32,690 nt of DNA from a virus. Of this stretch, positions 1 through 32,690 are shown in pieces. The position numbers were made by a program, and so were the translations under genes. Where the stretch lies: the IMG/VR virus record IMGVR_UViG_3300021602_000017, positions 1-32,690 of that record; one strand, given 5' to 3'. Within the stretch, counting starts at the first letter, position 1. Each line of letters begins with the position of its first letter. The notes beneath the pieces are model-generated. The model saw nothing but the letters and a program-made list of their open reading frames with translations. It was not told the DNA's origin and made no database searches.

Positions 1-1
1 A

Positions 2-23
2 AGTATAACAGAACAGACTGACA
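2..23 (-). promoter_or_regulatory. Early promoter, TGTCAG-N10-TATACT type
   Basis: Read on the minus strand, TGTCAG is followed by 10 bases and TATACT; TTGCTT sits 17 bases before the -10 as a possible -35. It is one of nine promoters with this exact arrangement and fires leftward off the window edge. Confidence 0.65.
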
Positions 24-88
24 AAAGCAAATCAGGATAGTTAGTAAGGAACAAATCGGACATTTCTTAAAGGTGATCTTAAACACAC

Positions 89-104
89 TGTGAGATTAAT
101 CACA
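89..104. promoter_or_regulatory. Crp/GlxR-like palindrome
   Basis: TGTGAGATTAATCACA fits TGTGA-N6-TCACA exactly. It is upstream of the leftward promoter at 2-23, but its centre is 89.5 bases from that -10, outside the spacing seen at the other copies. Confidence 0.6.
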
Positions 105-129
105 GGCTGCCCGTGCAATTTTTTGCAAT

Positions 130-162
130 AAAAAAATGAGCCGTTTACATGGACAATGCTCA
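130..162 (-). terminator. Intrinsic terminator after the 221-643 gene
   Basis: On the minus strand TGAGC (162-158) pairs with GCTCA (141-137) and is followed by seven Us (136-130). The stem is short and the loop long, but the U tract and position just past the stop of the leftward gene support a terminator. Confidence 0.55.
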
Positions 163-220
163 GGTCCCTTGCATTTTTATTTTACATCCTTGCTGCTTGG
201 ATGTTATTAGTAGCCCCCTA

Positions 221-643
221 CTAAATATCTACTCTGTCAATTGATGATGACAAGTATTGAATTGAATCTGAATTGTAGTCAACGGTATCAAAATCAATAT
301 CGTGAATTGCATTAGTTGCTTCGTCTTCATTACGTGCATTAACAGTAATTGAATAAGTTACAGAAACTTCAACTTCAAATTCTTTTGAAAGTTCAAATCC
401 CATAATCTCAGCAATTTCTTCTGCTTGTGATTCAGTGATTGAACCATTCTCTAGTTCTTCAAGCGTCCACTCTTGCATTGCTTCTGTAATGCGATTACGT
501 TCTGCAGAGTCTGCATATGAACGTTGTGCTAATTTAGCATGTGATTCTTCTAGTTGTGCGATACGTTCCTTATTTGCTACAAGTGTAGTCTCTAGGAATT
601 CTCTTGTCATATAGTGATTATCTATCATTGCTGTTTGGTCCAT
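221..643 (-). CDS. Small phage protein, unknown function
   Basis: This 140-residue acidic protein matches no family I recognise. Residues about 15-80 are Glu/Lys-rich and predicted helical; residues about 88-115 resemble a beta-alpha segment (VEVSVTYSITVNARNEDEA) seen in many small phage proteins. The ATG at 643 is chosen because AAAGAGG lies just upstream within a GGCCCCCAATG context shared with the gene at 706-1203, and because the promoter at 676-705 gives it a leader of about 25 bases. A terminator follows at 130-162, so it is probably monocistronic. Coding is well supported; the function is unknown. Confidence 0.8.
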   Translation of the reverse strand: MDQTAMIDNHYMTREFLETTLVANKERIAQLEESHAKLAQRSYADSAERNRITEAMQEWTLEELENGSITESQAEEIAEIMGFELSKEFEVEVSVTYSITVNARNEDEATNAIHDIDFDTVDYNSDSIQYLSSSIDRVDI

Positions 644-675
644 TGGGGGCCTCTTTCTGTAGTTGGTTTAATTTA

Positions 676-705
676 ATTATATCGCAGGGCACTGACAAAT
701 GTCAA
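676..705 (-). promoter_or_regulatory. Early promoter with TTGACA and TGTCAG box
   Basis: On the minus strand TTGACA (705-700) is followed by 18 bases and TATAAT (681-676). The conserved TGTCAG (697-692) lies inside the spacer, 10 bases before the -10. It starts right after the stop of the 706-1203 gene and drives the 221-643 gene. Confidence 0.75.
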
Positions 706-1203
706 TTACCAAGATGATGAATAAGAGAATGAGAGTTTGTCAATTTCAGGTAGAGCAAAGATACGCTCTAATTGAGTAATAGTATTAGTAAGGTCACGCC
801 AATACCACTCATCAATATCTGTACTACCAAAGAAAAATCCACTCTGTGGTGGTAGTAGGCTAGGGTCTTTATTTTCTAGTGCATGCTTACATAGTGCAAG
901 CAATTCAATTAGTTTTTCTTGTGATACATAGTATTCACCACAATTATCTTCGCCACCTTGTACATTTTGGACAAACCAGTTATGTATCTGATTGGCTTTA
1001 CGCCAGTAAGCACAAGTAACTTCTACACTTGCTCCATAAATATCTGTTGCAACATCTGACAGTTGTGTTAATTCCATTAAGTCATTAAACTTAGGATAAA
1101 CTGCTTCAGGAGATGAATAAGTTAATTCATCATTTCCTTGTAGCGCTTTCCAATTAATTTTTTCTAAGTGCTTCTTAGCACTAAGGTACATGTCTAATCC
1201 CAT
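706..1203 (-). CDS. MGLDMYL-family phage protein, unknown function
   Basis: This 165-residue protein starts MGLDMYLSAKKH and carries YWRKANQIHNWFVQNVQGG (about 87-105), CGEYYVS and the late LPPQSGFFFGSTDIDEWYW block (about 137-155). I recognise this pattern as a family common in tailed phages and some bacteria that has no established role. The length looks complete. The start at 1203 follows AGAAGG and the GGCCCCCAATG context also seen at 643, and lies downstream of the promoter at 1240-1268. The family call is from recalled motif order, not a search; function is not known. Confidence 0.85.
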   Translation of the reverse strand: MGLDMYLSAKKHLEKINWKALQGNDELTYSSPEAVYPKFNDLMELTQLSDVATDIYGASVEVTCAYWRKANQIHNWFVQNVQGGEDNCGEYYVSQEKLIELLALCKHALENKDPSLLPPQSGFFFGSTDIDEWYWRDLTNTITQLERIFALPEIDKLSFSYSSSW

Positions 1204-1239
1204 TGGGGGCCTTCTTTCTTTTTGTTTGTTATTAATATA

Positions 1240-1268
1240 ATTCTAGCAGAACCCACCGACAAATGCAA
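1240..1268 (-). promoter_or_regulatory. Early promoter, TGTCGG-N10-TAGAAT variant
   Basis: On the minus strand TTGCAT (1268-1263) is followed by 17 bases and TAGAAT (1245-1240) with a TGC extended -10. The box is TGTCGG, the only one of the nine with a changed base. It drives the 706-1203 gene. Confidence 0.7.
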
Positions 1269-1298
1269 GCCCTCTTAAACTAGATCTGTAAGAATTGG

Positions 1299-1314
1299 TG
1301 TGAGAATTATCACA
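1299..1314. promoter_or_regulatory. Crp/GlxR-like palindrome
   Basis: TGTGAGAATTATCACA fits TGTGA-N6-TCACA. Its centre is 61.5 bases upstream of the first base of the -10 at 1245, close to the 62.5 seen at two other promoters. Confidence 0.7.
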
Positions 1315-1330
1315 TGCAGCACGGGCAAAT

Positions 1331-1355
1331 CCAAGCAGTTTATTCTCATGCTCAG
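1331..1355 (-). terminator. Conserved 3' hairpin, probable weak terminator
   Basis: On the minus strand CTGAGCA pairs with TGCTTGG across an 11-base loop. The same stem with a changed loop recurs at 5108-5132, and related stems at 1553-1575 and 2071-2096, each past a leftward stop codon. No long U tract follows. Confidence 0.45.
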
Positions 1356-1366
1356 GAGATTACTTT

Positions 1367-1519
1367 TTATTTTGCGTATGTATATGTATAAGACATTTGT
1401 TGTGTTTTATATTTAGCCAAAGCATTTGCAGTTGTGACTAGTGTGTGAGCCTTTACTGCATTTTTATCTGCAAAAGATAGAATAATTTTCTTGCCTTGCT
1501 TGATTGTGAAGTTATACAT
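1367..1519 (-). CDS. 50-residue basic microprotein
   Basis: The ORF encodes 50 residues starting MYNFTIKQGKKIILSF and ending YTYTYAK; it is basic, with Lys residues scattered along its length. AAAGGAAAAC precedes the ATG as a ribosome site. No promoter of its own is visible, so it is probably read through from the gene at 1589-2011. The conserved hairpin lies 11 bases past its stop. I do not recognise a family. The ribosome site, the fitted position and the following hairpin favour a real gene. Confidence 0.6.
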   Translation of the reverse strand: MYNFTIKQGKKIILSFADKNAVKAHTLVTTANALAKYKTQQMSYTYTYAK

Positions 1520-1552
1520 TTTGTTTTCCTTTTCTTAGTGGTGGGTTTTGGT

Positions 1553-1575
1553 TGAGCAGTTTTAACACTTACTCA
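1553..1575 (-). terminator. Conserved 3' hairpin
   Basis: On the minus strand TGAGTA pairs with TGCTCA around an 11-base loop containing AAAAC. It lies 14 bases past the stop of the 1589-2011 gene and belongs to the CTGAG[CT]A...AAACTGCT hairpin family. With no U tract it may be a processing or stability element rather than a terminator. Confidence 0.4.
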
Positions 1576-1588
1576 GGTGTTGGTTTAT

Positions 1589-2011
1589 TTAGAGGTACTG
1601 AGCAATAGCATTGTAAGTGCTTGTGCTAACTGTTTCCTCATCTGTCATCTTTAGCAAACGAATTGCGTTTGAGATTTCTTTCTTTGACTCACGATAAGTG
1701 CTAGAGTGAATTACCTCGAAATCCTTTTCAGGTTCGGCAGGTAAGTTTCCTTCTGATACTGTGATGTCGAAATCAACATTTAGTTGATTATTCCAAGAGC
1801 GATAGTTTGTGCGTAGGTTTTCAGCCTTTGAGAAGTTAGAAATAGCCCACTCACCAATTTGCTTTTTCCAAGCCTCATAAGTAAGTTTGTATTGTGCTTC
1901 TTTTGCGTTTTGTGTTGCGTAGTCTGCTTCTAGTGTAGCAAGTGCTTCCTCTAGTCCTGCGATTACTCGTACTGTTGGGATTTTTACATTTATTGCTTTT
2001 GCTCTAGCCAT
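1589..2011 (-). CDS. Phage protein of unknown function, helical
   Basis: This 140-residue protein begins MARAKAINVKIPTVRVIAGL, a basic N-terminus followed by long heptad-like helices (about 20-65) and an acidic C-terminal half. I associate the 'MARAK.INVKI' start with actinophage proteins of unknown function, but cannot name a family. AAGAGAAAACAA is a modest ribosome site before the ATG at 2011, and the promoter at 2041-2062 places transcription start about 25 bases upstream. Expression probably continues into the microprotein at 1367-1519. Confidence 0.8.
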   Translation of the reverse strand: MARAKAINVKIPTVRVIAGLEEALATLEADYATQNAKEAQYKLTYEAWKKQIGEWAISNFSKAENLRTNYRSWNNQLNVDFDITVSEGNLPAEPEKDFEVIHSSTYRESKKEISNAIRLLKMTDEETVSTSTYNAIAQYL

Positions 2012-2040
2012 TTGTTTTCTCTTTTCTTTGGTGTATTTAT

Positions 2041-2062
2041 AGTATAGGGGTTAGGTCTGACA
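2041..2062 (-). promoter_or_regulatory. Early promoter, TGTCAG-N10-TATACT
   Basis: On the minus strand TGTCAG (2062-2057) is followed by 10 bases and TATACT (2046-2041). There is no recognisable -35 and no Crp-like palindrome upstream. It drives the 1589-2011 gene. Confidence 0.65.
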
Positions 2063-2070
2063 TTTTAGTG

Positions 2071-2096
2071 TGAGCAGTTTTGCACAGACATACTCA
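2071..2096 (-). terminator. Conserved 3' hairpin
   Basis: On the minus strand TGAGTA (2096-2091) pairs with TGCTCA (2076-2071). It sits 17 bases past the stop of the 2113-2280 gene and directly upstream of the next early promoter, the usual place for this family. Confidence 0.4.
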
Positions 2097-2112
2097 GGTC
2101 TTTTGTTTTAGA

Positions 2113-2280
2113 TTACTTTGATGTCCAAGTAGTCCAGCGAGGAGTTCCTTCTACATCTAACTTTACACGAACAGAAGTTCCATCTACATTTGGTTTGATT
2201 TCTGTAATTGTTCCTGTTACCTTTGACTTTTGTGAAGTGTAAAGGTCGCCTACCTTGTAAGTGTTTGTTGATACTGACAT
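2113..2280 (-). CDS. 55-residue SH3-like or beta-barrel small protein
   Basis: The product is 55 residues, from MSVSTNTYKVGDLYTSQKS to TWTSK, with alternating beta-type residues and the sequence VGDLYTS...VTGTITEI, like a short KOW/SH3-type barrel. An in-frame ATG 45 bases upstream is rejected as the start because the promoter -10 at 2316-2321 lies inside that extension, and because AGAAAAGGAAATAAA precedes the ATG at 2280. The similar VG..YRSR.......GEI..I design of the gene at 4571-4777 suggests they are distant relatives. Function unknown. Confidence 0.7.
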   Translation of the reverse strand: MSVSTNTYKVGDLYTSQKSKVTGTITEIKPNVDGTSVRVKLDVEGTPRWTTWTSK

Positions 2281-2315
2281 TTTATTTCCTTTTCTGTTAG
2301 TTTTGCTTATATTTA

Positions 2316-2344
2316 AGTATAACATTTTCTACTGACATTTGCAA
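2316..2344 (-). promoter_or_regulatory. Early promoter with TTGCAA, TGTCAG and TATACT
   Basis: On the minus strand TTGCAA (2344-2339), 17-base spacer, TATACT (2321-2316); TGTCAG lies 10 bases before the -10. A second TGTCAG is at 2357-2352, 20 bases further upstream. Confidence 0.75.
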
Positions 2345-2385
2345 CATTTATCTGACATTTCTCACTATTTGAGATACTCAGGGTA

Positions 2386-2401
2386 TGTGATTTATGTCAC
2401 T
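2386..2401. promoter_or_regulatory. Crp/GlxR-like palindrome, one mismatch
   Basis: TGTGATTTATGTCACT matches TGTGA-N6-TCACA except at the last base. Its centre is 72.5 bases from the first base of the -10 at 2321, exactly as at 7255-7270 and 7500-7515. It overlaps the end of a possible 21-residue ORF. Confidence 0.55.
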
Positions 2402-2462
2402 TACGGTGTCCCATGCCATTTATGAGAATGACTAGGGCTATTAGTATTAGTATAGTTAGCAT
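2397..2462 (-). CDS. Possible 21-residue membrane peptide
   Basis: The ORF begins 6 bases past the stop of the GP88-like gene. It encodes 21 residues, mostly Leu and Ile in the first 14 (MLTILILIALVILI) and ending GMGHRK, like a single membrane-spanning micropeptide. GAGG is 4 bases before the ATG. Its 3' end overlaps the Crp-like palindrome. The hydrophobic design and the position favour a gene, but so short an ORF could be chance. Confidence 0.35.
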   Translation of the reverse strand: MLTILILIALVILINGMGHRK

Positions 2463-2468
2463 TTAGCC

Positions 2469-3191
2469 TCATTTCTTGCTTGATGAAAAAATTATGTCAC
2501 TCTTAGAGTATACACAAAGTGAGCAAGAAACGCAAGCCGAGCCTTTTTGTGAGATAAGTGGTATCTGTCTATTATTCTCAGGACACTTAGCACTAGGCTT
2601 GCCTATCATTTCTTTTATGTCTGCTTGTCCTATTAAGAAAGTCTTAGCAAGATAAGCCATGCGTATGCCATTAGTTAATTTTAGATCAACGGCAGTTTTT
2701 ATATTCTCACTATCTGCAGAAAAATATAGTGAAAGATTTGCGGTACCTTTAAGAATAAGTGCAGCAGACTTAACCCTAGTATAAACCCAGAATTGAATAT
2801 CAGAATGATTAAGGATAACTGTCTTCCATGCCATTGCATAAGTATCATTAAAGAAATCACCGTCCCAGTGGATACGGAATAATTTATCTGCGTCTTTCTT
2901 TTCACAGTCAATAATAAATTCATCTATCATTGCATTAAGTAAAGACACCATAGTATCGCTATCAGCGTCTTTTAGTAATTCCCAATTATGTAGTAAATTC
3001 TTCTTTACTGTTGGGAATACTTTTTCAAGTTTGCCAGCATAACAAACACTTTCGCAAACGCTAGTCGCTCCAGGACATGAATAAGATTTGCCTGCGGGTA
3101 ATCCGAAGGTATTTGCGATTGTTGCTGTTTTTCCATTTGGTGATACGGCATTAGTTACTTTCCTATCTTTGCTTCTTAGTAGTTTAGTCAT
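2469..3191 (-). CDS. GP88-like protein with Cys clusters
   Basis: This 240-residue protein resembles the mycobacteriophage 'gene product 88' family. Visible features are SCPGATSVCESVCYAGK with Cys39, Cys46 and Cys50, the block IHWDGDFFNDTYAMAW (about 107-122), and a C-terminal set Cys203, Cys220, Cys223, Cys226 (CVSCSLC). Seven spaced cysteines and the WDGDFF block suggest a metal or Fe-S cluster, as in radical SAM-like proteins, but the biochemistry of the family is not known to me. The ATG at 3191 overlaps the end of the 54-residue gene upstream. It can be transcribed from 3216-3237 and from 3355-3383. Family assignment is from recalled motifs. Confidence 0.75.
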   Translation of the reverse strand: MTKLLRSKDRKVTNAVSPNGKTATIANTFGLPAGKSYSCPGATSVCESVCYAGKLEKVFPTVKKNLLHNWELLKDADSDTMVSLLNAMIDEFIIDCEKKDADKLFRIHWDGDFFNDTYAMAWKTVILNHSDIQFWVYTRVKSAALILKGTANLSLYFSADSENIKTAVDLKLTNGIRMAYLAKTFLIGQADIKEMIGKPSAKCPENNRQIPLISQKGSACVSCSLCVYSKSDIIFSSSKK

Positions 3192-3348
3192 TAAGGGTCT
3201 CGCTTTCTTTCTTTAATTCTAGCATTAAGGACTGACATTTTTTACCCTTGCGAGAATAACTTTTTTTGGAGGGAATTGCAGAGGCAGCATTAGACCTACG
3301 TAATTCCATAAGGATACGTAAAGACTCAGGAGATTTTCTTTGCTTCAT
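3184..3348 (-). CDS. 54-residue basic protein from a leaderless start
   Basis: The product starts MKQRKSPESLRILMELRR and ends in SETLND; it is strongly basic in the middle (KKSYSRKGKK). The ATG at 3348 is only 6 bases past the -10 TAAGAT of a TTGACA/17/TAAGAT promoter, so translation would begin at or near the first base of the message. Its last 8 bases overlap the start of the GP88-like gene. The promoter of that gene (3216-3237) lies inside this ORF. No family recognised; a small DNA- or RNA-binding protein is possible from charge alone. Confidence 0.55.
   Translation of the reverse strand: MKQRKSPESLRILMELRRSNAASAIPSKKSYSRKGKKCQSLMLELKKESETLND
3216..3237 (-). promoter_or_regulatory. Early promoter, TGTCAG-N10-TAGAAT
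   Basis: On the minus strand TGTCAG (3237-3232), 10 bases, TAGAAT (3221-3216) with a TGC extended -10. It lies inside the 54-residue ORF and serves the GP88-like gene. Confidence 0.65.
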
Positions 3349-3354
3349 AAATTA

Positions 3355-3383
3355 ATCTTAGCAGATTTGGGCAAAAATGTCAA
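3355..3383 (-). promoter_or_regulatory. Sigma70-type promoter for a leaderless gene
   Basis: On the minus strand perfect TTGACA (3383-3378), 17 bases, TAAGAT (3360-3355). The TGTCAG box is absent, unlike neighbouring early promoters. The ATG follows 6 bases later. Confidence 0.75.
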
Positions 3384-3393
3384 CTTTCTTAAA

Positions 3394-3409
3394 TGTGATC
3401 ATTCTCACA
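3394..3409. promoter_or_regulatory. Crp/GlxR-like palindrome
   Basis: TGTGATCATTCTCACA fits TGTGA-N6-TCACA. Its centre is 41.5 bases from the first base of the -10 at 3360, closer than elsewhere and about two helical turns from the 62.5 spacing. Confidence 0.65.
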
Positions 3410-3448
3410 TAGCCCCCGTGTGATTTTATCTAAATATTTTACACGTGC

Positions 3449-3476
3449 ATTTTTATGCGGGGAAGGGCATAAAAAT
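3449..3476. repeat. Perfect 10-bp inverted repeat
   Basis: ATTTTTATGC and GCATAAAAAT flank an 8-base loop just past the stop of the 3484-3711 gene. The arms are A+T-rich and no clear U tract follows on the minus strand, so it is a hairpin of uncertain role, perhaps a weak bidirectional terminator. Confidence 0.5.
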
Positions 3477-3483
3477 ATTTTAA

Positions 3484-3711
3484 CTACTCTACATATACAT
3501 AGAGTCTAATCATCTCATCATCAGTCATAGCAAACTCATCATCTTCACCAAAATCATTAGTAATTAGAATAGTCCAACCTAAATCTGTTGTAACAAGACT
3601 TTTAACTGTTACGAATTCATCATTATGGCGAACAATATCGCCTTCCATTAATTGATCCGCTTGCAATAGGTCTGCATAAACTAATTCCATGTTCATCATT
3701 GTAGCACTCAT
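3484..3711 (-). CDS. 75-residue acidic protein, last gene of operon
   Basis: This small acidic protein (MSATMMNMELVYADLLQADQ...) has a core reading LMEGDIVRHNDEFVTVKSL and then GWTILITNDFGEDDEFAMTD, the pattern of a small all-beta (SH3-like) domain similar to phage proteins that contain 'GD.V......V.V..V'. It starts 2 bases past the stop of the gene at 3714-4046 and is the sixth and last member of the operon that begins at 4777. I cannot assign a function. Confidence 0.75.
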   Translation of the reverse strand: MSATMMNMELVYADLLQADQLMEGDIVRHNDEFVTVKSLVTTDLGWTILITNDFGEDDEFAMTDDEMIRLYVYVE

Positions 3712-3713
3712 AT

Positions 3714-4046
3714 TTATTCTAATCCCAATCCTAATTCATATCCTGCATCTTCTTCACCATAGTATTCATCAACTGGGTCAATGAAAGTATCAAGGTGGTG
3801 TTGTTCAATAATTGCCCACGCAGGTGCTTGCGTTGAGTTTTTGTATAGAATCTGAAAGTCGCCAACCTTTGGCATATCAATCATTCGGTCATAGTCTTCA
3901 TCATAGGCTGCATCAATGGCTTCAATGCAAGGTGTTACCATTTCTGCGGGTACTGGTGGATAGTGATTACCCCGCAAGTGATAAAGTAATTGTGTTTCTA
4001 AATCTAATACGGCATCTTGGATACCTAGTGCTGTTACGCTTCCCAT
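3714..4046 (-). CDS. 110-residue acidic phage protein
   Basis: The product is acidic throughout and ends EDAGYELGLGLE. The N-terminal half (MGSVTALGIQDAVLDLETQL) is predicted helical; the middle (MIDMPKVGDFQILYKNS) is beta-like. The ATG at 4046 shares one base with the preceding stop (TAATG), implying coupled translation. No family is recognised. Confidence 0.75.
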   Translation of the reverse strand: MGSVTALGIQDAVLDLETQLLYHLRGNHYPPVPAEMVTPCIEAIDAAYDEDYDRMIDMPKVGDFQILYKNSTQAPAWAIIEQHHLDTFIDPVDEYYGEEDAGYELGLGLE

Positions 4047-4255
4047 TATTTTGTTACGACCTTTCGTCCTTCACGATAAAATACTTTTGTGTAGCATTTT
4101 AGCGATGGTGTGTATAGATTAACTGTTGAGTATTCGTTAGCAAATCCCCAATCAATATATTTAGCAAACTCTTCATGAGCCTGTAATTCATCTGAGTATT
4201 GGAATACATAGTCAGGGCTAGTATTCTCATCATGCGTTACTGTTATTTTATACAT
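4046..4255 (-). CDS. 69-residue small protein
   Basis: The start at 4255 (MYKITVTHDENTSPDYVFQ) is chosen over an in-frame ATG at 4279 because it forms a TAATG overlap with the upstream stop and has AAAGGAAAA about 9 bases before it. The product begins with a beta strand and continues to a helix (SDELQAHEEFAKYIDW), then ends basic (REGRKVVTK). This beta-alpha-beta outline matches other microproteins here that carry 'DEA' or 'DEL' helices. Function unknown. Confidence 0.7.
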   Translation of the reverse strand: MYKITVTHDENTSPDYVFQYSDELQAHEEFAKYIDWGFANEYSTVNLYTPSLKCYTKVFYREGRKVVTK

Positions 4256-4395
4256 TATGCGTTTTCCTTTGTTAGCCATAATTGGTCAATCTGAGTATAG
4301 TCTATCTCTGCGTTATTGGCAAGATAGCAATTCAAGCAATATAATTCTGTTATAGATACTGCGTTTTCATTACATCTAATGCAAGTGTCGTTCAT
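4255..4395 (-). CDS. 46-residue two-CxxC microprotein
   Basis: The product begins MNDTCIRCNENAVSITELYC and contains two pairs, C5-x-x-C8 and C20-x-x-C23 (CLNC), about right for one structural zinc. The rest is acidic and helical. It overlaps the stop of the gene before it and the start of the one after it by one base each (TAATG), which strongly supports coding. A zinc-ribbon-like adaptor is the likeliest class; target unknown. Confidence 0.7.
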   Translation of the reverse strand: MNDTCIRCNENAVSITELYCLNCYLANNAEIDYTQIDQLWLTKENA

Positions 4396-4571
4396 TATCC
4401 TCTGCTCCCTTGTGTTGGTCGGCAATCGTGTTCCTCTGAGTAATCAAATCCGCAAAAATAGCAATCCATTTTCTCATCACACTTATTGCAAAAATAAGTA
4501 AATTGTCCTTCATCACAACAAAAGTGCATAGTATCACTTATGTCATAGAATTCATTTTTATCAATTATCAT
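4395..4571 (-). CDS. 58-residue Cys-rich putative zinc protein
   Basis: The product starts MIIDKNEFYDISDTMHFCCD and has Cys18-Cys19, CNKC (28-31), CYFC (37-40) and a later EEHDC, enough ligands for two metal sites. The ATG at 4571 forms a TAATG overlap with the stop of the 4571-4777 gene. It lies between two coupled genes of the 4777-3484 operon. No named family recognised, but the cysteine spacing resembles small zinc fingers. Confidence 0.7.
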   Translation of the reverse strand: MIIDKNEFYDISDTMHFCCDEGQFTYFCNKCDEKMDCYFCGFDYSEEHDCRPTQGSRG

Positions 4572-4777
4572 TATTCACCAACCTTTACTGCTACTGTTGC
4601 AAACTTACTTCGCAAAGTGCGGTCATAGATTTCAATGACATAGGCTTCGGTATTTTCTCCATACCAAATTGCAGGGCGGGGAGATGCAGAGATAATTTCT
4701 CCCTCAAAGTGACGATTTCGTGAGCGATAGTTTTTACCAATTAGTAAATCCTGTATTGTGTATAGTTTAGTAGCCAT
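4571..4777 (-). CDS. 68-residue small beta-type protein, operon head
   Basis: The start at 4777 (MATKLYTIQDLLIGKNYRSR) is chosen because the longer frame would run through the promoter at 4812-4833, and because AAAGAGGTCGCCCAATGG resembles the start context of the genes at 643 and 1203. The core NYRSRNRHFEGEIISASPRP and later YVIEIYD are predicted strands, like the 2113-2280 product. It is first in a six-gene operon down to 3484 with one-base overlaps. Function unknown. Confidence 0.75.
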   Translation of the reverse strand: MATKLYTIQDLLIGKNYRSRNRHFEGEIISASPRPAIWYGENTEAYVIEIYDRTLRSKFATVAVKVGE

Positions 4778-4811
4778 TGGGCGACCTCTTTCTTTTTTTG
4801 TTATTAAATCT

Positions 4812-4833
4812 ATCCTACCATTAGGGTCTGACA
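4812..4833 (-). promoter_or_regulatory. Early promoter, TGTCAG-N10-TAGGAT
   Basis: On the minus strand TGTCAG (4833-4828), 10 bases, TAGGAT (4817-4812) with a TGG extended -10. It heads the six-gene operon 4777-3484. No -35 consensus is visible. Confidence 0.65.
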
Positions 4834-4846
4834 TTTCTAGCGGTTC

Positions 4847-4886
4847 TAAGGGGTAACGCTCCCCTTACTCTAGGTTGACAACCTAG
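4847..4886. repeat. Two adjacent perfect palindromes
   Basis: TAAGGGG-TAACGCT-CCCCTTA (4847-4867) is followed after two bases by the 17-base palindrome CTAGGTTGACAACCTAG (4870-4886). Neither carries a U tract. They begin a 367-base gene-free stretch (4778-5144) that also holds a Crp-like site, two DnaA boxes and a plus-strand terminator. Operators or origin structure are both possible. Confidence 0.6.
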
Positions 4887-5006
4887 CGTGATTACTTTTT
4901 CACCATAAAACCTTATTTATTTTTTCTTACTAGGTAAGTCTATCCTATTACTCATAAATTATCAATCTACTAGCGAGTAGTCTTAAATAATGAGACGCTC
5001 AATCAG

Positions 5007-5022
5007 TGTGATAAATCTCACA
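5007..5022. promoter_or_regulatory. Crp/GlxR-like palindrome
   Basis: TGTGATAAATCTCACA fits TGTGA-N6-TCACA. The known promoter on its left (4812-4833) is about 200 bases away. A weak candidate, TTAAGA/17/GATAAT ending near 4959 on the minus strand, would be better placed. Confidence 0.6.
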
Positions 5023-5034
5023 TCTTAAATGACC

Positions 5035-5064
5035 TGTGGATAACTTTACTCACCCTGTGGATAA
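5035..5064 (+). other. Pair of DnaA boxes, candidate origin
   Basis: TGTGGATAA occurs at 5035-5043 and 5056-5064, 21 bases (two helical turns) apart, matching the bacterial DnaA box TTATCCACA on the other strand. Flanking DNA is A+T-rich and holds several palindromes. Confidence 0.55.
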
Positions 5065-5067
5065 CTG

Positions 5068-5098
5068 CCCGTGTAAAAAAATACACGGGAATTTTTTT
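5068..5098 (+). terminator. Plus-strand intrinsic terminator in a leftward region
   Basis: CCCGTGTA (5068-5075) pairs with TACACGGG (5082-5089) over six As and is followed by a run of seven Ts. The U tract exists only on the plus strand, although flanking genes run leftward, so it may end an unannotated rightward RNA. Confidence 0.6.
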
Positions 5099-5107
5099 GA
5101 TAAAGAT

Positions 5108-5132
5108 CCAAGCAGTTTAGACTCATGCTCAG
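5108..5132 (-). terminator. Conserved 3' hairpin
   Basis: CTGAGCA pairs with TGCTTGG on the minus strand, 13 bases past the stop of the 5145-5321 gene. The stem is identical to 1331-1355 while the loop differs at three bases, consistent with a kept RNA structure. Confidence 0.45.
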
Positions 5133-5144
5133 GAGTTTTTTTAT

Positions 5145-5321
5145 TTAATTTTCTTTGTGACAAGCATTAAAAAATTTAACATGGTCAAACTTTTCGTTAT
5201 CACTTTCAAACATTAAAGAAAATTCATCAACCAAATCTTCAAAAAGTAATTGGTCTCCAATTAAATCTTTAAATCCATTTAGAATAGTTGCAGTTGCAAC
5301 ATAGTCTTTACGTGTCATCAT
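5145..5321 (-). CDS. Phage small protein, FDxxxFxxAC family
   Basis: The 58-residue product begins MMTRKDYVATATILNGF and ends with FDHVKFFNACHKEN. A helical N-terminus of the type RKDY..(I/A)A..L and a C-terminal F[DN]xxxFxxAC are, to my recollection, shared by a widespread family of short phage proteins with no known role. Two ATGs lie in tandem at 5321 and 5318; the first overlaps the previous stop (TAATG). It ends the operon that starts at 5979, and the conserved hairpin follows. Confidence 0.7.
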   Translation of the reverse strand: MMTRKDYVATATILNGFKDLIGDQLLFEDLVDEFSLMFESDNEKFDHVKFFNACHKEN

Positions 5322-5443
5322 TAGAGAGCACCTTCCTGAAAGAGAGCAATTTCAAAGTCTAATTTTTCTGAGGGAGTTGCCTCGGATAAATCTACCCAAG
5401 ACACTCCTTCCTCATTTATGCGAGCAAATTCAATAAATCCCAT
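5321..5443 (-). CDS. 40-residue acidic microprotein
   Basis: The product runs MGFIEFARINEEGVSWVDLS to FQEGAL and is very acidic. Both ends share one base with neighbours (TAATG at 5443 and at 5321). That perfect packing is the best evidence that it is translated. No family recognised. Confidence 0.6.
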   Translation of the reverse strand: MGFIEFARINEEGVSWVDLSEATPSEKLDFEIALFQEGAL

Positions 5444-5652
5444 TAGTTAGCCACCTTTAGAATTGCATAAGAACCACGCTCATTTAGTTCATCTAGTGCA
5501 GGCTGAATGCGTGGTGCAAGCAATTCTTTTAGCATTGACTCTAGCATTACAATTTGCATTGACTCTGAAAGTCTAAGCAGTTGCATTCCTACTGGGTGAG
5601 TTTCGTCTACTTCAGTTACGAAAGCGAGATTGTGTTTAATTGAGATTGTCAT
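5443..5652 (-). CDS. 69-residue helical protein
   Basis: The product (MTISIKHNLAFVTEVDETHP...) has a short beta start, then a helix with hydrophobic repeats (LLRLSESMQIVMLESMLKELL, about 24-44) that could form a coiled coil or dimer. The ATG at 5652 is preceded by AGGAAATAAAATAA, a reasonable ribosome site, and lies 19 bases past the stop of the 5672-5794 gene. Third gene of the 5979-5145 operon. Function unknown. Confidence 0.7.
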   Translation of the reverse strand: MTISIKHNLAFVTEVDETHPVGMQLLRLSESMQIVMLESMLKELLAPRIQPALDELNERGSYAILKVAN

Positions 5653-5671
5653 TTATTTTATTTCCTATTCT

Positions 5672-5794
5672 TTAGTTTGAGTTTTCATCAATGCATGAGC
5701 AAGGCTCTACATCGAAATTATTATTGTTGCCAAGGAATATAATTCCATAGTCATTACATACATCGCAAGGGATAGTCATTAGTGAGTTTATCAT
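5672..5794 (-). CDS. 40-residue CxxC/CxC microprotein
   Basis: The product begins MINSLMTIPCDVCNDYGIIF and later has EPCSCIDE, so a C-x-x-C plus C-x-C set could hold one zinc. The ATG at 5794 overlaps the preceding stop by one base. It is the second gene of the operon. The family is unknown, but the design matches the other Cys-pair microproteins in the leftward region. Confidence 0.65.
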   Translation of the reverse strand: MINSLMTIPCDVCNDYGIIFLGNNNNFDVEPCSCIDENSN

Positions 5795-5979
5795 TAGATG
5801 AGTGCCTTTCCTTTTAGTGTTCCACGAATACCAAGCAAGTCGCATGATACTTTAACGGATACGCCTACTGGCAGTTTAGTTGGATAAGTTGAAATAAAAT
5901 CTGCAACCTGTCCTTTAGTTGAGAGGGAAATATTTTTAACGCTTCCGTTAAAAGTTTCTAGTTTTATAGTGTAAGTCAT
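5794..5979 (-). CDS. 61-residue small protein, operon head
   Basis: The start at 5979 (MTYTIKLETFNGSVKNISLS) is chosen because GAAAGGAAGTC precedes it and the longer frame would cross the promoter -10 at 6011-6016. The product looks like a small beta/alpha fold, with a helix QVADFISTYPTKL and a final beta part VSVKVSCDLLG. It heads the five-gene operon 5979-5145. Function unknown. Confidence 0.7.
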   Translation of the reverse strand: MTYTIKLETFNGSVKNISLSTKGQVADFISTYPTKLPVGVSVKVSCDLLGIRGTLKGKALI

Positions 5980-6010
5980 TTTGACTTCCTTTCGTTTTGT
6001 TAATAATACC

Positions 6011-6039
6011 ATTATAGCATTTTGGGCTGACATTATCAA
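6011..6039 (-). promoter_or_regulatory. Early promoter with TTGATA, TGTCAG and TATAAT
   Basis: On the minus strand TTGATA (6039-6034), 17 bases, TATAAT (6016-6011) with a TGC extended -10; TGTCAG is 10 bases before the -10. The strongest match of the nine. Drives 5979-5145. Confidence 0.8.
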
Positions 6040-6070
6040 ATCCAAAATCGGACATATCAGACATTTTGAA

Positions 6071-6086
6071 TGTGAATTACATCACA
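6071..6086. promoter_or_regulatory. Crp/GlxR-like palindrome
   Basis: TGTGAATTACATCACA fits TGTGA-N6-TCACA; its centre is 62.5 bases from the first base of the -10 at 6016, identical to the site at 7381-7396 and its promoter. Confidence 0.7.
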
Positions 6087-6120
6087 CCGTTTTTGCTATT
6101 TATTTAATTGTATAAGTAGA

Positions 6121-6149
6121 ATACTACACCATAAAGGTCAAAAAGTCAA
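6121..6149 (-). promoter_or_regulatory. Second, upstream sigma70-type promoter
   Basis: On the minus strand TTGACT (6149-6144), 17 bases, TAGTAT (6126-6121). It lacks the TGTCAG box. A Crp-like site at 6171-6186 is centred 52.5 bases from its -10, so it forms its own module in tandem with 6011-6039. Confidence 0.5.
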
Positions 6150-6170
6150 GTCTTAAGACGGCGTGTCGCA

Positions 6171-6186
6171 TGTGTTCTTCATCACA
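6171..6186. promoter_or_regulatory. Crp/GlxR-like palindrome, one mismatch
   Basis: TGTGTTCTTCATCACA matches TGTGA-N6-TCACA except the fifth base. It directly follows a CGGCGTGTCG repeat (6159-6168) and serves the promoter at 6121-6149. Confidence 0.5.
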
Positions 6187-6198
6187 TTTTGCCCGTGC

Positions 6199-6225
6199 AA
6201 AATCACAGAGTTTTTATTTCTGCGA
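6199..6225 (-). terminator. Weak intrinsic terminator
   Basis: On the minus strand TCGCAGA pairs with TCTGTGA (one G-U pair) and is followed by UUUU. It is 12 bases past the stop of the last gene of the 7129-6238 operon. Confidence 0.45.
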
Positions 6226-6237
6226 TCTTGGTTTTAT

Positions 6238-6381
6238 TTATTCAACAGGCAAAACTTCAAACGCATTAAATTTTTCTAATTCGCTTTCGCTAAGTTTAGC
6301 AAAAACTTTATTTAAATTAAAAACTGCTTGAAGATCTGTATCTGCTTCAGTTACAAAACTAATTAAAACATTTTTCTTCAT
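6238..6381 (-). CDS. 47-residue microprotein
   Basis: The product is MKKNVLISFVTEADTDLQAV to AFEVLPVE: a beta strand, a helix and an acidic end, like a minimal beta-alpha-beta unit. It starts immediately after the stop of the 30-residue gene (TAAATG) and ends the six-gene operon that begins at 7129. No family recognised; coding is supported by the seamless packing. Confidence 0.6.
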   Translation of the reverse strand: MKKNVLISFVTEADTDLQAVFNLNKVFAKLSESELEKFNAFEVLPVE

Positions 6382-6474
6382 TTATTTATTCTCCTCAATC
6401 TCATCTAGTAGTTCCCAAAGAATTGGCTCTAACTCTAACGCTACTGCGTCTAACTTTTCTTGAAGTGTTTTCAT
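6382..6474 (-). CDS. 30-residue acidic helical peptide
   Basis: MKTLQEKLDAVALELEPILW is followed by ELLDEIEENK, a single amphipathic, very acidic helix. The ATG at 6474 overlaps the previous stop as ATGA and the next gene begins at once after its stop. A peptide that mimics DNA charge or binds a host protein is imaginable but not shown. Confidence 0.5.
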   Translation of the reverse strand: MKTLQEKLDAVALELEPILWELLDEIEENK

Positions 6475-6620
6475 TCGCTTAACTCCAAATCTTTTATGTC
6501 TGCAACATAAACATTATCCTTATTTATTCCGTATTTTAATTGGAATTGAAATACATCAATAGCCTCATCATAGGACTCAGCCTCTACATTTATGTAGGTT
6601 AGAAACTCAAAGTTTTTCAT
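6471..6620 (-). CDS. 49-residue microprotein with DEA helix
   Basis: The product starts MKNFEFLTYINVEAESYDEA and reads strand, then helix with DEAIDVFQ, then strand (NVYVADIK), an outline shared with part of the 221-643 protein ('VNARNEDEATNAI'). It starts right after the preceding stop (TAAATG) and overlaps the following start as ATGA. Function unknown. Confidence 0.65.
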   Translation of the reverse strand: MKNFEFLTYINVEAESYDEAIDVFQFQLKYGINKDNVYVADIKDLELSE

Positions 6621-6785
6621 TTATTTAACTCCCTTGTATAGAAAGTCCCAAGCCTTACGGCATAACACGATAGACTTACAGTTATCGCAACAGATGACTC
6701 CATGAGGGTTTAGGTCAAGGTCATAGATGTCTATGCTAGTGCTAACCGCACCGCATACTGATTTTATAGATACATAGGTACTCAT
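6621..6785 (-). CDS. 54-residue Cys-rich microprotein
   Basis: MSTYVSIKSVCGAVSTSIDI starts a protein with Cys11, the set CCDNC (32-36) and Cys42, and a final WDFLYKGVK. The cysteines could bind one zinc. It begins directly after the previous stop and is followed directly by the next ATG. The neighbouring gene at 6786-6950 ends similarly (LFEGVK), so the two may be distant paralogs. Confidence 0.65.
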   Translation of the reverse strand: MSTYVSIKSVCGAVSTSIDIYDLDLNPHGVICCDNCKSIVLCRKAWDFLYKGVK

Positions 6786-6950
6786 TTATTTTACTCCCTC
6801 GAATAATTCTTTACATTTATTAGGGTTAGTCATGTATGACTGCCCCTCATGGTATAGCGCAGGGGCTAATACCACTTGACCGCAAGGGCATAAGTTCATC
6901 ATGCCTTTAGGGTAATCGCTTACAGTAGCAAGTTTAGTCCAAATACTCAT
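6786..6950 (-). CDS. 54-residue CPC-containing microprotein
   Basis: The product starts MSIWTKLATVSDYPKGMMNL and contains CPCGQ (21-25) and a later Cys46, with a C-terminal LFEGVK like that of the next gene. The ATG at 6950 overlaps the preceding stop as ATGA. Possible zinc-binding or redox microprotein; function not known. Confidence 0.65.
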   Translation of the reverse strand: MSIWTKLATVSDYPKGMMNLCPCGQVVLAPALYHEGQSYMTNPNKCKELFEGVK

Positions 6951-7129
6951 TTAGTCACCGACCACTCTGACCATTGAGGCATACGCTCTAAGCCAAAGTC
7001 TAACCAAAATCGGTCTATATTGTTTTCACAATTTTGGCAGAAAGTGTATTGTGTATCTGATACTTCTGAGATAGCAGAATATTTAGGGTTATGCTCTACG
7101 CATACTGTTGTTTTACTTATTGTAGTCAT
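6947..7129 (-). CDS. 60-residue CxxC microprotein, operon head
   Basis: MTTISKTTVCVEHNPKYSAI is followed by a CQNC pair (31-34) and an aromatic C-terminus (FWLDFGLERMPQWSEW). One Cys, one His and the CQNC pair could form a zinc site. GAAAGGTAGGTC precedes the ATG at 7129. It heads a six-gene operon driven from 7185-7206. No family recognised. Confidence 0.7.
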   Translation of the reverse strand: MTTISKTTVCVEHNPKYSAISEVSDTQYTFCQNCENNIDRFWLDFGLERMPQWSEWSVTK

Positions 7130-7184
7130 TTAGTGACCTACCTTTCAATTCAGGATTTCTTTACCTGATTTTCTTTATACTGCA

Positions 7185-7206
7185 ATTATAGCAGGGGGGT
7201 CTGACA
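7185..7206 (-). promoter_or_regulatory. Early promoter, TGTCAG-N10-TATAAT
   Basis: On the minus strand TGTCAG (7206-7201), 10 bases, TATAAT (7190-7185) with a TGC extended -10. A second ATGTCA lies upstream. It heads the operon 7129-6238. Confidence 0.75.
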
Positions 7207-7254
7207 TTTATGACATTACTAGCCAGTAAATCCAAATAGTGAGACGGTTTTTCG

Positions 7255-7270
7255 TGTGTTTCATGTCACA
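7255..7270. promoter_or_regulatory. Crp/GlxR-like palindrome, one mismatch
   Basis: TGTGTTTCATGTCACA; its centre is 72.5 bases from the first base of the -10 at 7190. Confidence 0.55.
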
Positions 7271-7280
7271 CTTTCAAAAC

Positions 7281-7302
7281 TGTGGATAACTTCTGTGGAT
7301 AA
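7281..7302 (+). other. Pair of DnaA boxes between divergent operons
   Basis: TGTGGATAA occurs at 7281-7289 and 7294-7302, 13 bases apart. The pair lies in the 611-base gene-free stretch 7130-7740 that separates leftward from rightward early genes, a common place for a phage origin. Confidence 0.55.
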
Positions 7303-7344
7303 CTTGGGGAAATTATAACAATTACGTAACAATCTTAAAAAGAT

Positions 7345-7425
7345 CGGCGTGTCGATTTGACACGTGCAGCACGGGCGATATGTGATAGACATCACAAAGA
7401 AAAAGGGTATTTATACGGCGTGTCG
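7345..7425 (+). repeat. CGGCGTGTCG direct repeats
   Basis: The 10-base word occurs at 7345-7354 and 7416-7425, and a third time at 6159-6168. The first is part of GTGTC-GATTT-GACAC, a small inverted repeat. They flank Crp-like sites, so they may bind another regulator. Confidence 0.4.
7381..7396. promoter_or_regulatory. Crp/GlxR-like palindrome
   Basis: TGTGATAGACATCACA fits TGTGA-N6-TCACA; its centre is 62.5 bases upstream of the -10 at 7451. Confidence 0.7.
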
Positions 7426-7427
7426 CC

Positions 7428-7456
7428 TTGACTTTTCAGGGTATCTATGTTATACT
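7428..7456 (+). promoter_or_regulatory. Rightward sigma70 promoter 1
   Basis: TTGACT (7428-7433), 17 bases, TATACT (7451-7456). Together with 7381-7396 it is one of two copies of the same module. It drives the rightward genes from 7741 through a long leader. Confidence 0.75.
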
Positions 7457-7499
7457 TGCCGTATACAAAAAATTAAATAAGGATAAGTAAGGCTAAGAG

Positions 7500-7515
7500 T
7501 GTGATACAAATCACA
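7500..7515. promoter_or_regulatory. Crp/GlxR-like palindrome
   Basis: TGTGATACAAATCACA fits TGTGA-N6-TCACA; its centre is 72.5 bases upstream of the -10 at 7580. Confidence 0.7.
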
Positions 7516-7556
7516 TAGGCCAAGCGTCTCAATATATGAGAATACTAGCAAGTAAG

Positions 7557-7585
7557 TTGATATTTTTAGATATTTCTGCTATACT
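7557..7585 (+). promoter_or_regulatory. Rightward sigma70 promoter 2
   Basis: TTGATA (7557-7562), 17 bases, TATACT (7580-7585) with a TGC extended -10. After the -10 the sequence closely repeats that after promoter 1 (both run into AAAAATTAAATAAG), so the module has been duplicated. Confidence 0.75.
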
Positions 7586-7701
7586 TACAGTATCAAGAAA
7601 AATTAAATAAGAAATCCTAGTGAGCCTCTGAGCCTACCAAATAAGACTAGAAATAGTATGAGCGTAGCAAATAAGAGCAAATAACCTAGGTCAAGGAAAA
7701 A

Positions 7702-7718
7702 GTTACCACAAGGGTAAC
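7702..7718 (+). promoter_or_regulatory. Leader hairpin before the 7741 gene
   Basis: GTTACC-ACAAG-GGTAAC forms a small hairpin ending about 12 bases before the ribosome site GAAAGG of the 7741 gene; it might stabilise the leader or affect translation. Confidence 0.3.
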
Positions 7719-7740
7719 GAATAAACGAAAGGTTCAGAAT

Positions 7741-7929
7741 ATGAACACTATATATAACGAAATAGCAGAAGAGTTTGGCTCTTCATCTCTATCTATAAAT
7801 AACCCTCTACCTAGTTACGCATTGAGTATCCGTCAATGCCAAATACTACTAAACAAGTATGGTATGGAAAAGGCTAGTATTATTGCTAAACGCTATGCCT
7901 CACTACAATCAAGAAAGGTCGTTAAGTAA
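7741..7929 (+). CDS. 62-residue helical protein, first rightward early gene
   Basis: The product reads MNTIYNEIAEEFGSSSLSIN, then a Pro-rich turn, then LSIRQCQILLNKYGMEKASIIAKRYASLQSRKV. The second half has a helix-turn-helix-like spacing and a basic end, so DNA binding is possible but not supported by a recognised motif. GAAAGG is 8 bases before the ATG. It lies about 150 bases past two tandem promoters and is followed without a gap by the next gene. Confidence 0.7.
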   Translation: MNTIYNEIAEEFGSSSLSINNPLPSYALSIRQCQILLNKYGMEKASIIAKRYASLQSRKVVK

Positions 7930-8043
7930 ATGACACTAGATGAATATAAGCAACATGTAGAGGCGCAACGCCTTACATCTCTAGCCATAGCAATGGAGGC
8001 ACTACGCAAGTCTAGTGCTATGCAGGCGGTAGATAGTGAATAA
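7930..8043 (+). CDS. 37-residue helical microprotein
   Basis: MTLDEYKQHVEAQRLTSLAI begins a single Ala/Glu-rich helix ending MQAVDSE. The ATG directly follows the stop of the 7741 gene (TAAATG) and the end overlaps the start of the secreted-peptide gene by 8 bases. No family recognised. Confidence 0.55.
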   Translation: MTLDEYKQHVEAQRLTSLAIAMEALRKSSAMQAVDSE

Positions 8044-8173
8044 GATACTACTCACACTCTCTGCCCTAGTGCTAGTGTTCTCACACTATGCACACCCTCA
8101 CTATGATAAGTGCTATCAAGGCTTTGAGGGATACACTTGCACACTAACCCACTATACATTTGGAGATAAATAA
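8036..8173 (+). CDS. 45-residue peptide with signal-like N-terminus
   Basis: Read from GTG at 8036, the product is MNKILLTLSALVLVFSHYAH, followed by PHYDKCYQGFEGYTCTLTHYTFGDK. A Lys, a hydrophobic stretch of about 13 residues and an Ala before polar residues look like a signal peptide or membrane anchor; the mature part has two cysteines that could form a disulfide outside the cytoplasm. No strong ribosome site precedes the GTG; overlap with the gene before and an immediate ATG after its stop suggest coupled translation. Superinfection exclusion is a guess. Confidence 0.55.
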   Translation: MNKILLTLSALVLVFSHYAHPHYDKCYQGFEGYTCTLTHYTFGDK

Positions 8174-8341
8174 ATGAATGATTATGAAATTGAGCAAGCC
8201 TATGCTGATATGCTAGACGAAGTTTATGGCACTGTTATTATTGCAGGCACTGAATTCGAAACATCTAGAGCATTAAAAGAACTAGATCCAATCATGTACA
8301 ACGAAGGACTGTTAGACTTTACAGATTCTTTACTTGTTTAA
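8174..8341 (+). CDS. MNDYEIEQAYADMLDE family phage protein
   Basis: This 55-residue acidic protein (MNDYEIEQAYADMLDEVYGT; later TSRALKELDPIMYNEG and FTDSLLV) matches a small-protein family I recall as frequent in actinophages, with the typical order 'ALKE.DP..Y..G..D..DS'. Its function is unknown. It starts directly after the stop of the previous gene and is followed 11 bases later by a strong terminator, closing the rightward early operon. The family supports an actinobacterial host. Confidence 0.75.
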   Translation: MNDYEIEQAYADMLDEVYGTVIIAGTEFETSRALKELDPIMYNEGLLDFTDSLLV

Positions 8342-8352
8342 ATAAATTAAAG

Positions 8353-8385
8353 TAGTGGGTGCCTTGTGTGCTCACTATTTTTTTT
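8353..8385 (+). terminator. Strong intrinsic terminator
   Basis: TAGTGGG pairs with CTCACTA (one G-U) around an 11-base loop and is followed by eight Ts. It ends the rightward operon 7741-8341. Confidence 0.8.
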
Positions 8386-8457
8386 GTTTTTATTTTTTTT
8401 AAACATGTATCATACACATTTGCAAAATATTCAGATTTTTGTGAAAATGAAAATATA

Positions 8458-8466
8458 TGCTATAAT
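8458..8466 (+). promoter_or_regulatory. Extended -10 promoter for a leaderless micropeptide
   Basis: TGCTATAAT is followed 6 bases later by the ATG at 8473. No -35 is visible. The same word precedes several late-type genes in the window. Confidence 0.65.
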
Positions 8467-8472
8467 TCTAAT

Positions 8473-8559
8473 ATGACAAATGAAACAGAGTATTCTGGAA
8501 ATAATTGTTGTGCAGAATGCACATGCATACATCCACATAAATCAACTCCAGTAGAATAA
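8473..8559 (+). CDS. 28-residue Cys-rich micropeptide
   Basis: The product is MTNETEYSGNNCCAECTCIH and then PHKSTPVE. It carries CCAECTC, close to FCCDGCSC in the next small gene. The start at 8473 is preferred to an upstream ATG at 8359 because that one lies in the terminator and the extended -10 promoter puts 8473 at the transcript start. A metal-binding or thiol-rich peptide is likely; role unknown. Confidence 0.5.
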   Translation: MTNETEYSGNNCCAECTCIHPHKSTPVE

Positions 8560-8584
8560 ATAATATATAGCGTTACTAAAGGTA

Positions 8585-8590
8585 TATAAT
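8585..8590 (+). promoter_or_regulatory. -10 element of a near-leaderless gene
   Basis: TATAAT is followed by 7 bases and the ATG at 8598; no -35 or TGn is present. Confidence 0.5.
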
Positions 8591-8597
8591 AGATATT

Positions 8598-8750
8598 ATG
8601 GAAAACTTACAACTATCGCTATTTCCAGGGTATGAATCAGAATTATCATCTCTGGCTGTAAAAATATTTTCAGATTTTTGTTGTGATGGATGTAGTTGCA
8701 AGTCTACTTCTGATCATCAGAAAGATACTCAGTATTCATCATTTGCATAA
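8598..8750 (+). CDS. 50-residue protein with CCxxCxC motif
   Basis: MENLQLSLFPGYESELSSLA begins the product; residues about 27-35 are FCCDGCSCK, matching the CCAECTC of the previous micropeptide. The last 47 bases overlap the end of the leftward YkgJ-like gene on the other strand. The start is set by the -10 at 8585. A small metal- or thiol-binding protein; function unknown. Confidence 0.6.
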   Translation: MENLQLSLFPGYESELSSLAVKIFSDFCCDGCSCKSTSDHQKDTQYSSFA

Positions 8751-9162
8751 ATTCAGGGGATCCAACCCAATACTTCTTGGTATCACTATCCCAAGCACCA
8801 TTAATGCTATTCATCAATAGATACTTAATAAACCATGTAGTGCTATCAGTATTTGGCTCATTTGGTGCTTTTGTCATTTTAAGAAAACGCATATCGTTAA
8901 TCTTCTGCCAAGTAATAATAACTCCAGAATGTTCTGGTTTTAGAATTTCGGGGACAGCAGGATTAACCAACCATTCACATTCAAATGTTCTACAAGGCTG
9001 TACAGGTCTATTCTCATAGTCACCACAACCTTTACCTATTTGTAAAATAGCACAAGGATTTCCTGGATAGATCGGTTTGCCATTTATAACAGATGCCAAA
9101 TGGCCTTCACAACACTTAGTACATGTTCCGCAGGAACGCTTTACCACTTCTTGATTGGACAT
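8704..9162 (-). CDS. YkgJ-like zinc/iron-chelating Cys protein
   Basis: The 152-residue product begins MSNQEVVKRSCGTCTKCCEG, with Cys11, 14, 17, 18, then Cys37, 46, 57 and 62, the CxxCxxCC...C...C order of the YkgJ/Fe-S-oxidoreductase-like family of putative metal-chelating proteins. The C-terminal 90 residues (TWQKINDMRFLKMTK...) are beta-rich. The ATG at 9162 is chosen over 9207 because AAAAGG precedes it; it overlaps the end of the upstream gene by 22 bases. It is last of three leftward genes. It might act in metal insertion or in modification of protein or nucleic acid; none is demonstrated. Confidence 0.65.
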   Translation of the reverse strand: MSNQEVVKRSCGTCTKCCEGHLASVINGKPIYPGNPCAILQIGKGCGDYENRPVQPCRTFECEWLVNPAVPEILKPEHSGVIITWQKINDMRFLKMTKAPNEPNTDSTTWFIKYLLMNSINGAWDSDTKKYWVGSPEFMQMMNTEYLSDDQK

Positions 9163-9341
9163 TTGGCCTTTTCCAATCTTGTTTTTAATTTCATAAAACA
9201 TCCACACTTTCTACATTGCACGGTAGACTTAACAAAAAATTCACATGAGTTACATATTTCAAGGCGGGACTTAACAATTTCCTCTTGGCTTCTTGGTTCA
9301 TTAGGATTTAACAAATCCCAAGGCTTAACATTATCCGACAC
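9141..9341 (-). CDS. 66-residue Cys-rich zinc-ribbon-like protein
   Basis: The C-terminal half has CNSC (30-33), CRKCGC (43-48) and CPIKKW at the end, an arrangement (ICxxCxxF...CxxCGCxMxxK...CPxxKW) I recognise from small phage and cyanophage proteins, possibly DUF6171-like. It should bind one or two zinc ions. It overlaps the stop of the DHH-like gene by 11 bases and the start of the YkgJ-like gene by 22, so the three are co-translated. Role unknown. Confidence 0.7.
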   Translation of the reverse strand: MSDNVKPWDLLNPNEPRSQEEIVKSRLEICNSCEFFVKSTVQCRKCGCFMKLKTRLEKAKCPIKKW

Positions 9342-10095
9342 TATCTATCTCATCTCTATACGTAACAGAATACTCTCCACCAAATATCTCTGCATAACTG
9401 ATTATATCACCCATGTATCTTTGGAGTGTATTGCGATCAATAAGTCCTTTTTCATATTTTTTAATACTAGTCAGAGTTCTGGTGGCTAACGGTAAATTGT
9501 ATAGCGCTGCATTCATATTTAACATGTACTTAGCCAAACCTAATCTTCTAGACACAGGAGCCTGTTTTCCATTTAAAGATGTTTTATATTTTTCAATATC
9601 TTCTGTTAAATTATCAATATCGTCAATACTGGGATGGGGCAATAAATTCGACCAGTCTCGCATGTTATCTGCATAATTAACTTTATTAAGATATGTTGAA
9701 TCTGCATAACCCATGCGTATGTGGTCGTTTGTATTGGTGGGGCTCTCCATCGTCGCAGCAATTAGAAAACAAGTAGCATACGGGAACTTAGACGAGTATT
9801 TGGCGACCTTTTGAAAGGTATTAGGGTTAAAGGATGCATCCGCCATGTTGTCGTCTCTAAGACGCATATGGTTGCCAATTGAGACATAGTCTTTTGTGTT
9901 CATATCGCAATCGACAAACAAACAATCTTTGGGATCTATATTATCCGCCAGACTTAAAAGATTTTTATCGTATGTGCCAACAACTTCTATTTCAAATTTT
10001 CGACTTAACAACTCAGCGCACATAAAACCATCTATGTCTGGTGAGACTATTAGTTTGTTTGAGTATTGTAATGTTTTCTTTATAGCACTAAGCAT
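9331..10095 (-). CDS. DHH-like phosphoesterase, divergent
   Basis: The 254-residue protein opens with LIVSPDIDGFMCAELL (Asp20, Asp22), which looks like motif I (DxDG) of DHH phosphoesterases such as RecJ and NrnA; LFVDCDMN (Asp62, Asp64) matches motif II and SIGNHMR (74-76) stands where DHH/GNH residues occur, followed by FNPN. The C-terminal half is helical. Such enzymes hydrolyse short nucleic acids or cyclic dinucleotides using manganese. The call rests on motif order only; the canonical DHH is GNH here, so activity is uncertain. GGGGGA precedes the ATG at 10095. It heads the leftward trio. Confidence 0.45.
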   Translation of the reverse strand: MLSAIKKTLQYSNKLIVSPDIDGFMCAELLSRKFEIEVVGTYDKNLLSLADNIDPKDCLFVDCDMNTKDYVSIGNHMRLRDDNMADASFNPNTFQKVAKYSSKFPYATCFLIAATMESPTNTNDHIRMGYADSTYLNKVNYADNMRDWSNLLPHPSIDDIDNLTEDIEKYKTSLNGKQAPVSRRLGLAKYMLNMNAALYNLPLATRTLTSIKKYEKGLIDRNTLQRYMGDIISYAEIFGGEYSVTYRDEIDSVG

Positions 10096-10121
10096 TTTAT
10101 TTAGTTCCCCCGTAAAAAATA

Positions 10122-10130
10122 TGTTATACT
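10122..10130 (+). promoter_or_regulatory. Extended -10 promoter of the 10140 gene
   Basis: TGTTATACT ends 9 bases before the ATG at 10140. Read on the other strand the same bases give GTATAAC, a possible -10 for the leftward DHH-like gene, so two divergent promoters may overlap. Confidence 0.5.
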
Positions 10131-10139
10131 AAGTCTATC

Positions 10140-10424
10140 ATGACCATTGCAGATATAGTTACCTTAATATTTACATTGTTATCAAGCGCAACTATGATTG
10201 TAGCAGGAATTCGTTGGTTTATCAACTCTCAAATAAAAGAAATTAAAGCAGAAGTAAAAGAGATTGGTTACGAAATTCGTCCTAATGGCGGAGGCTCAAT
10301 AAAAGATCAAGTTTCAAGAATTGAAAAAGAACAAATTAACCAAGGTAAATCTCACGATAAAATGGATGAAAAACTTGACCATATGTATGAGATTCTGATA
10401 GAATATATTTCTCGTTATAAGTAA
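10140..10424 (+). CDS. Single-pass membrane protein, possible holin
   Basis: The 94-residue product starts MTIADIVTLIFTLLSSATMI and has one transmembrane segment (about 4-27), then a charged helix (KEIKAEVKEIGYEIRPNGGG) with SIKDQVSRIEKEQ and a C-terminal coiled-coil-like tail (DKMDEKLDHMYEILIEYI). An N-out membrane anchor, an 'RPNGG.S.KDQV.R.E' block and a coiled coil occur in a phage protein group that I associate with actinophage membrane or holin-like genes; the holin role is inference. It is preceded by a near-leaderless promoter. Confidence 0.6.
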   Translation: MTIADIVTLIFTLLSSATMIVAGIRWFINSQIKEIKAEVKEIGYEIRPNGGGSIKDQVSRIEKEQINQGKSHDKMDEKLDHMYEILIEYISRYK

Positions 10425-10699
10425 TAAAGTTTTCTTGTTTTCTATATATTATATATATAAGATATATTTAAAAACTTATTTATAGTATATTCTTTTTCTT
10501 TATATATTTTAAGTATACACACACTTTCTGTATTTGTCAAATGAAATTGCCTTTTTTAATTGTAACAATTTGGTTAATTTAAATATAATGTCTTTTTTGG
10601 CATATTATGATATACTTTTACTGGCTAGTATCCAGGATCAATCTACCCAACCCCTCTGCATCTTGGGTACTAGTCATATTTATGGTATAATCATTTATT
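10425..10699 (+). other. A+T-rich gap with alternative hairpins
   Basis: No convincing gene is seen here. Two exclusive hairpins lie at its end: CTAGTATCC (10625-10633) can pair with GGGTACTAG (10665-10673), and TACCCAA (10644-10650) with TTGGGTA (10663-10669). They share bases with the -35 of the promoter that starts the fibre region. Confidence 0.4.
10663..10691 (+). promoter_or_regulatory. Promoter of the first fibre gene
   Basis: TTGGGT (10663-10668), 17 bases, TATAAT (10686-10691) with a TGG extended -10. The ATG at 10700 is 8 bases downstream. Confidence 0.65.
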
Positions 10700-11107
10700 A
10701 TGACCTGCTCTTATTGTACTTCAAGTCTTGAACAATTAGGAACATCACCAGCAAATGTCCAATGGTCGATTGTTCGTGGAAACACTGGAACACTTCGCAT
10801 AGATTTTCTAGAAAATGATGAAGCCACATTTTTTGATACCACTGATTGGACATACAAGGCTACTGCCTATGATGTTTTGACAACATTTCTTGATGATATT
10901 AAAGTTACCCCATATCTTGGATATGTGATTATGACAATTCCAGCATCTACAACAGCCAATTGGGGAACTAAGTTTAGTTCAATAGTTGCAGAACTTCCTT
11001 TTGATCTTCAAGTAACTATTCCAGATGGATCTTCAACTTTTACTTGGACACCAGTAACAGGAACAATCTGTGTTCTTGGAGATGTAACAACTGGAGGTAT
11101 TCGATGA
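10700..11107 (+). CDS. Virion structural protein, Ig-like or BppU-type
   Basis: The 135-residue product begins MTCSYCTSSLEQLGTSPANV and then runs WSIVRGNTGTLRIDFLENDE...DWTYKATAYD. It shares with the products at 11199-11600 and 19000-19353 the order (V)xRGDTxxFxV, hydrophobic strands and a final GTICVLGDVT, a small beta-sandwich like the N-domain of baseplate upper proteins. It probably forms part of the tail or fibre base. Start is close to the -10 promoter. It overlaps the next gene as ATGA. Assigned from fold-type pattern, not a search. Confidence 0.6.
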   Translation: MTCSYCTSSLEQLGTSPANVQWSIVRGNTGTLRIDFLENDEATFFDTTDWTYKATAYDVLTTFLDDIKVTPYLGYVIMTIPASTTANWGTKFSSIVAELPFDLQVTIPDGSSTFTWTPVTGTICVLGDVTTGGIR

Positions 11108-11199
11108 ATCTTCCACCAGTTACTAAAATATCTCAACCAACACCTTTGACACCAACAATAGTAAAAATTAATGGAAAGGTTTACAAGGTAAAGAAATAA
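11104..11199 (+). CDS. 31-residue basic peptide between fibre genes
   Basis: The product begins MNLPPVTKISQPTPLTPTIV, is Pro/Thr-rich, then ends KINGKVYKVKK. It overlaps the gene before as ATGA and the next as TAATG, which argues that it is translated. A minor structural or assembly peptide is plausible; nothing more can be said. Confidence 0.55.
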   Translation: MNLPPVTKISQPTPLTPTIVKINGKVYKVKK

Positions 11200-11600
11200 T
11201 GGCAACGTATAGAGATTCTAGTTCTGGTGCATATAATATTGGATCAGTACCCCCACAAGTTAATTGGACAATTGTAAGAGGAGATACTTCATCTTTTCAA
11301 GTTTATGTTACAGATGATTTAGAGGCACCATTAACAATTTCCGATTGGATAATTGATATGGAAATTAAAAGACCAAATACAACTCCTGGAGTATTTACAG
11401 ATGATGCTGTAACAATCGTTACTTTAAATCCAGCACCTTCAGATTCAGATGGACCTGGAGAATTTACTGTAGCATTAACAAAAGAAGAGTCTGCAATTTT
11501 ATTAACAGGAGATATTTTTGATATTGAATTAAGCAAGGTAGGAACTGTTTGGACTGTTGCTCGTGGAACAATTATTCTTCTTGAGGATGTTACAAATTAA
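11199..11600 (+). CDS. Virion structural protein, paralog of 10700 product
   Basis: The 133-residue product has NWTIVRGDTSSFQVYVTDD near residue 21 and ends VARGTIILLEDVTN, matching the 10700 product (NVQWSIVRGNTGTLRI ... GTICVLGDVT) and less closely that of 19000-19353. It should be a beta-sandwich structural domain of the tail. It is coupled to both neighbours by TAATG overlaps. Confidence 0.65.
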   Translation: MATYRDSSSGAYNIGSVPPQVNWTIVRGDTSSFQVYVTDDLEAPLTISDWIIDMEIKRPNTTPGVFTDDAVTIVTLNPAPSDSDGPGEFTVALTKEESAILLTGDIFDIELSKVGTVWTVARGTIILLEDVTN

Positions 11601-11902
11601 TGGCTAGTGCAGTACTAAGGTCAATTAAATATCCAAATATAAATGTAAAAGAAAATAATCATTCATCTAGTTTAAAAGATAAAGGACCAAAATCATCACT
11701 ATCTTTGGTAGATTATCCTGTATCATATATTAATGATAATAACCACAAATCTGTAATAAAAGATAAAAATTCAATTACTCATATAGCACAAATACTTCCA
11801 TTTAGAGTTAGATTTCAAAATACTAGAATTAGTGGATACTCTCCTTCAAATCCCGCACCAATTGGAATTGCTGTTATTGGATTTAACAACTATATACTTT
11901 AA
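11600..11902 (+). CDS. 100-residue hypothetical structural-region protein
   Basis: The product (MASAVLRSIKYPNINVKENN...) is basic, Ser/Asn/Lys-rich and has no strong hydrophobic segment until the end (PIGIAVIGFNNYIL). I do not recognise it. Its start overlaps the previous stop (TAATG) and the next gene has its own leaderless promoter, so it ends the short operon 10700-11902. Lysine and serine clusters (SSSLKDKGPKSSLS, SVIKDKNS) repeat a K-D-K pattern. Confidence 0.55.
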   Translation: MASAVLRSIKYPNINVKENNHSSSLKDKGPKSSLSLVDYPVSYINDNNHKSVIKDKNSITHIAQILPFRVRFQNTRISGYSPSNPAPIGIAVIGFNNYIL

Positions 11903-11908
11903 AAAAAA

Positions 11909-11917
11909 TGGTATAAT
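11909..11917 (+). promoter_or_regulatory. Extended -10 promoter, leaderless gene
   Basis: TGGTATAAT is followed by 6 bases and the ATG at 11924, so the message should begin at or next to the start codon. A run of eight As precedes it. Confidence 0.7.
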
Positions 11918-11923
11918 GTAACC

Positions 11924-12370
11924 ATGGCTAAAATATCAATAAATGACGTAAAAGCAAAGTTTGAAACAGGGGACAGACCTTCAGGTTCAGACTATGTTGA
12001 TCTTATTGATACACTTTCTGCAAATTCAACAGATTTAGGATCAAAAGGAAATAATGAAATATCGATTACTGGTCTTGAAAATGAAACTCTGATAGATTCA
12101 TTTTTAACATCAGAATGGCGTTCAATTAAATACCTTGTCTCATTATCTTATGTTTTTGATGGACAGAATAAATTTTATTCAACAGAATTTGCCATATTAA
12201 TTGACCATGATAATATCAATGTTAATGAATATGGAACTATGGACAATGATGGGGATATTGGAACTGTTATCGTCTCAACAGGAAGTGGAGTAGTATCTTT
12301 GATTATTACTCCAAATCCAGACTATAAGCCAGTCACTGTGCGTTATTCACGCATGGGACTTAAGGCATAA
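11924..12370 (+). CDS. Fibre-like virion protein
   Basis: The 148-residue product starts MAKISINDVKAKFETGDRPS, with GSDYVDLIDTLSANSTDLG, the N-terminal segment of many phage fibre genes that need to read 'KxxFetGdrPsgsdyxdLIDtl'. Its C-terminal half (FYSTEFAILIDHDNINVNEY...VRYSRMGLKA) is beta-rich, like virion proteins. An attachment or tail-tip role is inferred. The leaderless start lies 6 bases past TATAAT. Confidence 0.7.
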   Translation: MAKISINDVKAKFETGDRPSGSDYVDLIDTLSANSTDLGSKGNNEISITGLENETLIDSFLTSEWRSIKYLVSLSYVFDGQNKFYSTEFAILIDHDNINVNEYGTMDNDGDIGTVIVSTGSGVVSLIITPNPDYKPVTVRYSRMGLKA

Positions 12371-12387
12371 TCTAAAAGGAGATAATA

Positions 12388-15045
12388 ATGGCAACAGTAA
12401 GTAAAGACTTCAGAATTAAATCTGGTCTCATTGTTGAAAGTGGATCAATCACGACCCCACTTACAACAGCAGGTATTATATTAACAAATAGTTCTGGTGT
12501 TTTAAGTAGCACTGCAACTATTGCTAACTCATACCTAACAAATTCAGCAATTACATTTGGATCCACTTCACAAGCACTTGGATCTACAATTTCAAATATT
12601 GCTGGCGTAACAATTAACAGTACAACAATCCCTTCAAGCAAAACACTTGTCGTAACAACAGACATTGGAACTTCAGTACAAGAATATGATGCAGATCTTT
12701 CTGCAATTGCTGCACTAACTGGTTCATCTGGTTTCTTAAAAACAAATGGTTCTGGAACATGGTCAGTAGATACAGGAACATATTTAACTGCTGCAGTAAC
12801 AAGTGTTGGTCTTTCATTACCAAACATTTTTTCAGTAACAAACTCTCCAGTTACATCTACTGGAACACTTACTGCAACTCTTGCATCACAAACTGCAAAC
12901 TATGTATTTGCAGCACCTAATGGTTCAAATGGAGCACCTACATTCCGTGCACTTGTTAAAGCAGATATTCCAGGAACAGCAAATACTCTTGTTTTGAAGG
13001 CTGATTCTGGAACTACAGAAGGAACAGATCTTTATACTTTTGATGGATCAAGTAATAAGACACTTAACCTTATTGGTGGAAGTAATATTACAATTACTAA
13101 GGCTGCAGGATCATGGACAATTTCTGGTGCTGCTTCTGGAGTAACAACACTATCATTTGGTAGCACAGGACTTACACCAAGTACTGCAACAAGTGGTGCT
13201 ATAACAGTAGCAGGAACATTAGTTGCAGCAAATGGTGGTACTGGTTTATCATCTTATGCAATTGGTGATATTATTTATGCAAGTGGCTCAACAGCACTTT
13301 CTAAATTAGCAGCAGTTGCAACAGGAAACGTACTTATTTCTGGTGGTCTTACAACTGCTCCATCATGGGGTAAGGTTGATCTTACAACACATGTTTCTGG
13401 AACTCTTCCAGTAGCAAATGGTGGTACAGGAACAAATAGCGGTTCTATAACAGGAACTGGAGCACTAACATATACTTCTGGTGGAACTAATACAAATATT
13501 AACCTTGTTCCAAATGGAACTGGTACTGTAGATGTTGCTTCTAAACGTATTACAAGTGTTGCAACTCCAACAGGGGATTATGATGCAGCGAATAAACTTT
13601 ATGTTGATAATGCTGTTAATGGTCTAACATGGAAGGCTGCTGTAAATCTTTTTGCTACTGCAAACGTTGCACTTACTGGATCTACAGGTTCTCTTACAAT
13701 TGATGGGCATACAGCATTAACTGCAACCCATAATGGATATAGAATTTTATTAAAGGCTCAAACAACAGATACTCAAAATGGTATTTATACATATTCTGAT
13801 GCTGGTTCTGGATATACACTTGCTCGTTCAACAGATGCAGATTCATATACAGAACTTATTGGTGCAACAGTATTTGTTGAAGAAGGTACAACATATGGTA
13901 AAACATCATGGGTACAATCTAATCACTATATAACATCTTTTGCTTCTCAATCATGGAACCAAATTGCAGGTGCTGGAACAATTACTGCAGGTGCAGGTCT
14001 TGCTCTAAATGGTGCAGCATTTGATGTTGGAACTGCTTCAACAGCAAGAATTGTTGTAAATGCAGATAACATTGATCTTGCAACAGTTTCACAAAGCAAT
14101 ACCACTGGATCTGCAGGAATTAACTTTGCTCAATCAGTAACTGTTGATTCGTATGGTCGTGTAACTGGTGTAGCATCAGCAGATGTAAGAACAGCAACAT
14201 CTTCTGCTTTGGGTATTGCATTATTCCCAACATCACAATTTACAGTAACATCTGGTTCAGTAGCAGTAACAGCATTATCTGGTGCATTAATTACTAGTGG
14301 ACTAGTTGGGGCAACTTATGGTGGTACTGGTGTAAATAATGGTTCTAATACAATTACTCTTGGTGGAAACGTAAGCACTGCTGGTGCATTTACAACATCA
14401 GGTGCATTTGGAATTACTTTTACTGCAACTGGTAGCACAGGAGTTACACTTCCAACAACTGGAACACTTGCAACATTAGCAGGATCAGAAAGCCTTACAA
14501 ATAAGAAACTTGGTTCTCTAACAAGCAATGGTCTTGTTACAACTTCTGGTGGAGATGGAACTCTTAGCGTTACTGCAATGGCTTCAGGAATTGCAACATT
14601 CCTTACAACACCAACAAGTGCAAACCTTGCTTCAGCATTAACAGATGAAACTGGATCTGGCGGAACTATTGTTCTATCTGCAAGCCCAGCACTTACTGGA
14701 ACTGTAACATTTGGTGGAAATGCTGCAATAGTAACTGCTTCTGGTTCAACAACTGGAACATCAATTCTAACACTAAGTTCTGTTTTTGTAGCAGCAACAT
14801 ATGATGGAGGAGAATTCTTAGTTAAGATTAAAAATGGAGCAAACCTTGAAATTATTAAAATTGCTCTTGTTACTAATGGAACTGACTTCTATATAACTCA
14901 ATATGCAGATGTTCAGTCCAGTGCATCACTTGCTACAGTTGATTTTTCAATAACAACTGGAAGTGTTAATATCCTAGTTACTCCAGTAACGGGAGCAACT
15001 GGAACTACTTCTGTTAAGGTTATGGGTAATCTAGTAGCAGCATAA
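12388..15045 (+). CDS. Tail-fibre protein with NGGTG repeats
   Basis: This 885-residue Ser/Thr/Gly-rich protein begins MATVSKDFRIKSGLIVESGS, an N-terminus shared with 15146-15547 (MATNSKDFRVKNGLVV), likely the attachment point to the virion. It has the repeats AANGGTGLSS, VANGGTGTNS and TYGGTGVNNG, a middle domain (NGLTWKAAVNLFAT...GHTALTATHNGYRILLKAQTTDTQNGIY) common in fibres, and a C-terminal beta domain (VAATYDGGEFLVKIKN). A strong ribosome site AAAGGAG precedes the ATG. A terminator follows at 15063-15089. Binds host receptors presumably. Confidence 0.8.
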   Translation: MATVSKDFRIKSGLIVESGSITTPLTTAGIILTNSSGVLSSTATIANSYLTNSAITFGSTSQALGSTISNIAGVTINSTTIPSSKTLVVTTDIGTSVQEYDADLSAIAALTGSSGFLKTNGSGTWSVDTGTYLTAAVTSVGLSLPNIFSVTNSPVTSTGTLTATLASQTANYVFAAPNGSNGAPTFRALVKADIPGTANTLVLKADSGTTEGTDLYTFDGSSNKTLNLIGGSNITITKAAGSWTISGAASGVTTLSFGSTGLTPSTATSGAITVAGTLVAANGGTGLSSYAIGDIIYASGSTALSKLAAVATGNVLISGGLTTAPSWGKVDLTTHVSGTLPVANGGTGTNSGSITGTGALTYTSGGTNTNINLVPNGTGTVDVASKRITSVATPTGDYDAANKLYVDNAVNGLTWKAAVNLFATANVALTGSTGSLTIDGHTALTATHNGYRILLKAQTTDTQNGIYTYSDAGSGYTLARSTDADSYTELIGATVFVEEGTTYGKTSWVQSNHYITSFASQSWNQIAGAGTITAGAGLALNGAAFDVGTASTARIVVNADNIDLATVSQSNTTGSAGINFAQSVTVDSYGRVTGVASADVRTATSSALGIALFPTSQFTVTSGSVAVTALSGALITSGLVGATYGGTGVNNGSNTITLGGNVSTAGAFTTSGAFGITFTATGSTGVTLPTTGTLATLAGSESLTNKKLGSLTSNGLVTTSGGDGTLSVTAMASGIATFLTTPTSANLASALTDETGSGGTIVLSASPALTGTVTFGGNAAIVTASGSTTGTSILTLSSVFVAATYDGGEFLVKIKNGANLEIIKIALVTNGTDFYITQYADVQSSASLATVDFSITTGSVNILVTPVTGATGTTSVKVMGNLVAA

Positions 15046-15062
15046 AAATATAGCAATTAAGG

Positions 15063-15089
15063 AAGGGACTAGAGAAATCTAGTCCTTTT
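15063..15089 (+). terminator. Intrinsic terminator after the long fibre gene
   Basis: AAGGGACTAGA pairs with TCTAGTCCTTT around GAAA (15074-15077), an 11-bp stem counting one G-U pair, with trailing Ts. It is 17 bases past the stop of the 12388-15045 gene. Confidence 0.8.
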
Positions 15090-15105
15090 CTGCTTTCTAT
15101 TATTA

Positions 15106-15114
15106 TGCTATAAT
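15106..15114 (+). promoter_or_regulatory. Extended -10 promoter before second fibre block
   Basis: TGCTATAAT follows the terminator and restarts transcription for the fibre genes at 15146 and beyond. The first ATG after it is at 15124, 9 bases past the -10. Confidence 0.65.
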
Positions 15115-15123
15115 GGACTTACT

Positions 15124-15156
15124 ATGTTCAGAAGGATAGTGAATTTTGGCAACTAA
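15124..15156 (+). CDS. Possible 10-residue leader peptide
   Basis: ATG at 15124 opens MFRRIVNFGN, ending 11 bases inside the TTG-started gene at 15146. It sits close to the start of the message. It could be a leader peptide that helps translation reach the weak TTG start, or chance. Confidence 0.25.
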   Translation: MFRRIVNFGN

Positions 15157-15547
15157 CAGTAAAGATTTTAGAGTAAAAAATGGTTTAGTCGTAGAAGGAT
15201 CAACGGCAACTGTTAATGGGTCAGCAGTCCTTACTGCTGGAAGTTCAATAGATTTGTTATCTGATGTTAATACTACTTCTGTATCAAATGGTCAAGTGTT
15301 AGCATATTCTTCTGGACAATGGATTCCAACTACTATTTCTGCTACTGGTGTTACCGTTTCAGAAACAGCACCAACTGGATTAACTGGAGCAATGTGGTTT
15401 AATTCAACAACAAGTAGATTTTATGTTTATTATGATTCATTCTGGGTAGAAGCAGCAGCACCAGTTGCAGCAGTTGGACAATTTGATGGTGGTTTACCTA
15501 GTACAACTTATGGTGGTATAGCACCAATTGATGGAGGAAGTGTATAA
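15146..15547 (+). CDS. Fibre-family protein with shared N-terminus, TTG start
   Basis: The 133-residue product starts MATNSKDFRVKNGLVVEGST (TTG codon at 15146, with AGAAGGA about 10 bases before), nearly the same as the start of the 12388 fibre (MATVSKDFRIKSGLIVESGS). Its middle has GAMWFNSTTSRFYVYYDSFW and it ends FDGGLPSTTYGGIAPIDGGS, both typical of small phage fibre proteins. It probably docks on the same site as the long fibre. It overlaps the next gene by TAATG. Confidence 0.7.
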   Translation: MATNSKDFRVKNGLVVEGSTATVNGSAVLTAGSSIDLLSDVNTTSVSNGQVLAYSSGQWIPTTISATGVTVSETAPTGLTGAMWFNSTTSRFYVYYDSFWVEAAAPVAAVGQFDGGLPSTTYGGIAPIDGGSV

Positions 15548-17625
15548 TGAGTATTCAAATTCAATTAAGACGTGGAACTGCTTCTGAGTGGACTACTTCT
15601 AATCCAATTCTTGCATCAGGAGAAATTGGTTTTGAAACTGACACATTAAAGGGTAAAGTGGGAAATGGATCAAGTACTTGGTCTTCATTGTCTTATGTAT
15701 TTATATCCAACTCATTTGCAAATCCAATGACAGCAGTTGGAGATATTATTTATGGTACTACTAGTGGCACCGCAACAAATCTTGCAGGAAATACTACATC
15801 AACAAAAAAGTTTTTGCGTCAAACTGGAACAGGAATAATTTCGGCTGCACCAGCATGGGATACATTAGTTGATGGAGATATTCCAACAGCACTAACTGGA
15901 AAATCATATAATGGGTTAACATTAACTTCTACAACAGGAACATTCACCCTTACTGCAGCAAAAATATTAAGTGTTAGCAATACTATTACTCTTACTGGAA
16001 CAGACGGAGTTTCAATAAATCTTGGAGCAACTAATGGAACTTTAGGTTCTGCAGCATTTACTGCAACATCAGCATATGAGCCTGCAATTACAACTCTTGC
16101 AATATCTAAAGGTGGAACTGGAACTCAAACAGCCCCAACACAGTATGGATTAATTTATGCAACTTCTGCAACCGCTTACGCATCAACTGCTGCTGGAGCA
16201 AGCACACAGGTATTAATTGGAAATGCTGCAGGATCACCAACTTGGACAAATATTTCAGGTCTTACAGTCTCTTCTGCATCAACTGCAACTACTGCAACAA
16301 ATCTTTCAGGAACAACACAATATTCACTTCCTTATCAATCAGCATCTGCAACTACTGGATATGTAGCAGTTGGAACTGCTGGACAAGCATTAGTTTCAGC
16401 AGGCGCAGCAGCACCCGCTTGGACAACATTAACTTTAGAAAACTTACCAGATGCTTGGGTTAAAAAGTCTGTAAGAGTTGCTACAACAACAGCCCTTGGC
16501 GGAACATATGCAAATGGAACTGCTGGTGTAGGTGCAACATTAACTATTACTTCTACTGCAACACTTGATGGTGTTACCTTAGCAAACGGTGACAGAATTT
16601 TAGTAAAAGACCAAGCAACTACTTTTCAAAATGGTATCTATACAAGAACAAGCGCAACTGTTTTAACAAGAGCCACAGATGCAGATGCACCTGGAGATAT
16701 TTCATCAGGACTTGTTGGAGTAGATGAAGGTACTGTAAGCGGTGGTTCAGTGTTTACAACCTACTTTAAAGCAACAGATACTATTGGCACAACAGCAATA
16801 GTATGGTCTATAGTAGTTGACACGTCTCAATTTGGAACAGGTATTAGTACATTTTTAGCAACTCCTTCTTCTGCTAACTTAGCAACAGCAGTTACTGGAG
16901 AAACTGGTTCTGGAGCATTAGTATTTGGAACTTCTCCAACAGTATCATATTTAGCATTAGCAGCAGGAACAGCAACTGCTAGTCAGGCTCCACTTAAATT
17001 TACTTCAGGTACTAACTTAACAACTGCAGAAGCAGGAGCAGTTGAATATGATGGAACAGTAGCAACTATAACTCCAAGTACTAACTTTGGTCGTGCACCA
17101 ATAGCAACTCCAATTATTACTTCAGGTGCTGGAACTTCAGGAATTACTTTAAATACAAACTATGCTTTATTTCCTACAGCAGCAGATACAATAACTTTGC
17201 CACTAGGAACGTATGCAGTGCAAATGTCATTTTTACTTACTGTTACAACATCTACTGTTGCATCAGTATTGAATATGTCAATACGTGGAGCAGGCACTGC
17301 AGTAGGAACATTTTCTTGGAATGGAATGGGTGTTGCGGGTACTGGAACATCTACTGCTTCAGCACCAACACAATATTCTGCAGTACAGCAGACTGCAGTT
17401 GCAACAGCAATTACTATAGCACCAACATCTGCTACCAACCCACGTACATACTTTGTGACGGGAACTGGTATTTTAAGAATTACAACAGCAGGAACAATTA
17501 TTCCAGCATATCAGTTTGCAGCAACACTAACCTCTGGAACAGTAACATTTGGAACAGATAACTATTTGATGATTACCCCACTTTCATCAAGCGGAACTGC
17601 AGTTTCTACTGGTGCTTGGGCTTAA
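15547..17625 (+). CDS. Tail-fibre protein, Mtd-like N-domain
   Basis: The 692-residue protein begins MSIQIQLRRGTASEWTTSNP and then ILASGEIGFETDTLKGKVGNGSSTWSSLSY, the well-known N-terminal segment shared by many fibres and the major tropism determinant. The rest is Ser/Thr/Ala/Gly-rich with ISKGGTGTQTAP (about 191) and a domain GDRILVKDQATTFQNGIYTR (about 345-365) that resembles one in the 12388 fibre. The C-terminus is beta-rich. A receptor-binding role is inferred. Start by TAATG overlap. Confidence 0.75.
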   Translation: MSIQIQLRRGTASEWTTSNPILASGEIGFETDTLKGKVGNGSSTWSSLSYVFISNSFANPMTAVGDIIYGTTSGTATNLAGNTTSTKKFLRQTGTGIISAAPAWDTLVDGDIPTALTGKSYNGLTLTSTTGTFTLTAAKILSVSNTITLTGTDGVSINLGATNGTLGSAAFTATSAYEPAITTLAISKGGTGTQTAPTQYGLIYATSATAYASTAAGASTQVLIGNAAGSPTWTNISGLTVSSASTATTATNLSGTTQYSLPYQSASATTGYVAVGTAGQALVSAGAAAPAWTTLTLENLPDAWVKKSVRVATTTALGGTYANGTAGVGATLTITSTATLDGVTLANGDRILVKDQATTFQNGIYTRTSATVLTRATDADAPGDISSGLVGVDEGTVSGGSVFTTYFKATDTIGTTAIVWSIVVDTSQFGTGISTFLATPSSANLATAVTGETGSGALVFGTSPTVSYLALAAGTATASQAPLKFTSGTNLTTAEAGAVEYDGTVATITPSTNFGRAPIATPIITSGAGTSGITLNTNYALFPTAADTITLPLGTYAVQMSFLLTVTTSTVASVLNMSIRGAGTAVGTFSWNGMGVAGTGTSTASAPTQYSAVQQTAVATAITIAPTSATNPRTYFVTGTGILRITTAGTIIPAYQFAATLTSGTVTFGTDNYLMITPLSSSGTAVSTGAWA

Positions 17626-17644
17626 GGGTAGCGGGTACTAACTA

Positions 17645-18961
17645 GTGGCAGCAGTAGACTTTCCAAATTCACCAACAGTAGGATATATATATACAACTGG
17701 TGATATATCTCGTAAATGGGATGGAACAACTTGGTCAGTTATTGCTACAACTATTACAGGTCCAACTGGTGCCACAGGTCCAGAAATTCTAAGTGCAACA
17801 AGTCCAATACTTTGGGATTCTGGAACTAGGATATTATCTTTTGCTGGACTAAATTCTATTCTTCCAACACAAACCTCAAATGCAAATAAATTTTTACAAA
17901 CAAATGGATCCACAACATCTTGGGCAGATGCAGCAGTATCAATAACAAATGATACATCTACAGCAACTACTCTATACCCATTATTTACTTCTAGCACATC
18001 TGGAACAATAACTGCTGCAAGTGTTACATCATCTAAGTTAAAATATACTCCAAGCACAGGACTTTTAGAAACTTCTGCTATAACTACTACTGGTGCTTTG
18101 ATAGTTGGCGGAGATTTAACAGTCAATGGAACAACAACAACTATCAATGCTACAACTTTAACAGTAGATGATAAGAATATTGAATTAGGCTCTGTAGCAG
18201 TACCTTCAGATGTTACAGCACAACTTGGAGGAATTACTCTTAAAGGTGCATCAGATAAAACTTTTCAATGGACAAGTACTGGTTCAAATTGGGCTTCATC
18301 TGAAAATCTTGATTTAGTTACTACCAAAGTTTATAAAATAAATAACGTTGAAATTCTTTCTGCTACAAAAGTTTTGGGTATAACTCCAACAATAAATGCT
18401 ACTGGATTTACGTTATCTGGTGGTACAACAGCAGTAGCCGTTACATTTGCTGGTGGAGCAGCATACACTGTTTCTGGTACAAATGCTCAAACATATACAA
18501 TGCCAACTGCTGGTGGTACACTAATAACTGGTTCATCTCCAACAATTACTACTCCTCAACTTCAACTTGAAACAACTGCAAGAACTACAGAAGGTTCTGT
18601 GTATTGGGATTCTACGTATGATATTTTGAAAATTGGAGATGGTACTGCTGCGGTATCGTTTTACCCATTTAATATTAATGCTACAGCAAAAACAGCAGCA
18701 TATACATTAACAACAACTGATTATAATACTCTAGTACAGATGAATGGTGCATTTGCATTTACAATAAACACCTCACTTTCAGCAGCACCTGCTGGAACAC
18801 AGATAAACCTTTTGGCTCTTACTGCTGGAGTCTCTGTAACTGTTACTGGAATAACTGTTTATTCTACACCAGGATTAAAATTAAGAGCACAATATTCTGC
18901 TGCAACCTTAATATGTCTTGCATCAAATGTTTGGCTTTTGACGGGAGATCTAAGTGCTTAA
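17645..18961 (+). CDS. Fibre protein with short collagen-like segment, GTG start
   Basis: The 438-residue product begins AAVDFPNSPTVGYIYTTGDI and SRKWDGTTWSVIATTITG, an N-domain often found on fibres, followed by the collagen-like GPTGATGP (39-46). It then has a segment DLTVNGTTTTINATTLTVDD and KNIELGSVAVPS, common in T4-type and cyanophage fibres, and a C-terminal beta domain. GTG at 17645 is the start. The collagen-like stretch is a possible proline-hydroxylation substrate, of interest because of the hydroxylase genes downstream. Confidence 0.7.
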   Translation: MAAVDFPNSPTVGYIYTTGDISRKWDGTTWSVIATTITGPTGATGPEILSATSPILWDSGTRILSFAGLNSILPTQTSNANKFLQTNGSTTSWADAAVSITNDTSTATTLYPLFTSSTSGTITAASVTSSKLKYTPSTGLLETSAITTTGALIVGGDLTVNGTTTTINATTLTVDDKNIELGSVAVPSDVTAQLGGITLKGASDKTFQWTSTGSNWASSENLDLVTTKVYKINNVEILSATKVLGITPTINATGFTLSGGTTAVAVTFAGGAAYTVSGTNAQTYTMPTAGGTLITGSSPTITTPQLQLETTARTTEGSVYWDSTYDILKIGDGTAAVSFYPFNINATAKTAAYTLTTTDYNTLVQMNGAFAFTINTSLSAAPAGTQINLLALTAGVSVTVTGITVYSTPGLKLRAQYSAATLICLASNVWLLTGDLSA

Positions 18962-18967
18962 TCTTAA

Positions 18968-18976
18968 TGGTATAAT
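18968..18976 (+). promoter_or_regulatory. Extended -10 promoter, fibre genes
   Basis: TGGTATAAT begins 7 bases past the stop of the 17645-18961 gene. Unlike the leaderless cases it has a leader of about 20 bases with AGAAAGAGG before the ATG at 19000. Confidence 0.65.
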
Positions 18977-18999
18977 AAATAGACAGAAAGAGGACAATC

Positions 19000-19353
19000 A
19001 TGGCATTCCCAGGTACATATAATTTTAACTACTACGTTGGTGATACATATCAATTTAGAATTTATCCAAAAGATGCTGATGGAAATACATTCTCTTTAGA
19101 TGCTTATACTTCTGCAGCATTTACTATAGCCAACAAACGTGGTGGTGGTGCAGGGGTAACACAAATTAATGCAACTGCAGAAATTGACACTACAACAGAC
19201 TCAGTATTATGTACTATATCACCAACAAAAGGAAGAAATCTAAATGCTGGAACAACATATGTATATGATATTCAAATAACAGATAATATTAATATTTACA
19301 CATTATTGACTGGAACAATTACACCAACAGCAGAGATTACTGGAGCAGTTTAA
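19000..19353 (+). CDS. Ig-like virion structural protein
   Basis: The 117-residue product begins MAFPGTYNFNYYVGDTYQFR and has the order VGDTYQFRIYPKD, LDAYTSAAFTIANKRGG, LNAGTTYVYDIQIT and a last TLLTGTITPT. This beta-sandwich pattern matches the 10700 and 11199 products, and resembles BppU-type baseplate N-domains. It likely bridges tail and fibre. AGAAAGAGGACA supplies the ribosome site. Confidence 0.65.
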   Translation: MAFPGTYNFNYYVGDTYQFRIYPKDADGNTFSLDAYTSAAFTIANKRGGGAGVTQINATAEIDTTTDSVLCTISPTKGRNLNAGTTYVYDIQITDNINIYTLLTGTITPTAEITGAV

Positions 19354-19354
19354 T

Positions 19355-19915
19355 ATGGCGGATGCAGTAGTTGGTTCGTTAGACTTAAACGTATTTGGTG
19401 GTCCAGCAGCACTAGATGTATCTGTTGATTTTGGTAAACAAGGAGTTCGTGGCAGTAAGTTTTGGCTAGGACAAGGAAATCCAGTTTCGGCATTATCAGG
19501 TCAAGAAGTTTTAATAAATGACTTATATATAAACACATTACCAACTGACCAATATTATGGATGGCTGTATCAGTATTTAATTGAAACTGGAAATGAAGTT
19601 TGGACAAAAGTTTTTTCTATTAATCCTATTCAATATACTATTAATAAGCAACAAGAGTTTGTGTCTGGCTCAACTACAGTCTTAATTCCAATATCTCAAT
19701 TTACTTCAGATACAGGAACACTTGTATCAACTTTTTCAATTACATATAATATTGAAGGAACAAATCCAATAGCAACATCTTTTACGCCATCAATTGTTGG
19801 GACAGACCTTTCAATTGTTATAAAAGCAATAGACTATTCTGGTAGTGCTTGGTCAAATTTAACAGGAGAAAAAAGTATTAATATGTTTATTTCTTATAGA
19901 GCAGCAGTGGCATAG
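19355..19915 (+). CDS. Virion structural protein, fibre-associated
   Basis: The 186-residue product starts MADAVVGSLDLNVFGGPAAL, followed by VDFGKQGVRGSKFWLGQGNP and a segment INDLYINTLPTDQYYGWLYQ (50-70). The C-terminal half is beta-rich and Ser/Thr-rich. I recognise the 'DFG..G.RGS.FW.G.G.P' block from cyanophage- and actinophage-type structural proteins that sit by fibre genes, without an assigned function. ATG at 19355 is 2 bases past the preceding stop. Confidence 0.6.
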   Translation: MADAVVGSLDLNVFGGPAALDVSVDFGKQGVRGSKFWLGQGNPVSALSGQEVLINDLYINTLPTDQYYGWLYQYLIETGNEVWTKVFSINPIQYTINKQQEFVSGSTTVLIPISQFTSDTGTLVSTFSITYNIEGTNPIATSFTPSIVGTDLSIVIKAIDYSGSAWSNLTGEKSINMFISYRAAVA

Positions 19916-19924
19916 GGAGATTAA

Positions 19925-21880
19925 ATGACACAAGATATTGGTGGCGTATATGTTACACAAATTCCTGCTTTAACTGATAATGCAGATATTCAAGAAGCAT
20001 TTAGACTATACCACTACGGAGCATCTACAGGTGTCTATAATAAAGATAATGAAAATCCAGATTTTCTTTTACAAAACTCAATTGCTGGTTATTTAAATAG
20101 TCTTCAAAATCAAATTGATACAGTAAGTGGTACATTGGGTGTACAAACTTCACAATGGTCCTCTAAAGGTTCATTAGTTACTGCAAAAACATCAGGATTA
20201 GGAGTAGAAGTATATACTTTGCCAGTAGGCTTAACTAATGGAATGGTTTTAACAGTAAAATCTGCTTCAGCAAATGGAGCAGGTATTGAGTGGCTTGCAC
20301 CAGATGTATTATCAGATAATACAGTTACTCTTTCTAATAAAACTTTAACTGCTCCAAAATTTGGCTCTAGTGGATACATAGCAGATAATCTTGGACTACC
20401 ACTAATTTCTTTTCCTGCCACAATTTCTTCAGCAGTTAATGCTATAACAATTTCTAATGCTACAACTGGAAATAAACCAAGTATTGCAGCAACTGGAACA
20501 GATACAAATATAACCCTTAATTTAATTTCAAAAGGAACAGGAACTGTACAGATAAATGGTAGTGATATACCAACATTAGCAGGAGTTCAAACATTTACTA
20601 ATAAAACTCTTACAAGTCCAACAATTACAAACCCAACAGTTTCAGGACTATATATTTCTGATTCAAACATTGTTTTTGAAGGTACAACTGCAGATGCATA
20701 CGAAACAACTTTAACTGTTATTGATCCTACTGCAGCAAGAACAATTACCTTACCAGATATTAGTGGAACTGTAATTACTACTGGAAATCTTACAGGAATT
20801 ACTTCTACTGGAACTATTACTTCTGGTGCTTGGAATGGTTCAGGAATTGCTACTTCATATGGTGGTACAGGACTTTCATCATTTACCGCAAATGGAGCAG
20901 TCTATGCTTCGTCTACTTCTGCATTAACTACTGGAACGCTACCTGCAATTTCGGGAGGGACTGGACAAGCATTATATACAGTAGGAGATATTCTATATGC
21001 TAATACAACAACTACATTAAATAAACTTTCACCTACAACTAATGGATATCTTTTAACCCTTGTTGCAGGAGTTCCTGCATGGGCAGCAGCACCAGTATCC
21101 CTTCCTACACAAACTGGTAATGGTGGTAAATATCTTACAACAGATGGAACTACCGCTTCTTGGGCAATTATTGCTGCAGGATATACAGCACCTACACTTG
21201 GAACAACACTCCTTGTTTCTGGAACAACTATTTCAAATGTTGCGGGACTAACAATCAATTCAACAACTATTCCAACAAGTGGTGGAACAGCATTAGTTAC
21301 AGGAAATACTGGAATTCAAAATGTTTCAGGTAGTGTTGTTGATCATTTAACAACAAATGCACAGATTGCCTCATATTCTCTAGTCCTTGCTGATGATGGA
21401 AAATTAGTTGAGACAAATGTTGCTACTGCAAACAACATTACAGTTCCATTAAGTTCAGCACAAGCATTTCCAGTTGGAACTCAAATTAATATTTTACAAA
21501 CAGGTGTGGGACAAACAACAATAGTTCCAACTGCAATTACAACAGCAACATATTCCTCTGGAGGTGCAGCAGCAGCAACCACAGTAGTTATTGCAGCAAC
21601 AAATGCAGCAATTTTGGCAGGACAAAAAATAACTGGAATAGGATTTGCAGATAATGCCTATGTTGTAAGTGTATCTACTACTACAATAACATTTTTTCCT
21701 GCAGCAACTTCTCAAATTTCAGGAACATTAACATTTAGCATTCCAGTTTTTGCAACACCAGGATTAAAACTAAGAAGTCAATGGTCATCTGCTACTTTAA
21801 TTAAAAGAACTGCAGATTCAAGAACCTCTACAAATTATTCTCTTAATACTTGGGTATTAATAGGAGATCTTATAGCATGA
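19925..21880 (+). CDS. Tail-fibre protein with T/S/G-rich body
   Basis: The 651-residue protein begins MTQDIGGVYVTQIPALTDNA and DIQEAFRLYHYGASTGVYN, the N-domain typical of a set of phage fibres. Its body repeats ...LSNKTLTAPKFG..., ...FTNKTLTSPTITNPTVSG... and TSYGGTGLSS, ISGGTGQALYTVGDILYA, and it closes with a hydrophobic beta domain. GGGAG precedes the ATG. The end overlaps the next gene by ATGA. It is the last fibre before the Hint-domain protein and may interact with it. Confidence 0.75.
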   Translation: MTQDIGGVYVTQIPALTDNADIQEAFRLYHYGASTGVYNKDNENPDFLLQNSIAGYLNSLQNQIDTVSGTLGVQTSQWSSKGSLVTAKTSGLGVEVYTLPVGLTNGMVLTVKSASANGAGIEWLAPDVLSDNTVTLSNKTLTAPKFGSSGYIADNLGLPLISFPATISSAVNAITISNATTGNKPSIAATGTDTNITLNLISKGTGTVQINGSDIPTLAGVQTFTNKTLTSPTITNPTVSGLYISDSNIVFEGTTADAYETTLTVIDPTAARTITLPDISGTVITTGNLTGITSTGTITSGAWNGSGIATSYGGTGLSSFTANGAVYASSTSALTTGTLPAISGGTGQALYTVGDILYANTTTTLNKLSPTTNGYLLTLVAGVPAWAAAPVSLPTQTGNGGKYLTTDGTTASWAIIAAGYTAPTLGTTLLVSGTTISNVAGLTINSTTIPTSGGTALVTGNTGIQNVSGSVVDHLTTNAQIASYSLVLADDGKLVETNVATANNITVPLSSAQAFPVGTQINILQTGVGQTTIVPTAITTATYSSGGAAAATTVVIAATNAAILAGQKITGIGFADNAYVVSVSTTTITFFPAATSQISGTLTFSIPVFATPGLKLRSQWSSATLIKRTADSRTSTNYSLNTWVLIGDLIA

Positions 21881-22803
21881 CTCCAATAATCCCTGGAATT
21901 ATTGCATCATCAGATGGACATCAACCAGGTACTCCAATTATTGTTTCAGCAACTGCTCCAACTGCTACTACTGCTACCGTTAATTTTACTGCACCCACAT
22001 ATTTAGGCAAGCCTGCTGGAACATCCTATACTGCAACATCTTCTCCAGGAGCACTTACAGGAACAGGAACAGGAACACCAATTACTGTTTCTGGCTTAAC
22101 ACCATCTACAGCCTATACATTTACAGTTACACTTAGCAATGGTGTTGGAACTTCTTTGGCAAGTGGAACAGCATCTGCAACAACACCTGCAGCAGGTCCA
22201 TTCTTCCCACCATTCTTCCCATTCTTCCCATTCTTCCCACCTGCATTCCCATTCTTCCCATTCTTCCCACCTGCATTCCCATTCTTCCCATTCTTCCCAC
22301 CTGCATTCCCATTCTTCCCATTCTTCCCACCAAAATTTGCTCAAAAGTGTATTCATGGAGATGCAAGAGTTCTCACTACAAGTGGATATATGGCTGCAAG
22401 AGATATCAAGGTCGGAGACAAATTGTTAACAGTAAGTGAAAATAGTATGACAAAAATAACTCCAACATTCCACGATATGTCAATATCTAATAAGATTGAA
22501 TTTGTAGAAGTAGAAGTAACAACTAATAATATAAGTCAAGAAAAACTAATTAAGTTTAATAATACTTTAGACAAGTTCTCTTTACATCAGCCAATATATG
22601 TAAAGACTGAAAATGGAATTGATTGGAAGCCAACTGGAGAAGTTATGTTGGGAGATGTTCTTGTCAATGTTAACTCAGAGTCTGGAAATATTTCATATAC
22701 AATTGTAGAGAATATTGAAATATTTGATGCTGAAAATGTTTATGAAATTAGAACAACCCCACTCCTCTGGTTTATTGTAGGAAATTATTTAGTAGTATCT
22801 TAA
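21877..22803 (+). CDS. FN3, Phe/Pro-repeat and Hint (intein-like) protein
   Basis: The start at 21877 (MTPIIPGIIASSDGHQPGTP) overlaps the previous stop by ATGA. It has 308 residues. A fibronectin-type III domain (about 20-105; SGLTPSTAYTFTVTLSNGVG) is followed by a Phe/Pro repeat (109-152) and a Hint domain from Cys158: CIHGDARVLTTSGYMAARDI then KVGDKLLTV, the first block of hedgehog/intein self-processing domains. The C-terminus (VYEIRTTPLLWFIVGNYLVV) is like the last Hint block, but lacks the terminal His-Asn. Cleavage or ester formation at Cys158 is possible. Followed 1 base later by the methyltransferase gene. Confidence 0.8.
   Translation: MTPIIPGIIASSDGHQPGTPIIVSATAPTATTATVNFTAPTYLGKPAGTSYTATSSPGALTGTGTGTPITVSGLTPSTAYTFTVTLSNGVGTSLASGTASATTPAAGPFFPPFFPFFPFFPPAFPFFPFFPPAFPFFPFFPPAFPFFPFFPPKFAQKCIHGDARVLTTSGYMAARDIKVGDKLLTVSENSMTKITPTFHDMSISNKIEFVEVEVTTNNISQEKLIKFNNTLDKFSLHQPIYVKTENGIDWKPTGEVMLGDVLVNVNSESGNISYTIVENIEIFDAENVYEIRTTPLLWFIVGNYLVVS
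22201..22332 (+). repeat. In-frame 30-base repeats coding PPAFPFFPFF
   Basis: Three tandem copies of a 30-base unit encode PPAFPFFPFF, flanked by degenerate FFPPFFPFF. Phe and Pro alternate, an unusually hydrophobic linker between the FN3 and Hint domains. Confidence 0.85.
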
Positions 22804-22804
22804 T

Positions 22805-23434
22805 ATGGATTCATATATTTCTAGATGGGAAAATGATCCCATGTTTATTGACTTAAACGGTAGATACAATAAAATTCATGGTATTGACAATAAACTTAAT
22901 ACTGCCTTTATTGGAAGACTTTACATATTAAGACAATTAGCAAAACAACAACTATCAAAAAATAGTAATTTTGCAGAATGCGGAACTTATGCTGGAATGT
23001 CAGTGCATTTTGTAGCAGATATTTGTAGTCAAAGATTTATTGGTATAGATTCATTTGAAGGAGTTTCAGAGCCTGGACCAAACGATACAGAATACTTTAA
23101 AACATTAAAACTTGCAATACCGCAAGAAATTGCAGAAAAAACAATGCAGTCACATAAAAATGTAGAACTATACAAAGGATGGATTCCAGAAATATTTAGT
23201 ACAATCGATAGTTTAGAATATTCTTATGTTCATATTGATGTTGATTTATACGAACCAACAAAAAATTCTATAGAATATTTTTGGCCTAAACTAATTAACG
23301 GAGGTGTTTTAATTTGCGATGATTTCGGATCTTATAAAACAATAGGAGCAAGAAAAGCAATGTTAGATTTTTTTAAACAGGATAATATTTTAGAATTGCC
23401 AACTGGACAAGCCATAGTATATAAAAATGAATAA
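22805..23434 (+). CDS. TylF/MycF-type methyltransferase
   Basis: The 209-residue protein has the Rossmann-type blocks FAECGTYAGMSVHFVADI (57-74), GIDSFEG (80-86), YVHIDVDLYEPT (141-152) and LICDDFGSYKT (169-179), which define the TylF/MycF macrocin O-methyltransferase family. These are SAM- and metal-dependent and methylate hydroxyl groups of sugars; here the substrate is unknown. Its start is 1 base past the Hint gene stop, and its end overlaps the radical SAM gene by 8 bases. A second family member lies at 24955. Confidence 0.75.
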   Translation: MDSYISRWENDPMFIDLNGRYNKIHGIDNKLNTAFIGRLYILRQLAKQQLSKNSNFAECGTYAGMSVHFVADICSQRFIGIDSFEGVSEPGPNDTEYFKTLKLAIPQEIAEKTMQSHKNVELYKGWIPEIFSTIDSLEYSYVHIDVDLYEPTKNSIEYFWPKLINGGVLICDDFGSYKTIGARKAMLDFFKQDNILELPTGQAIVYKNE

Positions 23435-24413
23435 ATATTTAATTAAAGCCGTACAAATTGATGTTAATGGATTATGTAATGCAAAGTGTTGGTTTTGTCC
23501 TGTTGCTTATGTAGGAAATCCTAAAGAAGCAATTAAAGATATGTCTTTATCGGATCTTGAAAATATTTTAAAACAATTACAAGAAGGTAAAGGAATTTTT
23601 GTAGATCCCTCACTAAATATTGTTTATACTGCAAACTATAATGAAGTTTTGCTTTACAAAAATTTTGAAGGGATGCTAGATTTATATAGAAAGTATAATT
23701 TTAAAATTAATATACTTAGTAATGGAATAGCCCTTACTAAATCTAAAGTTGACCTACTAGTTAAAAATATAGACATTATAAATGAAGTTCTTTTAAATAT
23801 TCCTTCAGGAAATGAACAGCGTTGGTCAGAGTATACAAATATGAATCAATCTTTATTTAAAAAGGTTGTTGCAAATGTAAACTATGCATTTAAAAATCTT
23901 AATACACAATTTAGAATAATGGTTAATGGGCTAGATGATAGATCAATAACAGAAAATGGTGGCTGGGTAGACCTTTTAGAAAATACACCCAAGTTAAACT
24001 TAAGTATTGAAGATGGTTCTCTTAAGGCTGAAATTTTAGAACTTCAAGAACTTTTTCCTGGAGTTAATATATTTGAAAATTATCACCTATATGATCGTGC
24101 AGGACATTTAGAAGATTTAAAAATTCTTAGTCAATCAAAAGCAATTAATAAATATTTGTCAAACCCAGATTTAAAGGTTATAGGATGCAATGGTGGGATT
24201 GGTGTACGGGATAGAACTAGAGAGTGGATTCATATTAATCCTAACGGAGATTTATTTATTTGTTGCAATGACTATGATTTTAAAACTATTTATGGAAATA
24301 CCAATAAGGCAACTTTAGAAGATATTTGGAATAGTAAGAATAGATTAGAAATGATTAATAAATCTTATTCTGATCTGTGCACTAGATGCTCTGCTGCAGT
24401 TTGGGGTAAATAG
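23427..24413 (+). CDS. Radical SAM protein with SPASM-like C-terminus
   Basis: The 328-residue protein has VNGLCNAKCWFCPVAYVGNP (C17-x3-C21-x2-C24), the 4Fe-4S ligand motif of radical SAM enzymes, right after an N-terminal strand. The C-terminal part has GCNGGIGV, INPNGDLFICCNDYDFKTIYG and CTRCSAAVWGK, the outline of a SPASM-type second cluster domain (GD...C...G....A.LEDIWNS). SPASM proteins often modify peptides. Substrate unknown. It overlaps the upstream methyltransferase by 8 bases. Confidence 0.75.
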   Translation: MNKYLIKAVQIDVNGLCNAKCWFCPVAYVGNPKEAIKDMSLSDLENILKQLQEGKGIFVDPSLNIVYTANYNEVLLYKNFEGMLDLYRKYNFKINILSNGIALTKSKVDLLVKNIDIINEVLLNIPSGNEQRWSEYTNMNQSLFKKVVANVNYAFKNLNTQFRIMVNGLDDRSITENGGWVDLLENTPKLNLSIEDGSLKAEILELQELFPGVNIFENYHLYDRAGHLEDLKILSQSKAINKYLSNPDLKVIGCNGGIGVRDRTREWIHINPNGDLFICCNDYDFKTIYGNTNKATLEDIWNSKNRLEMINKSYSDLCTRCSAAVWGK

Positions 24414-24425
24414 CATTTATCTTAA

Positions 24426-24434
24426 TGCTATAAT
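24426..24434 (+). promoter_or_regulatory. Extended -10 promoter, leaderless gene
   Basis: TGCTATAAT is followed by 6 bases and the ATG at 24441. A short hairpin (GCATT-TATCTT-AATGC) lies between the preceding stop and the promoter. Confidence 0.65.
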
Positions 24435-24440
24435 ATATAT

Positions 24441-24974
24441 ATGAAAGCATGTGTAATATCTTTAAATTTAAGTAAGGGCTTGGTTATTAAGTCACATCTA
24501 GAAGAAAAGTCTATACCCTTTAAATATTTTTATGATTTTAATGATTCAAAACTATCAGTCTATCCAGAAACTACTCAAGGAATTCACGACTATATAGATT
24601 CTATTTATGAAGGCAATGATGTTTTTATTGAATTCCCCATGGCTTTTGAATATCAGTATATGTATCAAAAAGATAATGATACAAAGTTTGTATATGTAAA
24701 TATAGATAAAGTACAATGGATAGAAGCAATGAATAGTCTAAAAGCATATCCTTTTGAATCTGCGCCATATCCTTTTGAAGAGTATTTTTGCAAAAAATAT
24801 CTAAATACAGATGTTGCAGAAATTGCAAACCTAACAAATGAAGATTTATCTGAAATATACGATGCACATGTTTTGGCAGTTGATACTTTTTTTGCAAATA
24901 ACTCAAACTGTATTAAAATAGACATTGATAATCCATTGTTTTTTGAGATTTTTGATGAATTCTTATCAATATAA
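24441..24974 (+). CDS. Sulfotransferase-like remnant, uncertain
   Basis: The 177-residue protein begins MKACVISLNLSKGLVIKSHL without the P-loop (GxxKTGTTS) of sulfotransferases. Yet the region YVNIDKVQWIEAMNSLKAYP (about 90-110) and SEIYDAHVLAVDTFFANNSN (about 138-158) followed by IDIDNPLFFEIFDEFL resembles the C-terminal half of the family. It may be a degenerate or non-catalytic member. The next gene starts inside its last 20 bases. Moderate to low confidence in the family. Confidence 0.35.
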   Translation: MKACVISLNLSKGLVIKSHLEEKSIPFKYFYDFNDSKLSVYPETTQGIHDYIDSIYEGNDVFIEFPMAFEYQYMYQKDNDTKFVYVNIDKVQWIEAMNSLKAYPFESAPYPFEEYFCKKYLNTDVAEIANLTNEDLSEIYDAHVLAVDTFFANNSNCIKIDIDNPLFFEIFDEFLSI

Positions 24975-25593
24975 CCCAGAATTAGATAAAGATTTTTTTC
25001 AAGTTATTTCTGATTGGTGGCCAAATGATGATGTATCTTTATTATTTAAAAATCCAATGTATGATAGATATTATATTATGTGGAAGTATTCTAAATTAAT
25101 ATCAACTCTTGAAGGTGATTTTGTAGAGTGTGGAGTCTATAATGGAAGCACTGCAAATATTATGGCTACAAACTGTAATAATACTTTGCATTTATTTGAT
25201 TCTTGGGAAGGTCTATCTGAATTAGGACCATATGACAATGCAATATATGAAGACTTAACTTTTGGATTTACAGATTATAAATTTAAATACGAATTTAAAA
25301 AAACAAAGCAGAATTTAATAAAACATGATAACATTAAATACTACAAAGGTTGGATTCCAAAAGTATTAAATCTTGATACAAAAATATCATTTTTACATTT
25401 AGATTTAGATCTTTATCAGCCAACAAAAGACTGTTTAGAATATTTTTGGGAAAAAATAATTGATGGTGGCATAGTCTTGTGTGATTTGCACAATGAAGTT
25501 TCTACAGGAGCCTCAAAAGCAACAAAAGATTTTTTTAGTAATTTAAGAGATATAAAAGTTTTATCAACAGGTCAAGCAATAATTAAAAAATAG
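24955..25593 (+). CDS. Second TylF-type methyltransferase
   Basis: The start at 24955 (MNSYQYNPELDKDFFQVISD) is preferred, since the earlier ATG at 24925 would lengthen the overlap with the previous gene. The 212-residue product has FVECGVYNGSTANIM (56-70), LHLDLDLYQPT (147-157) and VLCDLHNEVSTGA (174-186), the same family as the 22805 product. An SAM-dependent O-methyltransferase is likely; substrate unknown. Ends 7 bases before the GuaB-like gene. Confidence 0.7.
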   Translation: MNSYQYNPELDKDFFQVISDWWPNDDVSLLFKNPMYDRYYIMWKYSKLISTLEGDFVECGVYNGSTANIMATNCNNTLHLFDSWEGLSELGPYDNAIYEDLTFGFTDYKFKYEFKKTKQNLIKHDNIKYYKGWIPKVLNLDTKISFLHLDLDLYQPTKDCLEYFWEKIIDGGIVLCDLHNEVSTGASKATKDFFSNLRDIKVLSTGQAIIKK

Positions 25594-25600
25594 GAGGAAA

Positions 25601-26659
25601 ATGATAATTAACCTAACAACAAGCAATTTGTGTTTTGATGATATTTTGCTAGTTCCAAAACAATCTAATATTAAAAGTAGAGCAAACATATCATTGTCTT
25701 CAACAATTGGAAATCTAAATAATCCAACTGCATGGATTAGTCTAGGAATTCCTGTTATGACTGCACCAATGGAATTTATAAATAGTAATGAAATGATTAT
25801 TAAAATAATAGATCATGGTGGAATGGCCTTTATAAATAAATTTCAAAATGATGAAAAAAGATTTAGTCAGTTTAAATCTTTGCCAAATAGAATAAAAGAC
25901 TTAAATCGTTTAGGTTTTGGAATAGACCTAGATGAAGCCCAAAATGCTGAATTTATTAATAAAGTTTTATCTTATGGGGTAAAGACTTTAGTTATTGATA
26001 CCGCATTAGGTCACTTGGAAATGGTTGTTGAAGTAATTAAAAACTTAAGATCTCGTATTCCAAACAATATTCATATTATGACAGGGAATGTTTCTTCGTA
26101 CGAGGCATATAAAAATTTAATGGACTCTGGTGCAGACTCAGTAAGAGTTGGTATTGGTGGAGGGGCTGCCTGTATAACTAGAATTGTAACAGGTTTTGGG
26201 GTACCAGTTTTAGCGTCTGTTATGGACATATACAAGCATGTTCAAAACGATATAGTAAATGGAATAGTTTCTGATGGTGGTATTAAGGCAAATGGAGATA
26301 TAGTTAAGGCTTTGGCAGCAGGGGCATCAGCAGTAATGATTGGCAGCATGTTTGCAGGGCATGAAGAATGTGATAGGCAAAGTGATGGTAGATTTTTATT
26401 TCGTGGTCTAGCATCTGAAAGTATTAAGTTAGATCCAGTTAATGGAATTGCCACAGGTGAAGAAATACATCATATTGAAGGCGTATCTGGCTATGTTGAA
26501 AATAAAGGTAGCATAAAAAAAACACTTATGGGCATAACTGATAATCTTAAAAGTGGCTTATCTTATTGTGGGTCAGAAGACTTAATATCATTTAAAAAAG
26601 ATGTTAGTTTTATTCAAGTTTCTTCAGAATCTTTAAAGGAGTCTAGGAGTAGGATATAA
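25601..26659 (+). CDS. IMP dehydrogenase/GMP reductase-like protein
   Basis: This 352-residue protein has the family blocks FDDILLVPKQSN (12-23), PVMTAPME (51-58), VIDTALGH (131-138), TGNV (161-164), GIGGGAACITRIVTG (184-198) with catalytic-type Cys191, and VSDGGIK (223-229) plus GASAVMIGSMFAG (241-253). No CBS domain is present, so it is GMP-reductase-sized. Gly-Gly-Ala at the loop replaces the usual Gly-Pro-Gly-Ser. Phage nucleotide pool control is likely. AGGAGG precedes the ATG. A weak inverted repeat follows. Confidence 0.75.
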   Translation: MIINLTTSNLCFDDILLVPKQSNIKSRANISLSSTIGNLNNPTAWISLGIPVMTAPMEFINSNEMIIKIIDHGGMAFINKFQNDEKRFSQFKSLPNRIKDLNRLGFGIDLDEAQNAEFINKVLSYGVKTLVIDTALGHLEMVVEVIKNLRSRIPNNIHIMTGNVSSYEAYKNLMDSGADSVRVGIGGGAACITRIVTGFGVPVLASVMDIYKHVQNDIVNGIVSDGGIKANGDIVKALAAGASAVMIGSMFAGHEECDRQSDGRFLFRGLASESIKLDPVNGIATGEEIHHIEGVSGYVENKGSIKKTLMGITDNLKSGLSYCGSEDLISFKKDVSFIQVSSESLKESRSRI

Positions 26660-26684
26660 ATAAGTGCTATCACTAGCAATAAAT

Positions 26685-26713
26685 TTGACAATCTTGTATC
26701 TATGGTATATAAT
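26685..26713 (+). promoter_or_regulatory. Strong sigma70-type promoter for hydroxylase block
   Basis: TTGACA (26685-26690), 17 bases, TATAAT (26708-26713), followed by a leader of about 25 bases with AAAGAGAG before the ATG at 26740. Confidence 0.8.
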
Positions 26714-26739
26714 TAAATTATAAAGAAAGAGAGATATTT

Positions 26740-27411
26740 ATGTGGGATAAAATAGAAACGCTTGCTCCAGGAATTTTTGTTTATAGAAATAACATAAAAC
26801 AAGAATTGGATATAATCAATAGGCTAGAAAATGTTTTAGATGATCTTGCACCATATGGTGAAATATCTAAAAATGGAAAACCATATCATTGGCTGCCAGC
26901 ATATGTCGGGTATCAACAACTTATGCCAGAATATCGGGACTGTAATGATTTTAAATTTAAAAAAACAGATATAGAACATGATACTAGTGAAGAGTCAATA
27001 AAACTACAAGGAATTTGGCAAGACTGCTACGATCCTCAAAAAAAGGCAGTAGATGATTATTGTCAAAAATTTAATATTATGGAATTAAGATATTGGGAAG
27101 CATTTAATTATATTCGTTATCGCCCAGGACAACACTTTATGGAGCACCATGATCATGGATTTTCATATAATTGTACAGTTTCTTTAGTCTCATATTTTAA
27201 TGATGACTATGAAGGTGGTGGACTTTATTTTAGGCTTCAAGGAATTACCTATCAACCAAAAGCAGGAGATACAGTAATTTTTCCTTCTAACTATATGTAT
27301 CCTCATCAAGCATTACCTGTAATTTCTGGAACCAAGTATTCTCTTGTAACAATGTTAGATTATAGTAATAAATACCATAAACCAGAAATGTATCAGGAAA
27401 CAGGAGAATGA
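26740..27411 (+). CDS. 2OG/Fe(II) oxygenase, P4H type 1
   Basis: This 223-residue protein belongs to the prolyl 4-hydroxylase-like family. The Fe(II) ligands H136-x-D138 lie in FMEHHDHGF, distal His189 in YMYPHQALP, and Lys199 in SGTKYSLVTMLD takes the place of the 2-oxoglutarate-binding basic residue (Lys, as in P4H proper). A preceding EAFNYIRYRPGQ is the usual first strand. It resembles the gene at 28172 most, both followed by a DUF6065-like gene. It overlaps the next gene by ATGA. Confidence 0.8.
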   Translation: MWDKIETLAPGIFVYRNNIKQELDIINRLENVLDDLAPYGEISKNGKPYHWLPAYVGYQQLMPEYRDCNDFKFKKTDIEHDTSEESIKLQGIWQDCYDPQKKAVDDYCQKFNIMELRYWEAFNYIRYRPGQHFMEHHDHGFSYNCTVSLVSYFNDDYEGGGLYFRLQGITYQPKAGDTVIFPSNYMYPHQALPVISGTKYSLVTMLDYSNKYHKPEMYQETGE

Positions 27412-28175
27412 GTACATTAGTATCTTTTATTTCAAACAGACCTGGGCTAACAAAACAAAGTAAGTCTGTTCCACTTCCAATAATCAAAACAATTCCAGAT
27501 TGGTATAGAAAAGCAGATCGTTTTGCTAAAATGCCAAATGGAGAATACTATAAAGCAAATAGTCAAATATGTCCAGTAACAAAAGAAGGAACAACTGATG
27601 ACTATGGAAAAATTCCTACATGGAAAGCATGTCCAGCAATTTTTGATATTATGGGTACTGGATATTCTTTAAACACTCCATGTGATTTAGAGTTTTTTAT
27701 TAATGATTCTGGAACTATAGATTGCAAAGTATTAGATAAACAGTTTGAAGATTTTATTCAACAAAGAGCACCTATGGCACAATTTGTTACACCACATGGA
27801 TATCATGATTATCATTTTGCATTTTGGGTGCATTGGAACATAGTACTTCCAGAAGGTTATAGCGCAATATATATGAGTCCAGCAAACAGATATGAACTTC
27901 CTTTTATAACTAGTCAAGGAATAGTTGATAATGATAGTGTCAATATCTCTGGAACTTTTCCATTTTGGGTTCGTAATAATTTTGTAGGAGTTGTTCCAGC
28001 AGGAACTCCATTTTCTCAGATAATTCCTTTTAAAAGAGAAGATTGGAAATCAGAAATAATTATTGAAGATTATAATAAAATGTATAAAAAAAATGTAAAC
28101 AATTCTGAAAAATATCGTGTTCCAGATGGTGGAGTGTATAAAAATGAAATATGGAAGCAAAGGAAATATGAATGA
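27408..28175 (+). CDS. DUF6065-like protein 1
   Basis: The 255-residue protein has CPAIFDIMGTGYSLNTPCDL, and later FAFWVHWNIVLPEGYSAIYM, and NNFVGVVPAGTPFSQIIPFK, like the DUF6065-type outline 'CFP.....G.GY.....D.EF.W.....G.....T....L....P.N....PfpFtmnW.i..P...I..G.P...IiP'. The relative at 28904 shares it. Function unknown, but such proteins occur next to oxygenases, so a substrate-binding partner is possible. It overlaps both neighbours by 4 bases. Confidence 0.55.
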   Translation: MSTLVSFISNRPGLTKQSKSVPLPIIKTIPDWYRKADRFAKMPNGEYYKANSQICPVTKEGTTDDYGKIPTWKACPAIFDIMGTGYSLNTPCDLEFFINDSGTIDCKVLDKQFEDFIQQRAPMAQFVTPHGYHDYHFAFWVHWNIVLPEGYSAIYMSPANRYELPFITSQGIVDNDSVNISGTFPFWVRNNFVGVVPAGTPFSQIIPFKREDWKSEIIIEDYNKMYKKNVNNSEKYRVPDGGVYKNEIWKQRKYE

Positions 28176-28903
28176 TAAATAGTTGGACAGATTTACCTAG
28201 ACTAGAAATAGAGTCACAACGTTTATCCAATATAGATATTGGAAACGGTATAGTTGCAATTAATGCTGGCTATGGAATAAATATCTACCGCAATGCAATT
28301 AAAAAAGATGAATGTCAAAATATTATCAATAGTTTAGAAAATGAAATTGCTCTTAATATACCTGGCATTACTTGGCGTGGAGCACAGGTAAATGATACAC
28401 AAGACAATGACTATGTAAGAAATTGTGTTGATCTTAAATATAAAAAAGAAGATTTGGGAGTAGGACTTCCACTTAATCAAACATTAAGTGCTGTACACGA
28501 CAGTGTAGAAAAAAGTTTAGATCAATGTTTAAAACATTATGAAAGTTTATGGCATTTAAAAATGCACTATAAAGAAGCATTTAATTTTGTAAAATACAAT
28601 CCAGGGAAATACTTTAAAATTCATGCAGACCATGGTCCGTATTATGCATGTACTATTTCTGCTGTAGCATACTTAAATGACAATTATATTGGTGGAGAGT
28701 TAAGTTTTGTAAGACAGGGATTAACAATTAAACCAGAAGCGGGAGATATTATTTTATGTCCTTCTAATTTTGTTTATGAACATGCATCACTTGAAATTAT
28801 ATCTGGAACAAAATATTGTGTTGTAATGATGACTGACTATAATGATTTACATCATCAACCAGAATCTTATGATTATAGTAGAATTTCTGTAGGAAAGTAT
28901 TAA
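28172..28903 (+). CDS. 2OG/Fe(II) oxygenase, P4H type 2
   Basis: The 243-residue protein has EAFNFVKYNPGKYFKIHADH (H151-x-D153), distal His204 in FVYEHASLEI and Lys214 in SGTKYCVVMMTDY. Its residue order is nearly the same as in the 26740 product (EAFNYIRYRPGQHFMEHHDH and SGTKYSLVTMLDY), so the two are duplicates. It overlaps the previous gene by ATGA, and the next gene starts just after its stop. Confidence 0.8.
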   Translation: MINSWTDLPRLEIESQRLSNIDIGNGIVAINAGYGINIYRNAIKKDECQNIINSLENEIALNIPGITWRGAQVNDTQDNDYVRNCVDLKYKKEDLGVGLPLNQTLSAVHDSVEKSLDQCLKHYESLWHLKMHYKEAFNFVKYNPGKYFKIHADHGPYYACTISAVAYLNDNYIGGELSFVRQGLTIKPEAGDIILCPSNFVYEHASLEIISGTKYCVVMMTDYNDLHHQPESYDYSRISVGKY

Positions 28904-29638
28904 ATGTCAGATATAACTGTATATAAAAGAAAAGGTCACAGAGTTAAACTTGAACAAACAAAAGTTCAAAGAGACTGGATGGATCAAACAACAGATCATC
29001 ATGCATATAAATGTTTTCCAATGTCATTAGTAAATGGTATTGGATATTCAATTTCATTTTTAGATGATATAGAATTTGTTTGGGATGGTATTTCTGATAA
29101 TTCTGAAGATCATGTTAAAATTATTAAATCTGGTTTTAATGTATGTAATCTTGCAAGAGGAAATGCAACTATTAGTTTTAATACTGAATTATGGTTTAAA
29201 ACAGATGAAAACACAAGTCTTTTATCTATAGCACCACCTAATCATTTTATTGATGGAGTTATACCTTTTACAACATTAATATCAACATCATTTTATGAGT
29301 TCCCATTACCAGTAGCATGGAAAATAACAAAACCTAATCAAAATATTATAATTCCAGCAGGAACACCAATCATTACAGTAATACCAATTTCTTTAAAAGA
29401 GTTAACTCAAAGAAAATTAAATATTTATGATAAAACACATGATCCAGATGAAAATAAAAATAATCAAGAAAAACTTAAAGTGTTAATGAAAATGAGAAAC
29501 GAGGGAGAATATCATACTCACTGGTACAGAGATGCGGTTAATTATAAAAATGAAAAACTAGGAGATCATGAATTAAAAAGCATTAAACTAGAAGTTAATG
29601 ATTTTACTAGTGATAATTTTGGATTTAACAATGAATGA
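28904..29638 (+). CDS. DUF6065-like protein 2
   Basis: The 244-residue protein has YKCFPMSLVNGIGYSISFLD and DIEFVWDGISDN, then RGNATISFNTELWFKTDENT, IAPPNHFIDGVIPFTTLIST and PLPVAWKITKPNQNIIIPAG, the clear DUF6065 outline. Its partner is the 27408 gene. Function unknown. It overlaps the next oxygenase gene by 8 bases. Confidence 0.65.
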   Translation: MSDITVYKRKGHRVKLEQTKVQRDWMDQTTDHHAYKCFPMSLVNGIGYSISFLDDIEFVWDGISDNSEDHVKIIKSGFNVCNLARGNATISFNTELWFKTDENTSLLSIAPPNHFIDGVIPFTTLISTSFYEFPLPVAWKITKPNQNIIIPAGTPIITVIPISLKELTQRKLNIYDKTHDPDENKNNQEKLKVLMKMRNEGEYHTHWYRDAVNYKNEKLGDHELKSIKLEVNDFTSDNFGFNNE

Positions 29639-30386
29639 AGAACAACTATGGTTTAATAAAGAAAAAATAATACTAGAAAACAATGATAGTATTTTTATTA
29701 AAAAAATAAAAAACCATGAATTTAATTATATCAAAAATGAAAAAAATAATAAAATAGTTGAAATAAAAGATATTGTATCAAAAGATTTTTCTAAAATAAT
29801 TATACAGAAATCTGAAGAAATGAATGGTTGGAAAAAAGTTGGATTTCATAAAGCAGAAGTTTTAGAACAAGTAAATAATGTTGGGGAAAAAAATGATATG
29901 TTTTCAAATTGTATAAAAGAATACATGGAAAATGTCAAGGCTATTTTCAATAAAATATACAATAAGCCTGTAATTTTTAAAAGTATATATATACAAAAAT
30001 GGCCTCCAGGGTCATATGGATTGAAACATAACGATACTCATAATCTTGATGGTAGTCCAGGTTTTATAGACTGGAAACTTTCTGTTTTGTTATATTTGCA
30101 TAGTGATTTTGTAGGTGGAAAATTAGAATTTCCTGATCATAACATTTCGATTGTTCCAAATCAAGGATCAGGATATTTTTTTGAAGGTGGTCCACAAAAT
30201 GAACATCAAGTAACAACCATTGAAACTGGACTCAGATATACAATAGTTTCTTTTTGGGATTTTGAAGATTCTGTTTATGACAAAAATGATATTTTAACAT
30301 TAAAAGAAAATGAAAAAAAATGGGCAGAATACATGAAGAATAAAAATTTACAAATAGTAGCAGAAAGTGATATAATTAAAAAATGA
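29631..30386 (+). CDS. 2OG/Fe(II) oxygenase 3
   Basis: The start at 29631 (MNEEQLWFNKEKIILENNDS) is chosen because it overlaps the upstream stop as TGA; an earlier ATG at 29598 would give a hydrophobic tail. The 251-residue protein has YIQKWPPGSYGLKHNDTHNL (H133-x-D135), distal His192 in NEHQVTTI and Arg202 in TGLRYTIVSFWD. Here Arg, not Lys, contacts 2-oxoglutarate. It overlaps the next gene by ATGA. Confidence 0.8.
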   Translation: MNEEQLWFNKEKIILENNDSIFIKKIKNHEFNYIKNEKNNKIVEIKDIVSKDFSKIIIQKSEEMNGWKKVGFHKAEVLEQVNNVGEKNDMFSNCIKEYMENVKAIFNKIYNKPVIFKSIYIQKWPPGSYGLKHNDTHNLDGSPGFIDWKLSVLLYLHSDFVGGKLEFPDHNISIVPNQGSGYFFEGGPQNEHQVTTIETGLRYTIVSFWDFEDSVYDKNDILTLKENEKKWAEYMKNKNLQIVAESDIIKK

Positions 30387-31057
30387 AACCTTTAGATGCA
30401 ATTGAAGTAAAAAGAACTCCATCACTAACCCCGTCTGGGTTTTTTGGTAATGATAAAAATATGATTGTAGAGTTAGAGAACTTTATGACTCAAGAAGAAA
30501 TAGACTTTTTAGAAAATGCAGCAAGAAATATAACTATTTGGGATGTTACAGAATCTCATATGAATGAAAATGGAATAGTTGTATATGATGCTAATTATTG
30601 GAAAGATAGGGTTTGCACAACCCCTTCTTTAAATAAAAATGATATATCAATTGCTCCAGTGCTTGAAAGATTGTTTGAAAGATTAAAGCCCATTATTGAA
30701 GAATTTTATAGTGTAAAAGTAAAACCAACTGGAACTACAATTGTCAGATGGCTCCCTGGACAATTTCAAAATCCACATGCCGACAAAGAACTTCATGAAG
30801 GACCAGATGCTGGACTGCCAAATGATTTTCCCAACTATGATCTTTCAAGTTTATTTTATTTAAATGATGATTACGAAGGTGGAGAGTTATACTTTCCATT
30901 ACAAGGAGTACAGTTTAAACCTAAAAAAGGAGCAGCATATTTTTTCCCAGGTGATAAAAATTATATTCATGGTGTAACAGAAATTAAAAAAAGCATTAGG
31001 TATACCTGTCCATTTTTCTGGGAAATTTTAGAACATACAGGAGAAAGACAGCCATAA
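30383..31057 (+). CDS. 2OG/Fe(II) oxygenase 4
   Basis: The 224-residue protein has IVRWLPGQFQNPHADKELHE (H132-x-D134), YLNDDYEGGELYFPLQGVQF, distal His196 in NYIHGVTEI and Arg206 in KSIRYTCPFFWE. All catalytic ligands are present. Its N-terminus (about 26-60) has the ELENFMTQEEIDFLENAAR start seen across this group. The stop and next ATG share one base (TAATG). Confidence 0.8.
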   Translation: MKPLDAIEVKRTPSLTPSGFFGNDKNMIVELENFMTQEEIDFLENAARNITIWDVTESHMNENGIVVYDANYWKDRVCTTPSLNKNDISIAPVLERLFERLKPIIEEFYSVKVKPTGTTIVRWLPGQFQNPHADKELHEGPDAGLPNDFPNYDLSSLFYLNDDYEGGELYFPLQGVQFKPKKGAAYFFPGDKNYIHGVTEIKKSIRYTCPFFWEILEHTGERQP

Positions 31058-31803
31058 TGAATAAAATTAGATATACAGAAGATATAGTTATATATGAAAA
31101 TTTTTTAACTTTAGAAGATTCTACAAAAGTTATTCAAGTATTAAATAAACAATTTGAGTCTAAAAAACTATCATGGACTCCAATATCTTTTTATGAATCA
31201 TATTCTTCTGTTTTACCACAAGATAATGATCCAGAACTAGAAGAGTTTGGACTTGCACCAACATTCTTTTCAGATTTAAAATCTAAAATTATAGATGCAG
31301 TTGCTTCAGTTCATGGACTAGATTCTAAAACTATTTCTCAGATTGGATATCATACTCAAAAATGGGAACCAGGAGCATATGCAAGAATTCATTCAGATAA
31401 TACTGATGAGCATGGCAATACGGGTCCATTTGCAAGAAGTAGGTATGCTGCATTTTTATATTTAAATGATGACTTTGATGGGGGTCTTCTTAAGTTTCCT
31501 AAACAAGACTTAGAAATTCAACCAAAAACTGGGATGCTTGCTGCATTTGATGGTGGTTTTAACAATATGCATGAAGTTACATTAATTAAAAGTGGAGTAA
31601 GGTATACGCTAGGCTCTTTTTGGGATGATAGAGAAGAAGACTCCTATTCACAAGAAACAAGAGATCTTTGGGCTGAAGAAATGAAAAGAATAAGAGAAGC
31701 CCAATTAGTTGAAAAAACTGAGTGGCAAGACTTACTTAAGCAAGGCTGGAAAATAGATGAAGAAGGAAATAAATATAAAACTGAAGAGATTCCAGATGCT
31801 TGA
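31057..31803 (+). CDS. 2OG/Fe(II) oxygenase 5
   Basis: The 248-residue protein has GYHTQKWEPGAYARIHSDNT (H112-x-D114), YLNDDFDGGLLKFPKQDLEI, distal His172 in NMHEVTLIK and Arg182 in GVRYTLGSFWDD. The C-terminal 60 residues are charged and helical. It overlaps the next gene by 8 bases, starting MLEKF from an ATG in its last codons. Confidence 0.8.
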   Translation: MNKIRYTEDIVIYENFLTLEDSTKVIQVLNKQFESKKLSWTPISFYESYSSVLPQDNDPELEEFGLAPTFFSDLKSKIIDAVASVHGLDSKTISQIGYHTQKWEPGAYARIHSDNTDEHGNTGPFARSRYAAFLYLNDDFDGGLLKFPKQDLEIQPKTGMLAAFDGGFNNMHEVTLIKSGVRYTLGSFWDDREEDSYSQETRDLWAEEMKRIREAQLVEKTEWQDLLKQGWKIDEEGNKYKTEEIPDA

Positions 31804-32455
31804 AAAATTTAAAGAAAATCTTATAGCAAATAAATTTGCATTTGAAGAAGTTACAGACGAGATTATTTGGATTAAGAATTTTTTTACAAAAGATGATTTA
31901 AATTTTGTACTAAAAGCAATAGGTGAAGCAACTCAATCAGACTGGGAAATAGAATATATGGGTAATTTAAAAAACTTTTGCATGCAAAAATTTGGCAGAG
32001 ACGATGTTGATAATCTTGTTGCTGAAGGAAAATTTGAAATTACACAAAACTGGGTAGATAAAAATTTAAATATACAACATCACAAAGAGTATAAAGTGTT
32101 TTATGAAAGACTTTTTAAAATGATTGATAGTTCAGACCCATCTTTAGTACTAAGTGGCGTTGCTACAATTCAAAGAATGCAGCCAGGAGTTGAGTTAAAG
32201 TCTCATACTGATCAACATACAGACCCTTCAATACGGTATGCAACAATTATTTATATAAATGACGACTACGTAGATGGAGAATTGTTTTTTCCAAAACTAA
32301 GTATATCTTTAAGACCAAAGCCAGGAGATTTATTATTTTTCCCAGGAGATGAAAATCATGAGCATGGAGTAAAACATGTAAAAGAAGGTCCAATAAGGTA
32401 TGTTATAGTTGGTTTTATAAAAGAAAGAGATCATTACAAGAATAATAAATACTAA
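31796..32455 (+). CDS. 2OG/Fe(II) oxygenase 6
   Basis: The start at 31796 (MLEKFKENLIANKFAFEEVT) is preferred, since the earlier ATG at 31757 lies deep in the previous gene. The 219-residue protein has IQRMQPGVELKSHTDQHTDP (H137-x-D139), YINDDYVDGELFFPKLSISL, distal His190 in NHEHGVKHV and Arg201 in GPIRYVIVGFIKE. All catalytic ligands are present. It is the sixth complete oxygenase in the row; a further gene follows after 14 bases. Confidence 0.8.
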   Translation: MLEKFKENLIANKFAFEEVTDEIIWIKNFFTKDDLNFVLKAIGEATQSDWEIEYMGNLKNFCMQKFGRDDVDNLVAEGKFEITQNWVDKNLNIQHHKEYKVFYERLFKMIDSSDPSLVLSGVATIQRMQPGVELKSHTDQHTDPSIRYATIIYINDDYVDGELFFPKLSISLRPKPGDLLFFPGDENHEHGVKHVKEGPIRYVIVGFIKERDHYKNNKY

Positions 32456-32469
32456 GGATGGAGTATAAA

Positions 32470-32690
32470 ATGAAAAAAGAAGTATTGCATGAAATGGTTT
32501 ACTACTATGAAGAAGGTGTTAAAAATTTTGATCAACTTATGAAAACTATTGATGAGTTGGATAAAATAGACAATCATGCGCCTTGGCTAAATTGGACTGC
32601 ATCTAATGACAAAACCTTTATATATGGACAAACAAAAACATTTGATAAAAATCAAATAGATCAAATGGAAGAACCCTATAAGTCTAAAAT
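32470..32690 (+). CDS. Partial gene, possible seventh oxygenase
   Basis: The ATG at 32470 follows GGATGGAG. The first 73 residues (MKKEVLHEMVYYYEEGVKNF, then DQLMKTIDELDKIDNHAPWL and ASNDKTFIYGQT) resemble the N-terminal segment of phage oxygenases ('V.YY..g..N...L...IdelD......W..W.aSnd...iYG'). The window ends before any catalytic motif, so the family is a guess from context and N-terminus. Confidence 0.4.
   Translation, partial: MKKEVLHEMVYYYEEGVKNFDQLMKTIDELDKIDNHAPWLNWTASNDKTFIYGQTKTFDKNQIDQMEEPYKSK

Follow-up and report, generated by a model that had tools for sequence, protein, structure and literature searches.

In inteins the first step around Cys1 uses Thr B:7, His B:10 and Asp F:4, and we know of no characterised Hint domain with Gln at B:10. 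No intein residue is described as more conserved than His B:10, and just two inteins were then known without it, one of them a pseudogene; the natural intein Tko CDC21-1 lacks this His and is still active, and the F:4 Asp assists Cys1 deprotonation (PMC4031507). A bulky residue at position -1 rescues the N-S shift when the block B His is missing (PMC6333167), and B-type BIL domains, which are without the C-terminal motif, undergo N-terminal cleavage (PMC7765530).

The DNA studied here (the window) is the entire 32,690-base virus record IMGVR_UViG_3300021602_000017, and all features given below lie on its + strand. Positions 21877–22803 are an open reading frame for a 308 amino acid protein in which a fibronectin type III (fn3) domain, a Phe/Pro repeat and a Hint domain follow one another. 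Its ATG at 21877 has a GGAG at 21863–21866, 10 nt upstream, and overlaps the stop codon of the tail fibre gene directly upstream (19925–21880; phrog_38058, E = 1.4e-11) in a 4-nt ATGA; its own stop ends at 22803 and the next gene, the first enzyme, starts 1 nt beyond it. The fn3 domain (residues 23–96; 21943–22164) is a member of Pfam PF00041 (E = 1.8e-5) by a score of 25.3 bits, barely over the gathering cut-off of 25, and many phage contigs carry fn3 domains that are 50–65% identical to it. The Phe/Pro tract (residues 108–153; 22198–22335) is 91% F or P and includes exactly three copies of PPAFPFFPFF, at residues 121, 131 and 141 (22237–22326); the DNA encodes it as 4.5 tandem copies of a 30-bp unit, with a 97% match. 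The Hint domain (residues 158–308; 22348–22800) ends where the protein ends. This arrangement, with the same gene limits, fn3 domain, three repeat copies and Hint, had been proposed in the first-pass annotation, and the open reading frame, the Pfam match and the repeat count bear it out. The close relatives of the protein all come from uncultivated contigs, and no isolate with the same full Hint protein gene was found among 50,697 phage records.

Single-sequence Pfam matches of the window Hint are sub-threshold or weak (PT-HINT, 0.0017), and a search with its sequence alone gave no confirmed relatives. The family profile matches the solved BIL domain 2lwy of C. thermocellum at 1.5e-10, and an AlphaFold model made with 27 family members in the input (pLDDT 91, pTM 0.83) matches inteins, BIL domains and hedgehog in the PDB at TM 0.6–0.8, the PhoCDC21-1 intein being the best match. 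The structure prediction that the first-pass annotation had called for thus bears out its Hint assignment, and by model and profile match together the protein from Cys158 onward is a genuine and complete Hint fold. The best viral matches to the model are A0A6J5MFV5 and A0A6J7WKC1 in BFVD (TM 0.8), proteins of uncultured Caudovirales named as fibronectin type III or Hint domain containing proteins that share the fold but are 24% identical to the window protein and are known by their names only, without function or linkage. We note that no bacterial-genome relatives of the Hint of L069 were confirmed.

The Hint family was compared in a set of 65 distinct sequences from viral contigs and two jumbo phages. 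The N-terminal nucleophile of the Hint superfamily is present as Cys158 (22348–22350), which is Cys1 of the Hint and the sole cysteine of the protein; it is Cys in all 65 members, where mean column identity is 37–38% and, apart from Cys1, Asn71 alone never varies. Because there is no second Cys, an intramolecular disulfide is excluded as its role. Block B of the window Hint is FSLHQP (22576–22593), with Ser at B:7 (22579–22581) and Gln at B:10 (22588–22590; Ser78 and Gln81 in Hint numbering) replacing Thr and His, so that it departs from the Thr-x-x-His that roughly one in three family members has. The His visible in this motif is one residue off and was rejected as the block B His, since relatives with FTETHP, FTAEHP or FTHEHP align the Gln to B:10. 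Position B:10 is His in 25 of the 65 sequences, Gln in 39 and Glu in one, and in nearly all of them Thr at B:7 is paired with His and Ser with Gln. On a Hint tree computed without the columns for B:10 and the other scored sites, at least five state changes map to B:10, one of them a reversion to His in L003 and L174. Since nothing other than His, Gln and a single Glu occurs there, Gln at B:10 is, as judged from the alignment, a conserved and switchable state of the family and not random decay. The dN/dS values of close Hint pairs in the window's clade are mostly 0.03–0.35 (those of distant pairs are saturated). The two loci with the reverted His each carry two tandem Phe/Pro-Hint genes (L003:5956-7866 and L174:1836-3733), still without His-Asn.

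At its C-terminus the window protein reads LVVS and stops, and has neither the His-Asn nor the following Cys/Ser/Thr of an intein terminus. As it has no His-Asn and no C-extein, splicing, already thought unlikely in the first-pass annotation, is ruled out on sequence grounds. By parsimony the C-terminal His-Asn was lost once, in a group that includes the window's well-supported clade of 29 (99/95), and the best explanation is that the window Hint descends from intein-like Hints ending in His-Asn. The window has Glu at block F position 4 (F:4; 22744–22746), and this position is Asp or Glu in 30 of the 30 family members without His-Asn versus 2 of the 35 with it, a difference that is essentially one event on the tree and so lies beyond any statistical test of coupling.

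These features suggest that in the window's clade the C-terminal reaction is gone and only the N-terminal chemistry would be retained. Cys158 would attack the carbonyl of Lys157 in an N-S acyl shift aided by Gln B:10 and Glu F:4, and the resulting thioester at Lys157-Cys158 would then be hydrolysed or be hit by another nucleophile; such cleavage would free a Hint of roughly 16 kDa and leave an fn3-Phe/Pro part like that of the relatives without a Hint. Given the activity of an intein lacking this His, the part played by the F:4 Asp, the effect of the -1 residue and the behaviour of B-type BIL domains in the literature cited above, N-terminal cleavage is plausible as predicted chemistry, and we put self-cleavage at the Hint N-terminus at a little under an even prospect. 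The cleavage at Cys158 suggested in the first-pass annotation has its candidate nucleophile in Cys158, conserved in all 65 sequences, and stays possible but is weakened because the block B His and Thr that it presumed, and whose lack it had named as counting against it, are missing from this protein. The -1 residue in the window is Lys, and the idea that bulk at this position makes up for Gln was judged unconvincing, since a bulky -1 residue is present in 31 of 39 Gln forms and also in 15 of 25 His forms. Homologues without a Hint (for example L018, L019 and L032) end directly past the Phe/Pro tract, where cleavage would cut, and this likeness to the predicted product was counted in favour of cleavage; it fits a swappable tip as well, as other relatives carry a Cys-rich tail at that place. 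The Hint could instead be catalytically dead and serve as a folded tip that binds a receptor or partner or caps the Phe/Pro rod, with Cys158 making an intermolecular contact. We regard this as possible though doubtful: the replaced block B residues, the lost His-Asn, the occurrence in related proteins of Cys-rich or short tails where the window protein has its Hint, and the one divergent relative (L214, beyond the 65-sequence set) that has no Cys1 would all fit it, but a dead domain accounts poorly for the constancy of Cys1 as the only cysteine of the window protein, for a B:10 position held to His or Gln without drift, and for an acid gained at F:4 along with the loss of His-Asn.

Among the described systems, the BIL domains of the A and B types are similar to the window Hint in being free-standing Hints in variable proteins, with Cys1 and no homing endonuclease. 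In having lost the C-terminal motif the window Hint resembles the B type, and relatives ending in His-Asn-Lys resemble the A type; of the B-type motifs, the window Hint has Cys1 and block F and a substituted block B. Unlike BIL domains, it lies in a phage tail protein behind a Phe/Pro rod, has Gln at B:10 and is the end of its protein. The class 1 mini-inteins of the CDC21-1 group, some of which have no block B His, share the fold, but the window Hint has no C-terminal His-Asn and no C-extein and does not splice. The hedgehog Hog domain has the same fold (1at0, TM 0.68–0.76), the same C-terminal position, an N-terminal Cys and no terminal Asn; it differs in being an animal and not a phage domain, with the block B Thr and His and the sterol-recognition region that the window protein lacks. 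A hedgehog-style ester transfer was also raised in the first-pass annotation; taken more widely, an ester, amide or thioester transfer would couple the fn3-Phe/Pro part covalently to a second virion protein, to an amine on the host surface or to a lipid. The retained Cys1 and lost C-terminal reaction are the combination seen in hedgehog and B-type BIL domains (PMC7765530), and hedgehog ranks with the best fold matches; the protein, however, stops at the last Hint strand, with no sterol-recognition or other acceptor-binding domain after it, and as we read alignment A1 there is no conserved acid before block B comparable to the hedgehog activating Asp. We found no specific support for such transfer, because the protein ends with the Hint, and consider it improbable.

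The collagen-like-Hint proteins of Erwinia and Yersinia jumbo phages (e.g. YP_010302233) likewise combine a repeat rod with a Hint close to their C-terminus and are annotated as virion structural proteins; unlike the window protein they have collagen-like repeats, retain both the Thr/His block B and His-Asn, and continue in a short tail past the Asn. These genes are L083:2014-3456 and L084:2017-3459, with collagen-like repeats, a canonical Hint with His-Asn and a short tail. A literature search found no description of them and no published phage tail protein that ends in a Hint. From the tail fibre gene upstream and the annotated relatives, the window protein is very probably located in the virion or tail, where it would be a small tail adhesin in which the fn3 domain is followed by the Phe/Pro tract as a stiff rod and, optionally, by the Hint at the C-terminus.

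Downstream of the Hint protein gene lie a TylF-type methyltransferase (A, 22805–23434), a radical SAM/SPASM protein (23427–24413), a possible sulfotransferase-like protein (24441–24974; PF17784 at a sub-threshold E of 0.005) and a second TylF-type methyltransferase (B, 24925–25593), all assigned from Pfam. These are followed by a complete gene of the IMP dehydrogenase/GMP reductase family (IMPDH; 25601–26659; E = 9.8e-74), which thus sits inside the tail/modification cluster and in L001 directly follows a Hint gene. Beyond it are six 2OG-Fe(II) oxygenase genes, OG1 (26740–27411), OG2 (28172–28903), OG3 (29598–30386), OG4 (30383–31057), OG5 (31057–31803) and OG6 (31757–32455), with the DUF6065-related X1 (27408–28175) and a DUF6065 protein (28904–29638; E = 4.4e-31) among them. 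All six products keep the HxD...H iron site, those of OG1 (HHD...H) and OG2 (HAD...H) have a Lys at +10 as the basic 2OG residue, and with Pfam PF13640 over its cut-off they belong to the 2OG-Fe(II) oxygenases. By sequence OG1 is related to procollagen lysyl hydroxylases (1e-6) and to prolyl 4-hydroxylases (0.002), and among the 50,697 phage records it has only weak cyanophage matches; OG5 has prolyl 4-hydroxylase (6e-6) and prolyl 3-hydroxylase 1 (4e-5) as its nearest solved relatives. The cassette shares with the procollagen lysyl and prolyl hydroxylases these sequence matches, the HxD...H motif and the Lys of OG1 and OG2, and differs from them in being phage-encoded, in having six paralogues and in its putative non-collagen Phe/Pro substrate. 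The X1 AlphaFold model is confident (pLDDT 92), with weak PDB matches to a dUTPase-like beta fold, and X1 has distant homologues in haloviruses; DUF6065-like halovirus matches were rejected, as the one examined adjoins thymidylate synthase and no repeat protein.

The enzymes are linked to the Phe/Pro repeat. In the 80 loci closest by whole-protein similarity, found mostly through the fn3 part, oxygenases occur in 22 of 27 loci with a Phe/Pro repeat and in none of 53 without one; after dereplication the 2OG-Fe(II) oxygenase/DUF6065 cassette is present in 12 of 14 repeat loci versus 0 of 32 repeat-less ones (Fisher p 2e-9, a value that overstates independence because the loci share ancestry). 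Conversely, with OG1 alone as the query, a Phe/Pro-repeat protein is found in 50 of the 50 loci that have at least 2.7 kb upstream (26 clusters at 90% DNA identity), at a median of 2.0 kb from OG1. It is normally the first gene of the cassette, the usual order being repeat protein, OG2, X1, OG1, DUF6065, OG4, OG5, OG6, with several rearrangements; a few of these loci share the window's methyltransferase/rSAM/IMPDH insert, and the window's structural genes g19000 and g19355, two and three places upstream, occur in just one of the 50. The 65 repeat proteins of the OG1 set have Hint-type tips in eight cases (one divergent and without Cys1), Cys-rich tips in 37 and short or other tips in 20, which indicates by gene comparison that the Hint is one of several optional tips. 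As most of the linked repeat proteins have no Hint, the most likely target of the cluster is the Phe/Pro repeat rather than the Hint; the earlier proposal that modifying this protein could be the purpose of the enzyme cluster thereby gains strong support from linkage for the repeat, and none for the Hint. Most repeat proteins without a Hint (L188-L203, L237-L264) end in a conserved Cys-rich tail, for example CSGCTRNYCWQACPACCGHCGC, which may be a tip module. In loci of the L085-L108 type, which belong to one phage group, there is a Phe/Pro-Hint gene at each end of the cassette (e.g. L087:9170-10504 and 18237-19157).

We propose that the downstream 2OG-Fe(II) oxygenase cassette would hydroxylate the Phe/Pro rod, most likely on proline, and from linkage and homology we think this probable, if far from assured. 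The gene and the cassette might instead be mere neighbours in one syntenic phage block, with the cluster acting on DNA, nucleotides or host metabolites. The IMPDH, radical SAM and methyltransferase genes in between point that way, as do the cyanophage oxygenases: the 2OG-Fe(II) oxygenase of cyanophage ACG-2014d lies among metabolic genes with no adjoining Phe/Pro-repeat protein, and for such cyanophage enzymes a part in setting 2OG levels or in DNA repair has been proposed (PMC3037559). Conserved synteny within one broad phage group could also account for the linkage. Mere neighbourhood is nonetheless rather unlikely in our estimate, since the linkage holds in all 50 OG1 loci with enough upstream sequence, over 26 DNA clusters with shuffled gene orders, other structural neighbours are unlinked, none of the 32 dereplicated fn3 loci without the repeat has the cassette, and procollagen hydroxylases are the closest relatives of solved structure.

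Oxygenases of the 2OG-Fe(II) type are common in phages and, to our knowledge, have no demonstrated role there; for one family of them, the one-to-one linkage to a short and chemically simple Phe/Pro repeat points to a definite substrate that can be tested. Our best explanation of the locus as a whole, a tail adhesin with an N-terminally self-cleaving Hint and a Phe/Pro rod hydroxylated by the cassette, seems to us nearly as likely to be right as wrong. The Hint family, in which His and Gln alternate at the residue described as most conserved in inteins and the C-terminal reaction disappeared a single time, lends itself to testing how much of the Hint active site the N-terminal chemistry needs. 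We suggest tentatively that a widespread uncultivated phage group may have a dedicated protein-modification system, in which a Phe/Pro-rod adhesin would be hydroxylated by its own collagen-hydroxylase-like cassette and would carry exchangeable tips, one of them a splicing-incompetent Hint that, with Gln standing in for the near-universal block B His, would detach itself or attach the rod covalently. If true, phages would have a counterpart of hydroxylated collagen and extensin.
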